DNA of 64,000 nt from Serratia marcescens (GTDB taxonomy: Bacteria; Pseudomonadota; Gammaproteobacteria; Enterobacterales; Enterobacteriaceae): assembly GCA_015548865.1 (NCBI GenBank), contig JADMXW010000015.1, forward strand, positions 62,001 to 126,000, given 5' to 3'. Below are positions 1 to 64,000 of this stretch, one piece after another. The notes beneath the pieces are model-generated. The model did not search any database and was not told where the DNA came from. It worked only from the letters and a program-made list of their open reading frames with translations. How positions within the stretch are numbered: position 1 is the first letter of the stretch; the number at the start of each line of letters is the position of its first letter. A program made the position numbers and the translations under genes.

Positions 1-510
1 GTACAGCACCTCCATGCTGAAACCGAAATGCGCACGTTGCGCCACGGCCAAGCCAATACGACCCATACCGAGGATCCCGATAGTTTTATGGTGTACGTCA
101 ATACCGAACCAGTCACTGCCGATTCCGCTTTTCCACTCGCCCGCTTTGACGCGTTCAGCCACTTCCACCACGCGGCGTGCACTTGACAGGATCAACGCGA
201 AAACGGTATCAGCCACGGTTTCGGTCAGTACTGTTGGTGTATGCATGAGCGGAATGGCCTTTTCTGTTAATGCTTCAACATCAAAGGTGTCGTAGCCGAC
301 GGAAATGGTAGATACCGCACGCAGGCGTGGTGTTTGCGCCAGAAAGGCGCGATCGACTTTACCGCCGGAGCCGATGATACCTTCAGCCTGCGCCAGTGCG
401 GGGTGTCCCGCCTCGGGCAACCCATCACATTCGGTGACGGTAAAATGTTGTTCCAGGCGTTTGCACAAATCGGCAGGAATACTTTTGTACAAAATCACAC
501 TCGGTTTCAT
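1..510 (-). CDS. ghrB: Glyoxylate/hydroxypyruvate reductase B (2-ketoaldonate reductase), 5' part only
   Basis: The first 170 codons of a D-2-hydroxyacid dehydrogenase are present; the C-terminal half lies beyond the left edge. The protein begins [10 protein letters not shown] and contains [36 protein letters not shown] and the start of the Rossmann nucleotide loop (GILGMGRIG). These match E. coli GhrB closely as I remember it. The family reduces glyoxylate, hydroxypyruvate and 2-keto-gluconate with NADPH in the cytoplasm. The start ATG at 510 follows a strong GGAGGTTGTG ribosome site. The catalytic Arg, Glu and His lie in the missing part, so activity cannot be judged. A GntR regulator diverges from it 166 bp away. 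Confidence 0.93.
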
Positions 511-676
511 CACAACCTCCGGAAGTTAAAGGAAAAAAGACCTCACCGCATCATCGCGTAGGCTGTCGGAGACTGCAAGTGCTCATCGAAAGTTAAATGA
601 AATTGAGAAAAAAAAGATGCCTGAGCTGAAAAAAGTTATGATTTTGGCTCCCTCGATACGACATGGAAGGAGCGCG

Positions 677-1420
677 ATGGGTGTTAATACCTGGCTGGTT
701 GAACGGCTGCGCGCGCGTATGGCGGAGCCGGATAAGCTACCTTTATATGTAAAGTTTGCTGATGTAGTACTGCTGGCGGTGCAGAACGGAGAAATTCAGC
801 GCGGAGATTTTTTACCCAGCGAACGTGATTTTGTTCTGGCACTGGGTATTTCTCGTATCACGGTGCGAAAAGCGCTGGAGTTATTAGCTGAGCAAGAGAT
901 CGTGGTGCGCGGTCGCGGTTATGGAACTTACGTCAATCACCAACTTGAGTATCGCCTTAAACCCGCAATGGGCTTTTCCCAACAGGTTGTGGCAACAGGG
1001 AAAACGCCGGGAACGCTATGGATCAGTAAGACAAGGGTTTCTTGCCGGGCAGAAATCGCGGAGCATTTGCAGATCTCCGTGGGCTGTGATGTTTATCTCC
1101 TGAAACGTGTGCGTGATATTGACGGTGAGCCTGTCTCGATCGAAGAAAACTATGTGCCATTGCACTTGATTGCAGATGTCGAGCAGATCGATATTTCGCT
1201 GTATGCGTATTTCCGGAGCCAAGGTATTGCACCTGTCAGAACACGCAACTGGGTATCGGCCCAATCGCCGTCACAGGAGTTTATTCAGTGTGTGAACATG
1301 CCTGCAACGCTGCCCGTTTTGGTGGTGAAATCGCTGGCGTTTGATGCAAACCAACGCCCACTTGATTACAGTATTAACTATTGCCGTGCAGATATGTACG
1401 TCTTCTATTCTGAGGACTAA
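677..1420 (+). CDS. yegW: GntR-family (HutC/UTRA subfamily) transcriptional regulator, YegW-like
   Basis: This is a 247-residue DNA-binding repressor-type protein. Residues about 20-90 form the GntR winged helix (GDFLPSERDFVLALGISRITVRKALELL). Residues about 105-245 form a UTRA ligand-binding domain, with RDIDGEPVSIEENYVPL and a C-terminal SINYCRADMYVF, as in HutC, PhnF, FrlR and YegW. I chose the ATG at 677 because GGAAGGAG lies 5 bases upstream; the in-frame ATG at 617 would add 20 residues with no good ribosome site. It faces an ADP-ribosylglycohydrolase gene tail to tail. From memory the E. coli yegTUV operon and yegW have the same convergent arrangement, which is why I use that name. The effector is unknown. 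Confidence 0.7.
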   Translation: MGVNTWLVERLRARMAEPDKLPLYVKFADVVLLAVQNGEIQRGDFLPSERDFVLALGISRITVRKALELLAEQEIVVRGRGYGTYVNHQLEYRLKPAMGFSQQVVATGKTPGTLWISKTRVSCRAEIAEHLQISVGCDVYLLKRVRDIDGEPVSIEENYVPLHLIADVEQIDISLYAYFRSQGIAPVRTRNWVSAQSPSQEFIQCVNMPATLPVLVVKSLAFDANQRPLDYSINYCRADMYVFYSED

Positions 1421-1485
1421 GACATTGCTCAACCGGCAGGCGGTATTATCATACCATTCCATGATCCGGTTGAGACATTTTCAAA

Positions 1486-2496
1486 CTATGCCATGTGGGC
1501 GCGGCGCAGCCGAGCTAACGTTGAACTGTACGCGTTGATATCCAGCGCGTTGACTTCATCCAATTGTTTTTTGAAACCCAGGTCGATACTTTCAACGCCG
1601 TGGATCGCGCCACAGATAGCCGTTGCCATTGCGCCGATAGTATCAGTATCTCCACCCAAATTGGCACACAGGATGGCACAGCGGTTTGGCTCAGTGTGTG
1701 CCAGATCCACCATAGCGATGGCAGCAGGTATCGACTGGATACTTTCCGTTCCGGTGCCAATCAGCTGGTAAACCTGCTCCAGTGCGGTGTCATCATCGGG
1801 CGCACTCTGCACGGTTTCCAATGCCAGGTGAAGACGAGCAGATAATGCTGGACTGTAAGTCGTCACGCGTTTTTCCTGTGCAGCTTGTGCTACTGCGGGT
1901 AATGCAGCACGAATCTCCGGCCAGTGATTTCCGGCAATACCCTGAGATATGGCCCAGGCGATAACGGTAGCACTGGCAACGGCGATATCTGATTTGTGAG
2001 TAGGGCTGGACGCGAGCGCCACTGCATCAATGAAATCAGATAATGGCATAGGCGGAAGCAAGCAGCCTAATGGCGAAACCCGCATCGCGGCGCCATTGGT
2101 AATACCGTTATTTTCCAGTGAGTTAATATCCGCGCCTTGCTTGAGTGCGAAGAGTGCCGCTTTGGAACTGGGGCCAAGAATGTTCTTCTCAAAGGCACCA
2201 GATTGTAGTGCCCAAGTGAGGATGTGGTTACCAATAACTTCAGGTACAACGGTGCCTTCACATTCAATCAGCGCATCGGCAAGTGCCAGCGCCATGGAGG
2301 TGTCATCGGTATACTGCGCGGCAGTGAAATAGCAGGCTGCAACATTGTCCGCAGGGCCAGGCAAAAAACAGTCTATCCACCCAAAGTGAGCCTTGATGCG
2401 TGCTCGTGGCCACAGCTCCGATGGCATTCCCATCGCATCACCCAGCATTTGTCCATATAACGCCCCGGCGATATGACTCTCTATTTTTGATGGCAT
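1486..2496 (-). CDS. yegU: ADP-ribosylglycohydrolase family protein, YegU-like
   Basis: A 336-residue member of the DraG/ARH family. Two diagnostic metal-binding blocks are visible: TDDTSMA near residue 68 and GGDTDTIGAMATAICGA in the C-terminal third. The N-terminal GALYGQMLGDAMGMPSE is also typical. The family removes ADP-ribose or a related nucleoside diphosphate ribose group from protein, nucleic acid or small-molecule substrates using Mg. The start at 2496 (MPSKIESHIAG) is chosen because family homology begins there; 74 further codons open upstream look like non-coding DNA. The adjacent YegW-like regulator suggests nucleoside or ribosyl-compound catabolism, as in the yegTUV operon. The YegT-type transporter and YegV-type kinase are absent here. 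Confidence 0.85.
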   Translation of the reverse strand: MPSKIESHIAGALYGQMLGDAMGMPSELWPRARIKAHFGWIDCFLPGPADNVAACYFTAAQYTDDTSMALALADALIECEGTVVPEVIGNHILTWALQSGAFEKNILGPSSKAALFALKQGADINSLENNGITNGAAMRVSPLGCLLPPMPLSDFIDAVALASSPTHKSDIAVASATVIAWAISQGIAGNHWPEIRAALPAVAQAAQEKRVTTYSPALSARLHLALETVQSAPDDDTALEQVYQLIGTGTESIQSIPAAIAMVDLAHTEPNRCAILCANLGGDTDTIGAMATAICGAIHGVESIDLGFKKQLDEVNALDINAYSSTLARLRRAHMA

Positions 2497-2770
2497 AAGC
2501 TGTACTCTGATTGTTGTTATAGGTAACGCTGGTAGTACGTAAGCAACACTAATCCAATACCAATATAATACCACTGGCTTTGTGTTTGAACAAAAATACT
2601 GTATTACCTGATACCATTCGTGCCGTTGAGTGGTGGTGTCAACACAATACGTCAGGATAGCTGCAGATTTGTTGCAGTATGAAATCTGACGAACAGATAA
2701 TGTCATATTAAATATCAATCAGTTATAATATTGATGTCGGGGTTAAACAGGGCGTAAACCAGGAGCAAAA

Positions 2771-3526
2771 ATGAATAATACAAAAACAAAAGTGCCGGCT
2801 ATCGATAAGATGATTTTGCTGCTTGATTATCTTTCAACACGTAATGTAGCAACCTTCACCGAAATACATAATGCATTATCATTACCGAAAAGCAGCCTTT
2901 CCCTGATGTTGGCATCGCTGGTGACACACCGTCTGGTGAAATTTGAAAAAAACAAATATCACCTGGGTTTAAAAATGTATGAATACGGCAGCGCGGCGAT
3001 TCAGAATTTTAATGTGAAATCTGTTGCTCATACCCTATTGTCCGACCTGGTGAACAAACTCAATTTGACGTGCCATTTAGGCGTACTTGATGGTGATAGC
3101 CCTATCTATCTGGATAAAATTGAGAGTAACCAACTGATCAGTATCAAAAGTGTGGTAGGTAAGAAATTATCACTGCACAGTTCAGGGCTGGGTAAAGCGC
3201 TGATTTCTCAGCTAAGCGATGCAGAGTTAGATCGCCTGTTGCCGGAAGAGAATTTAGAAATTTTTACGCCTATGACGATCCCGACAAAAACCGCCCTGAA
3301 AAAAGAGCTGCAAGAGATCAGAAAAGTAGGCTATGCCTTTGACCGTGAAGAGGGGGATTTGGGTATATTTTGCATAGCCATGCCTATCTTTGATGGTAAT
3401 CACGATATTATTGCGGGTGTGAGCGTCACGGGTGTCACGTTCCAAATGCCTGAAACGCGACATGATGAAATTATTCATCAATTACGTGAAGCCTGCCAAA
3501 AAATTAGCCGTAAGCTGTATGAATGA
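2771..3526 (+). CDS. IclR-family transcriptional regulator
   Basis: A 251-residue regulator. An N-terminal winged helix covers about residues 8-70 (TFTEIHNALSLPKSSLSLMLASL then KYHLGLKMYEYGS). A C-terminal IclR effector-binding domain follows (LHSSGLGKALISQL, GYAFDREEGDLGIFCIAMPI). The ATG at 2771 is preceded by CCAGGAGC. It converges on the transporter gene of the five-gene catabolic operon and is the obvious candidate regulator of that operon. IclR proteins commonly control aromatic-acid and sugar-acid degradation. The effector and operator are inferred only; two palindromes before the first operon gene are candidate sites. Confidence 0.92.
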   Translation: MNNTKTKVPAIDKMILLLDYLSTRNVATFTEIHNALSLPKSSLSLMLASLVTHRLVKFEKNKYHLGLKMYEYGSAAIQNFNVKSVAHTLLSDLVNKLNLTCHLGVLDGDSPIYLDKIESNQLISIKSVVGKKLSLHSSGLGKALISQLSDAELDRLLPEENLEIFTPMTIPTKTALKKELQEIRKVGYAFDREEGDLGIFCIAMPIFDGNHDIIAGVSVTGVTFQMPETRHDEIIHQLREACQKISRKLYE

Positions 3527-3531
3527 AAATA

Positions 3532-3562
3532 AAAAAGAGCGCTGCTAGCAACGCTCTTTTTC
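3532..3562. terminator. Bidirectional rho-independent terminator between the IclR and MFS genes
   Basis: The arms AAAAGAGCG and CGCTCTTTT flank a 10-base loop. There are A residues on the left and T residues on the right, so the hairpin can stop transcription from both converging genes. Confidence 0.85.
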
Positions 3563-3574
3563 CATCTGACGTTA

Positions 3575-4873
3575 TTATTTATTTGCCGTTACTTTGGGTA
3601 GTGATAATGTTAGCAATGCGGCGATAATCAGCGACACTACCAACATTAATACCCCCATCTTGCTGCCTAAATAGAGCGAAATCAGTCCGACTAAATAAGG
3701 CCCACAAAACCCGCCCAAGCTGCCGATGGCATTGATTGTGCCGCGTGCACCGCCTAACGCTTCTGTAGGAAACAGCAGGGTTGGCATGGACCAATACGGA
3801 CCGGCCCATGCATTAAGGAAGAATCCGCCGCATACCAGCATGCCGTAGGAGAGCCAGACGTTTTCTTTTAGCACCACGGAAAGGGCTAATGAGAGCGCAA
3901 TACCAAAGAATGACAGCGCAGTAAATAGCCGTCGGTTCATGGTGGCATCACACAGTTTGGCGAAAATATATTGACCGATAATGGTAAAAATAAAGGGCAC
4001 TGCGGTTAGCAAGCCAACAACCGTCATGGTTGTTTTGGTGAGCTCGCTAATAAGCGTTGGCATCCACAGTGAGAAGCCATAAAAACCGGCAGACATAAAG
4101 AAGTAAATTGCTACCATGCGCCATAAGTTCAGGCTACGGTAGAGGGCTTTATAGCCGCCTTTAGACAGGGCACCCTGATTGCGTTTATTTTCTTCCGCAT
4201 CTTTGTGCAGCTCAGTTTCGATCCATTCCCGTTCTTGCGCAGAAAGCCATTTGGCATCTTTGGGATGGTCTGCGACCAATGGCAGCCAGATAAACAACAA
4301 TGCCAGTGAAACCAAACCTTCAACGATAAACATCACGCGCCAGTTGTAGTTTTGGATCAGCCAGCCAGAAATCGGGCTGGTGATGATCACCGCAATGGCC
4401 ATGTTCATCTGGAAAAACGCGATGGCCCTGGCCCGCTCTTTATTGGGGAACCAGTGGCCGATCAACGCTAGAATCGCAGGGTATACCCCGCCTTCCGCTA
4501 CACCGAGGAAGAAGCGCACCGTCATGAGTTGCCAGGTATTTTGCACAAAGCCAGATACCACGGCCAGACCGCCCCAAAAGACGATGGTCCAGGCAATAAA
4601 TTTTTTGGCGCTGGCTTTTTCTGCAAAGTGACCGCCAGGGATTTGCAAAAAGAGATAGCCAAAAAAGAAGATACCTGCAGCGGCACCGGCGACTGAGGAG
4701 GTAATGCCGAGATCTTTATCCATACCGCCAGCAATCGCAATCCCGATATTGGTGCGGTCCATAAATGCGACGATATAAACTAATATGGTGGCAGGAATAA
4801 TATGCCACCATCTGGCGTTGGGTATTTTTGCATCAACCTGATTGTAAGTTACTGCTGGATTAGTATTTTCCAT
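3575..4873 (-). CDS. MFS transporter, anion:cation symporter (ACS) family
   Basis: A 432-residue inner-membrane protein with about twelve hydrophobic segments. The ACS/phthalate-permease signature is clear: FMDRTNIGIAIAGG in helix 1, LGVAEGGVYPAILALIGHWFP around helix 4, ERARAIAFFQMNMA, and a charged central loop (about residues 195-235) with HPKDAKWLSAQEREWIETEL. Relatives such as GudP, GarP and ExuT import glucarate, galactarate or hexuronates with protons. It is last in the minus-strand operon, 166 bp after the dehydratase stop, and that gap holds a hairpin. Import of a sugar-acid-like anion for the upstream enzymes is inferred from context. Confidence 0.93.
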   Translation of the reverse strand: MENTNPAVTYNQVDAKIPNARWWHIIPATILVYIVAFMDRTNIGIAIAGGMDKDLGITSSVAGAAAGIFFFGYLFLQIPGGHFAEKASAKKFIAWTIVFWGGLAVVSGFVQNTWQLMTVRFFLGVAEGGVYPAILALIGHWFPNKERARAIAFFQMNMAIAVIITSPISGWLIQNYNWRVMFIVEGLVSLALLFIWLPLVADHPKDAKWLSAQEREWIETELHKDAEENKRNQGALSKGGYKALYRSLNLWRMVAIYFFMSAGFYGFSLWMPTLISELTKTTMTVVGLLTAVPFIFTIIGQYIFAKLCDATMNRRLFTALSFFGIALSLALSVVLKENVWLSYGMLVCGGFFLNAWAGPYWSMPTLLFPTEALGGARGTINAIGSLGGFCGPYLVGLISLYLGSKMGVLMLVVSLIIAALLTLSLPKVTANK

Positions 4874-4962
4874 ACTATAGACCTGCTATTATTATTAATT
4901 GGTAGGTACAGCGTATATTCCCGTCATAATTAAAACGGTGTGCATTATTCACTTCATCCTTG

Positions 4963-4983
4963 GGCCTCACGATAAGTGAGGCC
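4963..4983 (-). other. Intercistronic hairpin between dehydratase and transporter genes
   Basis: A perfect 8-bp stem (GGCCTCAC / GTGAGGCC) with a 5-base loop lies in the 166-bp gap. No U-run follows on the minus strand, so it is more likely a processing, mRNA-stability or partial attenuation element than a terminator. Confidence 0.5.
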
Positions 4984-5039
4984 ATATTCCTGCCGCGTAA
5001 ATTATTACGGGTGTAATGCCATCAATGATGACAATTTGG

Positions 5040-6710
5040 TTATTTCAAAACGGCGCCCTCATGTGCCGAGCTGGCTAATTGTGAGTAGATACCTAAAATA
5101 CCCTTGGTGAATTTACGTTTGGGCGCTTGCCATTGTTGTAACCGTTGAGTTATTTCTTCATCGGTTAAATGGGCATGAATCGTTTTGTTAGGGATATCAA
5201 TGGTTATAATGTCGCCATCACGCAGCGCTGCAATGGGACCGCCTTCTGCTGCTTCCGGTGAAATGTGACCAACAAAGCAGCCATTATTGGTGCCAGAGAA
5301 GCGGCCATCGGTAATGATGGCGGTGTTACTGGCGAGCCCCATACCGTAGAGGTATTTCATGGCCTTGAACATTTCACGCATTCCGGGGCCGCCTTTGGGG
5401 CCTTCATAGCGAATGACCAGTACATCGCCGGGTTTGATATGTCCGGCCAGAATGGCTTCCTCGGCAGCATCTTCACTGTCGAAACAGACCGCTTTTCCGG
5501 TGAAATGGCGCATTTCTGGTAAAATAGCGGCCGGTTTTGTTACCCCACTTTTGGGGGCGATATTACCTTTGAGAATGGCGATACCGCCCTGAGGTGCAAA
5601 AGGTGCCTCTATGGGTTTAATGATGTCACGGTTAGGTTGATACAGCAGATTCATCGCCGCCAGGTTTTCACCTACAGTTTGCCCGGTAACGGTTAATGCG
5701 CCTTTTTCCAGTAATCCGCTGATTTCATGCATCACTTGTGGAATGCCGCCTGCACGGTGAAAATCTTCCATATCGAACTTCGCTGCCGGGTTCACCTTGA
5801 CGATTTGCGGCGTGCTGTCGCTCAGCTCTTCATACAGATCCATCATGGTTTCGGCAGAGATATCAAGCTCATGCGCCAATGCTGAGAGGTGCAGGACGGC
5901 ATTGGTGGAGCCGCCAATCGCCATCAATACCCTGATGGCGTTTTTAATCGCATCGATCGTAATAATGTCGCGGGCGGTAACGTTGTTTTTCACCATGTTC
6001 ATGATGGCAAAACCAGTGCTTTCACCCAGGCGCAGGCGTTCGGAATAAACAGCAGGTGTCAGTGCGCCATTGGGCAATGTCATGCCGATGGCTTCCGACA
6101 GGCTGCACATGGTGTTGGCTGTGCCGAGGAATGAACAGGAGCCGCAGGTCGGGCCGCAAGTGTTTTCCAGTCGCTGACAAACGTCTTCGGTGATTTTGCC
6201 TGCTTTCAGCATGCCCAGCGATTCGGACATGGTGGTCAGGTCCGATTTGCGTCCGTCGAACACTTCGCCGCCCAGCATCGGGCCTCCCGGCAGAATAATC
6301 GCAGGAATATCCAGACGTGCTGCGGCCATCAGCATCGCGGGAACGATTTTGTCGCAAGAGCCGAGCATCACGATGGCATCCAACTGATGGGCTTCTACCA
6401 TGATCTCGATATCGTTGGCGATCATATCCCGTGATGGCAGGATGTAGTGCATGCCCTTATGGCCTTGTGCTGTGCCGTCACAGGCAGCAATCAGACCAAA
6501 CTCCACGGCGGTGCCGCCCGCCATGTGGATGCCTTTTTTCACCGACTCGCCGACCTGACGAAGATTGAAATGGCCGGGTACCAGTTCATTCCAAGAGTTG
6601 GCGATACCAATGACAGGTCTTTTAAGATCTTCATCAGAATAACCGATGCTTTTAAATACGCTACGGTTAAAACCCCACTCAAGGCTTCCTAATATTTTTT
6701 GGCTTCGCAT
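5040..6710 (-). CDS. IlvD/Edd-family dehydratase (dihydroxy-acid or aldonate dehydratase)
   Basis: A 556-residue Fe-S dehydratase. Candidate cluster and active-site residues are Cys77 (AACDGTAQGH), Cys119 (LGSCDKIVPAML), and Cys185/189/192 (CGPTCGSC). The C-terminal half has ILKGNIAPKSGVTK, RYEGPKGGPGMREM, the GLASNTAIITDGRFSGT block and GHISPEAAEGGPIA. The family removes water from 2,3-dihydroxy acids to give 2-keto-3-deoxy acids. It is shorter than E. coli IlvD (about 616 residues). The setting is catabolic (aldolase, acyl-CoA-forming dehydrogenase, anion transporter), not an ilv operon, so an aldonate-type substrate is more likely than branched-chain synthesis. That specificity is inference. 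GAGG lies 8 bases before the ATG. Confidence 0.9.
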   Translation of the reverse strand: MRSQKILGSLEWGFNRSVFKSIGYSDEDLKRPVIGIANSWNELVPGHFNLRQVGESVKKGIHMAGGTAVEFGLIAACDGTAQGHKGMHYILPSRDMIANDIEIMVEAHQLDAIVMLGSCDKIVPAMLMAAARLDIPAIILPGGPMLGGEVFDGRKSDLTTMSESLGMLKAGKITEDVCQRLENTCGPTCGSCSFLGTANTMCSLSEAIGMTLPNGALTPAVYSERLRLGESTGFAIMNMVKNNVTARDIITIDAIKNAIRVLMAIGGSTNAVLHLSALAHELDISAETMMDLYEELSDSTPQIVKVNPAAKFDMEDFHRAGGIPQVMHEISGLLEKGALTVTGQTVGENLAAMNLLYQPNRDIIKPIEAPFAPQGGIAILKGNIAPKSGVTKPAAILPEMRHFTGKAVCFDSEDAAEEAILAGHIKPGDVLVIRYEGPKGGPGMREMFKAMKYLYGMGLASNTAIITDGRFSGTNNGCFVGHISPEAAEGGPIAALRDGDIITIDIPNKTIHAHLTDEEITQRLQQWQAPKRKFTKGILGIYSQLASSAHEGAVLK

Positions 6711-6737
6711 AATTAAAACCTCATATAATCATTAGTA

Positions 6738-7772
6738 TTATTGTGCTTGCTTGGTGTTGGCGTTTTTTAAATCCAATGCAACATCGACAATCATGTCTTC
6801 CTGACCGCCGACCATTTTGCGTTTTCCGAGCTCCATCAAAATGTCCATGGTGCTGATGCCGTATTTTTGCGCTGCACGTTCAGCATGCAGTAAAAAGCTG
6901 GAATACACTCCGGCGAGTCCGAGCGATAAGGTTTCGCGATCGACGCGCACTGGACGGTGTTGCAACGGGCGCACCACATCGTCAGCACCGTTGATCAACG
7001 TGTCCAATTGACAGCCGTGCTGCCATCCCTGTTTTTCCAGACAGCCGATAAATACTTCTGTGGGGGTATTTCCCGCGCCAGCCCCCATGCCCGCCAGGCT
7101 GGTATCTACCCGATCGCAGCCCTCTTCAATGGCGGTGAGCGAGTTGGCGATACTGACGGAAAGATTATTGTGCGCGTGCATGCCGGTCTGGGTATCGCTG
7201 TTCAGGATGGCTTTCAGCGCACGGAAGCGATCGCGAATGTCCTGCATTAGCATGGCGCCGCTGGAGTCCACGACGTAGATGCAATTTGCGCCATAGCTCT
7301 CCATTTTTTTCGCCTGCTCAGCCAGTTCCTGTGGCGTAATCATGTGACTCATCATCAGAAAACCGACGGTGTCCATACCGAGGTTACGTGCAAATTCAAT
7401 ATGTTGCTTGGAGATATCGGCTTCAGTGCAGTGGGTGGCAACGCGAACCACGCGTGCGCCTGCATCATAGGCGGCTTGCAAATCATGGGTGGTTCCGACG
7501 CCGGGGATCAGCAACGTGGCAATTTTACTGTGGGTGACAACGTCTGCGGCGGCGGCGATCATCTCGGTATCGGCGCAGCGGCTGAAACCATAGTTAAAGC
7601 TCGATCCTGCCAGCCCATCTCCGTGAGCGATCTCAATAGAATCTACATGTGCCCTGTCCAGCACCGTAGCGATCTGCTGAACCTGTTCTTGCGTGTACTG
7701 GTGTTTAACGGCATGGGAGCCGTCGCGTAAGGTTACGTCTGAGATGTAGATTTTTTTATTATTCATCATCAT
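6738..7772 (-). CDS. mhpE: 4-hydroxy-2-oxovalerate aldolase (HOA / MhpE family)
   Basis: A 344-residue class II pyruvate aldolase with a DmpG/MhpE TIM barrel. The N-terminal [20 protein letters not shown] holds the conserved Arg-Asp metal site. [15 protein letters not shown] supplies the His metal ligands, and [12 protein letters not shown] is conserved. The C-terminal communication domain (about residues 275-340) is the part that binds the acetaldehyde dehydrogenase for channelling. The known reaction is 4-hydroxy-2-oxopentanoate to pyruvate and acetaldehyde. Its partner gene is next to it, 19 bp away. Three ATG codons in tandem make the exact start uncertain by two residues. No aromatic meta-cleavage genes are nearby, so its substrate is probably formed by the adjacent dehydratase. 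Confidence 0.9.
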
Positions 7773-7791
7773 TCTCTTTTATCGCTGAGGA

Positions 7792-8724
7792 TTAATTTTT
7801 CAGGTTCTTGGCAAAATGGTCACCGCAGGCTAAAGCGGCGGAGGTCATAATATCCAGGTTGCCGGCATAGGCAGGTAAATAGTGGGCAGCACCTTCCACT
7901 TCGATAAATACCGATGTTTTTAGTCCTGTAGTGTATTTTTCTCCGTCGATAAAAAGCGGGTTGTCCTCATTGATAACATCGAATTGCACGGCCTGTTTTA
8001 AGCGATATCCCGGCACATAGCGGCTGACTTTTTGCACCATGCTGTGAATGCTGGCTTCAATTTTTTCGGGTGCGACATTGGCGGAATAGGTAAAGACGGT
8101 GTCGCGCATCATGATAGGCGGTGACGCTGGATTGAGAATAATAATGGCTTTTCCGGCGCGCGCTTTACCCACGTTAACAATGGCGGCAGACGTGGTTTCA
8201 GTAAATTCGTCAATATTGGCGCGGGTACCGGGTCCAGCCGATTTGCTGGCGATACTGGCAACAATTTCGGCATAGTAAACGTCTGTTACCTGTGCCACTG
8301 CATTGACGATGGGAATGGTTGCCTGGCCGCCGCAGGTGACCATGTTGATATTCGCCGCGTCACTTTCTTGCTCTAGATTAATGGAAGGAACGACATAAGG
8401 ACCGATGGCCGCCGGTGTTAGGTCAATCACCTTAATGCCGAACGGTTGCAGCTTTTCGTTGTGTACCAGATGTGATTTGGCGGAAGTGGCGTCGAAAACG
8501 ATTTTAATGTCTTGGAAATTGGGCAATCCCAGCAGTCCGTCGATGCCCTCGGCAGAAACCGGCACGCCTAATCGCGAAGCGCGGGCCAAACCGTCTGATG
8601 CGGGATCGATACCGATCATCGCGCCCATACTCAGGTATTGACTGTTTTTCATTATTTTGAACATCAAGTCAGTGCCAATATTTCCTGAACCAATAATGGC
8701 TGCCTGTATTTTTTCACTACCCAT
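7792..8724 (-). CDS. mhpF: Acetaldehyde dehydrogenase (acylating), MhpF/DmpF family
   Basis: A 310-residue enzyme with an N-terminal NAD-binding fold ([17 protein letters not shown]) and the active-site region [20 protein letters not shown], whose Cys forms the acyl-thioester. [22 protein letters not shown] is a family block. It oxidises acetaldehyde (or another short aldehyde) to acyl-CoA with NAD and CoA, in a complex with the aldolase. Its ATG lies three bases after the stop of the upstream DHDPS-family gene, with AAGGAATAAACC as ribosome site, so the two are co-transcribed. The length is normal for the family. Confidence 0.92.
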
Positions 8725-8727
8725 GGT

Positions 8728-9636
8728 TTATTCCTTTTCTTCACGTAATGGCAGAAGGTCTTTTAATTCCGCAATATGTTCTGGTGAAAGCACATTTGTT
8801 TTATTGAGGGCACCGTCAGACGAACAGATTCCCGTCATCGCTAACAGATGTTTGAGTAAATCAGGCAAGGGCGCGGTAATGGAAAAAAGTTGCGCCAGAT
8901 GTGATAATTCACGCCGTTGTTTAAATACGGCAGAGTAGTTTTCTGCGCAAAAACTCTCATAGAGTTTCACGGTGACAGCGGGAGAGAAATTAGCAGTCGC
9001 TGGAAAACCGCCATCGCCCCCTAATATCAGCGTGTCTAACAGGTATTCGTCGTAGCCTGCAAAAATAAGGAAATCTGGGCGGTGAGGTTTCACCTGATTA
9101 ATCAATTCCCGAATGTGGCTGATATTATTAATGGTATCTTTAATGCCGATTATCGAAGGGAATTGCTGCGCCAAACGGTTCACCATATCGGCAGAAATCG
9201 TATGTCCTGTCAGCTGCGGAAAATTATAAATCATGATTGGCAGAGCAAGATTTTCCGCCACGGTTTGGTAAAAGCAAAAAAGGCCCTCAGCGCTGAGCGG
9301 CGCATAATAAGGGTTGATGACCAATACGGCATCCGCGCCGCAGCTCGCTGCATGTTGCCCGAAATACAGGACATCATCGATGCAGGTGCCGCCGATGCCG
9401 AGAATCACTGGCACACGACCGTTAACATAATCAACCACAAACTCTGCAGTTTCCTGACGTGTTTCACGGCGCAAGGCATAAAATTCGCCGCAAGTGCCCA
9501 GTGCTAACACACCGTGAACGCCAGCGTTAATCACTTGATCCAGCAACCTGCTCATGGCTTGTTTGTCGAGGTTCCCTTCACCATCCGTCAATGTGGGTAG
9601 CGGTGGAATCACGCCTTTAATTCGATCTGCTTTCAT
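8728..9636 (-). CDS. Dihydrodipicolinate synthase / N-acetylneuraminate lyase family protein
   Basis: A TIM-barrel Schiff-base aldolase or dehydratase of about 302 residues and first gene of the operon. Visible blocks are GVIPPLPTLTDGEGNLD, GVHGVLALGTCGEFYALRR (the G-T-x-G-E motif), ADAVLVINPYYAPLS, LPIMIYNFPQLTG (catalytic Tyr) and SIIGIKDTINNISHI (Schiff-base Lys). Members cleave or form 2-keto-3-deoxy acids such as KDG, or dehydrate them. I chose the ATG at 9636, where homology begins (MKADRIKG). Alternatives are ATG 9666 and GTG 9678; none has a strong ribosome site. It may act on a 2-keto-3-deoxy acid made by the operon's dehydratase; the exact reaction is unknown. Confidence 0.87.
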   Translation of the reverse strand: MKADRIKGVIPPLPTLTDGEGNLDKQAMSRLLDQVINAGVHGVLALGTCGEFYALRRETRQETAEFVVDYVNGRVPVILGIGGTCIDDVLYFGQHAASCGADAVLVINPYYAPLSAEGLFCFYQTVAENLALPIMIYNFPQLTGHTISADMVNRLAQQFPSIIGIKDTINNISHIRELINQVKPHRPDFLIFAGYDEYLLDTLILGGDGGFPATANFSPAVTVKLYESFCAENYSAVFKQRRELSHLAQLFSITAPLPDLLKHLLAMTGICSSDGALNKTNVLSPEHIAELKDLLPLREEKE

Positions 9637-9675
9637 TCTATTCACTATATTGAACAAGAGTTCCATATAATAAAC

Positions 9676-9710
9676 CACTCAAAGGGTGAGTGATTCAACC
9701 TCAGGGTTGA
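9676..9710 (-). promoter_or_regulatory. Two adjacent palindromes before the catabolic operon
   Basis: CACTCA with TGAGTG (9676-9692) and TCAACC with GGTTGA (9695-9710) are perfect inverted repeats a few bases apart, just upstream of the first operon gene. They are candidate operators for the IclR regulator or leader hairpins. Assignment to a protein is inference. Confidence 0.4.
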
Positions 9711-9885
9711 TGAAACGCGATCGCTATCACTAATTAAGCGTTGAACAGAACGTACGCACTACAGAGTATTGGCAAACAGGGGAGGTGATCGTGGGTGATC
9801 TGGGGAGTTAATCACTTGGCACAGTCAGATCGACGTTACTTACAAATCCTTTTATGTATTCCGCATTTCTCAGCGGATTACACCG

Positions 9886-9962
9886 CTACGACACCATCGC
9901 TGCACTTCGCCTGACAATGGTTTTTGTCACCACTCTGGGCCTGGCATCGTCAGGCCCTTTTT
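9886..9962 (+). repeat. Intergenic repeat copy ending in a plus-strand terminator
   Basis: About 50 bases from GCTACGACACCATCG at 9891 onward match, by eye at roughly 80 percent, a second copy at about 33113-33165. Both run straight into a rho-independent terminator; here the arms are GGGCCTG (9937-9943) and CAGGCCC (9951-9957) followed by six T. No plus-strand gene lies upstream in the 300 bases before it, so this terminator has no obvious client. The rest of the 9.68-9.95 kb gap shows no convincing gene. Confidence 0.5.
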
Positions 9963-10384
9963 TCCCATTGCATAATCTGCGCTGGGGCATTGGTTTCTGC
10001 GGGGAATGTACGCTTTACGGGAGAGAAACCTAGCTTCTGATAAAAGGCACAGGCGCGCAGGTTTTGTTCATACACTTCCAGACTCAAAATAGAGCAGCGC
10101 TGCTGCACATGGCTCATCAGTGCAACGCCAACGCCTTTACCATGCCAGCGATGGTTGACGAAGAGTGCACCGACAAAACGTTGTTTCATCACACTGATGA
10201 AACCGACGATCGCGCCTTCAGTTTCATAAACCCAGGTCTGTGAATTCGGGATATAGCATTCGCGCACCAACGGTTCGCTTTCTTGCCAATAAATTGGGTT
10301 GATAAACGGGTGCGCTCGGGTTGTGCTTTCCAGCCATAAGGGGAGTAATAGAGCAAGATCTTCTGGCTGGTAATCCCTAATCAC
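9950..10384 (-). CDS. yiaC: GNAT-family N-acetyltransferase YiaC
   Basis: A 144-residue GNAT protein. The acetyl-CoA-binding motif region is HRWHGKGVGVALMSHVQQRC (about residues 75-95), followed by SLEVYEQNLRACAFYQKLGF. The N-terminal LPLWLESTTRAHPFI closely matches E. coli YiaC, reported as a protein lysine acetyltransferase. It starts with GTG at 10384 and overlaps the end of tag by 8 bases, so the two are translationally coupled as tag-yiaC, the same order as in E. coli. Its stop overlaps the stem region of the terminator before 9962. Confidence 0.88.
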   Translation of the reverse strand: MIRDYQPEDLALLLPLWLESTTRAHPFINPIYWQESEPLVRECYIPNSQTWVYETEGAIVGFISVMKQRFVGALFVNHRWHGKGVGVALMSHVQQRCSILSLEVYEQNLRACAFYQKLGFSPVKRTFPAETNAPAQIMQWEKRA

Positions 10385-10943
10385 GTGTGGCCTCTAGATA
10401 GCAGAAGCAGTCGGTAGTGTGATCGTTTACCAAACCGGCAGCCTGCATAAAGGCATAACAGATGGTGGAACCGATAAACTTGAAGCCGCGTTTTTTCAGC
10501 GCTTTTGACATGGCATCGGAAATTGCGGTTTTAGCAGGCACATCGGACAGCGTAGTGGGGCTGTTGACCAATGGCGAGTGGTTAACGAAAGACCAGATGA
10601 AATCGGAAAAGGATTCGCCTTGCGCTTCCATTTCACACCAGACGCGCGCGTTGGTGATGATGGCTTCAATCTTGCCGCGGTGGCGGATAATGCCACTGTC
10701 TTGTAGCAAACGCTCGACGTCTTCCTGCGTCATACTTGCCACGCGTTTCGGGTCAAATTGATGAAAGCTCGCTCGGTAGTTTTCCCGCTTTTTCAATACC
10801 GTTATCCATGACAAACCGGCCTGTTGTCCCTCAAGACAGAGCAATTCGAACAGTTTGACGCTCTCTTTGCACGGTTTGCCCCATTCCGTATCGTGATAAT
10901 CGAGATAGAGCGGGTCTTGTGTAACCCAGGCGCATCTGTTCAT
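10377..10943 (-). CDS. tag: DNA-3-methyladenine glycosylase I
   Basis: A 188-residue helix-hairpin-helix glycosylase that removes 3-methyladenine from DNA in base-excision repair. Conserved blocks are MNRCAWVTQDPLYLDYHDTEW, LFELLCLEGQQAGLSWITVL, KRENYRASFHQFDP, the DSGIIRHRGKIEAII hairpin and KRGFKFIGSTICYAFMQA. Cys4 and the C-terminal His/Cys cluster (DHTTDCFCY) fit the structural zinc site. I placed the start at 10943 by comparison with E. coli Tag; CAGGAA precedes it. A longer reading from 10967 would add eight residues. Confidence 0.95.
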   Translation of the reverse strand: MNRCAWVTQDPLYLDYHDTEWGKPCKESVKLFELLCLEGQQAGLSWITVLKKRENYRASFHQFDPKRVASMTQEDVERLLQDSGIIRHRGKIEAIITNARVWCEMEAQGESFSDFIWSFVNHSPLVNSPTTLSDVPAKTAISDAMSKALKKRGFKFIGSTICYAFMQAAGLVNDHTTDCFCYLEATRD

Positions 10944-11184
10944 TGTGGGGTTCCTGTATTGTGGCATTCCTGTGATAAGGGGACGCTATTGCAATTTCAT
11001 CAAGTTGTCATTTCATCATGATGTTGCTAAAGATAAGCGCGATTCAATCACGATCATGGCAAAATTAAGCTGTATATGCAACCAGTTGTTTGTGTGCGTG
11101 TTCACAAGAAATCAATAAGATCGGCGCGTGAAAGGCATTAGACGGGTATACCATTACACATTGCAAGCGGGGAAGGGGAAGCAC

Positions 11185-11991
11185 ATGGCTATTGAGTGGA
11201 TCGTCGCCTATCTGGCGTTGGGCGGCGTTGTCGGGTTCGTGGCGGGGCTGTTGGGGATTGGTGGTGGCGGTATCATGGTGCCAATTTTGACGGCATTGTT
11301 TGCAGCCCAGGGTGTGCAAGGTGAGCATCTGGTGCATTTGGCGCTGGGCACCTCGATGGCGGCGATTGTTATTACCGCGATTTCCAGTTTGCGCACCCAT
11401 CACCAGCATCAGGCAGTGTTGTGGCCGGTGGTGCTGCGCATTACGCCAGCTATCCTCATTGGTACCTTTGCTGCCACCTGGTTGGCGACACTGCTGCCTA
11501 CGCGGGCGCTGGCCATCTTCTTCTCTTGCTTTATGGCCTATGTTTCATTGCAGATGGTGCTCAACATCAAACCCAAAGCGCAGCGCCAATTGCCGGGCGT
11601 GGCTGGGGTATCGCTGGCGGGTCTGATCATTGGTGGTATTTCTGCACTGGTGGCGATTGGCGGGGGATCACTCACCGTGCCGTTTCTAACCTGGTGTAAT
11701 GTGCGCATCCAGCAGGCGATCGGCACATCGGCGGCGGTAGGGTTGCCTATCGCGCTGGCGGGAGCGCTGGGTTATATGATTAACGGCTGGTCGACAGTAG
11801 GGATGCCTGCCTACACGTTGGGCTATGTTTCGGTGCCTGCCGTGGTGCTGATCTCTGCGGTGAGTTTCTTTACTGCGCCGTTTGGTGCCCGTCTGGCGCA
11901 TCGGTTGCCGGTTGCTACCCTGAAAAAGATTTTTGCTGCACTGCTGCTGGTGCTGAGCCTTAAAATGCTGCAAACGGTGTTCACCGCGTGA
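11185..11991 (+). CDS. TauE/SafE (YfcA-like) sulfite/organosulfur exporter family permease
   Basis: A 268-residue inner-membrane protein with about eight hydrophobic segments in two homologous halves. Each half carries a Gly-rich loop: GLLGIGGGGIMVPIL (about residues 20-35) and ISALVAIGGGSLTVPFL (about 155-170), the signature of the family. Members export sulfite, sulfoacetate or related anions; the substrate here is unknown. The ATG at 11185 follows AAGGGGAAG; a GTG at 11128 would add 19 non-homologous residues. A GC-rich hairpin lies just after the stop. It stands alone between tag (divergent) and glyQ. Confidence 0.9.
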   Translation: MAIEWIVAYLALGGVVGFVAGLLGIGGGGIMVPILTALFAAQGVQGEHLVHLALGTSMAAIVITAISSLRTHHQHQAVLWPVVLRITPAILIGTFAATWLATLLPTRALAIFFSCFMAYVSLQMVLNIKPKAQRQLPGVAGVSLAGLIIGGISALVAIGGGSLTVPFLTWCNVRIQQAIGTSAAVGLPIALAGALGYMINGWSTVGMPAYTLGYVSVPAVVLISAVSFFTAPFGARLAHRLPVATLKKIFAALLLVLSLKMLQTVFTA

Positions 11992-11999
11992 GCCGATGA

Positions 12000-12023
12000 G
12001 CGCGGCCAGTCATGGGGCCGCGC
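12000..12023 (+). terminator. GC-rich hairpin after the TauE-family gene
   Basis: An 8-bp perfect stem (GCGCGGCC / GGCCGCGC) starts a few bases after the stop codon. There is no U-run, so it may end transcription weakly or protect the 3' end. Confidence 0.4.
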
Positions 12024-12157
12024 TATCTGAAACTGGCCTCAACATCAATAAAGTGCCGCTGAAATGAAGTTGTTGCAGCATTCTGGCTGTATATCTTGCA
12101 CTCAGAGGGTATACTGGCGCATTCCATATAAATCCACATGTATCGCGTGAATCTGAC

Positions 12158-13072
12158 ATGCAAAAGTTTGATACCAAGACCTTCCAAGGCCTGATCCTGA
12201 CGTTGCAGGATTACTGGGCCCGCCAAGGCTGCACCATTGTCCAACCATTGGATATGGAAGTCGGCGCTGGCACTTCTCATCCGATGACCTGTCTGCGCGC
12301 GCTGGGGCCTGAGCCTATTGCCGCTGCCTATGTGCAACCGTCGCGTCGTCCTACCGACGGTCGTTACGGGGAAAACCCGAACCGCCTGCAACACTATTAT
12401 CAGTTTCAGGTCATCATCAAGCCGTCACCAGATAACATTCAGGAACTGTACCTTGGTTCGCTGAAGGAACTGGGGCTGGATCCGACCATTCACGATATCC
12501 GTTTCGTGGAAGATAACTGGGAAAACCCGACGCTGGGTGCCTGGGGGTTGGGCTGGGAAGTATGGTTGAACGGTATGGAAGTCACGCAGTTTACCTACTT
12601 CCAGCAGGTGGGCGGCCTTGAGTGCAAGCCGGTAACCGGCGAGATCACTTATGGTCTGGAACGTCTGGCAATGTACATTCAGGGCGTAGACAGCGTCTAT
12701 GACCTGGTGTGGAGCGATGGCCCGTTGGGTAAAACCACCTACGGCGACGTGTTCCACCAAAATGAAGTGGAACAATCCACCTATAACTTTGAATACGCTG
12801 ACGTCGATTTCTTGTTTACCTGCTTCGAGCAGTATGAGAAAGAAGCGCAACAGCTGCTGGCGCTAGAAAAACCGCTGCCGTTGCCTGCGTACGAGCGCAT
12901 TCTGAAAGCCGCACACAGCTTTAACCTGCTGGATGCGCGTAAAGCCATTTCCGTTACCGAACGTCAGCGCTATATCCTGCGCATTCGCACGCTGACCAAA
13001 GCGGTGGCCGAAGCCTACTACGCTTCCCGTGAAGCGCTGGGCTTCCCGATGTGTAACAAGAAAGAGAGCTAA
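12158..13072 (+). CDS. glyQ: Glycyl-tRNA synthetase alpha subunit
   Basis: A 304-residue catalytic subunit of the bacterial alpha2-beta2 glycyl-tRNA synthetase. It activates glycine with ATP and loads tRNA-Gly in the cytoplasm. Class II synthetase blocks are visible: [60 protein letters not shown], and the motif-3 region [16 protein letters not shown]. The sequence is nearly identical to E. coli GlyQ as remembered. glyS follows after 5 bases, so the two subunits are co-translated. Confidence 0.98.
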
Positions 13073-13077
13073 CAGCG

Positions 13078-15147
13078 ATGACTGACAAGACTTTTCTGGT
13101 GGAAATCGGCACGGAAGAGCTGCCGCCAAAGGCGCTGCGTTCTCTGGCGGAGTCCTTTGCCGCCAACTTCACCACTGAACTGGATAATGCCGGACTGACA
13201 CACGGTGACGTGAGCTGGTTTGCCGCGCCGCGTCGTTTGGCGCTGAAAGTGGCGCAACTGAGCGCCGCGCAACCGGATCGCGAAGTCGAAAAACGTGGCC
13301 CGGCCATTGCTCAGGCGTATGACGCTGAAGGTAAACCGACCAAAGCGGCTGAAGGCTGGGCGCGCGGCTGCGGTATCACTGTCGATCAGGCAGAACGTTT
13401 GACGACGGACAAAGGCGAGTGGCTGTTGTATCGCGCGCTGGTAAAAGGCGGCAGCGCACAGGGTCTGTTGGCGGATATGGTAGCTAACGCGCTGGCAAAA
13501 CTACCGATCCCGAAATTGATGCACTGGGGCGATAAAGAGACCCAGTTTGTGCGTCCGGTGCATACGGTAACGATGCTGCTGGGTGATGAACTGATCCCCG
13601 GTCAGGTACTGGGCATTGAATCTGCTCGCACTGTGCGCGGCCACCGCTTTATGGGTGAAGCTGAATTCACCATCGATAACGCTGACCAATACCCGAGCAT
13701 CCTGCTGGAGCGCGGCAAGGTTATTGCTGATTATGAAGCGCGTAAAGCGTTGATCAAAGCCGATGCGCAAGCGGCTGCGCGTCAGATCGGTGGTAATGCC
13801 GATTTGAGCGAAAGCTTGCTGGAAGAAGTAACCTCACTGGTGGAATGGCCGGTGGTGCTGACCGCGCGCTTTGAAGAGAAATTCCTGGCAGTACCTGCCG
13901 AAGCGCTGGTTTACACCATGAAAGGCGACCAGAAGTATTTCCCGGTGTATGACAACGCCGGAAAGCTGCTGCCGAATTTCATCTTTGTTGCCAACATTGA
14001 ATCCAAAGATCCGCAGCAGATTATTTCGGGTAACGAGAAAGTGGTGCGCCCACGTCTGGCAGATGCCGAATTCTTCTTCAACACCGACCGTAAGAAACGT
14101 CTGGAAGACCATTTGCCGCGTCTGCAAACCGTGCTGTTCCAACAGCAACTGGGTACGCTTCGCGACAAGACCGATCGTATTCAGGCATTGGCGGGTTGGG
14201 TAGCGGAAAAGATCGGCGCTGATGTCGCTCACGCGAAACGTGCCGGTTTGCTCTCTAAGTGCGATCTGATGACCAACATGGTGTTTGAATTTACCGACAC
14301 GCAGGGCGTCATGGGGATGCACTACGCGCGTCACGATGGCGAAGCCGAAGACGTTGCTGTTGCCCTGAACGAACAATACCAGCCGCGTTTTGCTGGGGAT
14401 GCGCTGCCTGCGTCTGGTGTTGCTTGCGCATTGGCGATTGCCGACAAGATGGACACGCTGGCGGGTATTTTCGGCATCGGTCAACACCCGAAAGGGGATA
14501 AAGACCCGTTTGCGCTGCGCCGTGCTGCGCTGGGTGTACTGCGTATTATCGTTGAGAAACAGTTGCCGCTCGATCTGCAAACCTTGACGGAAGAAGCGGT
14601 GCGCCTGTATGGCGACAAGCTGACCAATGCTAACGTGGTTGATGACGTGATCGAATTTATGCTGGGCCGTTTCCGCGCCTGGTATCAGGAAGAAGGCCAT
14701 AGTGTGGACACTATCCAGGCGGTATTGGCTCGTCGCCCGACCCGTCCGGCAGATTTCGATGCCCGTGTGAAAGCAGTGAGTCACTTCCGTTCGCTGGATG
14801 CAGCTACTGCGCTGGCTGCGGCCAACAAGCGCGTGTCTAACATTCTGGCGAAATCCACCGATACACTGAACGCCGGCATTGATGCTTCTCTGCTCAAAGA
14901 GAAAGAGGAGATTCAACTGGCCACTTACGTTACCGCGCTGGAAAGCAAGCTGGCGCCTTGGTTTGCTGAAGGGCGTTATCAGGAAGCGTTGGCGGAACTG
15001 GCCGAGCTGCGTGAACCGGTTGATAACTTTTTCGATAAGGTGATGGTTAACGCAGAAGATGAAAGCGTGCGCTTGAATCGTCTGACGTTGCTTAACCAAC
15101 TGCGTAACCTGTTCCTGAAAGTGGCGGATATTTCCGTATTGCAGTAA
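13078..15147 (+). CDS. glyS: Glycyl-tRNA synthetase beta subunit
   Basis: A 689-residue subunit needed for tRNA recognition. It opens with [20 protein letters not shown] and contains [51 protein letters not shown] and the HD-like region with [13 protein letters not shown]. The C-terminal part (from about residue 580) is the DALR anticodon-binding domain. Length matches E. coli GlyS. The gene is followed by a stem (TCCCCTCC / GGAGGGGA, 15173-15196) with little U-run. Confidence 0.98.
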
Positions 15148-15203
15148 GCGCTTTTAGGTCAGTGGTTTTTGTTCCCCTCCGCGAAAGTGGAGGGGAGCAG
15201 ACA

Positions 15204-15683
15204 TTATCTCGGTAACATACTCTCTCTGCTGTTTATCTCGATACTCTCCGCACCGTTCTCCGTTCGCACCCAACGCGGAGCTTTGAGTTCTGCGGAAAAG
15301 AACCAAACCAGTTCCGCCAGCAACCCAATCAACGTCCGTTCCACTTCTAACGATAGCGATCGTTCTGTTATCAACTGTGCCAACGTTATGCAGTAATCGC
15401 AGAGCGATTCCGTATCTGGTTCAAAGCATGGTTGTGTGACCGGAAGGACATCGACAGTGAGGCTTTCAATTAAATGTGGTGGAACCGGTGCATTTAGCGT
15501 GGACTTTAGCAACGCAAGACACGCCGTAAGCCGTCCGCACAGTGCTAACTTGAGTGTGGGATCGTCGCTTTCTAGGAGTGTGTCGGCGAAACGTTCACAG
15601 CGTTCGGCTAACACGGTGAAATCTATGGTGGCGCTAAAAGGCGTATTGAGTAACGAGTGAGTCTGGGTTGGGGTTGTAGCCAT
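15204..15683 (-). CDS. Small protein of a P4-like satellite-phage region, function unknown
   Basis: A 159-residue reading frame with no recognised catalytic motif. It is Leu- and Cys-containing, rich in acidic residues, and predicted mostly helical (RCERFADTLLESDDPTLKLA, GRLTACLALLKSTL). It sits directly downstream of hairpins and short complementary repeats that resemble the phage P4 immunity leader, in the position where P4 carries eta/kil. No clear ribosome site precedes the ATG at 15683. Codon use looks like a real gene, and similar proteins occur, as far as I recall, in enterobacterial P4-type islands. The function is unknown. Confidence 0.5.
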   Translation of the reverse strand: MATTPTQTHSLLNTPFSATIDFTVLAERCERFADTLLESDDPTLKLALCGRLTACLALLKSTLNAPVPPHLIESLTVDVLPVTQPCFEPDTESLCDYCITLAQLITERSLSLEVERTLIGLLAELVWFFSAELKAPRWVRTENGAESIEINSRESMLPR

Positions 15684-15712
15684 AAGGCAGTCTCAGTGAG
15701 TAATAAAAAAAC

Positions 15713-15932
15713 CTTCCACCACTGAAGAGGCTAATCTTGCGGGTGGTGGAACCGGACGGGGTTAGCCTTACCGGCCTCACTGACACCGGCGCGTCTTGCG
15801 ACGCCCCCGCCCGGCCCACCATTGAGGTGTAGCTAAGCGCACGACACAAAAAAAGCGCGGACGCGCTTTGTGTCGTCAGTGAAGTCATTCAGGAGGCTAA
15901 TCCCGACACCTGATTTTGCAGGTGCCAGTAGA
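15713..15932 (-). ncRNA. Candidate P4-type immunity RNA leader (CI-RNA-like)
   Basis: Three short segments occur in the order seen in phage P4: GAGGCTAATC at 15893-15902, the complementary sense GGGGTTAGCCTTA at 15758-15770, and GAGGCTAATC again at 15727-15736. On a minus-strand transcript the middle copy can pair with either outer one, as P4 seqB pairs with seqA and seqC. A strong hairpin (15841-15876, arms ACGACACAAA..GCGCG / CGCGCTTTGTGTCGT with an A-bulge) and a second (15713-15750) flank the middle segment. I infer that the transcript is processed to a small RNA causing premature termination of its own operon. Confidence 0.5.
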
Positions 15933-15935
15933 AGA
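15907..15935. repeat. 29-bp direct repeat, left copy
   Basis: CACCTGATTTTGCAGGTGCC plus nine more bases is repeated in the same orientation at 17632-17660 with two mismatches. The core is palindromic (CACCTG..CAGGTG). The two copies enclose the decayed toxin-antitoxin genes and the ADP-ribosyltransferase gene. Confidence 0.7.
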
Positions 15936-15960
15936 TATCGCTATCGGTAAGGGGTCGCAA
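15932..15960 (-). promoter_or_regulatory. Candidate promoter for the P4-like leader
   Basis: On the minus strand TTGCGA (-35, 15955-15960) and TATCTT (-10, 15932-15937) are separated by 17 bases. This places the start near 15925, just upstream of the first GAGGCTAATC target segment. Confidence 0.4.
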
Positions 15961-16107
15961 GGGGTTCATCCACTAAAGTGAAGCTCGTGCGGTAATACTC
16001 GGGGCGATTTTTGGATAATTTTCATAGTACTGGCTGGCGATAAACGCACACAGGATGCAGATATCGATGAGGCTATTCATTGCTTCAAAGATTATTTAAA
16101 GAGGTGA
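15947..16107 (+). pseudogene. Remnant of a HigB-type (phage Gp49-like) toxin gene
   Basis: The last 30 codons before 16107 read IFIVLAGDKRTQDADIDEAI and onward to a TGA. This is the typical C-terminus of HigB/RelE-like toxins encoded just before a HigA antidote. Upstream of about 16010 the expected reading (V-x-x-L-K-V and a degenerate R-[stop]-Y-S-G-R) is broken by at least one stop and a frame change, and the N-terminal half is missing. The antidote gene begins four bases after the stop, the usual spacing for such modules. I conclude the toxin is dead. Confidence 0.55.
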
Positions 16108-16110
16108 TGT

Positions 16111-16464
16111 ATGGTTAAAGAACGTTTATATGACGATGCCATGGTGGATGCTCTCCGGGATGATCCGGCCTTTGCTCAGGCCTATTGGCATCAGGTATTC
16201 CTTGATATGGACGAAGATGGCGGTCAGGAAGCCTTCTTACTTGCGCTGCGCCATGTGGTTGAAGCCAGAGGAGGAATGGCTATGGTTGTTCAGAAAGCCG
16301 GTGTTTCGCGTGAATCGTTATACCGCACTCTCTCTGCTACGGGTAACCCAACATTGAAAACACTCCGCCGTGTCTGTCGTTCACACAACGGGTTTACCGT
16401 TCTCTGTGCTTGCCAGTGTTTAAGGGAAGCGCCTGACTCAGTCAGGCGCTGCATCTTCTGGTGA
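16111..16464 (+). pseudogene. HigA-type addiction-module antidote, C-terminus frameshifted
   Basis: The 117-codon frame starts with good spacing to AAAGAGGTGATGT. Residues about 45-90 form a Cro/HTH domain typical of addiction-module antidotes (EARGGMAMVVQKAGVSRESL, then YRTLSATGNPTLKTL). After KTL the zero frame turns into unrelated, Cys- and Arg-rich sequence. Reading one base later gives AVSVVHTTGLPFSVLASV and a TAA at 16421-16423, the canonical family ending. A single extra C near 16364-16369 explains this. The DNA-binding part is intact, so a truncated function is possible. The paired toxin is also degraded. Confidence 0.65.
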
Positions 16465-16475
16465 AAATCATTACC

Positions 16476-17369
16476 CTAATCTGTTTTTTTGAAAGGAACG
16501 GGTATATCTAATGCGTTAATCAAATTTTTCTGCGTTCCTGTTTCAGCAGATAAGGTTGACTCATGCAGTACTCGCTGAGTAACCCCCAGCTTGTCTTTAC
16601 CAGAAAATAAAACTGTCATTTCGACATTATTTTTATAAAGTACTTCATTTTCGCCGTCACCCTCAATAGATACGTGGCTGACATCTATACCTGAATGTCC
16701 AAATATGATTGATAATTCTCCATTTTTTTCTCCACAATATAATTTGGCGGTTTTTAAATCACGCGATGTTGAAAGATATCCTGCATCACGAGCCGAACAG
16801 CCTTCTGCTACTTGAGAGAATATATCATTTCCTTTACTCCCTCGGTAAGTTTTCAATACGCTATCATTACGGGAATGCCTCTCAAAACTTGATGTTAACC
16901 CGCTATGTATCATTGCATCGCCTTTGCTTAACTCATTGCCTTTCCTTAATTTTTTATTCAGTGACTGGTACTCTCCATTCGTATAAAGCCCTAATGCCAG
17001 TGTTTCGCTATCTAAAAATCCCTTGGACGGGTAATCGAGATATTGTTCCGCATAGAGTCCGTAATGCTCAATTATTTCTTCTTTTAATTTTACATTGCTT
17101 TCTGTTTTTTTATGTTGATTCTGATTGCTGTAAGTTCTAATGTTAATAATTCTTTCGGCTAGTTTATTATATTTATCCATCCTTGTTATGGTAGCGGTGT
17201 TGTATATGGTGGTTTTTTTTAGATAAACATCGGGGGCTGACTGTTTTGCTGATAAAATGTTATTGGCAATATTAACGTGTCTTTTTTTTCGAGTTTTCTC
17301 TGCAATTTTAACTGTTGCGAGTGAACTGTTGAAAAAAGATGATTTTATATTTAATAAAATACCACTCAT
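16476..17369 (-). CDS. Mono-ADP-ribosyltransferase toxin / candidate type III effector
   Basis: A 297-residue, Lys/Asn-rich protein whose C-terminal half has the three marks of arginine-class (R-S-E) ADP-ribosyltransferases. These are Arg176 in TYRGSKG, the STS motif at 200-202 (GYLSTSRDLKTAKLY), and an ExE motif at 240-242 (GENEVLY). Such enzymes move ADP-ribose from NAD to a target Arg. About 100 N-terminal residues without a classical signal peptide or membrane segment could be a type III secretion and translocation region, as in HopU1-like plant effectors; that is inference. AAGGATA lies six bases before the ATG at 17369. The gene is visibly AT-rich against glyS and the aminotransferase, indicating transfer. 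No immunity gene is recognised beside it. Confidence 0.75.
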   Translation of the reverse strand: MSGILLNIKSSFFNSSLATVKIAEKTRKKRHVNIANNILSAKQSAPDVYLKKTTIYNTATITRMDKYNKLAERIINIRTYSNQNQHKKTESNVKLKEEIIEHYGLYAEQYLDYPSKGFLDSETLALGLYTNGEYQSLNKKLRKGNELSKGDAMIHSGLTSSFERHSRNDSVLKTYRGSKGNDIFSQVAEGCSARDAGYLSTSRDLKTAKLYCGEKNGELSIIFGHSGIDVSHVSIEGDGENEVLYKNNVEMTVLFSGKDKLGVTQRVLHESTLSAETGTQKNLINALDIPVPFKKTD

Positions 17370-17631
17370 AATTTTATCCTTAAGATTTTTTATTTCAATC
17401 AGGTAATGGACTGCAATTACATTGGGTTGTTTTTATGAAGGTAATCATATTTAAAAATGACATTATTTAAATTTATCACAAAAGTTAAGGATATATATTT
17501 TGTTCTATTTGACTCTTGGGGGAAATAATAGTTCCATGGATTATTTTATAAATTATATCAAGGTGATTAATGCATTTTATATCATGCAGTTATCTAAAGT
17601 ATCTGCATGGGGATTTTTTTGTAAGGTATGG

Positions 17632-17660
17632 CACCTGATTTTGCAGGTGCCGGCAGAAGA
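17632..17660. repeat. 29-bp direct repeat, right copy, in an AT-rich gap
   Basis: Second copy of the repeat at 15907-15935, 27 of 29 bases identical. The surrounding gap (17370-17817) is AT-rich and holds no convincing gene; it contains the upstream region of the ADP-ribosyltransferase gene and the right edge of the island. Confidence 0.7.
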
Positions 17661-17817
17661 GGTTTTTCTATGAAGATCGCGTGGAATTTTATTCACTCAT
17701 TGGTTCCTTTGAGAGGATAACTCGCGAAAAAATAACAGGATGAGTCAATGTGCACGCGCATTTACTGTGCTTATAAAGATATTCGCCCCGAATTTTAAGA
17801 TCTTCATTAGCAGCGCA

Positions 17818-19170
17818 CTACCTGTCTTCCTTCTCAAACGCTGTTTGCAGTGCCATCACCAGCGTATCGCAACCGGCTTTATCGATGGTTAACGGTGGCG
17901 CCAACACCAGTTTCGGTCCGACCGGACGCACCACCGCGCCGGCATCGCGTGCCGCTTCTGCAATACGAAATGCCAGACCGTTATCCGGCGCTAACGAGCG
18001 CTTGCTCGCTTTATCCTCCACCAGATCCAGTGCCAACATCAGCCCTTTGCCCCGTACGTTGCCCACGGAGCGGAAGCGTGATTCAAACGGCAGCAGTTGA
18101 CCGAGCAAATATTCCCCCTGATGCGAGGCATTGGCGGGCAGATTCTCCTGTTCCACAATATCCAGCACCGCAAGACCAGCGGCACAGGCTAATGGATGGC
18201 CGCCGTAGGTAAATCCCGTCATCAGTAACCCACGCGCATCGCGATTATCCAGATAGGCGGCCTCGATACGCTGATTCAGCACGGTAGCCGAAAGCGGCAC
18301 GTATCCGGCGGTGAGCGCTTTGGCAAACACCATGATGTCTGGTTTTACGCCCCAACCGCGTGAGCCAAACATCGCCCCGCTTCGGCCAAATCCGGTGACC
18401 ACTTCATCAGCGATCAGCAGCACGCCGTATTTATCACAGATCTCGCGCACCAACGGCCAGAAATTAGCCGGTGGCACAATCACGCCGCCTGCCCCCTGTA
18501 CTGGCTCTGCGATAAACGCTGCGACGGTATCCGGGCCGTAGTAAAGAATTTCACGTTCTAGCTGTTCGGCAACCAATTTCCCTAGCGTATCGGGATCGTC
18601 GCAGTTCCACGGGTTGCGATACAACCAGGGCGATTCGATCTGCGTGCAGCCTTCCAGCATTGGGCCATAGTTAAGACGATAAATCGGCAGGCCAGACACC
18701 GAGGTGCCGCCCATGTGTACGCCGTGATAGGCATTCTTCAGCGAGATAAAGCGCGTGCGTTGCGGCTTGCCTTGCAAAATCCAGTACTGGCGCGCCACCT
18801 TGAGGGCGGTTTCCACACCGTCAGAACCGCCCATGCCGTACAGAACCCGCCGCATATCTTCTTGCTGTGTCATCTGAATGAGGCGATTAGACAGCGCTTC
18901 TGCCATCGGGTGGCTGACGCCGTCAAACAGTTGGTAGTAAGCCAGTTCATCCATCTGTTTGGCGATGGCGGCTTTCACTTCCGGGCGATTATGGCCCACG
19001 TTTACGCACCACAGTCCGGCGAAGCCATCGAGCATTTTGCGCCCTTTATCATCCCAGATGTAAAGGCCGTCGCCTTTTACAATGCGCAGCGGTTCGCGTT
19101 CAGCCCAGTCATTCGGGTGTGCCATCGGATGCCAAAAACGGTAATCGGTGTGGTTATAGGGGGCTGTCAT
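17818..19170 (-). CDS. Class III aminotransferase (omega-transaminase, putrescine/beta-alanine:pyruvate type)
   Basis: A 450-residue PLP enzyme. The domain shows the N-terminal DGLYIWDDKGRKMLDGFAGL, the PLP-phosphate loop near GMGGSDGVETALK, the Asp of ADEVVTGFGRSG, the Schiff-base Lys in FAKALTAGYVPLSA, and TGFTYGGHPLACAAGLAVL. This resembles omega-transaminases such as SpuC that use pyruvate as acceptor and a terminal amine (putrescine, cadaverine, beta-alanine) as donor. The amine permease and an AraC regulator follow upstream on the same strand, so amine uptake and deamination is likely. The exact substrate is inferred. The C-terminus is complete. Confidence 0.9.
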   Translation of the reverse strand: MTAPYNHTDYRFWHPMAHPNDWAEREPLRIVKGDGLYIWDDKGRKMLDGFAGLWCVNVGHNRPEVKAAIAKQMDELAYYQLFDGVSHPMAEALSNRLIQMTQQEDMRRVLYGMGGSDGVETALKVARQYWILQGKPQRTRFISLKNAYHGVHMGGTSVSGLPIYRLNYGPMLEGCTQIESPWLYRNPWNCDDPDTLGKLVAEQLEREILYYGPDTVAAFIAEPVQGAGGVIVPPANFWPLVREICDKYGVLLIADEVVTGFGRSGAMFGSRGWGVKPDIMVFAKALTAGYVPLSATVLNQRIEAAYLDNRDARGLLMTGFTYGGHPLACAAGLAVLDIVEQENLPANASHQGEYLLGQLLPFESRFRSVGNVRGKGLMLALDLVEDKASKRSLAPDNGLAFRIAEAARDAGAVVRPVGPKLVLAPPLTIDKAGCDTLVMALQTAFEKEDR

Positions 19171-19242
19171 TATGTGTGCTCCGTGAAATGAATGACGGTT
19201 AGCCGTTGCTGCCTGAGCCGCAACGGACGAATCAGATTGGCG

Positions 19243-20712
19243 TTACAGGGTTTCAACTATCTGGCCGATGCGTGAGTAGCGCTCGGGGCTCAGTCGACGT
19301 AGAAAATGTGCACTCATAAATCCGGAAAACGCCACCATCAGCACCAGATAGGGCAGTGATGACACCACCGGAGAGGAGGAACCGCTCAGTACGTCGAGGT
19401 TATTGACCACCAGCGCTAACGTTGCCAGCATGCCGAGTGCGGAGAGGGCCGGAGCGATAAGGCGGCTCCAGCGTGATACCGGTAGAGAAGGATTACGCTG
19501 GAAGTAGGCGAGAACGGCGAGCGAGACGCTAAATTGCAGCACCAGAATCGACATGCTGCCCAAGGCGGAAGCCCAGGAGAACACGTTCGCCATCGGGTCT
19601 AACTGCGCCAGGGCGAACAGCGCGGTGGCACACAGCATAAACGCACCCTGCACCAGGCTGGCGATATAGGGTGTTTGATGCGTGCGGTGGGTTTTTGCCA
19701 TTTTCGACCACAGCAAGCCGTCGCGACTAATGGCAAACAGATAACGAGACAGCGTGTTATGGAACGCCTGTGTGGCCGCAAACAGGCTAGTGATCAACAA
19801 AACAGACATTACCTGAATGGCCCACGGACCAAGCACCTGTTCGGTGACGGTAAACACAAACATACCAGGATCTTTGGCGGCTAATTCGGCAACGTTAGCG
19901 GCACCTGCATATTGTACAAACGCCCAGCCTGAGAGGGCGAAAAAGCTGGTGATCAGTACCACGGCGAGCAGCGTGGCGCGTGGGATAATTTTGGCGGGTT
20001 GCCGGCACTCTTCCGAGTAGATGGCGGTCGCTTCAAAGCCGACGAAAGAGCAAATGGCGAAGATCATCGCAATGCCCACATCGCCATGAAACACGGTGGA
20101 GGGGGCGAATGCGCTGATATCAAAGTCTATGGGTTGGGTAACAATAGCGGCGTCAACCAGCAACACAATGCCCACTTCCATCAGCATCAATACGCCGAGC
20201 ACTTTGCCCCCCAGTTCCACTTTGGCAATGCCAAGTGTCACCACTGCCGCTTGCATCAGCAGTGAGAATAGCCACCAGGGCGCCGCGATGCCGGTATGCA
20301 TCTGCACGAACTGAGCAAAGAAGAAACCAAACATGGCAGTGACGGCGAGCTGAATGGCGGTGTAGGCCAACAGTGCGATGCCGAGCCCTGCGATGCCACT
20401 ATGGGTGCCAAGGCCTTGTGCAATATAGGCATAAAAAGCCCCGGCATTCACCACATAACGGCTCATGGCGATAAAGCCAAAACTGAAAATAAGCAGCAGG
20501 GCACCCGCCAGGACATAAACACCGGGTATGCCGGCCCCGTTGCCTGCCATAAAGGCAACGGGCAGGCCACCGACGACGCCGGTTAAGGGCGATGCGGCGG
20601 CAATAACAAAAAAGATGATCGACCAAAGGCCAAGACTGCCTTTCTGGAGTTGGTTCCCCTGCGGCAATGCCGTCTGGGAGAGCGTGTGCGCTGTTATTGA
20701 TTGCTGTGCCAT
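19243..20712 (-). CDS. APC-family amino acid/polyamine permease
   Basis: A 489-residue inner-membrane protein with about twelve hydrophobic segments. It begins with a polar tail and LQKGSLGLWSIIFFVIAAAS, and continues with LPVAFMAGNGAGIPGVYVL, FSFGFIAMSRYVVNAGAFYA, FEATAIYSEECRQPAKIIPR and ATQAFHNTLSRYLFAISRDG. These are typical of amino-acid/amine APC permeases. I chose the ATG at 20712 with AGGGGA upstream; a longer frame from 20787 would run into the palindrome of the upstream gap. It lies between the aminotransferase (72 bp apart) and the AraC-type gene, forming one catabolic unit. Confidence 0.92.
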   Translation of the reverse strand: MAQQSITAHTLSQTALPQGNQLQKGSLGLWSIIFFVIAAASPLTGVVGGLPVAFMAGNGAGIPGVYVLAGALLLIFSFGFIAMSRYVVNAGAFYAYIAQGLGTHSGIAGLGIALLAYTAIQLAVTAMFGFFFAQFVQMHTGIAAPWWLFSLLMQAAVVTLGIAKVELGGKVLGVLMLMEVGIVLLVDAAIVTQPIDFDISAFAPSTVFHGDVGIAMIFAICSFVGFEATAIYSEECRQPAKIIPRATLLAVVLITSFFALSGWAFVQYAGAANVAELAAKDPGMFVFTVTEQVLGPWAIQVMSVLLITSLFAATQAFHNTLSRYLFAISRDGLLWSKMAKTHRTHQTPYIASLVQGAFMLCATALFALAQLDPMANVFSWASALGSMSILVLQFSVSLAVLAYFQRNPSLPVSRWSRLIAPALSALGMLATLALVVNNLDVLSGSSSPVVSSLPYLVLMVAFSGFMSAHFLRRLSPERYSRIGQIVETL

Positions 20713-20789
20713 GTTCCGTTCCCCTACGTGATGGTTCATGGTCAGTCTATAAAGGGCACTGGCGGGTGCGGTATCAAAATCTGGCAAAC

Positions 20790-20819
20790 CTGAATGTGAC
20801 GAATAATCATCACATTCAG
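20790..20819 (-). promoter_or_regulatory. Perfect 10-bp palindrome upstream of the permease gene
   Basis: The arms CTGAATGTGA and TCACATTCAG are separated by ten AT-rich bases. The right arm includes the stop codon of the AraC-family gene. It lies about 80 bp before the permease start. It could be an operator, since the N10 gap is too long for a CRP site, or an mRNA hairpin separating the two genes. Confidence 0.45.
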
Positions 20820-21778
20820 ATCAAATGGTGGACTGCTCGCCGCGTGTGAGAGGGCAGTTCACCAAACAGGCGTTTGTAGTCGGCGGTAAACTGAGATAGA
20901 TGCCAGAAACCCCACTTTGAAGCGATTTCACTGATTTGTGCGTACTCCCCTTCCATCACCAGCATGCGTTTCACGCCGTTGAGTCGCATGTTTTTTAGGA
21001 ATACCGCTGGGCTCTGGCCCGTGACCGTTTCAAAACAGTTTTGCAGGGTGCGACGCGAGGTATGAGTCAGTTGGCATAGCTCATCCATCGTCAGTGGCTG
21101 ATCTCGATGGGCGATCAGTGCGTCCTGTGCTTTGGTGACTACGCGTTGTGCCTTTTGCAGGGAAGGGCGTACGCTGATGGTCTGCGTACCTACGGCGGTG
21201 AAAAAGGCGAAAGCAAGCTCGCGGATATCGCTGAGAAATTGCAGCCTCGCCTGCCGTTGCGCAAATTGCAGCGGATGTTCCATCACGCTGTGCAACATGG
21301 CTAGAATGTGTTCGCGCAGTCGGTCGGCAAGGAGATCGTGATGGATTGCGTAGACCCGGTGCGGCAGTTCATCGGTGATATCCGATAACAGTGTCAAGGG
21401 AATGCTCAATACCAGTAGCGAAGAGGTTTCCGGTGTTTGCAGCATCAACTCTCCGCCGTCGTAGGACCAGGTAATGTCCTGCGGTGTAAGGCTGTTTCCC
21501 ATCCAGCGCGCTTCTCCCGACAGCGCATTAAATACCCCGAGGCAGAGCGTGCCTGTTCGCCCTTGGCCGCGTTGAAACACTGACTGTGATAGTTGCTCTT
21601 GGTAGAACTGTACGCCGTCCAGCCAGGCTTCTTTGAGGCTGCCTTCAAATCGCCCGTGAGAGATTTGGTCATAGCGTAATGCCCAATCTGTCAGCAACTG
21701 GCTGTGTTGCGCCAGTTCCTGAATGCGTGATGCGCAACGAAAACCATTTTGTTCACCAAGATGAAGTACGGGTGTCAT
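20816..21778 (-). CDS. AraC-family transcriptional regulator, EutR-like
   Basis: A 320-residue regulator. About 200 N-terminal residues form a sensor domain resembling EutR. Residues about 215-315 hold two helix-turn-helix units (LTMDELCQLTHTSRRTLQNC and AQISEIASKWGFWHLSQFTA, then YKRLFGELPS). RTLQNCF and WGFWHLSQF are especially EutR-like. EutR responds to ethanolamine and cobalamin; here the neighbours are an amine aminotransferase and permease, so an amine effector is a reasonable inference. The ATG at 21778 follows AGGAAAG. The gene lies upstream on the same strand as the genes it probably activates. Confidence 0.87.
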   Translation of the reverse strand: MTPVLHLGEQNGFRCASRIQELAQHSQLLTDWALRYDQISHGRFEGSLKEAWLDGVQFYQEQLSQSVFQRGQGRTGTLCLGVFNALSGEARWMGNSLTPQDITWSYDGGELMLQTPETSSLLVLSIPLTLLSDITDELPHRVYAIHHDLLADRLREHILAMLHSVMEHPLQFAQRQARLQFLSDIRELAFAFFTAVGTQTISVRPSLQKAQRVVTKAQDALIAHRDQPLTMDELCQLTHTSRRTLQNCFETVTGQSPAVFLKNMRLNGVKRMLVMEGEYAQISEIASKWGFWHLSQFTADYKRLFGELPSHTRRAVHHLI

Positions 21779-22149
21779 CGTCTGTCTTTCCTGCGTCGTG
21801 ATGGGATATACCCAACACGCAAGAATCACGCCAGCGCAATAGCAAAAAATGGCAGATTTTATGTCTGTATTTATAGCCTGTAAGTGATGTTTTTGCTGAG
21901 TATTGTCGTAAAACAGGCGGAAATAGAGTGATTCCTGCCATAGTCGCGTTTTGCGCTGTTGTGTTGCACCGTTATGGGATTATTGCTCAATTTTGCAGCA
22001 AAACGTTGTTAGTAAACTATCGCATCTTGAGTGTCCCTGCGGCTTGGCAGAAAAACGAGGATATCGCGCTGATTCGACTATGCTTAGGGGTAAGGCGGCG
22101 CAATATGGCCGCTTCTTCACCGGATAAAACGTGCGATAAGGAGTATGGC

Positions 22150-22872
22150 ATGACGATAACAATGGGGTGGCGCTTGCGCTGGCTATTGCCGGTGCTGGCG
22201 CTGGGTATGGTGTTCCAATTGGCGGCCTGTGGTGATAGCGAAGCGGATCAGCGCAAGGCCTTTATTACGCTATTGCAAAGTGTGCCATCACAACCGGGTA
22301 GCGCGCCGCCGACCTTAAGTGAAGAGCAGAAAAAGCGTCTTGGTCCTTTTGCCAATGATTACGCCATTTTAACCACCTTTTCCCAGCAGTTACGGCAAAG
22401 CATGGCGGTAAGCCTGAAGCCCTTATTGGAGCATGTGTCTCAGATTCGTGTTCCGCAAGATTATCTGACCCAACGTGACGGCGTGCGCAGTACTGTCGGG
22501 GCGATAAACCTGTTGGGGCAACAGGTGCAGACGGCAAAAACTCAAGCTGATTCAGCCCGGCGTAACCTGAGTCAACCGCAAGAGATTCAAGTGCTGTATG
22601 AGCGCGTGTATTCCCTGGTGGTGGTACAACCCGCTGTGGCAGTAGGAAACGTGGTGCCAGCCGCAGCCACGCTGGCTCAGCAGTTGGCTCAGGTGGGCGA
22701 CTTCCTCCAGGCTCAGGGTAAGCAGGCCACTTTTGTAGGTAATCAAGTGCAATTTGAAACAGCGCAGCAGGCCGCGCGTTACAACGCGCTGATTACGCCA
22801 TTGGCTACGCAGCAGCGTGATTTGATGAATGGATTGCAGCCGCTTTTGCCCTTGTTGCAACCATCGCTATGA
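22150..22872 (+). CDS. yiaF: DUF3053 lipoprotein YiaF
   Basis: A 241-residue lipoprotein with a signal peptide ending in the lipobox LAAC (WLLPVLALGMVFQLAACGDS). The mature part contains EADQRKAFITLLQ, PFANDYAILTTFSQQL, IRVPQDYLTQRDGVR and QQAARYNALITPL, all paralleled in E. coli YiaF. The function is unknown; helical segments with many Gln suggest a periplasmic coiled region. AAGGAG lies 7 bases before the ATG at 22150. The frame stays open for 74 codons upstream, but that part lacks homology and is not included. Confidence 0.88.
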   Translation: MTITMGWRLRWLLPVLALGMVFQLAACGDSEADQRKAFITLLQSVPSQPGSAPPTLSEEQKKRLGPFANDYAILTTFSQQLRQSMAVSLKPLLEHVSQIRVPQDYLTQRDGVRSTVGAINLLGQQVQTAKTQADSARRNLSQPQEIQVLYERVYSLVVVQPAVAVGNVVPAAATLAQQLAQVGDFLQAQGKQATFVGNQVQFETAQQAARYNALITPLATQQRDLMNGLQPLLPLLQPSL

Positions 22873-22901
22873 GGCAATAACGCGAGGTAGTGATAATATT
22901 T

Positions 22902-23079
22902 AGTGATTTGAGTCACATAATTAAAACAAAATCACGGCGTTGTAATGTGATTAAAGTCACATTGTTCTGCCGTGAAAGCGGAAGATGATGCGTCGAATTG
23001 GCCGTATTCGATGATTTTATGTGAAGCTAGTCACTAAAATGTAGCAGCGATGTGGGGATTATGTGTGATGTTTGTCACA
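22902..23079 (+). promoter_or_regulatory. Cluster of four CRP-type sites upstream of mtlA
   Basis: Four TGTGA-N6-TCACA-type dyads are visible: 22902-22917 (one mismatch), 22946-22961 (perfect), 23020-23035 (one mismatch) and 23064-23079 (perfect). The E. coli mtl promoter is known for an unusual array of five CRP sites, and this 342-bp gap preserves that design. MtlR is expected to repress here, but no site could be assigned to it. Confidence 0.85.
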
Positions 23080-23214
23080 TGTGGCCGTGAGGTTGCGGTA
23101 TTAAACCGACGTGCTAGAGTCCGCACGATCTCTACCGACGGAAGGCAGTCACACCGTCTCACGATAATGACCACACGCGCTAGCGATCGCGCGTTTGAAT
23201 AGGGGTGTGTTTTT

Positions 23215-25116
23215 ATGCTCACAGCAGATACTAAGGTCAAAGTTCAGAATTTTGGCCGCTTCCTGAGCAACATGGTAATGCCCAATATCGGGGCGTTTAT
23301 CGCTTGGGGCCTGATTACCATGTTGTTCATCCCAACCGGTTGGTTGCCGAGTGCGACGCTTGCCAAGCTGGTGGGGCCGATGATCACCTATCTGCTGCCG
23401 CTGCTTATCGGTTATACCGGTGGCCGTTTGGTCGCGGGCGATCGCGGCGGTGTGGTCGGTGCCATCACCACGATGGGGGTAATCGTTGGTGTTGATATGC
23501 CGATGTTCCTCGGCGCGATGATTGTTGGCCCGTTGGGTGGATGGACCATTAAACGCTTTGACCGCATTGTTGATGGCAAGATCAAAAGCGGTTTTGAAAT
23601 GCTGGTGAACAACTTCTCTGCCGGTATCATTGGCATGTTGTTGGCTATTCTGGCGTTTTTGGCGATTGGCCCGTTGGTGGAGTTTTTATCTAAAGGTCTG
23701 GCTGCGGGCGTAGATCTGATGGTGCAGAATAACCTGCTGCCGCTCACCTCGATCTTTGTTGAACCCGCAAAAATCCTGTTCCTGAACAACGCCATCAACC
23801 ACGGTATCTTCTCGCCGCTGGGTATCCAGCAGGCGACGGAAGCAGGCAAATCTATTTTCTTCCTGATTGAAGCCAACCCCGGTCCGGGGATGGGTGTGCT
23901 GATGGCGTACATGTTCTTTGGTCGCGGTAATGCCAAAGTGTCCGCACCGGGCGCGGCCATCATCCACTTTCTGGGGGGTATCCACGAAATCTATTTCCCG
24001 TATGTGCTGATGAACCCGCGCCTGCTGATTGCGGTGATTCTGGGCGGCATGACTGGGGTGTTCACGCTGACCTTGTTGGGCGGTGGTCTGGCTGCTCCGG
24101 CTTCTCCAGGCTCTATTCTGGCGGTGCTGGCAATGACACCGAAGGGGGCCTATTTTGCCAATATCGTGGCGATTGCAGCCGCGTTTGCCGTCTCTTTTGT
24201 GCTGTCAGCCATCTTGCTGAAAAGCACTAAGGTAAAAGAAGGGGACGATCTGGATGAAGCCACACGCCGTGTACAAGAAATGAAAGCGGCCTCCAAAGGC
24301 GGTTCAGCTCCAACCGGCATCAGCGGTGATTTGAGCACCGTGCGCAAAATCATTGTGGCCTGTGATGCAGGCATGGGGTCCAGCGCCATGGGGGCAGGTG
24401 TCTTGCGCAAGAAAGTGCAAGATGCTGGACTGACGCAAATATCGGTGACGAACAGTGCCATCAACAGTTTGCCTGAGGATGTCGATCTGGTGATTACGCA
24501 CCGTGATTTGACCGAACGAGCGATGCGCCATGCGCCGCAAGCGCAGCATATCTCGCTGACCAATTTCCTCGACAGCCAGTTATACAGCGATCTGGTAGGG
24601 CGTTTGGCCGCCGTTCAGCCCGCGGGGGGCAGCGCTGCCGCCGCACCGGTGGCCGAGCCAGAAGCCGCAACCTTGTTCCAACTCGGGGCCGCTAACGTGT
24701 TCCTGAACTTGCAGGCGAGCGATAAAGAGCAGGCGATTCGCTTTGCCGGTGAGCAACTGGTTAAAGGTGGCTATGTTGAGCCGGAATATGTGGATGCGAT
24801 GCTGGCGCGTGAAAAGCTGACCTCAACGTATCTGGGCGAATCTATCGCCGTGCCGCACGGCACCATTGAAGCTAAAGATCGCGTGCTGAAAACCGGTATC
24901 GTTTTCTGCCAATATCCGCAAGGGGTTCGCTTCGGTGATGATGCAGATGATGTTGCTAAACTGGTGATCGGTATCGCGGCGCGTAATAACGAACATATTG
25001 CGGTGATCACCCGTCTGACCAATGCACTGGACGATGACGCCGTGATTGCCCGTTTGGCGCAGACCCAGGATGTGCAGGACGTGCTAGATCTGCTCTCCGA
25101 GAAAAAGAGTGCCTGA
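23215..25116 (+). CDS. mtlA: PTS mannitol transporter, EIICBA (mannitol permease)
   Basis: A 633-residue fused permease that imports and phosphorylates D-mannitol to mannitol-1-phosphate. The EIIC membrane domain covers about residues 1-340 (FGRFLSNMVMPNIGAFIAWG, GGIHEIYFPYVLMNPRLL). The EIIB domain has its phospho-Cys at about residue 383 (IIVACDAGMGSSAMGAG). The EIIA domain has its phospho-His at about 548 (SIAVPHGTIEAKDRVL). An Ala/Pro-rich linker joins B and A (about 465-485). It is the first gene of mtlADR. Four CRP-type sites lie upstream and an intrinsic terminator follows. Confidence 0.98.
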   Translation: MLTADTKVKVQNFGRFLSNMVMPNIGAFIAWGLITMLFIPTGWLPSATLAKLVGPMITYLLPLLIGYTGGRLVAGDRGGVVGAITTMGVIVGVDMPMFLGAMIVGPLGGWTIKRFDRIVDGKIKSGFEMLVNNFSAGIIGMLLAILAFLAIGPLVEFLSKGLAAGVDLMVQNNLLPLTSIFVEPAKILFLNNAINHGIFSPLGIQQATEAGKSIFFLIEANPGPGMGVLMAYMFFGRGNAKVSAPGAAIIHFLGGIHEIYFPYVLMNPRLLIAVILGGMTGVFTLTLLGGGLAAPASPGSILAVLAMTPKGAYFANIVAIAAAFAVSFVLSAILLKSTKVKEGDDLDEATRRVQEMKAASKGGSAPTGISGDLSTVRKIIVACDAGMGSSAMGAGVLRKKVQDAGLTQISVTNSAINSLPEDVDLVITHRDLTERAMRHAPQAQHISLTNFLDSQLYSDLVGRLAAVQPAGGSAAAAPVAEPEAATLFQLGAANVFLNLQASDKEQAIRFAGEQLVKGGYVEPEYVDAMLAREKLTSTYLGESIAVPHGTIEAKDRVLKTGIVFCQYPQGVRFGDDADDVAKLVIGIAARNNEHIAVITRLTNALDDDAVIARLAQTQDVQDVLDLLSEKKSA

Positions 25117-25128
25117 TTTATCGGCAGC

Positions 25129-25154
25129 GCCGCCTTCGGGCGGCCTCTTTTTTT
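25129..25154 (+). terminator. Intrinsic terminator between mtlA and mtlD
   Basis: GCCGCC-TTCG-GGCGGC followed by CTC and seven T, 13 bases after the mtlA stop. It would let mtlA be expressed above mtlD and mtlR. Confidence 0.85.
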
Positions 25155-25178
25155 GCCATTGCTTTTAAAGGTTAACGC

Positions 25179-26330
25179 ATGATGAAAGCTTTACATTTTG
25201 GTGCCGGAAATATCGGCCGTGGATTTATCGGAAAACTGCTGGCAGACGCCAACATCGAACTTACCTTTGCAGATGTGAATCAACCGCTGCTGGATGCCAT
25301 CAACAGTCGTAAGCAGTATCAGGTGAAAGTGGTTGGCGAACAGGCGCAGTTGGAAACGGTTAGCAACGTTAGCGCGGTGCACAGTGCAAGCCCAGAAGCT
25401 GTAGCACTGATTGCCGAGGCCGATTTGGTCACCACCGCGGTAGGACCGCAAATTCTCGAAAAAATCGCGGGAGCCATTGCTCAAGGTTTGGTGAAGCGTC
25501 ATACGCTTGGTAATACGCGTCCACTGAATATCATCGCTTGCGAAAATATGGTGCGCGGCACCACACAGCTAAAACAACATGTGTGGAAGCATCTGCCGGA
25601 GAACGAACAGGCGTGGGTAAACGAGCATGTTGGTTTTGTTGACTCAGCGGTAGACAGGATTGTCCCACCGGTGGAAGCGGGCCAGGACGATCCTTTGGCC
25701 GTGACGGTAGAAACCTTCAGTGAATGGATTGTGGACCAAACCCAATTCGTTGGATCGCTACCGCAGATTGCAGGCATGGAATTAACCGACAATCTGATGG
25801 CATTCGTTGAGCGTAAGCTGTTTACACTCAATACAGGTCATGCCATTACCGCGTATTTGGGGCAGCAGGCCCGCCATCAGACGATCCGAGATGCCATTCT
25901 GGATACCGAGGTGCGTGCTGTGGTGCGCGGTGCGATGGAAGAGAGCGGGGCAGTGCTGATTAAACGTTACGGTTTTGATGCCGAGAAGCATGCCGCGTAC
26001 ATCAACAAGATTTTGAGCCGCTTTGAAAACCCCTATCTGCACGACGATGTGGAGCGTGTGGGTCGTCAGCCGCTGCGTAAACTCAGTGCAGGCGATCGCC
26101 TGATCAAACCGCTGCTGGGCACGCTGGAATACCAATTGCCAAATGATAATCTGATCATCGGTATCGCAGCGGCAATGCATTATCGCAGCGAACAAGATCC
26201 GCAGGCGCAGGAATTAGCAACGTTGCTGGAGAACGTGGGGCCACAGGCTGCGTTGGCGCAAATTTCTGGTCTGGATGTGCAGAGTAAGGTTGTGGAGCAA
26301 GCAGTGAGTGTGTATAACGCCATGCAATAA
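25179..26330 (+). CDS. mtlD: Mannitol-1-phosphate 5-dehydrogenase
   Basis: A 383-residue enzyme that oxidises mannitol-1-phosphate to fructose-6-phosphate with NAD. The N-terminal Rossmann motif is [19 protein letters not shown]. The C-terminal domain has the catalytic region [12 protein letters not shown] and [12 protein letters not shown], and [23 protein letters not shown]. Sequence and length match E. coli MtlD. Either of two consecutive ATG codons (25179, 25182) may be used; AAAGG suits the first. mtlR follows after 24 bp. Confidence 0.97.
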
Positions 26331-26354
26331 TTCGCGCCGTTTGGCAGGGACGTT

Positions 26355-26888
26355 ATGATGGAAGAAACTCAAGCTTTTGAGAATCGCGTGCTGGAATCCC
26401 TCAATGCGGCGAAGACGGTGCGCAGCTTTATGCTGAAAGCGGTTGAGCTGCTGGCGGAAGCCGTGAGTATTCTCATGCTGCAGATCTTCCGTAAAGACGA
26501 TTATGCGGTGAAATACGCAGTAGAGCCGTTAATGACCGGCAGCGGCCCGTTAGGGGATCTCTCCGTGCGTTTGAAGCTGATTTACGGTTTGGGCATGATC
26601 AGCCGTAAAGAGTACGAAGATGCAGAGCTGGTGCTTGCGTTGGGGGAAGAGTTATTCCACGACGAAAGCGACTACCGTTTCACGGATGACGAAATCCTCG
26701 GGCCGATTAACGAGCTGCATTGTGTCACTGCGTTGCCTCAACCTCCCGAGATGCTGGCTGGCAATGAATCGGCCGATCCATTGTTGATCCCGATGCAACA
26801 GCAGCGTTATCAGCAGGTGGTGCGTTCCACGCTGGTGCTTTCTTTGACGGCGTTAATCTCGCAGATTAGCCTTAAGAAAGCCTTTTAA
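26355..26888 (+). CDS. mtlR: Mannitol operon repressor MtlR
   Basis: A 177-residue all-helical regulator. Blocks shared with E. coli MtlR include ETQAFENRVLESLNAAKTVR, LQIFRKDDYAVKYAVEPL, GPLGDLSVRLKLIYGLGMI, TDDEILGPINELHCVTALP and the C-terminal ISQISLKKAF. MtlR represses mtlADR but lacks a typical helix-turn-helix; how it acts on DNA is not settled. Two adjacent ATG codons occur at the start. It is the last gene of the operon and is followed by a strong terminator. Confidence 0.95.
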   Translation: MMEETQAFENRVLESLNAAKTVRSFMLKAVELLAEAVSILMLQIFRKDDYAVKYAVEPLMTGSGPLGDLSVRLKLIYGLGMISRKEYEDAELVLALGEELFHDESDYRFTDDEILGPINELHCVTALPQPPEMLAGNESADPLLIPMQQQRYQQVVRSTLVLSLTALISQISLKKAF

Positions 26889-26910
26889 GTTTGTGGCTCT
26901 GAACGTTTAC

Positions 26911-26952
26911 GGGCGGTGCGTTATCACCATTAACGCACCGCCCGTTTTGTTT
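26911..26952 (+). terminator. Terminator of the mtlADR operon
   Basis: A 13-bp perfect stem (GGGCGGTGCGTTA / TAACGCACCGCCC, 26911-26943) is followed by GTTTTGTTTTTT. Confidence 0.9.
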
Positions 26953-27004
26953 TTTGCGCCGCGGGGTTTTATATCACCCCAGTTTACGCCTCGTCTGTCG
27001 GGGC

Positions 27005-28894
27005 TTACCGCTGATAGTCGAGTGTTGCAGGGCGTTCACCATAGCCTATCGCAGTATTGATACTGTTTGCTGACGGTGTAAGGCGAAATACCGAAACCGC
27101 TTCCGTCAGCACCTGCGTTTGCTCTTCCAACGAGTTGGCGGCGGCGGCGGATTGTTCCACCAGCGCCGCGTTCTGTTGCGTGGTGCCGTCCATTTCCGCA
27201 ATCGCCTGGCTGACCTGAGCAATGCCACGGCTCTGCTCTTCAGAGGCTGTAGCGATTTCGCCCATGATATCGTGCACCTGTGTTACTGATTTCACGATGT
27301 TATTCATTGTCTTGCCCGCATTGGTGACCAGATTGGCTCCCTGACTGATTTGCGAGACTGACTCACTGATTAACCCTTCGATTTCTTTGGCTGCTTGCGA
27401 GCTGCGCTGTGCGAGATTGCGCACTTCGCCTGCGACCACGGCAAAACCACGCCCTTGCTCTCCGGCACGGGCCGCTTCTACCGCTGCGTTTAGCGCCAGA
27501 ATGTTGGTCTGGAATGCAATGCTGTTGATGACCGAAGTGATCTCGGCAATGCGCTTGGAGCTCTGTTCGATATCCACCATGGTCTGTACCACATGGCCTA
27601 CCTGCTCGCCGCCCTGTTTGGCTGTTTGCGAGGCGTTAACCACTAACTTGTTGGCATGGTTGGCGTTATCCGCATTTTGCTTCACTGTGGCTGTCAGTTG
27701 TTCCATGCTGGCCGCCGTTTGCTCTACCGCTGCCGCTTGCTGCTCGGTGCGGGAAGAGAGATCGGTGTTACCGGCGACGATCTCGCTGGCAGCAGTAGAA
27801 ATTTGGCCGACGCCAACGCGGATGTCATCAATCATTTGATGCAGGTTGCCGTTCATTTTTGCCATTGCGTTCAATAACTGGCCCAGTTCGTCACGGCGTG
27901 AGGTTGACACTTTCATGGTCAGATCCCCCGTGGCAATACGTTCAGCGATGGTCAATGTATGGGTCAGTGGCGCAGTGATTTGGCGCGAAATGAACCAGGC
28001 AATCAGAAGGCCCACCAACAGCGTGATCAAGGCCGTGACGGTCAATTGGATTTCTGACGTGCGCACATTGTGGTCGGTTTGCTGCAACTGTGCATTCAGG
28101 AGCTCCGTGATACGCTCGCCGAGCGCGACGGCGATGTCGTTCATCTGCGTGACGCTCTCCATCTCTTTCTGATAAGCCGGCATGTAAGAGAGCACCTGCT
28201 CCTCATAGTGGTTCATGGTAGTCAGAACCGGGTCCAGCGTTTCCCGCTGCTCAACAGAAAGGCTCTGGCTCAGGAAGGTTAGCGCCGTTTGTGCTTCATT
28301 GATGCTGTCGGTCAGCGTTTCTTCTGCTGCTTTGGTGCGCTCCAGTAGCAAATTGTCCAGATGGAAACGCACTGTCATTAGCTTGGTTTTAAAATCGGCC
28401 AGCAGCAGTTGCTGTGACTGACTATCGCCCGTTGCGCGCAGTTGATCGTCAAGCTTGCTCATTGCTTGGTCTGTGCCGTCCAGGTTCCAGCTTTTTTTGA
28501 CGTTATCTTTCGTGGTAACGGCATCCAGATAGTTTTGGCGCTGTTGTTTGTAGCTGTTTATCGTGGTTGCGATGCTATCCAGCGTTTTAATATCCTGAGC
28601 TGACCAGCTTAGCGTTTTGGCCTGAGCGACCAGCGTATTGATATTGTCGATATGAATACTGTTTTGCTTAATATCGTTCAGATCGTAGTTAGCGCCAAAC
28701 CGTGCACGATAATATTTAGCCTGATTAACCTCGGTATTAATCTGATTACTCAAATTAACTTTTTGAATACTTTCTTGTAACGACTCAATGTAGCTAATTC
28801 CTCGGCCCGCAATCAGTGCGGTTAACAGCAATACCAAAAAGAACCCCAGCCCTAATTTCTTACCGACATTGATATTTTCAAACTTGATAGCCAT
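27005..28894 (-). CDS. Methyl-accepting chemotaxis protein (HBM-type sensor)
   Basis: A 629-residue chemoreceptor. One membrane segment is at about residues 10-32 ([17 protein letters not shown]) and a second at about 285-310 ([20 protein letters not shown]). Between them lies a long helical periplasmic sensor whose start ([20 protein letters not shown]) resembles the helical bimodular (HBM) ligand domain. A HAMP domain follows ([20 protein letters not shown]), then the signalling hairpin with the tip sequence [20 protein letters not shown] and the expected methylation-helix repeats. It ends without a NWETF-type CheR pentapeptide. The start at 28894 ([11 protein letters not shown]) is chosen by topology. 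The ligand is unknown. Confidence 0.93.
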
Positions 28895-29325
28895 TCTGTT
28901 TTTCCACTGTGTGTGAAGCCAAACAATGGCGTCTATCCGGGGAGCGCACAAGCTCACGCCGTGCGGTGGGGTGTCAGACACCGGGGTGTCAGGCTGAAGG
29001 CACGTCAGGAAAGAAAGACAAGCTCCGTGTCAGCGTGTGGCTATGTACCGTATTGCACCGTACAAACCGTATTCACCTTCCCATGGTAATATTCCGGATG
29101 GGATAGACTGCCTACTTCAGACAGCAGGCACTGCCATCTGATGCGGTGTTAATCGCTCGCAATCGGGTACATGGCCGCGTGTGCAGCAAAGAAGGCAGCA
29201 CAAAACACAGCATGATTTCGACGAGTTAACCCCGGCAGCATAAATGAAAATGTAGCCTTTAAAAAATTTTTTAATTGTTTAAATGTAAGAAAGGTGAAAC
29301 GAGTCAGCGAGTGATAAGTAAAAAA
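28895..29325. other. 430-bp gap between the chemoreceptor and sodA genes
   Basis: I see no supportable gene. One 63-codon frame exists on the minus strand but lacks a ribosome site and is Phe-rich by composition. A flagellar sigma-28 promoter for the chemoreceptor could not be recognised. Confidence 0.5.
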
Positions 29326-29358
29326 AAACCGAAATAACAAAATCTTATTTCGGTTTTA
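29326..29358. terminator. Bidirectional terminator after sodA
   Basis: AAACCGAAATAA pairs with TTATTTCGGTTT. A-runs lie on the left and T-rich bases on the right, so it ends sodA on the minus strand and could also act on the plus strand. Confidence 0.85.
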
Positions 29359-29383
29359 TTCGTTTTCCTGTCGTCAGGACAGA

Positions 29384-30007
29384 TTATTTAGCGGCAGCAA
29401 AACGCGCAGCAGCTTCATCCCAGTTCACCACGTTCCAGAAGGCTTTGATGTAATCCGGGCGACGGTTTTGATATTTCAGGTAGTAAGCGTGTTCCCACAC
29501 GTCAAGTGCGACGATCGGGTAACCGGAGGCGCCGGAAATGGCTTCACCCATCAGCGGGCTATCCTGGTTAGCGGTGGAAACCACAGCCAGTTTGCCGTCT
29601 TCTTTCAATACCAGCCACGCCCAGCCTGAGCCGAAACGGGTTGCAGCAGCCTGCTCAAATTTTTCTTTGAATGCATCAACGCTGCCGAAATCGCGTTCGA
29701 TAGCCGCTTTCAGATCGCCGCCCAGCGTGGTGCCCAGTTTCAGGCCTTTCCAGAACAGGCTGTGGTTAGCATGGCCGCCTGCGTTGTTGCGCAGTGCTGC
29801 TTTCTTCTCTGCTGGCACTTTATCCAGCTTGGCGATCAGTTCTTCTGCGGAGAGGCTAGCGAATTCCGGCAGACTTTCCAGCGCTGCGTTAGCGTTATTG
29901 ACGTAAGCCTGGTGGTGCTTGGAGTGATGGATTTCCATCGTTTGTTTGTCGAAATGCGGTTCCAGCGCGTCATAAGCGTAAGGCAGGGATGGCAGTGAAT
30001 AACTCAT
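29384..30007 (-). CDS. sodA: Superoxide dismutase [Mn]
   Basis: A 207-residue Mn/Fe-type superoxide dismutase that converts superoxide to hydrogen peroxide and oxygen in the cytoplasm. Metal ligands can be seen: His27 ([15 protein letters not shown]), the His of [10 protein letters not shown], and Asp and His in [24 protein letters not shown] is conserved. The start [20 protein letters not shown] matches E. coli SodA; GGAGATG precedes the ATG at 30007. The 285-bp upstream gap should carry Sox/Fur-type control, but I could not assign sites with confidence. Confidence 0.97.
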
Positions 30008-30292
30008 ATTTATCATCTCCATAGTTGTACTACTAAATAATCGCGAGCGTGCTTGGTCTGCGTTGTGGCGCGCGCGTGATAGTCAGGTACGGCACGCCTC
30101 AAGCGGTAGTGGTTAACAAACAACCGTTTGTTAGCGTCGCGTAATCATGAGGTTCATTATAGTTAATTAAATGATCTTGAAAACGATTATTCGCGCCGCA
30201 ATCACACTGAGGTTGCTCGTTTACCCCAGGAAAACAAACGGTTATATCATTGTTGCCTAAGCTAAAAACAGATTAATCTATCCGCACCTACC

Positions 30293-31105
30293 TCATGTGC
30301 TGTCGTGCAGGCGCTGCGGGTGGGTGTAAATGGTCGCTCGGCCAGGGCGACAAAAGCCCACGAGCGTCAGGTTGCAACGTTCAGCGACATCAATGGCGAG
30401 CGACGTTGCTGCCGAGACGGCAAACACAATCTCGACGCCGCACATGGCGGCTTTCTGCACCATCTCATAGCTGGCACGGCTGGAAACCAACACAGCACCC
30501 GATTGCCAGGGGCGCGTAGCACGCACGCCCAGAAGTTTATCGAGCGCAACATGGCGACCAACATCTTCGCAGCCGCCCAAAATCGTCCCTTCACTGGAAA
30601 GCCACGCTGCTGCATGAGTAGAGCCGGTCAATTGACCGATGTGCTGTACCTCTGTCAGTTGCTTTAATGCATCCCCTAACTGGTTCAGCGAGAAAGTTTG
30701 TGTGAAAGGCAGCGGTGTGACCGGTTTGCCGATCTCTTCCAGCTGTTCGACACCGCAAACGCCACAGCCGGTGCGGCCGTTCATGGCTCGCCGGCGCTCT
30801 TTTAACCCGGCAAAGCGGCGGCTGGATAGCTCTATCTGGACTTCAATACCGTTACAGACGGGTTGTACGTCCATGCCGTAAATCTCTTGCGGTGACGTGA
30901 TAATACCTTCCGACAGGGAAAAACCTAACGCAAAGGCCTCCAGATCTTTTGGCGTAGCCATCATCACCACATGGGAAATGCCGTTGTACACCAGTGCAAC
31001 GGGCACTTCTTCCGCCAGCCAGTCGGTTTTGGCCTGAGACAGGCTGCCTTGGTGGCGTACGCTTCGTTGGCATGCGCCCTCAAGCGCAGGGATCGCTTCT
31101 TCCAC
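30293..31105 (-). CDS. fdhD: Sulfurtransferase FdhD for formate dehydrogenase maturation
   Basis: A 270-residue protein that passes sulfur from IscS to the molybdenum cofactor of formate dehydrogenases. The redox Cys pair is Cys114/Cys117 in RTGCGVCG. Other family blocks are [78 protein letters not shown] and [20 protein letters not shown]. The start is GTG at 31105, preceded by TGGGG. It diverges from aldB across a 297-bp gap. No formate dehydrogenase structural gene is in the window. Confidence 0.95.
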
Positions 31106-31402
31106 GTGTTATCCCCATAAGATATTCATTCTGGAGTAGAAAGCCATTATTTCACCCCACTGGGTGTGATGCGAGTTTTATCGTGGAAAGCCGTGATTTG
31201 CCTGTGGCAGAGGGCACAAAAGGAGGTATGAGCACAGCGCAAAGTGTGCGTTTCCTCGAAGAGTCAGTAAACAGCGCGGCAGGCGAGCCGATTTGTGTAT
31301 ACGCTTGGTAAACTATCCTTGATGTTAGCAACTTTTTGCATATTGGCTCTGTTTTCATGCGGCCTGGCCGCGCAACCGTACGGCGAAGAAAAGGAGACCT
31401 CA

Positions 31403-32941
31403 ATGGCACATCACACCGCTGAAGACCGGGTCGCGCCCGGCAACTATGCCCATCCCCTCAATCTGAAAAAACGCTATGACAACTTTATTGGCGGCACTTG
31501 GGTGCCTCCCGTCAGTGGCGACTATTTCGTTAACCTGACGCCTGTCACCGGGCAACCCCTGTGTGAAGTCGCCAGTTCCGGCATGCGTGATGTTGATCAT
31601 GCGCTGGATGCCGCCCATAACGCCAAGGCAGAGTGGGGGGCGATGTCGGTGCAGGAACGCGCTTTGCTGCTGAACCGCATTGCAGATCGTATGGAGGAAA
31701 ACCTGGAACTGCTGGCGTATGTCGAAACCTGGGATAACGGGAAACCGATTCGCGAGACGCTAGGGGCTGACGTTCCACTGGCGATCGACCATTTCCGCTA
31801 CTTTGCCGCCTGTGCCCGCGCACAGGAAGGGGCTATCAGCGAAATCGACAAGGATACTGTCGCATACCATTTTCACGAACCTCTGGGTGTGGTGGGGCAG
31901 ATTATTCCATGGAATTTCCCCCTGTTGATGGCCTGTTGGAAAATGGCTCCGGCGTTGGCGGCAGGCAACTGTATCGTACTTAAACCTGCGAAATTAACGC
32001 CGCTCTCCGTGCTGATGCTGATGGAACTGATTCAGGATTTATTGCCGCCGGGCGTGATCAACGTGGTGAATGGTTCTGGCAGTGAGATCGGAGAGTATTT
32101 GGCGACGTCGCCACGCATTGCGAAAGTGGCGTTTACCGGTTCCACCGAAGTGGGGCAGCAAATCATGAGCTACGCGGCACGTAATGTGGTGCCCGTGACG
32201 CTGGAGTTAGGCGGGAAATCCCCCAATATCTTTTTTGCTGATGTGATGGACAAAGAAGACAGCTATTTCGATAAGGTGTTGGAAGGCTTCACGTTGTTCG
32301 CTTTTAACCAAGGGGAAGTCTGTACTTGCCCAAGCCGGGCATTGATTCAGGAGTCCATCTATGACCGTTTTATGGAACGAGCAATCAAACGGGTTGAAGC
32401 TATCCGCATTGGTAACCCACTGGACAGCCAGACGATGATGGGAGCACAGGTATCTGAAGGGCAATTGAAAACCATCCTTGATTACATTGAAGTGGGTAAG
32501 CAGGAAGGCGCACGGATTCTGACCGGCGGGCGACGTAAAGCATTGCCGGATGCATTGACGCAGGGCTACTACCTGGAGCCGACCGTGTTGTTCGGTAAGA
32601 ACAGCATGCGCGTGTTTCAGGAGGAAATTTTTGGTCCGGTGCTCGCTGTCACCACGTTCAAAACCATGGATGATGCGCTGGAGATCGCCAACGATACCCA
32701 CTATGGATTGGGCGCAGGGGTGTGGAGCCGTAACAGCAACATAGCCTATCGTATGGGGCGCGGTATTCAGGCGGGGCGCGTATGGACCAACTGCTACCAT
32801 GCTTATCCGGCACATGCGGCTTTTGGCGGCTATAAACAGTCAGGCATTGGCCGTGAGAATCACAAGATGATGCTGGAACATTACCAGCAAACCAAGTGCT
32901 TGTTGGTGAGTTACTCTGACAAACCGCTTGGGTTATTCTGA
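31403..32941 (+). CDS. aldB: Aldehyde dehydrogenase AldB
   Basis: A 512-residue NAD(P)-dependent aldehyde dehydrogenase. Visible are [20 protein letters not shown], the nucleotide motif [11 protein letters not shown], the catalytic Glu in [13 protein letters not shown], the catalytic Cys in [14 protein letters not shown], and [15 protein letters not shown]. The C-terminus [15 protein letters not shown] is the same as in E. coli AldB, which oxidises acetaldehyde and other short aldehydes. I chose the ATG at 31403 (AAGGAGACCTCA upstream). The frame is open 36 codons further and would encode a signal-like hydrophobic stretch, but homology begins at 31403. Confidence 0.95.
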
Positions 32942-32984
32942 CGGTTTGTAGCTATCGCTCAGGTGGTTGCTGACAAACCCTTTT

Positions 32985-33196
32985 CGGCATGTCCGTGTTT
33001 CCCGGCGAATCACGGCGAGGGGCCATTATGGGGTACATCCATGTACCCCACCCTACGGGCCAGCGCACACGCTGTTCAAATTTGCTCCAGGCAAATTTGT
33101 CGGCGGCTTATGCTGCTACGACCCCATCGACGCACTTCGCCTAATCACGGACTTTGTCATCAGTCACAACGCCCGTCTAAGACGGGCGTTGTGTTT
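32985..33196 (+). repeat. Hairpin-rich intergenic repeat element and aldB terminator
   Basis: Three hairpins follow one another: GGGGTACAT / ATGTACCCC (33028-33047), CAAATTTG..CAAATTTG (33077-33099), and a terminator with arms ACAACGCCCGTCT / AGACGGGCGTTGT (33166-33192). The stretch 33113-33165 is the second copy of the block at 9891 onward. The whole looks like a dispersed enterobacterial intergenic element inserted between aldB and the next gene. Confidence 0.55.
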
Positions 33197-33220
33197 TGTT
33201 CTATCACGAAGGAACGTTGT

Positions 33221-33673
33221 GTGACGATAATTTCTGTGCGCGAAAACCCGCACTGGGCTGCAGCGGCGACGATTTATTTTCAGGAACAGTGGGCATCCGA
33301 AGAGACGATGATGTTGTATCAGGATGCAATTGAACAATCATTAGCAGCGGAGAATCCGTTGCCGCAATGGTATTTGCTCATTGAAGACGAGCGGGTTATT
33401 GGTTGTGCTGGACTGATCACCAATGATTTTATCAGCCGTATGGAGCTTTACCCGTGGCTGTGTGCGCTTTATGTGGAGCCAGACTCTCGTTCTCGCGGTC
33501 ACGGTCGCCAATTGATTCGTCATGTCGCCGATGAAGCGAAACGGCATGGATTTTCCCACCTTCATCTGTGTACCGATCTGATCGGATTCTATGAACAAGC
33601 GGAATTTGTGTATGCGGGGGAGGGATATCACCCATGGGGTGAATCATCACGCGTCTACTCATTAGTGTTGTGA
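33221..33673 (+). CDS. GNAT-family N-acetyltransferase
   Basis: A 150-residue acetyltransferase-fold protein. The acetyl-CoA motif is YVEPDSRSRGHGRQLIRHVA (about residues 85-105), followed by GFSHLHLCTDLIGFYEQAEF. The substrate is unknown. I placed the start at the GTG at 33221 because AAGGA lies 7 bases before it and homology begins there; the open frame to 32963 runs through the intergenic repeat element and its terminator. It is a single gene between aldB and wecH. Confidence 0.85.
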   Translation: MTIISVRENPHWAAAATIYFQEQWASEETMMLYQDAIEQSLAAENPLPQWYLLIEDERVIGCAGLITNDFISRMELYPWLCALYVEPDSRSRGHGRQLIRHVADEAKRHGFSHLHLCTDLIGFYEQAEFVYAGEGYHPWGESSRVYSLVL

Positions 33674-33784
33674 TGTGAGTGGATCGCCAGACATCTGGCA
33701 TAACGGCATTTCCAGAAACCATGCCATTGAGGCATAACCGGATGAGGACTACCCTTATGTTGTTAAAAACAAAAGGGGAGTCTC

Positions 33785-34777
33785 ATGTCGGACAAGATAG
33801 GCTGGGTCGATAATCTACGCGCCATCGCCTGCCTGATGGTCGTGTTGATCCATAGCACCACCTATTACATCACGGCGGCAGGCATGCCGGGAGAGCGCCA
33901 TTGGGATGTGGCAAACCTGCTAAATTCTGCTTCCCGCGTGGGGGTGCCGTTGTTCTTTATGATTTCGGGCTACCTGTTTTTTGGTGAGCGGCAGGCGGAA
34001 AAAAAGCATATTTTGCGTATTGGTTTCTGTCTGCTGTTTTACAGTGCGGTATCACTGGCGTATATGGCGCTGTTGACACCGATTCATGAAGGCAATGCGC
34101 TACGACTGTTTTGGCAGAGGCCGGTCTTTTATCATCTTTGGTTTTTTTATGCGATTCTGACGATCTATTTGTTATCACCGTTAATACGAGTTCCCCCAGT
34201 TTCGGGGCGATATCTCACTGTAGTCGTTTTGATTTTGGCCGTTGTCGCTAATCCCCATACGCCGGAGCTTACAATAGGGCATACTCCGCTATTGCCGATC
34301 AATTTGTATATTGTGGGCGACACGTTTTACTACCTGCTGTATGCGGTTGTAGGGCGTGCGCTGGGGGTGTTGACGCCTACGCGTTGGGTGACGCTGGGTG
34401 CGGCACCGTTGTTTGTTGTCTCTGTATTGCTGATCGCGATGGGCACTTCGCAGCAAACTATGGCAAACGACAACTTTACCCAAACCTTCTACCTCTACGC
34501 CAACCCATTGGTGTTTATTGCAGCGGTATGCCTGATGATCCTGTTCAAGGCATCAGTACTAAGTGCACCTTTGCCCGGATTTTCGTTTATCTCCCGCCAC
34601 TCTCTGGCTATTTACGGCTTCCATGCCCTGATCATTCACTTTATTCGTACTCGCGATTTGGCCCTAAAAGATTGGCCGATATTGGATATCTTTTACGTTT
34701 TCCTCTGTGCGGTTGTGTGCAGCATGTTGCTCTCCCTATTGGTACAGCGTTGTGATATTCGGCGTTGGGTTAGCTAA
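33785..34777 (+). CDS. wecH: O-acetyltransferase WecH (enterobacterial common antigen)
   Basis: A 330-residue polytopic acyltransferase-3 family protein with about ten hydrophobic segments. Family blocks are WVDNLRAIACLMVVLIHSTT with the active-site His, SRVGVPLFFMISGYLFFGER, FYHLWFFYAILTIYLLSPLI, and FISRHSLAIYGFHALIIHFI. E. coli WecH (YiaH) O-acetylates GlcNAc of enterobacterial common antigen. The similarity runs over the full length. GGGGAG precedes the ATG. Its TAA overlaps the convergent xylB stop by four bases, so the ends of both mRNAs must overlap. Confidence 0.92.
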   Translation: MSDKIGWVDNLRAIACLMVVLIHSTTYYITAAGMPGERHWDVANLLNSASRVGVPLFFMISGYLFFGERQAEKKHILRIGFCLLFYSAVSLAYMALLTPIHEGNALRLFWQRPVFYHLWFFYAILTIYLLSPLIRVPPVSGRYLTVVVLILAVVANPHTPELTIGHTPLLPINLYIVGDTFYYLLYAVVGRALGVLTPTRWVTLGAAPLFVVSVLLIAMGTSQQTMANDNFTQTFYLYANPLVFIAAVCLMILFKASVLSAPLPGFSFISRHSLAIYGFHALIIHFIRTRDLALKDWPILDIFYVFLCAVVCSMLLSLLVQRCDIRRWVS

Positions 34778-36243
34778 CTGATCTCGCTCATCAGCGGGCT
34801 CAACTGCTGGTAAAGCATACGAAACGTTTCTCGTTGCTGCGCATAGCGTGCGTGCTGTGCGGCATCGGGCTGGTGAACCTGTTCCAATGGCAGCGGTGGC
34901 AGCAGGTCGGCCAGTGAGACAGTGGGATTCACAGCGCTTTGTGCCAACCGCGCGGCCCCCAATGCGGGCCCGACATCGCCGCCAGTGCGGTATTCCAACG
35001 TCTGCTCGCTGATATCCGCTAGCATTTGACGCCAGTAAGCGCTGCGTGCGCCACCGCCAATCAACGTGATACTGGTGGGGCGTAGACCCGTCATATGCAG
35101 CGCGTCCATACCATCGGCAAGCGCAAAGCCCACGCCTTCCAGTACGGCGCGCGCCAGTTCTGCCCGTCCATGCTGATGGGTTAATCCCCAAAATGCGCCT
35201 TTTGCCTGCGGGTTATTGTGTGGGGTACGCTCGCCTGAAAGGTAAGGAAGGAACCAGATGGGCGGTACGGTAGCGCTGACGGAGGCCTGTGCCGCTTCTT
35301 CCAGCAGTTGCGGTACACTTTCGGCATGGGTCAGTCGGGCTGCCCAATCCAGACACGATGCCGCACTCAACATAACTGACATCAAATGCCAGGTACCCGG
35401 CAGGGCATGGCAAAAGCTGTGCACAGCGTGTTGTGGGTTGCTGAGAAAACCATCACTGACGGCAAAATAGACGCCTGATGTTCCCAGAGACAGCATGGCT
35501 TGCCCTGCTTGCCACAGGCCTACACCGACGGCACCCGCAGCGTTATCCCCACCGCCTGCGACGACCGGGACGCTATTCATGCTCCAGCGCTGCGCCAATG
35601 CGCCGGAAAGGTAACCGGTTACCTGATTTCCCTCAAACAAGTCAGGCATTGCCTGGCGATCGAGTGAACAGGCGGCGAGTAAAGCATCACTCCAGTCTCG
35701 TTTGCCGACGTCTAACCACAGGGTTCCAGCGGCATCTGACATATCGCTGGCAAATTCACCTGTCATACGCCAGCGTAGGTAGTCTTTGGGTAATAATACT
35801 TTATCAATCTGTTGAAAACATTCGGGTTCGTGTTCCTGAACCCATTTCAGCTTCGGGGCAGTAAAGCCCGGCATCATCAGATTACCTGTAATTTGACGGG
35901 AGTTCGGCACCTGCTGTTCTAATGTATTGCATTGTGTGGCGCTGCGACCATCGTTCCAGAGTATCGCTGGTCGTAACACTTGATGGTGTTTGTCCAGCAG
36001 GGTCGCACCATGCATTTGCCCTGTGAGGCCGATAGCTTTAACGGCATGTAAGTCATGTTGTGCCGCCAGCGCTTGTACTGTGGCATCGGTTGCTGCCCAC
36101 CACGCTTCGGGAGATTGTTCCGACCAGAGCGGATAGGGGCGTGATACCGTTAAAGGTGCGCTGTGCGTGGCAATCACGCTTCCTTCCTCATTCAGCAGAA
36201 TGGTCTTTACACCCGATGTGCCGAGATCGATACCCATATACAT
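34774..36243 (-). CDS. xylB: Xylulokinase
   Basis: A 489-residue FGGY-family kinase that phosphorylates D-xylulose to xylulose-5-phosphate. The N-terminal ATPase motif is YMGIDLGTSGVKTILLN. The substrate region has WNDGRSATQC and NLMMPGFTAPKLKWVQ. Further blocks are EFASDMSDAAGTLWLD, VAGGGDNAAGAVGVG, MLSLGTSGVYFAVS and LIGGGARSAYWRQMLADI. It is the second gene after xylA on the minus strand. The 113-bp gap between them holds an 11-bp perfect stem that probably tunes xylB expression. Confidence 0.97.
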   Translation of the reverse strand: MYMGIDLGTSGVKTILLNEEGSVIATHSAPLTVSRPYPLWSEQSPEAWWAATDATVQALAAQHDLHAVKAIGLTGQMHGATLLDKHHQVLRPAILWNDGRSATQCNTLEQQVPNSRQITGNLMMPGFTAPKLKWVQEHEPECFQQIDKVLLPKDYLRWRMTGEFASDMSDAAGTLWLDVGKRDWSDALLAACSLDRQAMPDLFEGNQVTGYLSGALAQRWSMNSVPVVAGGGDNAAGAVGVGLWQAGQAMLSLGTSGVYFAVSDGFLSNPQHAVHSFCHALPGTWHLMSVMLSAASCLDWAARLTHAESVPQLLEEAAQASVSATVPPIWFLPYLSGERTPHNNPQAKGAFWGLTHQHGRAELARAVLEGVGFALADGMDALHMTGLRPTSITLIGGGARSAYWRQMLADISEQTLEYRTGGDVGPALGAARLAQSAVNPTVSLADLLPPLPLEQVHQPDAAQHARYAQQRETFRMLYQQLSPLMSEIS

Positions 36244-36303
36244 AGTGTGAGATCCTGTCGTTTTTTATCTGTCTGCCGGTACTGCTATTATTCTCACCGA
36301 GCG

Positions 36304-36337
36304 GTTCCCACGAACAAGCAGCAATATTCGTGGGAAC
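36304..36337 (-). other. Intercistronic hairpin between xylA and xylB
   Basis: GTTCCCACGAA (36304-36314) pairs perfectly with TTCGTGGGAAC (36327-36337). No U-run follows on the minus strand. It probably stabilises the xylA 3' end or lowers xylB readthrough. Confidence 0.65.
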
Positions 36338-36356
36338 AAGGCTACTTTTTGGGTTG

Positions 36357-37676
36357 TTACTGGTACAGGTAGTCGTTGATCAAATTCTCCAACATTTCCT
36401 GATGCCCGCTTTGGTGTTTCGGCGCAATCTGTTGTGCTTGGACGTGTTTTGCCAATTGCTCCAAAGAGAGCTTACCTTGCAGGATTTGTTGTCCGAGTTC
36501 GCCGTTCCAACCCGCATAGCGTTTGGCAACCCACTGGTTTAGTTTGTCATCTTCCAGCATCCGGGCTGCGACTTTTAACGACAGGGCCAGCGTATCCATA
36601 GCACCAATATGTGCGTGGAACAGATCGTAACGGTCAGTGCTTTGGCGGCGGACTTTGGCGTCAAAATTCAGCCCACCCGTAGTAAAACCACCTGCTTTCA
36701 GGATTTCATACATGATCAAGGCATTTTCTTCCACGCTGTTTGGGAACTGATCGGTATCCCAGCCCAGCTGTGGATCGCCGCGGTTGGCATCAACAGAGCC
36801 AAAAATCCCCAGAGCGATGGCAGTAGCGATTTCATGGTGGAATGTGTGCCCTGCCAGAGTGGCGTGGTTTGCTTCAATATTAACCTTGATCTCTTTCTCT
36901 AAACCGAACTGTTTCAGGAAACCGTAAACGGTTGCTACGTCGTAATCGTACTGATGCTTGGTAGGTTCTTGTGGTTTGGGTTCGATAAGCAGCGTGCCCT
37001 GAAAACCGATTTTATGCTTATGTTCGACCACCATTTGCATAAAGCGGCCGATCTGTTCCCGTTCCTGACGCAAATCGGTATTGAGCAACGTTTCATATCC
37101 TTCGCGTCCCCCCCACAGCACGTAGTTTTCTCCCCCGAGTTGGAGAGTGGCGTTCATGGCAGAAAAGACCTGCGTGGCTGCCCAGGCAAAAATTTCCGGA
37201 TCTGGGTTGGTGGCGGCACCAGCGGCATAGCGTGGATGCGTAAAACAGTTGGCTGTACCCCAAAGCAATTTTACCCCGGTTTGCTGTTGTTTCTCAGAAA
37301 ATATCTCGACAATTGTTTGAAAATTATAAAGATAGTCATTCAGTGAGTTACCTTCTGGCGCAATATCCACATCGTGGAAACAGTAGTAAGGCACGTTCAA
37401 TTTGTGGAAAAACTCAAACGCAATATCTGCCTTTTGCTTCGCCAGCGATAAGGGGTCCCCTGCTGCCTGCCAGGGGCGCTCGAAGGAACCGACACCAAAC
37501 ATGTCGGCACCGTTCCAGCAGAATGTGTGCCAATAAGCGACGGCGAAACGCAGATGCTCTGCCATACGTTTCCCCAAAATTTCCTGATCGGGGTTGTAAT
37601 GGCGAAAAGCGAAGGGATTGGTGGTGCCACGGCCTTCATAACGAACACGTTCAATCTGTTCAAAATAGGTTGGCAT
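36357..37676 (-). CDS. xylA: D-xylose isomerase
   Basis: A 439-residue metal-dependent isomerase converting D-xylose to D-xylulose. Catalytic and metal-site blocks are [27 protein letters not shown] (catalytic His and Asp), [57 protein letters not shown] and [11 protein letters not shown]. Length matches the class II enzymes of enterobacteria. The start at 37676 (MPTYFEQ) has GAGGAG upstream; a further 14 codons are open upstream but not homologous. It diverges from xylF across the 358-bp xyl control region. Confidence 0.97.
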
Positions 37677-37911
37677 GGAGAACTCCTCAAGAAAATCACT
37701 CAGCGGATAAGCGGTCATTTTTATTCATCTTCGGAGTGGATCGCCGTTTGCTCAATTATGTTATTTCACACTTAAGTTAAGATAATTATTAAATGTGCAG
37801 CAGATCGCAAAAAGAAGATGAAAAACCATTCTGAATGCGCATTCATAAATAATGAGGAAGGGTTGAGGTCGATAACAATAAAATATGACCGGCATCATAA
37901 AATTACGATTA

Positions 37912-37950
37912 AACCAAAAAACGTAATTGCTTGGTGAAAATCTGTAATTG
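37912..37950 (+). promoter_or_regulatory. XylR operator, xylF side
   Basis: Two direct repeats ending CGTAATTG and CTGTAATTG (AAAAACGTAATTG ending at 37929, GAAAATCTGTAATTG at 37936-37950) are 21 bp apart, two helical turns. The sequence is close to the E. coli XylR site before xylF as I remember it. The rest of the 37677-38034 gap should hold the xylA-side XylR site and a CRP site, which I could not place clearly. Confidence 0.75.
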
Positions 37951-38034
37951 AAGCTGCGCCAGTTACCAGCAACACTTTTTCTGCTTGGTAGCGTTTCTTT
38001 CCTGCACGTTAAACGTTAAAAAAGAAAGGTACTC

Positions 38035-39033
38035 ATGATGAAAGTTAAACACTTTTTACTGTCAGCCTGTGCCGTACTTGCTTTAATGAGCCATACCGGA
38101 TTTGCTAAAGAGGTAAAAATTGGTATGGCAATCGATGACTTGCGTTTGGAACGCTGGCAGAAAGATCGCGATCTCTTTGTTGCCAAGGCGCAATCGCAAG
38201 GCGCGACGGTGTTCGTTCAGTCCTCGAACGGCAATGAGGAAACCCAGATTTCCCAAATTGAAAACATGATAAATCGCGGTGTCGATGTCCTGGTTATTAT
38301 TCCTTATAACGGTCAAGTGCTTAGCAATGTGATTGCAGAAGCGAAGCGGGAAGGCATTAAGGTATTAGCTTATGATCGAATGATTAATAACGCCGATGTT
38401 GATTTCTATATCTCATTTGATAATGAAAAGGTTGGGGAATTACAAGCGAAATACCTGGTTGATAAAGTGCCACAAGGGAATTATTTCCTGATGGGGGGCT
38501 CTCCCGTGGACAATAATGCAAAACTGTTCCGTAAGGGACAAATGAACATATTAAAACCCTTGATTGATTCTGGAAAAATAAAAGTCGTGGGCGATCAATG
38601 GGTAGATGCCTGGTTGCCAGAAAATGCCTTAAAAATTATGGAAAATGCACTAACAGCAAACAATAACAATATTCAGGCTGTTGTCGCATCCAATGATGCC
38701 ACTGCGGGAGGGGCTATTCAGGCGCTGGCTGCGCAGGGGTTGGCGGGCAAGGTGGCTATCTCAGGTCAGGATGCGGATTTGGCGGCGATCAAACGCATCA
38801 TCGCTGGCACACAAACCATGACGGTGTACAAACCGATCACCAAATTGGCAACGGAAGCAGCGGATATCGCCGTCGCGCTGGGGGCGGGTAAAGCGCCCAA
38901 ATCCAATGCCTCGCTGGAGAATGGGCTGAAAGCCGTGCCGTCGTATCTGTTGGAGCCCGTACCGGTTGATAAATCCAACATTGAAACCACTGTGATTGCT
39001 GACGGGTTCCATAAAGCTGCAGACCTTAAATAA
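38035..39033 (+). CDS. xylF: D-xylose ABC transporter, periplasmic binding protein
   Basis: A 332-residue secreted sugar-binding protein. A signal peptide covers about residues 1-24 (FLLSACAVLALMSHTGFA then KEVKIG). The PBP type I fold shows IGMAIDDLRLERWQKDRDLF, NMINRGVDVLVIIPYNGQVL, KVLAYDRMINNADVDFYISF, ASNDATAGGAIQAL and AISGQDADLAAIKRI. It delivers D-xylose to XylGH. Two ATG codons in tandem (38035, 38038) follow AGAAAGGTACTC. It is the first gene of xylFGH, with the XylR operator about 100 bp upstream. Confidence 0.97.
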   Translation: MMKVKHFLLSACAVLALMSHTGFAKEVKIGMAIDDLRLERWQKDRDLFVAKAQSQGATVFVQSSNGNEETQISQIENMINRGVDVLVIIPYNGQVLSNVIAEAKREGIKVLAYDRMINNADVDFYISFDNEKVGELQAKYLVDKVPQGNYFLMGGSPVDNNAKLFRKGQMNILKPLIDSGKIKVVGDQWVDAWLPENALKIMENALTANNNNIQAVVASNDATAGGAIQALAAQGLAGKVAISGQDADLAAIKRIIAGTQTMTVYKPITKLATEAADIAVALGAGKAPKSNASLENGLKAVPSYLLEPVPVDKSNIETTVIADGFHKAADLK

Positions 39034-39118
39034 GTTATTGGCCCTGGCCGTTTTCCGACGCCGGGGCTTTCGTAGGCAGCGTTATCCGGCGTGCAGTGGG
39101 TGAATGATGGAGGCGAAA

Positions 39119-40660
39119 ATGCCCTTCTTGTTGGAAATGAAAAATATCACCAAAGTATTTGGCAGTGTAAAGGCGGTGGATAACGTTAGCCTTGCGCTTG
39201 AAGCTGGGCAAGTATTATCGCTCTGCGGTGAGAATGGCTCCGGCAAATCAACGCTGATGAAAGTGCTGTGTGCCATTTATCCCTTCGGCAGTTATGGCGG
39301 AGACATCGTATTTGCCGGGGATGTACTGCGTGCCAGCCACATTCGCGAGACCGAGCAGAAGGGGATTGCCATCATTCATCAGGAGCTGGCGCTGGTCAAA
39401 GAGATGAGCGTGCTGGAGAACATCTTTCTGGGTAATGAATGGACGACACGTGGCGTATTGGAAAGTGATGAGATGTTTTTACGCTGCCAGACCATGTTAG
39501 CGCGGGTCAAGCTTGAGGTCGATCCCCATACCCGAGTCGGCGAACTTGGCTTGGGCCAACAACAACTGGTGGAGATTGCCAAGGCGCTCAATAAGCAGGT
39601 ACGGCTGTTGGTGTTGGATGAGCCGACTGCCTCACTGACCGAGCGGGAAACCGCAATTTTGCTGGATATCATCCGTGATTTACGCAACCACGGTATCGCC
39701 TGTATCTACATTTCCCATAAGCTGAATGAAGTTAAAGCCATTTCGGACACTATCTGTGTGATTCGTGACGGTAAACACATTGGTACCCATCCCGCCTCCA
39801 TGCTCAGTGAAGATCAGATTATTGCCATGATGGTTGGTCGTGAGCTAACCGAGCTCTATCCCTCTGAGCCGCACGATATTGGTGAAGAAATTCTACACGT
39901 TGCGCACTTGACCGCCTGGCATCCAGTTAATCGTCATATTCGTCGCGTCAACGATGTTTCCTTTGCGCTGCGCCGAGGGGAAATTCTGGGTGTTGCTGGG
40001 CTGGTTGGTTCTGGTCGGACTGAAATGGTGCAGTGTTTGTTTGGTGCTTACCGTGGGCGATGGCAGGGCGAGATTGTGCTTAAGGGGCAGCCGGTGGTTG
40101 TCAACGATTGCCAACAGGCGATGGCGCTGGGAATCGCTATGGTGCCGGAAGATCGTAAAAAGGATGGCATTGTTCCGGTGATGAGCGTGGCGCAAAACAT
40201 CACACTGGCAGCGCTCGATCGTTTTTCCGGGCTGTTTTCTTCGCTGGATGACGCGCGCGAGCAAGATGTGATTCGCCATTCGATTGCGCATCTTAAAGTG
40301 AAAACAGTCAGCCAGGATTTAGCGATTGCTCGCCTGAGCGGCGGAAATCAGCAAAAAGCGGTGTTAGCAAAATGCCTGCTGTTAAACCCCGATATTTTGA
40401 TCCTTGATGAACCCACTCGTGGTATCGATATCGGTGCTAAGTATGAAATATATAAACTTATTAATCAGTTAGCCAAAGAAGGAATGGCTATTATCGTCAT
40501 TTCATCCGAACTGCCCGAGGTGCTGGGGCTGAGCGATCGTATCTTGGTGATGCATGAAGGTCGCGTAAAAGCGGATTTGGTTAATCGCGATTTGACACAA
40601 GAGCAGGTTATGGAAGCCGCGCTGAGGAGTGAACAACATGTTGAAAACGCCACCGTCTAA
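39119..40660 (+). CDS. xylG: D-xylose ABC transporter, ATP-binding protein
   Basis: A 513-residue double ATPase. The first cassette has the Walker [12 protein letters not shown], the signature [15 protein letters not shown] and the Walker [13 protein letters not shown]. The second has [11 protein letters not shown] in the Walker A position, the signature [13 protein letters not shown] and Walker [13 protein letters not shown]. This N/C asymmetry is normal in sugar importers of the MglA/RbsA/XylG type. The start at 39119 ([19 protein letters not shown]) follows TGGAGGCGAAA. A GC-rich stem in the 85-bp gap after xylF probably raises xylF over xylG. It overlaps xylH by 23 bases. Confidence 0.97.
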
Positions 40661-41840
40661 TGCCTCCGCCGACACTCTGGCGACCAAACAACCGGTTCAA
40701 GCGGGCGACGCTGTGCGCTGGTTCAAGCAAATTAATCTTCAGGTGTTTGTGATGATTGCAGCCATCATCGCGATAATGCTGTTTTTCACGCTGATGACCG
40801 AGGGTGCCTATCTCAGCGCACGTAATGTTTCTAACCTTCTTCGCCAGACCGCTATCACTGGCATCCTGGCGGTCGGGATGGTGTTTGTTATCGTCTCTGC
40901 TGAGATCGATCTCTCAGTGGGCTCCATGATGGGGTTGTTGGGGGGACTGGCCGCCATCTTTGATGTTTGGTTAGGGTGGCCGCTGCCGTTAACGATTGTG
41001 GTGACGTTAATCCTTGGATTGCTGTTGGGAGCCTGGAACGGCTGGTGGGTGGCATACCGTAAAGTACCCTCTTTTATCGTCACGTTGGCCGGAATGTTGG
41101 CTTTTCGTGGCATTCTGATTGGCATCACCAACGGTACCACGGTATCGCCTACCAGTAGCGCCATGGCGCAGATCGGCCAAAGTTATCTGCCGGCGGGCGT
41201 GGGGTTTACATTTGGGGTGGCGGGGCTGCTGACCTTCGTTGCCTGGCAATGGCGCCGGCGGCAAAAGCGAGCAAATCTAGGGCTTGCTGTAACACGGCCT
41301 GCCAGTGATATCGGGCGTCAGGTATTGATGGCCGTACTGGTGCTGGGGGCGATTTATCTGCTGAATGATTATCGTGGTGTGCCAACGCCAGTGCTGATTT
41401 TGACACTGTTGATGTTGGGCGGAATTTTTATGGCAACGCGCACGGCGTTTGGTCGTCGAATTTATGCTATTGGGGGGAATATCGAGGCGGCTCGCTTGTC
41501 TGGCATCAATGTCGCGCGCAGCAAATTGGCAGTCTTTGCTATTAACGGGCTGATGGTGGCGGTGGCCGGGTTGATTTTAAGCTCGCGTTTGGGGGCTGGC
41601 TCACCTTCTGCAGGTAATATTGCCGAGTTGGATGCCATTGCCGCGTGTGTGATTGGCGGCACCAGCTTGGCGGGCGGTGTGGGTAGTGTGGCCGGGGCGG
41701 TGATGGGGGCGTTTATCATGGCTTCGTTAGATAACGGAATGAGTATGTTGGATGTCCCGACTTTTTGGCAGTACATCGTCAAAGGGGGCATTTTGTTGTT
41801 AGCGGTATGGATGGACACAGCCACTAAGAGCAAAGGCTGA
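40638..41840 (+). CDS. xylH: D-xylose ABC transporter, permease
   Basis: A 400-residue inner-membrane permease of the BPD_transp_2 family with about ten to twelve hydrophobic segments. Blocks are [90 protein letters not shown] and [20 protein letters not shown]. The ATG at 40638 has GAGGAG 8 bases upstream; an in-frame GTG lies three codons earlier. The 23-base overlap with xylG indicates translational coupling. The first 30 residues differ from the E. coli protein, which is normal for this variable tail. Confidence 0.96.
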
Positions 41841-41971
41841 CTGTCACTGACAACAGGATGTTAGCGGATTTTCATGAAACCAGCTGCGGCTCGCATTAAT
41901 CAGCAAAATATTTTTGCTCATCGTGGGGGTGTGCTATTGAGAAGGGCATCTCCACGGCTGGAGCAGTGAAT

Positions 41972-43156
41972 ATGTTTGAGAAACGCTACCGTATTACGCT
42001 GTTGTTTAATGCCAATAAAGTCTATGACCGGCAAGTAGTGGAGGGCGTAGGCGAGTATTTGCAGGCATCTCAATGCAGTTGGGATATTTTTATTGAAGAG
42101 GACTTTCGCTGTCGTATTGATAATGTGAAAGACTGGCTGGGCGATGGCGTGATTGCCGATTTTGACGATCGAGAAATCGTTCAGTCGTTGCAAAATGTGG
42201 GTGTGCCGCTAGTAGGTGTTGGCGGTTCTTATCACGATCCCGATGACTATCCCCCTGTACACTATATCGCGACCGATAATCATGCATTGGTGCAATGCGC
42301 ATTTATGCATCTGAAAGAGAAGGGGCTTAACCGCTTTGCCTTTTATGGATTACCGCCTTCTGGCGGTAAAGGATGGGCGCAAGAGCGTGAGTATGCCTTT
42401 CGCCAACTGGTGGCATCGGAGCAATATCAGGGGGTGGTGTATCAGGGCATGGAAACCGCACCGGATAACTGGCAATACGCGCAAAATCGTCTGGCTGACT
42501 GGGTGCAAACCTTGCCACCGCAAACCGGTATTATCGCTGTTACCGATGCCAGAGCCCGCCATCTGTTGCAAGTGTGCGAATATTTGAATATCGCTGTACC
42601 GGAAAAACTGTGTGTTATCGGTATTGATAATGAAGAGCTGACGCGTTATCTGTCGCGGGTTGCACTCTCTTCCGTTGCACAAGGCACACGACAGATGGGT
42701 TATCGTGCCGCCAAATTACTTCATCAGTTGTTACACAACCCGGTAACGATACCCCTTCAGCGCATTTTGGTTCCCCCTGTGCGAGTGGTGGGACGCAGTT
42801 CTACGGATTACCGGTCGGTGCACGATCCGGCTGTGATTCAGGCCATGCATTATATTCGTTGCTGCGCCTGTAAAGGCATTAAGGTTGAACAGGTGCTGGA
42901 TGCCGTTGGCATGTCGCGCTCCAATCTGGAAAAGCGCTTTAAAGATGAAATGGGACAAACCATCCACGGTGTCATTCATGCGGAGAAACTCGAGCGCGCG
43001 CGCAATCTGCTGGTGTCGACCTCACTATCAATCAATGAGATTTCAGTGATGTGCGGCTATCCATCGCTGCCCTATTTTTATGCAGTGTTCAGGAAGGAGT
43101 ACGATTTGACGCCGAAAGAGTATCGCGATCGCTTTGGTGAGGATGTAAATCGGTGA
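41972..43156 (+). CDS. xylR: Xylose operon regulator XylR (AraC family)
   Basis: A 394-residue activator. About 270 N-terminal residues form a LacI/PBP-like xylose-binding domain (RITLLFNANKVYDRQVVEGV, GDGVIADFDDREIVQ, ENWQ-type region, IIAVTDARARHLLQV, CVIGIDNEELTRYLSRVALS). The C-terminal 100 residues carry two AraC helix-turn-helix units (KVEQVLDAVGMSRSNLEKRF and SINEISVMCGYPSLPYFYAV). I chose the ATG at 41972; a GTG two codons earlier is also possible. It lies 131 bp after xylH on the same strand, as in E. coli. Confidence 0.96.
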   Translation: MFEKRYRITLLFNANKVYDRQVVEGVGEYLQASQCSWDIFIEEDFRCRIDNVKDWLGDGVIADFDDREIVQSLQNVGVPLVGVGGSYHDPDDYPPVHYIATDNHALVQCAFMHLKEKGLNRFAFYGLPPSGGKGWAQEREYAFRQLVASEQYQGVVYQGMETAPDNWQYAQNRLADWVQTLPPQTGIIAVTDARARHLLQVCEYLNIAVPEKLCVIGIDNEELTRYLSRVALSSVAQGTRQMGYRAAKLLHQLLHNPVTIPLQRILVPPVRVVGRSSTDYRSVHDPAVIQAMHYIRCCACKGIKVEQVLDAVGMSRSNLEKRFKDEMGQTIHGVIHAEKLERARNLLVSTSLSINEISVMCGYPSLPYFYAVFRKEYDLTPKEYRDRFGEDVNR

Positions 43157-43202
43157 AATGCCCGGCGTAATCCGATAACAAGGAGTGCCGGGCCATCAGG
43201 GT

Positions 43203-43778
43203 TTACGCTGGCACGCGCCAGTGATCGTAATAGATATGCTCGATCTGGAAGTTGGTGTCTTCAATATCTCCGGTCAAACGGCAGGCAATGGTGCCCGCGA
43301 AGTCGAAGGCAACACCCAGCCCTTTGCCGCTGATCAGGTTGCCATCTTCTACCACGTTTTGATCGACATAGACGCCATCCGTCACGTCTTTCCAGAGATC
43401 GCCCGAGCAGACATAGCGACGACCTTTTAGTAGCTTGTTACCGCCTAGCACGCGCGCTGCCGCAGAACAGATAGGGCAGATCAGTTTGCCGGCATCGTCA
43501 TGGCGGCGAATGAACTCCACCACCAGTGGATTTGCGGCCAGGCTTAGCGTGCCTTGCAAACCACCAGGGATCACCACCGCATCGAACAGCTCATCCATAC
43601 TTCTTTCCAGCAACACATCAGCAAACATGCGAATGTTGTGGTAGCTGCGCAGTTCCAGCATGTCCTGGCAGGACAACATTTTCACGTCGATCTTCATACG
43701 GTGCAGGATATCTATCACCATAACCGCCTCTGCTTCTTCAAAGCCTGGCGCCAGCAGGACGGCGACTTTCTTAGACAT
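43203..43778 (-). CDS. DJ-1/PfpI family protein
   Basis: A 191-residue class I glutamine-amidotransferase-like protein. The N-terminal VAVLLAPGFEEAEAVMVIDI has the conserved Glu, and ICPICSAAARVLG has the nucleophile-elbow Cys (the second Cys). VVIPGGLQGTLSLAANPLVV is the usual central block. Relatives (YajL, ThiJ, DJ-1) are glyoxalases, chaperones or proposed deglycases; the substrate here cannot be told. The start at 43778 (MSKKVAVLL) has GGAGATGTT upstream; a longer open frame to 43853 is not conserved. It stands alone, convergent with xylR and divergent from argG. Confidence 0.88.
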   Translation of the reverse strand: MSKKVAVLLAPGFEEAEAVMVIDILHRMKIDVKMLSCQDMLELRSYHNIRMFADVLLERSMDELFDAVVIPGGLQGTLSLAANPLVVEFIRRHDDAGKLICPICSAAARVLGGNKLLKGRRYVCSGDLWKDVTDGVYVDQNVVEDGNLISGKGLGVAFDFAGTIACRLTGDIEDTNFQIEHIYYDHWRVPA

Positions 43779-45621
<1,843 letters not shown>

Positions 45622-45646
45622 TGCGCTGATTGTTGCATTCCTCTTC

Positions 45647-45674
45647 AAAAGGGCACCCAAGGGTGCCCTTTTTC
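45647..45674. terminator. argG terminator
   Basis: AAAAGGGCACCC and GGGTGCCCTTTTT form a 12-bp stem with a 2-base loop. The flanks allow function on both strands. Confidence 0.9.
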
Positions 45675-45728
45675 GTTGCTACATCGAGATCAACGAATGA
45701 CCTCTATCACATTTTCAGACTATCCACC

Positions 45729-45776
45729 TGTGACTGTTATCACACACAAATTGTTGATTGTGTGAGTTATTTCACG
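45729..45776. promoter_or_regulatory. Two CRP-type sites between convergent gene ends
   Basis: TGTGACTGTTATCACA (45729-45744) is a perfect TGTGA-N6-TCACA dyad, and TGTGAGTTATTTCACG (45761-45776) has one mismatch. They lie 32 bp apart after argG and before the 3' end of the minus-strand gene at 45865, where no known gene begins. Confidence 0.7.
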
Positions 45777-45864
45777 CTTTATCCCAATAGATCTGTCCTC
45801 GGTAACCGAGCGTCGGGTTCCCATGTGTTTTGCCTGTTGGGAAATGCTTATGCTCATTTCACGG

Positions 45865-47460
45865 TCAAGGCGTGGTGATGTCGCATTCCAGACTGGCTGC
45901 CAAATGAAGAAGGCGCTGTGGGTCGAGTAGCATTTGAAACGTGTAAGGATGGTGTTCTCCTGATGAGGTAAACCAGGTTTCCAGTTCAGCGATGAAGTGA
46001 CGCAGTGTTTGTAATGCTTGCCGCAGCTGTTCGTGTTGCTCGGGATTATTGCCGTATTTGTGGATCCACAAACGGAGAGCAAAGGCATGGGTAATGTGAC
46101 TGTAAGCGCGGGTATACCAGAAAGCACGCTCCCAGCTATCGGTGAGCATGTGTTTAAACGCGTCAGTGAGTGGCATTGCGGGTAATTTTTTGTCCACCTG
46201 AGCGCGCAGGTATTCCGCCAGAAAACGAGACTTCTGTTTTTCCAGGATGATGAGCTGCATTTGCTGCTCACCAACGGCCTCATCATCCGGTGGCATCAGC
46301 GGCTGAAAAGACTGAGACCAATTTGCACTGCGGGTATCCATATGCAGCAGTTGCAATGCCTGCTCAAAGTCATGTGGGGGGCGGCTATGGCGTTGCAGCA
46401 GCCGCCCCAGCAAGCTAGGTGTTTTACACATCCAGTCATGGCTGGAGGCATAGATAGCAAACAGATCGTCAATCTCTTGTTGTGAGAGAGGACGCAGGGA
46501 GTAGGGTTCGAGCCACTCGGCAAAGAGTGATCGCGGTGAGGCTGATGGCGTGCGGATCAGGCGTGAGAGGCCGTACAGATTCAGTTCGTTGACTGAGCCC
46601 GACAGCGTGTTGTTTGGGAGCCATTCCCAACTGAGACGTGCAGTGATTGCCTCGAGCTCGTCCCCCAGAGTTTGTGAGGCCCAATGAAGGCGCTTTTGCA
46701 GTTCGTCTAACAGACAACATGGGAGCAGCGTCCAGCCGTATTCGATGCCCCACAAATCGAATTCCACCCACTTACGGGAGCCACTCAGACGGGTAAGGGT
46801 GGGATTGTTGGCAAATCCGGGACGATAGTCCAGCTCGGTCGCTTTTACGGAAGCGCGTACATCATTAGGCAGAACATCTAACGCCATTTTTAACTGCTGG
46901 CGTGGCCACGCTTTGTCCTGATAGTCGCGCAGTACTAACTGACATCCACGTAAACGCAGGCCTTGGTATAGGCGTTGCAGCGCCGACGCCCATTCTGTCT
47001 GGTGCACTGTGGGTGTGGAGAGCGAGAGGCGCAAGCCACGTACTGTGGGTAAATGGCTCAATATTTCCGGCAGGGTTTCGCCAAAAAACAGGTTAAGAAA
47101 CGCCGCGTCGTTTTGTTGGCCTTGGGAAAGAAAGAACTCGGGAAACTTACGGTGTAAATCGTGGCTGTCTGGCGTCGCTTCGCCCTGAAGCCACAGCTGA
47201 ATATGGTTCTCTTCGCAATAACGCCCCACTTTTTGCAGATATTGCAGGGCATTACTGCGAGCAAGCAGCAAATGTTCCACCGTTGCAGGTGGGCACAGTG
47301 GTGAGGGTTTGGCCAACAGCGCTAGCAGCGTTTGTTGATGCAGGATGAGCCCATTGAACTGGAATTTTTTGAGATGACACATTACGTCGGTAAACGTTTC
47401 CCACTGCCATATGGCAGGCGTGTTTACCTCGAGAAATAACAGCGGTACCGGGTTACCCAT
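45865..47460 (-). CDS. Uncharacterised protein of the oligouronide cluster, possible GH67-like TIM-barrel protein
   Basis: I do not recognise this 531-residue protein with certainty. No signal peptide is seen, so it should be cytoplasmic. The first 270 residues look like an alpha/beta barrel (FNGLILHQQTLLALL, YCEENHIQLWLQGEA, VRGLRLSLSTPTVHQ, CQLVLRDYQDKAWP). ASVKATELDYRPGFANNPTL followed by RKWVEFDLWGIEYGW recalls alpha-glucuronidase-like (GH67-type) proteins of uronide clusters. The C-terminal third is helical. I chose the ATG at 47460 because CAGGAG lies 7 bases before it; the frame stays open to 47553. It diverges from the oxidoreductase-lyase-binding-protein operon, so a role in uronide degradation is inferred. 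Confidence 0.7.
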   Translation of the reverse strand: MGNPVPLLFLEVNTPAIWQWETFTDVMCHLKKFQFNGLILHQQTLLALLAKPSPLCPPATVEHLLLARSNALQYLQKVGRYCEENHIQLWLQGEATPDSHDLHRKFPEFFLSQGQQNDAAFLNLFFGETLPEILSHLPTVRGLRLSLSTPTVHQTEWASALQRLYQGLRLRGCQLVLRDYQDKAWPRQQLKMALDVLPNDVRASVKATELDYRPGFANNPTLTRLSGSRKWVEFDLWGIEYGWTLLPCCLLDELQKRLHWASQTLGDELEAITARLSWEWLPNNTLSGSVNELNLYGLSRLIRTPSASPRSLFAEWLEPYSLRPLSQQEIDDLFAIYASSHDWMCKTPSLLGRLLQRHSRPPHDFEQALQLLHMDTRSANWSQSFQPLMPPDDEAVGEQQMQLIILEKQKSRFLAEYLRAQVDKKLPAMPLTDAFKHMLTDSWERAFWYTRAYSHITHAFALRLWIHKYGNNPEQHEQLRQALQTLRHFIAELETWFTSSGEHHPYTFQMLLDPQRLLHLAASLECDITTP

Positions 47461-47590
47461 GGCGAATCTCCTGCACGCTTCCTGCTCGCTGATACCAGCA
47501 TGCGGATAGTAGAACGGGGGGGAAGGGGAGTCAATCGCCGGTGGGCTAATCACGGTGTAGTAAATGAGAGTAAGAAAAAGGGAGAGAAAA

Positions 47591-48901
47591 ATGAAGACTT
47601 ATGCACTGGTTGGTACCGGTGGCCGTTCCGGGATGTATCTGGAAGCGATTGCGACAACCTACCGGCAGTCGGCGCGGCTGGTCGCGCTCTGTGATACTAA
47701 CCAGACACGTATGGATTATGCCAATCGCAATCTGGAAAAGTGGGGCCACGTAAAGGTAGCGACCTGGAAAGCGGCAGACTTTGAGGCGATGATCGCTCAG
47801 CATCGTCCTGACATCGTGATCGTCACCAGCGTTGACCGCACTCACGATTGCTACATCATCCGCGCTATGGAGTTGGGCTGTGATGTCATCACGGAAAAGC
47901 CAATGACCATCGATGAAGAACGGTGTCTGGCGATCGTTGACGCCGTAGAACGCACTGGCCGCGATCTGCGCGTAACGTTCAACTATCGCTACGCGCCCCA
48001 TCACAGCAAGCTGCGCGAGCTCATCCTCAACGGTACGGTCGGCGAGGTCTTCTCCGTGCATTTCGAGTGGCTGCTGAATACCCAACATGGCGCTGATTAT
48101 TTTCGTCGTTGGCACCGTGACAAACGTAACAGTGGTGGGCTTCTGGTACATAAATCCACTCACCATTTCGATTTAGTCAATTTCTGGCTCGACTCCGTGC
48201 CGGAGTTCGTCTTCGCTCAAGGCGATCTGCGTTTCTATGGCAAGGAAAATGCCGAGCGGCGCGGAGTGAGCGAGTTCTACTCCCGTTGCCATAACCAACC
48301 GGCTGCGCGCAACGATCCATTTGCACTGCACATGGAAGAGCGGGCGATGCTCAAGGAGTTGTACCTGAATGCGGAACATGAGGATGGCTACCTGCGCGAT
48401 CAGAGCGTGTTCGGGGATGGCATCAGCATCGAAGATACCCTGGCGGTGATGGTGAAGTATCGCAACAAAACGCTGCTGACCTACTCCCTCAATGCGTATC
48501 AGCCATGGGAAGGGTTGAACATTGCCTTCAATGGCAGCAAAGGGCGGCTGGAAATGAAGCTGGTCGAGAACTCTTACGTCAATGGTGGGGGAGAGCGCAA
48601 GAACGAAGGTAGCCTGATGGACTGCGATATCACTTGGTATCCGATGTTTGGTGCGCCGGAGCGCATTGAGGTGGCTTACGGACAAGGGGGGCATGGTGGT
48701 GGTGATGCATTGATTCTTGAAGAACTGTTTGGCAATCCAGGGCCCGATCCGCTTAAGCGGCGAGCTGACAGCCATGCCGGAGCCATGTCCATTTTGACGG
48801 GGGTCTGCGGAAATCTCTCGATGCAACGTAACCAACCGGTATTTATCAACGAACTGCCTGTGGGCAGAAAGCTGCTGTCACGGCGAAACAGGGAGCAATA
48901 G
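47591..48901 (+). CDS. Gfo/Idh/MocA family oxidoreductase
   Basis: A 436-residue NAD(P)-dependent dehydrogenase. The N-terminal Rossmann motif is [20 protein letters not shown] (G-x-G-G-R form). The signature EKPMTIDEE is near residue 100, and the substrate-domain motif [20 protein letters not shown] has the usual catalytic Lys/His region. The family oxidises or reduces sugars, uronates or inositols. It is the first of four plus-strand genes, ending two bases before the lyase ATG (stop 48899-48901, ATG 48904). GGGAGAG precedes the ATG at 47591. The substrate is probably a pectin-derived sugar acid, by context only. Confidence 0.9.
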
Positions 48902-48903
48902 CA

Positions 48904-50079
48904 ATGGCGAAAGGTGATGTTTATCAACTCGAATACCATGAGTATATCGATGAGGATACCGGCGCGCGGGTGACCCGATTGACACCCCCGAACGTTATCT
49001 GCCACCGCAATTATTTTTATCAAAAATGTTTTCTCAATGAAGGTCGGTCACTGATTTTTGCCGCGGAATTCGATGGGTTTCGCAACTACTACCTATTGGA
49101 GCTGTCCAGCGGTAAAGCGACACAATTAACGCAAGGGGCAGGCGATAACACTTTTGGTGGATTTCTCTCTCCTGACGAACAATACCTCTATTACGTTAAG
49201 GGTGAACGCGCACTGATGCGGGTTACGTTGCAGGATTTGTCTGAAGAGACAGTCTATCAGGTGGCGGATGAATGGGTGGGTTATGGCACTTGGGTGGCCA
49301 ACTCTGCCTGTACCAAGTTGGTTGGGGTGGAAATCCATCGTGATAGCTGGCGGCCCGTTAGCGACTGGACGGTATTCCAGCAGTTCTATGAAGAAAACCC
49401 GCTCTGCCGTGTGATTCGTATCGATTTGCAAACGGGTGAGCGCACCACGCTATTACAAGAGAACCAGTGGTTAGGACATCCGATTTACCGTCCTCATGAT
49501 GATAATACCGTCGCATTTTGCCATGAAGGGCCACTGGATCGGGTAGAAACCCGAATGTGGCTGATGAATGAAGATGGCAGCCACATTCGCCGAGTCAAAT
49601 TGCCGGCACCAGGGGAAAGTTATACCCATGAATTTTGGGTACCAGATGGCTCTGCCATGATGTATGTCACCTATGTAAAGGACAGCCCAGTACGCTATCT
49701 GTGCCGGGTTAATCCCGACACCGGTGTTGATGAAAAGATTGTTGCTATGCCGCCGTGTTCGCATGTGATGAGCAATGACAATGGGCAGTTGGCCGTTGGA
49801 GATGGTTCCGGCAAGCCCATTGATATTGTTGACAATGATAAGTACGGCGATGCGACGGATCCCTATTTATACCTCTTTGATTTGAAGCACCAACAAACCC
49901 ACAAAATTGCCAAACACAGCAGTTCGTGGGCGGTGCTGGATGGCGATCGTCAGGTTACCCATCCTCACCCGTCTTTCACGCCAGATGAGAAGCAGGTGTT
50001 GTTCTCATCGGATAAGGATGGCAAGCCTGCGTTGTATCTGGCCTGTATTCCCGACGCTATTCTCCGCGCTATTCAATGA
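48904..50079 (+). CDS. ogl: Oligogalacturonate lyase family protein (PL22)
   Basis: A 391-residue cytoplasmic beta-propeller lyase. Strong family blocks are VTRLTPPNVICHRNYFYQKC, IFAAEFDGFRNYYLLELSSG, GAGDNTFGGFLSPDEQYLYY, VGYGTWVANSACTKLVGVEI, WLGHPIYRPHDDNTVAFCHE, GESYTHEFWVPDGSAMMYV, MPPCSHVMSNDNG and DGDRQVTHPHPSFTPDEKQV. The His residues of CHRN, HEG, HEF and THPH are the Mn ligands or catalytic residues. Known members split digalacturonate and unsaturated digalacturonate to 5-keto-4-deoxyuronate. This copy differs enough from classic Dickeya Ogl that it may be a paralogue with another oligouronide substrate. No KdgR box was recognised upstream. Confidence 0.9.
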   Translation: MAKGDVYQLEYHEYIDEDTGARVTRLTPPNVICHRNYFYQKCFLNEGRSLIFAAEFDGFRNYYLLELSSGKATQLTQGAGDNTFGGFLSPDEQYLYYVKGERALMRVTLQDLSEETVYQVADEWVGYGTWVANSACTKLVGVEIHRDSWRPVSDWTVFQQFYEENPLCRVIRIDLQTGERTTLLQENQWLGHPIYRPHDDNTVAFCHEGPLDRVETRMWLMNEDGSHIRRVKLPAPGESYTHEFWVPDGSAMMYVTYVKDSPVRYLCRVNPDTGVDEKIVAMPPCSHVMSNDNGQLAVGDGSGKPIDIVDNDKYGDATDPYLYLFDLKHQQTHKIAKHSSSWAVLDGDRQVTHPHPSFTPDEKQVLFSSDKDGKPALYLACIPDAILRAIQ

Positions 50080-50098
50080 TAAATAAGAGGATTTAGCT

Positions 50099-51382
50099 AT
50101 GTTGATGAAACCAGTCACGCTTGCCGCAGCCCTGTTGCTTGCCACATCCGGTATGGCGTACGCGGAAAATGTGGAGTTGAGATTTTCCTGGTGGGGAGGA
50201 AACAATCGCCACCAAGCGACGCTTCAGGCGATAAAAGCGTTTGAACAGCAGCACCCGAATATCAAGGTCCAAGCAGAGTACTCAGGATGGGAGGGCTATT
50301 TATCCCGCTTTACCACCCAGATTGCTGGCGGCCAGGAGCCGGATGTTGTCCAGACCAACTGGAATTGGTTGCCGATCTTTTCTAAAGATGGGAACGGGTT
50401 TTACGATTTGCGCAAAGTGGCTAAAACGCTAGATTTGACGCAGTACGACCCCCAGTCGCTGGAGAGTGTGTCGGTTGCTGGCAAGTTAAACGGCATTCCC
50501 GTGGCGGCCACCGCACGTAGCTTCTACTACAACCAGAAGCTGTGGCAGGAGATGGGGGTTGCCTACCCCAACAGTTGGGATGAGTTAAAAGCCGCAGGTA
50601 AGGCTTTCAAAGCCAAAGATGAAAACAGCTATCCGCTGGTGCTGGATTACATGGAGTCGTTAACGCTGCTTCATTCTTATATGGTGCAGAAATACAACAT
50701 CTCCGCGATCGACGATAAAGCGGGAAAATTCACCTATACGCCAGCCCAGTGGGAAGAGTTTTTCCAATTGTATAAAGATTTGGTCGACAGCCACGTTTTC
50801 CCTTCAATGCGCGTGCTGGCCTCTTACGGAAAAGCCAATACCTGGGAAATGAAACCATGGATTAGCGGGCAATGGGGGGGGATTTACATGTGGAACACCA
50901 ATGCCACCATGTATGAAGCCAACCTACAACCACCTTATAACAAGCTGGAACTTGGCCCCTTCTTTATGTTGCCGGGAGCGAAAGATGCAGGATTGTTCTT
51001 CAAACCGACCATGATGCTTAGTATCGGACGCTCCACCAAACACCCAGAAGAGGCTGCTTTGCTGGTCAATTTCCTGATGAATGAGACTGCTGGTGTTAAG
51101 GATATGGGGTTGGAACGCGGCGTGCCGCTCAGCAAAACGGCATACCAGCAATTGGTACAGGATGGCACCATCAAGGAGAACAATATTGTGGTGGCCGGAC
51201 TGAAATCGTTTATGGCCCTGCCGCATGCGATTCCGACGTCTCCCCATTTTGATAACCCGCAGTTTGTGGCGCTTTACCATGAAACAATCCAGAAAATTGA
51301 TCAGGGGAACCTGTCCGTTAAGGAGGCCGCATCATCCTTTGCGAAAAGCGCCGATCGCATCCTGAAACGTGCTACGAAATAA
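50099..51382 (+). CDS. ABC transporter substrate-binding protein, TogB-like (oligogalacturonide)
   Basis: A 427-residue periplasmic protein of the family 1 extracellular solute-binding type. The signal peptide is about residues 1-22 (TLAAALLLATSGMAYA then ENVELRF). Blocks are FSWWGGNNRHQATLQAIKAF, GGQEPDVVQTNWNWLPIFSK, PVAATARSFYYNQKLWQEMG, WISGQWGGIYMWNTN and LERGVPLSKTAYQQL. This pattern fits TogB, the oligogalacturonide receptor of Dickeya and Pectobacterium. The TogM/N permeases and the TogA ATPase are not adjacent, so it must share a transporter encoded elsewhere. AGAGGA precedes the ATG at 50099. Confidence 0.85.
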   Translation: MLMKPVTLAAALLLATSGMAYAENVELRFSWWGGNNRHQATLQAIKAFEQQHPNIKVQAEYSGWEGYLSRFTTQIAGGQEPDVVQTNWNWLPIFSKDGNGFYDLRKVAKTLDLTQYDPQSLESVSVAGKLNGIPVAATARSFYYNQKLWQEMGVAYPNSWDELKAAGKAFKAKDENSYPLVLDYMESLTLLHSYMVQKYNISAIDDKAGKFTYTPAQWEEFFQLYKDLVDSHVFPSMRVLASYGKANTWEMKPWISGQWGGIYMWNTNATMYEANLQPPYNKLELGPFFMLPGAKDAGLFFKPTMMLSIGRSTKHPEEAALLVNFLMNETAGVKDMGLERGVPLSKTAYQQLVQDGTIKENNIVVAGLKSFMALPHAIPTSPHFDNPQFVALYHETIQKIDQGNLSVKEAASSFAKSADRILKRATK

Positions 51383-51467
51383 CGTCATTCTAGCGAGTAA
51401 TGAACTCCCCGGCAGTAAGCCGGGGAATGAGGTTTCACGGGGCTTATTCAAGGTATGGAACACGAAA

Positions 51468-52292
51468 ATGATTACGTTTAGTGCAACACTGACTTGCCAG
51501 TACGATGCTCCCTTTTCCCCTTTTAGCGCAGCCGATCTCAATAAAGGTTTCACATGGCTAAAAGCGAATGGGTTTGATGCAGCGGAGCTGTGCATTTCGG
51601 ATTATCAGGGGATCGATATTGCACAGATAGCCGATGCGTTAGCCACGCATGGGTTGGGCTGCACCACCATTGCCAGCGGACAGGCTCGTAAACGAGAAGG
51701 GTTGTCGCTGCTGGCACAAGACCCGGAAATCCTGCGTCGAACGCGCCAGCGCCTTTTTGAGCATATCGATGCGGCAGCGGTATTGGGGTCTTATGTCACT
51801 ATTGGCTCGTTGCGTGTGGCGGATACAACATTGAGCGCAACACGTTATTGCCAGCTATTGGCGCAAGGGCTCGCCCCTTGTCTGGACTATGCGCAAGCAC
51901 ACGGCGTGACGCTGATCATTGAAGCATTGAACCGCTACGAGGCCGAACATCTGAATAGTGCAGAAGACATGGTGCAGTTTCTTGATCTTATTGGCTCGCC
52001 GTCACACGTTGGCATTTTGTGGGATGTGTTTCATGGCAATATCGAGGATAGTGATTTTGCGCAAGCCATTACATTGATGGGACCGAGATTGCGGCATGTG
52101 CATTTTGCTGATTCTAACCGCGCTTTCCCTGGCTATGGGCACTTGCCGTTTGATGATATCTACCGGCAATTGCGGCAGTCTCATTATCAAGGGGCCATCT
52201 CATTAGAGTGCCTTTGCAGACCCTCTGCCCAGACTGTGATTGAGGAATCAGGGCCTTTTATCCAACGTTTGCGTCAATTGCGAAGCGAATAA
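51468..52292 (+). CDS. Sugar phosphate isomerase/epimerase family (TIM barrel) protein
   Basis: A 274-residue protein of the AP-endonuclease-2/xylose-isomerase-like TIM-barrel superfamily. Metal-ligand blocks are GVTLIIEALNRYEAEHLNSA (Glu), VGILWDVFHGNIED (Asp, His), LRHVHFADSNRAFPGYGHLP (His, Asp) and GAISLECLCRP (Glu). Relatives isomerise keto-sugars or hydroxypyruvate. It is the last gene of the oxidoreductase-lyase-binding-protein unit, 86 bp after the binding protein. The start at 51468 has only a weak ribosome site (AAGGTATGGAA). It could interconvert the product of the lyase or the oxidoreductase; the substrate is unknown. Confidence 0.85.
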   Translation: MITFSATLTCQYDAPFSPFSAADLNKGFTWLKANGFDAAELCISDYQGIDIAQIADALATHGLGCTTIASGQARKREGLSLLAQDPEILRRTRQRLFEHIDAAAVLGSYVTIGSLRVADTTLSATRYCQLLAQGLAPCLDYAQAHGVTLIIEALNRYEAEHLNSAEDMVQFLDLIGSPSHVGILWDVFHGNIEDSDFAQAITLMGPRLRHVHFADSNRAFPGYGHLPFDDIYRQLRQSHYQGAISLECLCRPSAQTVIEESGPFIQRLRQLRSE

Positions 52293-52354
52293 GCATATTG
52301 ATAGTCTGGTCTTTTGGCCGGGGTATGGTTTAGCGTCTACCCTATTAGGGCTAT

Positions 52355-52470
52355 TTTACTTGCCATGTTGGCTCAGGGCAGTGCTCGAGATCCTCACGTA
52401 CTCCGTGTATGCTCCGGTTTCTACGCTGTCTGTGACCAAACTGGCTGCGTCAATGACGTCTACTGGAATA
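52355..52470 (+). repeat. Possible dispersed intergenic element before cueP
   Basis: The stretch around GATCCTCACGTACTCCGTGT (52390 onward) looks like a repeat I associate with intergenic regions of soft-rot enterobacteria. It has no second copy in this window, and no CueR operator was recognised in the gap. Low confidence. Confidence 0.25.
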
Positions 52471-52516
52471 GGCTCTTAGCATTGGTATTAATAATGTCAA
52501 CTGACGGAGTCTTACG

Positions 52517-53056
52517 ATGAATACTCGTACCATGGCGATATTGCTGACGTTTTCCTTGAGTGGTGCAGTGCAGGCGGATGCCACATCATTTTTGGCGACG
52601 CAGGGGTTGGCGGGGAAAACGGTTGAACAAATGGTTAACGCTATTGACCAATCGACACAATCGCGACCTCTGCCTTATTCTGCTTCGATCAATGCGACCC
52701 AATTGATGCTGACCCAAGGGGAGCAGAAATATGTTTATCCACTTGGAGACAAATTTTATTTGTCGTTTGCTCCCTATGTACAGCAAACCCACCCTTGTTT
52801 TAATCATAGCTTGTCGGGTTGCCAGGGGGAGTTGGCCAATAAGGCATTCAATGTCAAAATTACTGACAAGCAGGGTGCTGTTATAGTACATAAAAATGTG
52901 ACGAGCTATCAGAATGGTTTCGTCGGTGTGTGGTTGCCGCGTAATACGGAAGGAACAATAGAGGTAACCTATCAGGGCCGTGTTGCTCAGGCACCTTTCG
53001 CCACTTATACTGACAGCCAAACCTGCATGACAACGTTGCGGCTAAAAGAAGTGTAA
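52517..53056 (+). CDS. cueP: Periplasmic copper-binding protein CueP
   Basis: A 179-residue secreted protein with a short signal peptide (MAILLTFSLSGAVQA). The CueP family marks are clear: FLATQGLAGKTVEQMVNAID, FYLSFAPYVQQTHPCFNHSL then SGCQGEL with the conserved Cys pair, QNGFVGVWLPRNTEGTIEV, and a third Cys in DSQTCMTTLRL. In Salmonella, CueP binds periplasmic copper and helps copper tolerance, supplying Cu to SodCII. The ATG at 52517 follows CGGAG. It stands alone, with no copper ATPase or CueR gene nearby. Confidence 0.88.
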   Translation: MNTRTMAILLTFSLSGAVQADATSFLATQGLAGKTVEQMVNAIDQSTQSRPLPYSASINATQLMLTQGEQKYVYPLGDKFYLSFAPYVQQTHPCFNHSLSGCQGELANKAFNVKITDKQGAVIVHKNVTSYQNGFVGVWLPRNTEGTIEVTYQGRVAQAPFATYTDSQTCMTTLRLKEV

Positions 53057-53194
53057 GTATCTGCCGTTTCGCCCCGGCCACGAGCCGGGGGGATCATCAT
53101 GCAGTTCGACTGCTTTAAAGACGCAGTTCTTCCTGTATTTTTTATTCCTTTTCTGTTACACCAGATATTCTTGTCACTGTTCGGTAAATCTGCA

Positions 53195-53536
53195 ATGTCT
53201 CTGTTAATCAAAGCCATTATTGGCGCAGTTATCGTTGTGCTGATTGGTATTTTGGCTAAGACCAGACACTACTACATTGCGGGTCTGATCCCGTTGTTTC
53301 CCACCTTTGCATTAATTGCCCACTACATTGTGGGAACTGAGCGCGGTACAGAAGCGCTACGAGCCACCATCTTGTTTGGCATCTGGTCTGTCATTCCCTA
53401 TCTGATTTACCTGATATCGCTTTACTATTTTACCGCTTCCATGAAACTGCCGCTGGCATTGTTATCCGCGGTAGCCTGTTGGGGGATTTCTGCCTTTGTG
53501 TTGATAAAAGCTTGGGCCCATTTTTATGGGCAGTAA
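53195..53536 (+). CDS. ydgC: GlpM family inner-membrane protein YdgC
   Basis: A 113-residue membrane protein with four hydrophobic segments. It is very like E. coli YdgC: SLLIKAIIGAVIVVLIGILA, KTRHYYIAGLIPLFPTFALI, AHYIVGTERGTEALRATILF and SAVACWGISAFVLI. P. aeruginosa GlpM of this family is linked to alginate formation; the molecular role is unknown. I chose the ATG at 53195, where homology begins, despite a weak ribosome site. The frame is open 32 codons further upstream. Confidence 0.9.
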   Translation: MSLLIKAIIGAVIVVLIGILAKTRHYYIAGLIPLFPTFALIAHYIVGTERGTEALRATILFGIWSVIPYLIYLISLYYFTASMKLPLALLSAVACWGISAFVLIKAWAHFYGQ

Positions 53537-53593
53537 CGCTGCGGAGGTAATTAAGATGTGACCCTATAATAAAGGAAGACGATTTAGGTTAGA

Positions 53594-54763
53594 TCACAGA
53601 AAAACAATGTCATTGCTCCTGTTGCGCCCTCTGCGTGATTTCCTTCTGTTATTAAAACATAATGTTGTATCGCTTTGTTGGGATGGCAAGACCGATATTG
53701 TCAAACTGCGGTAATCGTTACTCAGAATCATGGTGCAAATTTTTTCCCATGAAACGATGTCATGCTCCTCGGTGGCACAAGCATTCTCATCCGGTATGCA
53801 ATTAAGAAAGCCGCGTGACCTGTGCCAGTTAAGATATTGGGCAATGTTGGCGCGAAACTGGTCTGCCATTTTTCGCGGCATTGAGTTTAATAGGTATGCC
53901 GCATAGCTGTGCCATGTATGCCCACTGGGTTTTATTGTTTCTTCGCTGAGGCTCTCCCTTTCTTTGTTGAGCTCATTCGGAGAGGAGCGCGCTTTATACA
54001 GAAAGGTGTCTGTGGCTCGTTGTTCGAAAGGCTCCTGTATTTTCATATTGTTTCGGGGAGCCCCTGAGCGGCACATGAGGTCATACAGCGGGTTGTAAGA
54101 CGCTTTTGAGAGGCTGTTAAACAACCAGATATCTTGCGACTGCCAATCGAACAAAGGGTATTGTGTATGAATTTGGTCGCCTCTCCCTGATTCCATATGA
54201 GGATCTTTATTTGCGGCAGAATAATGTTCTTGTGTCAGCAAGCTGTCATCATTGTTTGCTTCATGGAGCATGGTTCCCATTGTGAATGCGAACGTTTTCC
54301 CTGATGCGCGCCAATTCAGAAATGCAGAAGTAAATTGGCGATCAGTCATGGCATAATGGTAAAACGGAAAGGCATTTTTATCCGTTATTGCATCGGTTGG
54401 GGGGCGCCGCCACCACTCAACGTTATCTTCCCAAGCTATCCACGTTTGCCCATTAGATACAGCGCTGTTTTCAATTGTGAGCGGCAGCGCAATCCAATAA
54501 AAATGATCAATTACATCGCGGTAAAGTTGTTTCAAGTGTTGAATATGAGAAATAGTTTGCGTATGTTGTGCCTCCCGATCAATGAATAGCACGGTGAGGT
54601 TTTTTCCATGAGCTTTAGCGATGGTAGCGGCGAGGTGTAATAATACAGTTGACGCTTTTCCTCCAGATAAGGATATGCACACTTCCTTATGCTTATTGAT
54701 GATAATGTCAAGCCGTAATAAAGCTGCATCAAAAACGTTGGATGTAGAATGGGTTTCTTTCAT
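53594..54763 (-). CDS. DUF3440 (IbrA/YbdN-like) PAPS-reductase-family protein with altered PP-loop
   Basis: A 389-residue protein of the adenine nucleotide alpha-hydrolase fold. The N-terminal PP-loop region reads VCISLSGGKASTVLLHLA; the family motif is SGGKDS, so the conserved Asp is Ala here (codon GCG). Further family features are FIDREAQH, HFYWIALPLTIENS, YPLFDWQSQDIWLFNSL and QYLNWHRSRGF followed by GIPDE-like CIPDE. IbrA-type proteins usually pair with a ParB-like IbrB/YbdM, which is absent. The C-terminus ends in a short basic tail. It marks the left edge of an AT-rich accessory region. Catalytic activity is doubtful; the role is unknown. Confidence 0.75.
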   Translation of the reverse strand: MKETHSTSNVFDAALLRLDIIINKHKEVCISLSGGKASTVLLHLAATIAKAHGKNLTVLFIDREAQHTQTISHIQHLKQLYRDVIDHFYWIALPLTIENSAVSNGQTWIAWEDNVEWWRRPPTDAITDKNAFPFYHYAMTDRQFTSAFLNWRASGKTFAFTMGTMLHEANNDDSLLTQEHYSAANKDPHMESGRGDQIHTQYPLFDWQSQDIWLFNSLSKASYNPLYDLMCRSGAPRNNMKIQEPFEQRATDTFLYKARSSPNELNKERESLSEETIKPSGHTWHSYAAYLLNSMPRKMADQFRANIAQYLNWHRSRGFLNCIPDENACATEEHDIVSWEKICTMILSNDYRSLTISVLPSQQSDTTLCFNNRRKSRRGRNRSNDIVFL

Positions 54764-56124
54764 TTTTTTTCCTGGGTAAAGTGTACTTGTGTTTCTGATA
54801 GCTGCTGGTTACTTTTTTGTATTAGTTATGATTGCTACGATGAAAAAATTTCGTCATCATGCTTTTTGATAGGCCGTATATGATTATGATAAAAATTAAT
54901 TCATCAATGAGTATCAATTTTTCTTGATTTATCTAATTGTTTTTATGGTTATTTTTGTTTTTCTATGTATCAAAATTCCGTTTGTTAGCCTGATTGGCGG
55001 ATAATATAAACGTTTTTTCGTCATTTCCTGTCATTTTTCGCTCAATGTTTTAAAAAGTTTTTTGAGTGGTGGGGCAATTGTAAGGAATTCTTCAGACATT
55101 TGTATTTTTTTTAAAATGATATTGGATGAGATTGAATCTCAATATACATTAAGGATGTCTGATTGCCATTTTTTCATATGATATGCATTTTTTGCATCTA
55201 GCAGTAAAATACTTACGCTTTTGTGTCTTAAATGAGACAGTGACCGTTTACGATTGGGCAGGTAAGATTCATATGTTATGCTTTTGTTGAATGCATCTGT
55301 TGATACAAGTGATCCTGCTAAGATTAGTATGGAGATTAAATAGAGTAGGCTCATTCAGAATATTCGAAGTAAGAATTATCTGATTTTATGGTTTATTCTC
55401 TTCTGACACCGATGTCATCATATCGATAGTATTAGTCCTGATATACAGGATATATTGATTGTTCTTGTTCTATTGGGAGATATGTCTTAACTTTCTTATT
55501 GAATGTGAACCTGACTAAGCCAAAAAATTCCGAGTAGAGGCCTTCCATCAAAAGCTCAGGTTAAGAGTCTCGTGGGGTATACGACCTGAATGGTCTTTTT
55601 TGCGAAACTGTGTGATGCTTCGAATAAATTGATATGCGAGTGCCAAATCTATCACTCTTTGGCATAAGAATATGAACAGTTTGAAAGAAATGGACTACCG
55701 ATTTACGCGTTTATATCCGGTTATTTGGACTATGTTTAATATGCTGAAAAACTTGATTATTTCATGTAATGGAATTCTTATATGTAGTCAATGAGTCAAT
55801 AAGGTTTTGAGCCATAAGTGGCTGTGTTGATAATAATTTTTGTGAATGTGTCGAACTACACTATTTCTATATCTGAGCTACACTTGTTTTAAGCTACTTT
55901 GTAGATCTGTGTTCTTATGTAGAGCAAGGGAATAGTTCTAACCCTTTCTATGATGATCGGGTGCAATCTTAAGTCGTACGTATTCATTCGTCTCTTTTCA
56001 TGATGTCGGTGAAGGGCTCTGGTTGCCATTTTTCAATTGGACAACGTATAGGATGGTCCAGGTTTTTGCCCTTGTGGCGAATAAAAAAGTCAAAGCTTGC
56101 GATTGATGAGTAGGCGGAGGATGT
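54764..56124. other. 1.36-kb AT-rich stretch without a convincing gene
   Basis: The base composition is clearly more AT-rich than the flanking core genes. Only short frames occur. One of 71 codons on the minus strand (55139-55354) begins with a hydrophobic segment (SLLYLISILILAGSLVS) but has no ribosome site; it is possible but unsupported. I see no transposase remnant, tRNA or inverted repeat ends. It may hold promoters for the 56.1-57.8 kb regulator genes or decayed genes. Confidence 0.5.
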
Positions 56125-56693
56125 ATGGTAAACAATAATGTCTTGATCTTCGGTCAAGATTACTTTTTCTGTAAGAGTGTATCTGACATTCTGCAGGATA
56201 AAAATATTCACTATATTCATGTAAAGAATTATCGTCAATTCTTTACACAACTTGTTAGTGATACACCCTCTCTGGTTATTGTGACTGATGATATATTGGA
56301 TTGTGAGAGGAAAAGGGAACTATTCAAGCTCAAATGTCATTCGTTGGGGGTAAGAGTCTTGCTTTTTACCGATGGGGGAGTAGACATCAGCATTAGCAAA
56401 GGCTTTTCTGTAGTAGACAAAAAAAACCCATTGTCATTCTATAAAACTATTATTGATCTGTTTTGCGCGGGATACTGTTTGACAGACTCAAAAATTATCC
56501 CCGATAAGAAGTTAAATGTACATAAAGTTCTTAGTCCTAGAGAAAATACCATATTGTCTATGATGACGGGTGGTGTGAGTGTGAGAGATATATCTAAGCA
56601 ATTGAAAATAAAAGAAAAACAATTATGACCTATAAGCGACGTTTCTTCGCAAAATTGGGTGTGAGAAAACTTCGGGATTGTATTATCCCTTGA
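56125..56693 (+). pseudogene. LuxR-type response regulator, frameshifted in a poly-A run
   Basis: The first 167 codons encode a degenerate receiver-like domain (VLIFGQDYFFCKSVSDIL, PSLVIVTDDILDC) and the first part of a LuxR helix-turn-helix (LSPRENTILSMMTGGVSVRD then ISKQLKIKEK). The frame then stops at 56628. Shifting by minus one within the GAAAAAC run (56614-56620) gives KEKTIMTYKRRFFAKLGVRK and onward to IIP with a TGA at 56691-56693, the normal LuxR ending. One missing A in the five-A run explains it. The gene could be dead, switched off by slippage, or the base could be a sequencing error. Similar regulators often control fimbriae or adhesins. Confidence 0.75.
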
Positions 56694-56706
56694 AAAGAGC
56701 TCCAAT

Positions 56707-57084
56707 ATGCCGAGTAATATTGTTTTCTATGATTTAGATTCTTTCTTTGTGTTGGGTGCCAAGACACTTCTTGCTACCTTTGATCCTATCTATATTGCGG
56801 CAACGCAGAAAGATGTGCTTGAGCTTGTTAAAACGCACAGTATTGATATCCTCATTATTGATCCTTCGCAAAGTATATGGATTATCTCAGAGGATTTTTT
56901 AGCATCTATTCGTTCTATCTCAGAAAAAACGAAGATTGTTTTCTTGATTGAAAGTAAAAATAAAAGTAATTTCTACATCAATAGGCTTAGCCCTCATTTG
57001 GTGATAGAGAAAAATATTGAATCAGATTTTTTTGTAAAGATACTGAACTTACTCAACATTGGCATCTATGCTAATAAAATATAA
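56707..57084 (+). CDS. Receiver-like protein without output domain
   Basis: A 125-residue protein resembling the N-terminal half of the regulator just upstream (NIVFYDLDSFFVLGAKTLLA, HSIDILIIDPSQSIW, IRSISEKTKIVFLIES). The phosphorylation-type Asp region is present in weak form (IIDPS). No helix-turn-helix follows and the frame ends at a clean stop. It starts 14 bases after the shifted end of the LuxR-type gene, so the two are probably co-transcribed. It may be a truncated paralogue or an adaptor that pairs with it. Confidence 0.55.
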   Translation: MPSNIVFYDLDSFFVLGAKTLLATFDPIYIAATQKDVLELVKTHSIDILIIDPSQSIWIISEDFLASIRSISEKTKIVFLIESKNKSNFYINRLSPHLVIEKNIESDFFVKILNLLNIGIYANKI

Positions 57085-57162
57085 ATTTTCTATTAAGAGA
57101 GAAAGTGTCATTTACGCTATTAAACTAAAGGCACATTTTTCCTGATAAGGTAATAAATAATA

Positions 57163-57795
57163 ATGTTATATAATTACGAAGATAAGCGCTGCCCATTATT
57201 TGATGAGAAGATGAGCAGTAACACAAATATACTAAAAAACTATTTACTACCCCATATGGTAAAAGTAAAAAACGAAAAAGAAAAACAGGATTTAACGTCG
57301 TTTTTCTATGTCTCATCTGGTTTTGTATCTGTTTATCGAAAGAGTGAAGATGTTTTACTCGGTCATCTACATGCACCAATATTTTTTGGTGTTAATTATT
57401 TATATGATGTCTATTTTCCGGTTTACTTTACCGGAGGAGCAGGAACGGTTATTTATAAAGGTGATGTGGGTGTGCTCTTAAAAATAATAAGAGAGAACCA
57501 TCTGGAAGAGTATCTTCTTTATGTTATGATTTCTAATGTAAATGAATTATATCGTAGAGATTTGATTTCTGTAAAATCAGATAGTTATCAAATCATAAAA
57601 AGTATATTACTGCACTATATTGATAAACCTCTAGATTTTAGAATGCAATTTGGTATAGCTTCAATTATCATTAAGCTAACTGGTTTATCTCGTAGCCATG
57701 TCATGCGAATTCTGTCCGAGTTGAAAAAGGGAGGGTACATTGAAACAAAAGAGGGTAAGCTTATATCTGTTTCAGATTTGCCAGAAAAATTTTAA
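57163..57795 (+). CDS. IprA/YaiV-like winged-helix transcriptional regulator
   Basis: A 210-residue CRP/FNR-fold regulator lacking cyclic-nucleotide contacts. The N-terminal beta-barrel part has TSFFYVSSGFVSVYRKSEDV and LLGHLHAPIFFGVNYLYD. The C-terminal winged helix has KLTGLSRSHVMRILSELKKG then GYIETKEGKLISVSDLP, close to E. coli YaiV (IprA), known for affecting oxidative-stress resistance. AAGG lies upstream of the ATG at 57163. It is AT-rich like its neighbours and precedes the adhesin pseudogene, which it may once have controlled (inference). A dyad follows the stop. Confidence 0.8.
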   Translation: MLYNYEDKRCPLFDEKMSSNTNILKNYLLPHMVKVKNEKEKQDLTSFFYVSSGFVSVYRKSEDVLLGHLHAPIFFGVNYLYDVYFPVYFTGGAGTVIYKGDVGVLLKIIRENHLEEYLLYVMISNVNELYRRDLISVKSDSYQIIKSILLHYIDKPLDFRMQFGIASIIIKLTGLSRSHVMRILSELKKGGYIETKEGKLISVSDLPEKF

Positions 57796-58099
57796 AAAGT
57801 AAAACGGCGAGCAATATTCTTCTATTTTCGCCGTTTACTATGATCGTGCAATTTAAATTATTTGTTTAAAATCAATTAGTTAATAAAAACTTTCTTTTGA
57901 ATTCTTCTTTTTTTACTCGGCTATAAATCTTTATCATTTCTTGAAAGAACAGCTATTTAGTCTGTTCTAGTCTTTTAGTAGATCATTCATGATAAATTAT
58001 AATTTTGGAAATAGTATCGTGTGGTGACTATATCTTTTTTTATTTTCTTCTCCCTTTCGTTTCCTGTATTCGTTACGATCAGAATTACAGGTGAAGTAA
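57796..58099. other. 304-bp gap with a hairpin, upstream of the adhesin pseudogene
   Basis: A stem GTAAAACGGCGA / TCGCCGTTTAC (57799-57838) lies a few bases after the IprA-like stop; it has a weak U-run and may act as a terminator. The remainder is AT-rich with no gene. Confidence 0.5.
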
Positions 58100-60729
58100 A
58101 TGGCTATAAATGACATTTTTTCAAATCTGTCGAGTACCTTACGGCTAGGAATTACTTTCACAAAGCAACGTCTCCTTTGCCTGCTGGCATTGAATTATGC
58201 GCTATTCCCTGCCTATGTTCAGAGTGATAATCGACTTTTTACCTATCCAGAATGTTTTGCATCGCTGCCAACCACGGTATATAAACTTAAAATCGGCGAA
58301 TCAACACAATCCGTGGCAGAAAACCTCCATGTTAGTATGGACATATTGCGTAAGTTAAATAGAACACGGACTTTTTTGCATGAATTCAATAATCTTCAAC
58401 CTGGTGAAGAACTGATTGTTCCGCAGTCCTCTTGGGCACCATCAGAAATAAAGTATCAACGTAAAAATCCCGTCCCGATAATTGTAGATGATGAACGCTC
58501 GTACACGATTGCACGATTTACCTCTCGTTTGGGGTCTTTTTTTGCTAATGATCCAAAGCGTGATACCGCTATTGCCGAACTGCACCGCATTGCCATTGAT
58601 CAGGCCGGCAGCGGATTTCAGCAATGGTTGAGCCGTTTTGGTACCGCGCGCGTGCAGCTAGATACAAGTCATGCCTCTTTACTAAAAAAATCTCACGTTG
58701 ATTTATTGCTTCCCTTGCGAGACAGAGAGGACAATCTCCTCTTCTCACAGGGCAGTATTCATCATAGCGATAAACGCATACAGGCAAACTTGGGTTTGGG
58801 AGTGCGTCATATAACGCATCGCGCCGTGATTGGGGGCAACGGTTTTCTTGACTATGATTTTTCTCATCATTATGTGCGCGCGGGTATCGGAATAGAATAT
58901 TGGCGTGATTTCCTGAAACTGGGTGCGAACAGCTATCTGCGCCTGAGTAATTGGAAGATGCCTTATGGCAATGAGCGAGAGCGTCCTGCCAATGGATGGG
59001 ATATCCGTACTGAAGCCTACCTACCTGATTGGCCACAATTAGGTGTGAAGTTGCAGTATGAGCAGTTTTATGGCGAGCAGGTAGTGTTGTTTGGCAAAGA
59101 CGATCGCCAGCGTAATCCCCATGCTATTGGTGTGGGGGTGAACTATACCCCTTTCCCATTGATGACGTTGAGTGCAGAACAGCGCAACGGAAAGGCTGGA
59201 AGCAGTGATACTCGTTTTGGTCTGCAATTTCACTATCAGCTGAGCCAACCTTGGAAACGGCAGCTTGATCCTGAGGCTGTCAGTTCGGCTCGCCATCTTC
59301 CGATGCAGCGTTATGATCTCATCACACGCAAAAATCACCTTGTGTTGGAATATCGTAAGATCCAGACCCTCTTTTTGAGTATGGTCCGAGCGGTGGATGG
59401 TTATTCAGGAGAGCAAAAACCGCTCAATGTGGAGGTGAATGCAACCCATAAACTCGCGCACTTGGAATGGTCTGCATCAGCCTTGATCGCAGCTGGCGGC
59501 AAAATTTTACCGCGCGGCTACGGAAATTATGCTGTGGTATTACCTAACTATAAGGAAGGTGGCCAGCCCAAGAATTGCTATCGCGTTTGTGCCGTTGCGG
59601 TAGATACGCTTGGTCATCGCTCTAATCAAGGGAAATCCTGGATACGTGTCCATGCGCCCGCAGTGGCCAGAATGAACTTGTCCTCGGATGCTGCTCGCAG
59701 CACATTTTCAGTGATGCCCACTTCTGTTGTGGCGAATAATGCGGCCAGTGTAAACATCATCCTTAATATGAGAGACAGCAACGATAACCCCCTAAGCGGC
59801 ATGGCAGGCCATATTACACTCCGGCTACGAAACCAGTATGGGGGTGAACCTTCTGCCGGTGATGTCACCTCAGTGTAATTCGAGAAAGTGGGGGGGCAGG
59901 GCGCTATATTGCCTCGATCAAGGGAACGAGAGCGGGAGTCTATTCAGTAACGCCGTTGCTTGATGGGGCAGCGATAGCGTCACTGTCTGCAACATTTGCA
60001 CTTAAAGCGGATGTCACTACGGCAAAGGTGGAGTCCCTGTCAGCAGACAAATCGCTGCTGACCGGTGATGGCATGGATTATGTTCAACTCACTGCGATGA
60101 TAACTGATGCACATGGCAACCCGGTGCCAAATGCCATGGTGTTATGGCGTCATTCATTTGGTCGCTTGTCAGCGAGCAAGGCGCCGACGTCAGAGTAGGG
60201 TGTTGCCAGTGTCAGCTTTAAAAGTGTCGATAAAGGCCGAGTGACGATAGCGGCTGCGATTAATCATTCAAGTGTGAGTAATGTCAGCGTTAAAACGATG
60301 GGATTTATTGAAGACTCATGGGATACGGCCAGTGACGGTGTCCGGTATCGCTCAGTACCGGTCAAGGGGTATACGTCATTAGGATTTGTTGCAAAAGCGC
60401 CGACCCTTGGCCCCCAGCAATTGGTTTGGTCATCACGTAGCGATCAAACATTGGTGGCGATACTGACCAATCAAGCAGATGAAAATCGGTATGCGGTGAA
60501 ATTTAGAGGATATCGACACTCTGGCTGTAAACTCAGGCCGCTAAATGATGCAATAAGCTGTGCGAAGGCCGGTAGTGGTATGGATGCAGAGCTGGTTTTT
60601 GCCGCAGACGATAATGCAACTTTACCTCCTGGACGCTATGTGGGTGACGTTCATTTTTATGCGAGGAGTGGCCTTGGCGATTTTGAGGTGGAATACTTGC
60701 TGCATGTGACGCTACAAGTGGCGAGGTAG
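58100..60729 (+). pseudogene. Inverse autotransporter (intimin/invasin-like adhesin), multiply inactivated
   Basis: The first 592 codons encode a long signal region, a LysM domain (about residues 60-115, VYKLKIGESTQSVAENLHVS), the inverse-autotransporter beta-barrel (about 140-395, with ANLGLGVRHITHRAVIGGNG and FGLQFHYQLSQPWKRQLDP) and the start of Ig-like repeats. A TAA at 59876 stops it. The missing part continues in another frame from the seven-G run at 59890-59896 (GAGRYIASIKGTRAGVYSV) to an in-frame TAG at 60196, then on to 60729. Both stops fit C-to-T changes of CAA and CAG. The intact product would be an outer-membrane adhesin of about 875 residues. A truncated barrel might still be made. 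Confidence 0.85.
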
Positions 60730-60742
60730 TGGGGTTGCTGGT

Positions 60743-60768
60743 AAAAAAGCCTGCTTGTAGCAGGCGTT
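60743..60768 (-). terminator. Terminator for the DUF2846 lipoprotein gene
   Basis: On the minus strand GCCTGC-TACAA-GCAGGC is followed by six T. Confidence 0.85.
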
Positions 60769-60807
60769 ACTGATCATCAAATCTTGTGAGGGTTTTGATG
60801 TATTGAT

Positions 60808-61275
60808 TTAGGTGTTGCATTGTCCTGATGTTGCCAATTTAACTTCAGGTTTGGAAATTACTCTTTTACCTTCAGTTTCAGACACTTGCTCTAAACCTGC
60901 ACCGCCAACGAAAACGCCCAATTTTATATACTGACGTACAAAGTAATTTTTTCCTGATGCAACACTTAACGTGATGTTGTTAGGTGAAAACTCAGACTCC
61001 GTTCCTACAATATAAGACTTATCGGAAGATACTTGTTGGTAGAAAAATACCCGATCTGCCGTTTCACCAACACAATGCCCATCAAGGTAAATGTCTTTTT
61101 TTAATGCCTTCCCTACAAAGCTATCTCTATAAATATAAATCCCGGCTTTACCCTTTTCAGGAATGGGGAACGACTTCGCAGTGGCATTCTCTTCACTACT
61201 GGCCAGAGGGACAGAGGCACATCCCGTGAGGAAAAGGGACAACAAAATAGCCGGTATAATAAAAATTTTATGCAT
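60808..61275 (-). CDS. DUF2846 family lipoprotein
   Basis: A 155-residue lipoprotein. The signal peptide has the lipobox LTGC (FIIPAILLSLFLTGCASVP). The mature part contains KAGIYIYRDSFVGKALKKDI, YLDGHCVGETADRVFFYQ and SGKNYFVRQYIKLGVFVGG, the pattern of DUF2846 proteins of unknown role, predicted beta-sandwich. I chose the ATG at 61275 since the lipoprotein signal begins there; the frame is open further upstream. The 310-bp gap to the next gene shows no other gene. Confidence 0.8.
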   Translation of the reverse strand: MHKIFIIPAILLSLFLTGCASVPLASSEENATAKSFPIPEKGKAGIYIYRDSFVGKALKKDIYLDGHCVGETADRVFFYQQVSSDKSYIVGTESEFSPNNITLSVASGKNYFVRQYIKLGVFVGGAGLEQVSETEGKRVISKPEVKLATSGQCNT

Positions 61276-61585
61276 TGAAAACCCCAAGATAAAGATCAGA
61301 ATAATCTTAAGCAACAACCTTATCATGAAGGTACACGCTGTACGTACTGTAAACGTGCAAACAAGGGCGTTAATGTAAGCTATGTACGTGCCATGCGTGT
61401 TTATGCCGTTTTTCATATCAAACTGAGTGATATTGAACGATTGTCCACTAAGTCCCGTAAATGCTGCGTTAACTGAGCAACGGTTTTTTCACCCGTAGTT
61501 TAAAATGGGTTTGAGGTACCGCTTCTCTCTTTTATTGAAGAAAAGTGTTTTTGTTAAAAGGTAGGAGAAAAGAGTGGGGATATAT

Positions 61586-61918
61586 TTAACGATGAGTTTC
61601 AGCCCTACGCTTTACCAGAGCAAGAATTTCTGGTTTTTCCTCAGGCGAGAGTGCTTGAAATGCCAGTATCATTTCGGCTAGCTCATCATCTGCAGTATAA
61701 AAATAAGCCAAGGGTACCTCTAACACATTGGCTAGCAGTTGGATCGTTTCAGTATTGGCCTCATGTACACCTCTTTCATAGCGATTAATACGGGTGCTTG
61801 CGACAAATTCATCGATCCCTGCATTAATCCCGAGCTGTTTTTGTGATAGCCCTTTTGCCAAACGCGCTTGCTTAAGCCGTTGACAGAAAATGTCATGGTA
61901 GTTTGGTTTTGTCTTCAT
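61586..61918 (-). CDS. XRE-family helix-turn-helix repressor
   Basis: A 110-residue phage-type repressor. The HTH lies at about residues 10-70 (FCQRLKQARLAKGLSQKQLG, STRINRYERGVHEANTETIQ, LLANVLEVPLAYFYTADDEL). A short helical tail follows (LSPEEKPEILALVKRR), typical of small XRE regulators that bind as dimers. Its ATG overlaps the edge of a region with two copies of ACTACGA..CGTAGT, almost surely its own operators. It diverges from a Ner/Nlp-like gene, a phage-style switch layout. Confidence 0.87.
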   Translation of the reverse strand: MKTKPNYHDIFCQRLKQARLAKGLSQKQLGINAGIDEFVASTRINRYERGVHEANTETIQLLANVLEVPLAYFYTADDELAEMILAFQALSPEEKPEILALVKRRAETHR

Positions 61919-61919
61919 G

Positions 61920-61970
61920 ACTACGATAATCGTAGTTTTTACTTGAAATGAATACTACGAATAACGTAGT
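61920..61970. promoter_or_regulatory. Paired operators of the XRE repressor / Ner-like switch
   Basis: Two 17-base palindromes, ACTACGATAATCGTAGT (61920-61936) and ACTACGAATAACGTAGT (61954-61970), are centred 34 bp apart. A half-site TTACTACGGA (about 61991) lies further right. They cover the divergent promoters. Confidence 0.8.
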
Positions 61971-62015
61971 ATTGGATTGCACTTGTTCCTTTTACTACGG
62001 AGGGTTAAGGGTTAT

Positions 62016-62276
62016 ATGAATAACGATTGGCATCGTGCGGATATTATCTCTGCTTTGCGCAAACGGGGAACGACAATGGCTGCACTTTCTCGCTCTATCG
62101 GTTTGAGTTTATCAACGTTGGCTAATGTACTGACGCGACCCTGGCCGAAAGGTGAATGGTCAATCGCCGAGAAACTGGATATTCATCCTGCGGAGATTTG
62201 GCCAAGTCGTTATTATGATGAAGCTGGCAAGCTGATTGATCGTAAGGTGAAAATAAGAGGAGATCGGCCTAAGTAA
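62016..62276 (+). CDS. Ner/Nlp (SfsB)-family DNA-binding protein
   Basis: An 86-residue protein close to Mu Ner and E. coli Nlp/SfsB: DWHRADIISALRKRGTTMAA, LSRSIGLSLSTLANVLTRPW, PKGEWSIAEKLDIHPAEIWP and SRYYDEAGKLIDRKVKI. Ner-type proteins bind DNA and repress early phage promoters; Nlp activates maltose genes in some strains. The ATG at 62016 follows AAGG. It pairs head to head with the XRE repressor. It may be a relic prophage switch or a settled regulator; no other phage genes are beside it. Confidence 0.88.
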   Translation: MNNDWHRADIISALRKRGTTMAALSRSIGLSLSTLANVLTRPWPKGEWSIAEKLDIHPAEIWPSRYYDEAGKLIDRKVKIRGDRPK

Positions 62277-62601
62277 CGTGAGCATATTACTTAATTTGTC
62301 TTTTTAGCTGCGGGAACTGGTATCAATCACAGCGCTCTAAAAGGGTGTTGTGGTGCTCCTACACATTTTTATGCCCGCATGGCATGCTTGTTGAAGCAAT
62401 GTGGGTTCCAGTGTCACGCTAACCGTCTTCTTGTGCCGGATACTCGCGGTAGACATAGTTACCCCTGGTTGATACACATGTAATGGACCCTTGTGCAGGG
62501 CACGGATCATTTTACGAGCAAAGAGGGTTTCAGGGATGAAGGCTATCGATTTATAAGTAGTAGGTCACTCTTCATCGTCTCGCAGAGAAGAACGTTATCC
62601 T
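62277..62601. other. Gap between the Ner-like gene and the yicC terminator
   Basis: I see no gene, repeat or RNA signature in this stretch. Confidence 0.5.
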
Positions 62602-62628
62602 AAAAAATGCCCTGTAAATAGGGCATTA
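62602..62628 (-). terminator. yicC terminator
   Basis: On the minus strand AATGCCCT-ATTTAC-AGGGCATT is followed by a T-run. Confidence 0.85.
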
Positions 62629-62654
62629 TAAACATTCGTGGAGCGCGGCAGTCA

Positions 62655-63518
62655 TCATTCAATGTTTTGGATCTGTTCCCGCATTTGCTCAATCAGCACC
62701 TTTAGCTCAATAGCGCTGGCAGTTACGTCGGCGTTGATGGATTTGGAGGCCAGCGTGTTAGATTCACGGTTAAACTCTTGCATCATGAAGTCCAGACGGC
62801 GGCCAACGGCTTCTGGCTTTTTCAAGATGTTATAAGTCTCTTTAACGTGCGCTTCGAGCCGGTCCAGCTCTTCGGCAACGTCGACCCGCTGCGCCAGCAA
62901 CACCAGCTCTTGTTCCAGTCGGTTGTTTTCCAACTGAACCTGTGCTTCTTCCAGCTTATTGAGCAGGCGTTCGCGCTGCCATTGCAGAATGGTCGGCATG
63001 TGTGCACGCACTTTCACCACTTCAGCACTTACGCCAGCGAGGCGTTGTTCTATAAGCAGTTTTAAAGCAGCGCCTTCAGTTTCTCGCGCAGTGATAAAGT
63101 CATCCAGTGCCGTTTCCAGCGCGGCCATCAATTCTTTGCTAATCGCATCCAGATCTTGATCTTGCGCGGACATCACGCCCGGCCAACGCAAAATGTCAAC
63201 GGGATTGATTTCCCCTTCATCGCTTTGCATTTTGACCCAGTTGGCGGCTTCAACCAGTTGTTTTGCCAGTTTTTCATTCAGGATCAAGCTGCCTTGCGCA
63301 CTCGGGTCGAGCTCAAAACGCAGGTTGCATTCGATTTTTCCGCGCGTCAGTCGGGCGCGAATACGCTCACGAATCACCGGCTCCAAGCTGCGGAACTGTT
63401 CCGGTAAACGGATGTATGTTTCAAGATAACGCTGGTTAACGGAACGGAGCTCCCACGCGGCGTTACCCCAGCCGCCCTTGATGTCACGGCGGGCGTAGGC
63501 GGTCATACTGCGGATCAT
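62655..63518 (-). CDS. yicC: YicC/YloC family endoribonuclease
   Basis: A 287-residue protein almost identical in plan to E. coli YicC. Blocks are MIRSMTAYARRDIKGGWGNA, ELRSVNQRYLETYIRLPEQF, RIRARLTRGKIECNLRFE, QELVLLAQRVDVAEELDRLE, SHVKET-like EAHVKETYNILKK, and GRRLDFMMQEFNRESNTLAS. YicC is reported as a stress-linked RNase that acts on RyhB and other sRNAs. The length is normal and the start is clear. It is single, convergent to nothing, with its own terminator. Confidence 0.95.
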   Translation of the reverse strand: MIRSMTAYARRDIKGGWGNAAWELRSVNQRYLETYIRLPEQFRSLEPVIRERIRARLTRGKIECNLRFELDPSAQGSLILNEKLAKQLVEAANWVKMQSDEGEINPVDILRWPGVMSAQDQDLDAISKELMAALETALDDFITARETEGAALKLLIEQRLAGVSAEVVKVRAHMPTILQWQRERLLNKLEEAQVQLENNRLEQELVLLAQRVDVAEELDRLEAHVKETYNILKKPEAVGRRLDFMMQEFNRESNTLASKSINADVTASAIELKVLIEQMREQIQNIE

Positions 63519-63633
63519 CGATATTTACCTGTTTAGCAAGTGATGGGGTGAGTATAACGCGCTCGTGGTTTTGCTGGGTAGGACAAAATAAATCCAGTGG
63601 CAAGCCGCGGGGGGAATTCAGAGCACTACCGCA

Positions 63634-64000
63634 TTATGCCGCGTGAAACAGACCTTCGTTTTGCCGGGCAATCTCCCAGCATTTGTTTTTCATCAGTTGT
63701 TTCAACTGCAATGCGGCTCGCGACTGTGGATTATCGCGGCGGCTGATCAGCGTAACTTCGAATGGCAGCGGCTGAGCTATCGGCACAATTTTCAACATAT
63801 CGGCATAGCGATGCGCAGTAAACAGATCGACGATACCTGCACCACCCCCTGCCAGCACCATGTCGGCAATCACAGAGTAGGTTTTGATATACACCGATGA
63901 CATCGGAGTCAGCCCTTTGGCGCGTAACGCACGATGCAACACCTGACCCAGCGGATCTTGCTGCTGCATCATCAACAAGTTATTGGAGCAGAGCCATTCC
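63634..64000 (-). CDS. LysR-type transcriptional regulator, 3' part only
   Basis: The C-terminal 121 codons of a LysR substrate-binding domain, running off the right edge (the frame is still open through EWLCSNNLLMMQQQ). Typical are SSVYIKTYSVIADMVLAGGG then AGIVDLFTAHRYADMLKIVP, and PQSRAALQLKQLM near the end. The DNA-binding half and the true start are outside the window, so the target is unknown. Confidence 0.85.
   Translation of the reverse strand, partial: EWLCSNNLLMMQQQDPLGQVLHRALRAKGLTPMSSVYIKTYSVIADMVLAGGGAGIVDLFTAHRYADMLKIVPIAQPLPFEVTLISRRDNPQSRAALQLKQLMKNKCWEIARQNEGLFHAA

Follow-up and report, generated by a model that had tools for sequence, protein, structure and literature searches.

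A possible 5-deoxypentonate route in a Symbiopectobacterium-like bacterium, with an IlvD-family dehydratase in the place of MhpD

In aromatic pathways, the hydratase MhpD supplies 4-hydroxy-2-oxopentanoate by hydrating 2-oxopent-4-enoate, and the product is passed to MhpE and MhpF. In a 64 kb window (the whole stretch of DNA that was analysed) from an insect-symbiont-like bacterium close to Candidatus Symbiopectobacterium, MhpE and MhpF are instead encoded beside a dehydratase of the IlvD/Edd family, which raises the question of where their substrate comes from. Five minus-strand genes at 3575-9678 form a real operon coding for a YagE-like aldolase, MhpF, MhpE, the dehydratase and an MFS transporter, with intergenic gaps of 3, 19, 27 and 166 bases; this operon had been predicted, and the families are confirmed by Pfam and NCBIfam profile scores (Table 1). 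The predicted gene set stands, while the end first given for it (9636) is an internal ATG of the aldolase gene, whose start is uncertain (GTG at 9678, or ATG at 9666 or 9636). The grouping of the genes is not a matter of chance, since the gene order MhpF-MhpE-IlvD-MFS recurs at one other locus (L012), and IlvD is paired with MhpE at 11 more loci outside Symbiopectobacterium. A 14-pair hairpin after the MFS gene is a weak hint of a terminator, as the scan finds 11 such sites where 8.5 (sd 2.8) are expected; promoter-like sites in the consensus scan are at chance level, and the operon does not stand out in GC content.

Table 1. Features of the operon and its 3' flank (window coordinates)
Feature	Position	Strand	Basis
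DHDPS-family (YagE-like) class I aldolase, operon gene 1	8728..9678	-	Pfam PF00701; YagE is the nearest solved structure
MhpF/DmpF acylating acetaldehyde dehydrogenase	7792..8724	-	TIGR03215 above cut-off; Cys131 in CGGQ
MhpE/DmpG 4-hydroxy-2-oxovalerate aldolase with DmpG communication domain	6738..7772	-	TIGR03217; catalytic and pocket residues kept
IlvD/Edd-family dehydratase, distinct subfamily (Gln82, SGTNN loop)	5040..6710	-	Pfam, NCBIfam, marker residues, tree
MFS transporter, galactonate-transporter-like, probable acid importer	3575..4873	-	Pfam MFS_1; TIGR00893 below cut-off
Terminator-like hairpin 3' of the MFS gene	3531..3562	-	Consensus scan alone; site count close to chance
IclR-family regulator (probable), convergent with the operon	2771..3526	+	Pfam IclR_C and HTH_IclR

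At about even odds (roughly 0.5), the operon serves the catabolism of a 5-deoxypentonate (2,3,4-trihydroxypentanoate). In the route that we infer for this organism, the MFS protein would import the acid, the dehydratase would remove water from it to yield 4-hydroxy-2-oxopentanoate, MhpE would cleave this product to pyruvate and acetaldehyde, and MhpF, complexed with MhpE, would convert the acetaldehyde to acetyl-CoA. Sensing of the substrate is probably the task of the IclR protein, and the YagE-like aldolase is likely to split other 2-keto-3-deoxypentonates or the (4R) isomer. As to which isomer is used, 5-deoxy-L-arabinonate, (2R,3S,4S), is the most favoured single candidate, with perhaps one chance in four of being right; it equals L-rhamnose minus C1 and, speculatively, may be available to plant- and gut-associated bacteria. 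5-Deoxy-D-ribonate (from 5'-deoxyadenosine) was rejected as a source of the MhpE substrate, as by our own stereochemical reasoning a D-series acid gives a (4R) product, which wild-type BphI does not use. The operon has no gene for a sugar dehydrogenase or lactonase, which counts against a 5-deoxypentonate.

By its profile scores the dehydratase is a branched-chain dihydroxy-acid dehydratase (PRK00911, 675.7 bits against a cut-off of 644; TIGR00110, 656.7 against 618.15), which counts against the 5-deoxypentonate reading, yet it falls in a separate subfamily clade of the IlvD tree (which omits nine row sets: fragments, distant types and a duplicate). The alignment supports a pocket that departs from that of the branched-chain enzymes. 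Position 82 is Gln in the window protein and in 54 of 56 readable subfamily rows, and is Met in MtDHAD, SynDHAD, the canonical IlvD of the same genome and the chloroplast chains shown, with the mapping to Met100 assuming that the 6ovt chain is extended by 25 residues at its N terminus. The Edd and YjhG-type enzymes of the same genome also carry Gln at this position. The catalytic-serine loop reads SGTNN in 57 of 58 subfamily rows and SGGT in MtDHAD, SynDHAD and the genome's own IlvD. These counts are drawn from 59 rows (L052 in two pieces), 3 of them gapped at position 82 and 1 at the loop, and exclude five rows of other IlvD/Edd types from the same loci. In the available portion of PMC11316719, a C-terminal histidine is the mark of the sugar-acid dehydratase class (SADHT) within IlvD/Edd; the window protein ends in HEGAVLK and lacks this histidine, which again counts against a 5-deoxypentonate substrate. 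The first cluster cysteine of the [2Fe-2S] type is also absent from the protein. Among plasmids, 858 records matched the dehydratase, none reaching 60% identity.

The MhpE and MhpF proteins score well above their family cut-offs (559.6 bits against 286 for TIGR03217 and 444.6 against 282.25 for TIGR03215), and MhpE includes the DmpG_comm domain. The catalytic cysteine of acylating acetaldehyde dehydrogenases is present in MhpF, as are all of the aldolase residues Arg17, Asp18, His21, His200, His202 and Tyr291 (DmpG numbers) in MhpE. MhpE also retains the residues that confer (4S)-4-hydroxy-2-oxopentanoate specificity on BphI, and a BphI/DmpG-like pocket (Leu88, Leu/Ile90 and Tyr291) occurs in every IlvD-linked MhpE row that covers these positions. 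Counting against a 5-deoxypentonate, Leu286 of the window MhpE is Tyr in 33 of 34 other rows.

The comparison of operon neighbours across genomes, named with the original prediction as a check, finds MhpE in 15 of the 58 IlvD-subfamily loci and MhpD in none, many of these loci reaching contig ends, where the absence of a neighbour is weaker evidence. In a sample of Clostridia, 9 of 10 MhpE genes adjoin MhpD and the tenth counts neither way. At another locus (L029), a GntP gluconate-type permease gene separates IlvD from MhpF, and for a nickel-isomerase-like protein at L095 no solved relative was found. Against the 5-deoxypentonate reading, 35 of 50 genomes with the subfamily, many of them draft MAGs, give no MhpE match at E 1e-60 (a count that leaves out L006, L007, L008, L028, L050, L053, L058 and L062 of the 58 loci), so that the dehydratase has other partners in those genomes. 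The MhpE tree places the window MhpE among aromatic-pathway DmpG proteins, and on both the IlvD and MhpE trees IlvD and MhpEF seem to have been joined more than once, in anaerobes; the IlvD tree labels L052 as lacking MhpEF, though MhpEF lies about 12 kb off on that contig, and the MhpE tree omits the L031 and L007 fragments. IlvD most likely replaces MhpD as the source of 4-hydroxy-2-oxopentanoate, because of the pocket markers, the kept MhpE specificity residues, the MhpD-less loci and the repeated joining on the trees. The original prediction that an IlvD-type dehydratase makes this compound for MhpE thus gains comparative support, while the substrate and its isomer stay conjectural. A fuller proposal, in which a 5-deoxypentonate route was independently assembled in several lineages, a new IlvD subfamily in the place of MhpD feeds (4S)-4-hydroxy-2-oxopentanoate to a recruited MhpE-MhpF, and 5-deoxy-L-arabinonate could be the natural substrate, falls slightly short of even odds.

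Ordinary pentonates would be handled by the same genes if IlvD formed a 2-keto-3-deoxypentonate that was then split to pyruvate and glycolaldehyde, by the YagE-like aldolase, MhpE or both, while MhpF made glycolyl-CoA or acted on a side product. Such a route leaves MhpE-MhpF unexplained, and the MhpE pocket is of the 4-hydroxy-2-oxopentanoate type, with leucines at the expected place of the C5 group; a recurring IlvD and MhpEF without MhpD also asks for a specific reason. It is rather unlikely but keeps real weight, because the first gene of the operon codes for a YagE-like aldolase (with the Lys of the YagE GIKDT stretch aligned) and two sister cassettes of the aldonate type in this genome, which combine a dehydratase with an MFS or ABC transporter, include such an aldolase but no MhpEF. 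The dehydratase of one sister cassette exceeds the YjhG/YagF D-xylonate dehydratase cut-off, and the many subfamily genomes without an MhpE match point the same way. The transporter and regulator have relatives in similar settings: the best NCBIfam model for the MFS protein is TIGR00893 (D-galactonate transporter; 268 bits, under the cut-off of 395), its relatives adjoin IlvD genes at L012 and L009, with a 61% relative in a cassette on contig 8, and a 46% relative of the IclR protein occurs in the sister cassette L103.

A different deoxy or reduced acid, such as a longer deoxy-aldonate (e.g., a 6-deoxyhexonate yielding lactaldehyde) with MhpE-MhpF adapted to another aldehyde, would suit the unusual Leu286 and the preference of RlArDHT, of the same superfamily, for the 6-deoxyhexonate D-fuconate (as given in the accessible text of PMC11316719); it is improbable, as MhpE retains the residues by which BphI restricts the size of the aldehyde. 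That there is no new pathway, and a spare branched-chain IlvD or an aromatic-catabolism remnant lies beside MhpEF by chance, is more improbable still. The two cut-offs passed by IlvD and the place of MhpE among DmpG proteins would fit, but a spare amino-acid IlvD is rejected as the main explanation in view of the canonical IlvD elsewhere (L001, 1205.8 bits) and of the pocket, in which the Met to Gln change and the SGTNN loop extend across the subfamily. A remnant is likewise rejected as the main explanation in view of recurrence in distant anaerobes and of the window itself, where E. coli MhpA-F and MhpT queries matched only MhpE and MhpF and MhpA-D were not found, in line with the earlier statement that no aromatic-ring genes are nearby. 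Genome-wide, MhpD gave no match at E 1e-5 in a search run without a positive control, and the LigB family, which also gives matches in E. coli, gave one match (267 aa).

The 5-deoxypentonate route is plausibly a variant of non-phosphorylative aldonate catabolism. Similarly to Route I (Dahms type; E. coli YjhG/YagF and YagE/YjhH), as outlined in the part of PMC6336799 at hand, the operon and its regulator bring an IlvD/Edd dehydratase, a DHDPS-family (YagE-like) aldolase, a transporter and an IclR protein into one cassette. By contrast, the window dehydratase belongs to a different subfamily, and MhpF-MhpE is an addition; the predicted second product is therefore acetyl-CoA, not glycolaldehyde. 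With the lower meta-cleavage pathway (MhpD-MhpE-MhpF, DmpEFG) the operon shares MhpE and MhpF but not MhpA-D, IlvD standing where MhpD would be. A parallel to the dehydratase is proposed in SalH/FdrB, with SalH likened by description only: in the excerpted PMC7408626, a dihydroxyacid dehydratase is proposed to convert 5-chlororibonate to 5-chloro-4-hydroxy-2-oxopentanoate. The salinosporamide/fluorometabolite pairs SalM-SalH and FdrC-FdrB join an SDR to a dehydratase, as do many IlvD loci (PMC5947533, in extract), whereas these systems are biosynthetic and halogenated, with SalQ instead of an aldolase proposed for the next step. The DHAP shunt (MtnK, MtnA and Ald2) also disposes of 5-deoxypentose carbon (PMC12632272, in extract) but is phosphorylative, lacks an acid stage and uses other enzymes. 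Among the matches listed from the open-access literature searched, none describes a catabolic route for 5-deoxy sugar acids. If correct, the 5-deoxypentonate reading opens these acids as a substrate class, assigns a role to a dehydratase subfamily, found in gut Firmicutes, Treponema and symbionts, whose members standard models class under amino-acid biosynthesis, and points to MhpE-MhpF as a terminal module that pathways other than aromatic catabolism, where it is known, also recruit.

Within the bacterium's own class, MhpE is found in 23 of 369 genomes (its own included). Outside its own genome there are 23 MhpE places, with no IlvD match in the stretches first taken around them; at 17 of them an MhpD-family match lies no more than 1.5 kb away, and a wider look around the other six (three on contigs <8 kb) revealed no IlvD. 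The window MhpE and MhpF show 74% and 63% identity to their E. coli counterparts, and partial matches to the operon occur in 347 of 5426 E. coli genomes, the 20 best of these being mhpE or mhpF.

The operon includes, in gene order on the minus strand, a YagE-like DHDPS-family aldolase, MhpF, MhpE, IlvD and an MFS transporter, with intergenic gaps of 3, 19, 27 and 166 bases; gene calls, strand and domain/model matches confirm it as the five-gene unit of the original prediction. An IlvD reaction on 2,3,4-trihydroxypentanoate yields exactly 4-hydroxy-2-oxopentanoate, as is established for the chemistry of the family. IlvD is predicted to supply this compound from a 5-deoxypentonate, MhpE to cleave it to pyruvate and acetaldehyde, and MhpF to form acetyl-CoA. 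An IclR regulator gene is oriented toward the end of the operon, and a terminator-like hairpin lies between the two; comparable sites in the region are near chance level, so the hairpin is a weak hint at most. Adjoining the IclR gene are a GntR-family regulator and an ADP-ribosylglycohydrolase-family gene, a pair kept in 3 of 3 Candidatus Symbiopectobacterium loci.

Coordinates of the operon and of the loci compared with it
Source	Coordinates	Feature
Window	3575-9678 (minus)	five-gene operon
Window	617-2718	region of the two genes adjoining the IclR gene
Window	617-1420	GntR-family regulator
Window	about 1486-2415	ADP-ribosylglycohydrolase-family gene
Same genome, contig 8	L103:5014-9723	sister cassette
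Candidatus Symbiopectobacterium endolongispinus	L007:5992-7970	broken operon genes (plus MFS gene downstream of IlvD)
	L011:9806-11062	nickel-pincer isomerase of group 22, downstream of MhpF-MhpE-IlvD
	L013:1412-14239	IlvD-SDR-MhpF-MhpE locus
Lachnoclostridium contig	L052:7995-9673	IlvD, split over two frames
Lachnoclostridium contig	L091:8120-10020	MhpF-MhpE
Lachnospiraceae	L095:5384-10013	MhpF-MhpE, galactarate/altronate-type dehydratase, group 22 nickel-pincer isomerase
Pseudomonas veronii 1YdBTEX2 plasmid	L113:13031-18791	MhpF-MhpE, then GntP-type permease

The comparison of neighbours across genomes, which the original prediction had called for, bears it out in part: MhpE is present in 15 of the 58 loci of the IlvD subfamily (12 of them outside Symbiopectobacterium) and MhpD, the hydratase of aromatic pathways, is matched at E 1e-8 in none (0/58), but MhpE is unmatched in 35 of the 50 genomes that carry the subfamily, and the dehydratase must therefore serve other routes in these. 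The gene orders are varied (for example MhpF-MhpE-IlvD, IlvD-MhpF-MhpE, IlvD-GntP-MhpF-MhpE and IlvD-SDR-SDR-MhpF-MhpE), and one locus (L012) shares the order MhpF-MhpE-IlvD-MFS with the window. MhpE exceeds the cut-off in 11 of 391 genomes sampled from a Clostridia class, the chosen centre being one of the 11; MhpD adjoins MhpF and MhpE in nine of the ten non-centre places, and the tenth is at a contig end. In L081, which is among these nine, a gene of the IlvD family lies close by as well, but its residue is Met and its loop SGATQ. As a further point against the prediction, no second IlvD-MhpE pair is seen in 369 genomes of the window's class.

In one case another sugar-acid dehydratase may substitute for MhpD. 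The Lachnospiraceae locus L095 is a second MhpEF in a genome that also carries an IlvD locus, and its galactarate/altronate-type dehydratase, as a neighbour of MhpEF, may take this role, so that 4-hydroxy-2-oxopentanoate would perhaps be reached from a sugar acid by a second route whose dehydratase is non-homologous. The isomerase of L011, with relatives clustering in four loci, is perhaps a C2 epimerase of the acid. On the Lachnoclostridium contig, IlvD and MhpF-MhpE are about 12 kb apart, with sugar ABC transporter-like genes between them. The Pseudomonas plasmid locus and L111, where the permease is annotated as GntP-type, share the order MhpF-MhpE-permease. An FAD-linked D-lactate-dehydrogenase-like gene and an IclR regulator lie close to it, and no MhpD or ring-cleavage gene is annotated nearby; 2,4-dihydroxypentanoate oxidation might supply MhpE.

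By standard models the window IlvD is a branched-chain dihydroxy-acid dehydratase, and its closest solved structures are enzymes of this type. This label is disputed by (i) a canonical IlvD elsewhere in the 5.39 Mb genome (L001, 1205.8 bits, PRK12448), (ii) the residues Gln82 and SGTNN and (iii) a separate clade, a quick tree uniting the subfamily to the exclusion of the reference sequences (SH-aLRT 99). Among the IlvD proteins from the 58 loci, 54 of the 56 rows that can be read at position 82 carry Gln, the remaining two having Asn and Met, and 57 of 58 have SGTNN as the catalytic-Ser loop; MtDHAD, SynDHAD and the canonical IlvD of the same genome have Met and SGGT, and the chloroplast DHADs compared likewise have Met. 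Equating position 82 with Met100 assumes that the 6ovt chain is longer by 25 residues at its N-terminus. According to PMC11316719, branched-chain enzymes without exception have this Met, which fills the position held by the C-terminal His in sugar-acid dehydratases. The genome's further IlvD/Edd members are Edd, a YjhG/YagF-type enzyme and one relative under every cut-off; Edd and the YjhG-type enzyme have Gln, as does an uncharacterised IlvD-like protein in L011, and Gln thus also occurs outside the sugar-acid enzymes whose function is known. The window IlvD has neither the C-terminal His nor the first cluster Cys (PGH replaces PCN, also in the canonical IlvD), which places it outside both [2Fe-2S] classes described in the same text. 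The YagE-like aldolase of the operon makes ordinary pentonates a rival candidate substrate.

Window MhpE and MhpF share 74% and 63% identity, respectively, with their E. coli counterparts. PMC3962088 describes a BphI aldehyde pocket shaped by Leu87 and Leu89, with the (4S) isomer enforced by Tyr290. Matched to DmpG 88/90/291 by an inferred offset of one, the first site is Leu, the second Leu or Ile and the third Tyr, both in window MhpE and in the other IlvD-linked copies covering them. Arg17, Asp18, His21, His200, His202 and Tyr291 are identical in 14 IlvD-linked and 17 MhpD-linked/aromatic rows, one of the 17 having Arg at positions 88 and 90. As a caution, Leu286 of window MhpE is Tyr in 33 of 34 other rows. 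Pentonate dehydratases of the superfamily take sugar acids provided that C2 and C3 retain their configuration (PMC5770437). At C4, RlArDHT favours S, its best substrate being the 6-deoxy acid D-fuconate (PMC11316719). Combined with a (4S)-specific MhpE, these preferences point to (2R,3S,4S) 5-deoxy-L-arabinonate as the best candidate isomer (stereo labels worked out here), which is far less sure than the substrate class. The nearest chemical parallel is SalH, with a proposed action on 5-chlororibonate, and FdrB, which possibly acts on the fluoro acid, would be another (PMC7408626 and PMC5947533). Neither a 5-deoxypentonate catabolic pathway nor the IlvD-MhpE-MhpF combination is described among the literature matches listed, in which subscription journals are mostly uncovered; the operon is rated a variant of already known non-phosphorylative aldonate catabolism with a putative substrate.

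The assembly appears in trees as repeated changes, which may be gains or losses. On the 37-row MhpE tree the label 'IlvD-linked anaerobe' requires seven changes, of which well-supported branches force at least five; on the MhpF tree (33 rows) it requires six, at least two of them forced, and MhpEF carriage requires seven in the IlvD tree (63 rows; at least five forced). A separate origin of Symbiopectobacterium MhpE is clear from the sequences compared, the copies falling inside a 12-row proteobacterial DmpG set (100/100) apart from the anaerobes. Three Candidatus Symbiopectobacterium records (L006-L008) carry an IlvD with 96-99% identity to that of the window. Among 394 sampled genomes of the window's order, the window genome is the sole one with this IlvD at E 1e-180, which suggests that the lineage acquired it. 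In the endolongispinus symbiont the operon seems to be decaying, as MhpF, MhpE and MFS are each in two pieces.

Two sister cassettes occur in the window genome. That of contig 8 has an MFS (61%), an IlvD/Edd dehydratase under every NCBIfam cut-off (38%), a YagE-like aldolase (46%) and an IclR (46%), and two genomes from a different family in the order have a cassette of this type too; that of contig 11 has sugar ABC transporter-like genes, a YjhG/YagF-type dehydratase and a YagE-like aldolase (42%). The window operon thus appears to be a cassette for aldonates that exchanged its dehydratase and gained MhpF-MhpE. The operon has no gene making the acid from sugar; among the 58 loci, SDR-cluster genes occur in 20, a gluconolactonase-family gene in L014, and a glycyl radical enzyme in L013, L015 and L017. 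L013, and in similar form L015 and L017, also has sugar ABC transporter genes, an esterase and an iron alcohol dehydrogenase, and the glycyl radical enzyme is divergent and accompanied by its activase; that of L013 is under every NCBIfam cut-off and closest to dehydratase-type structures.
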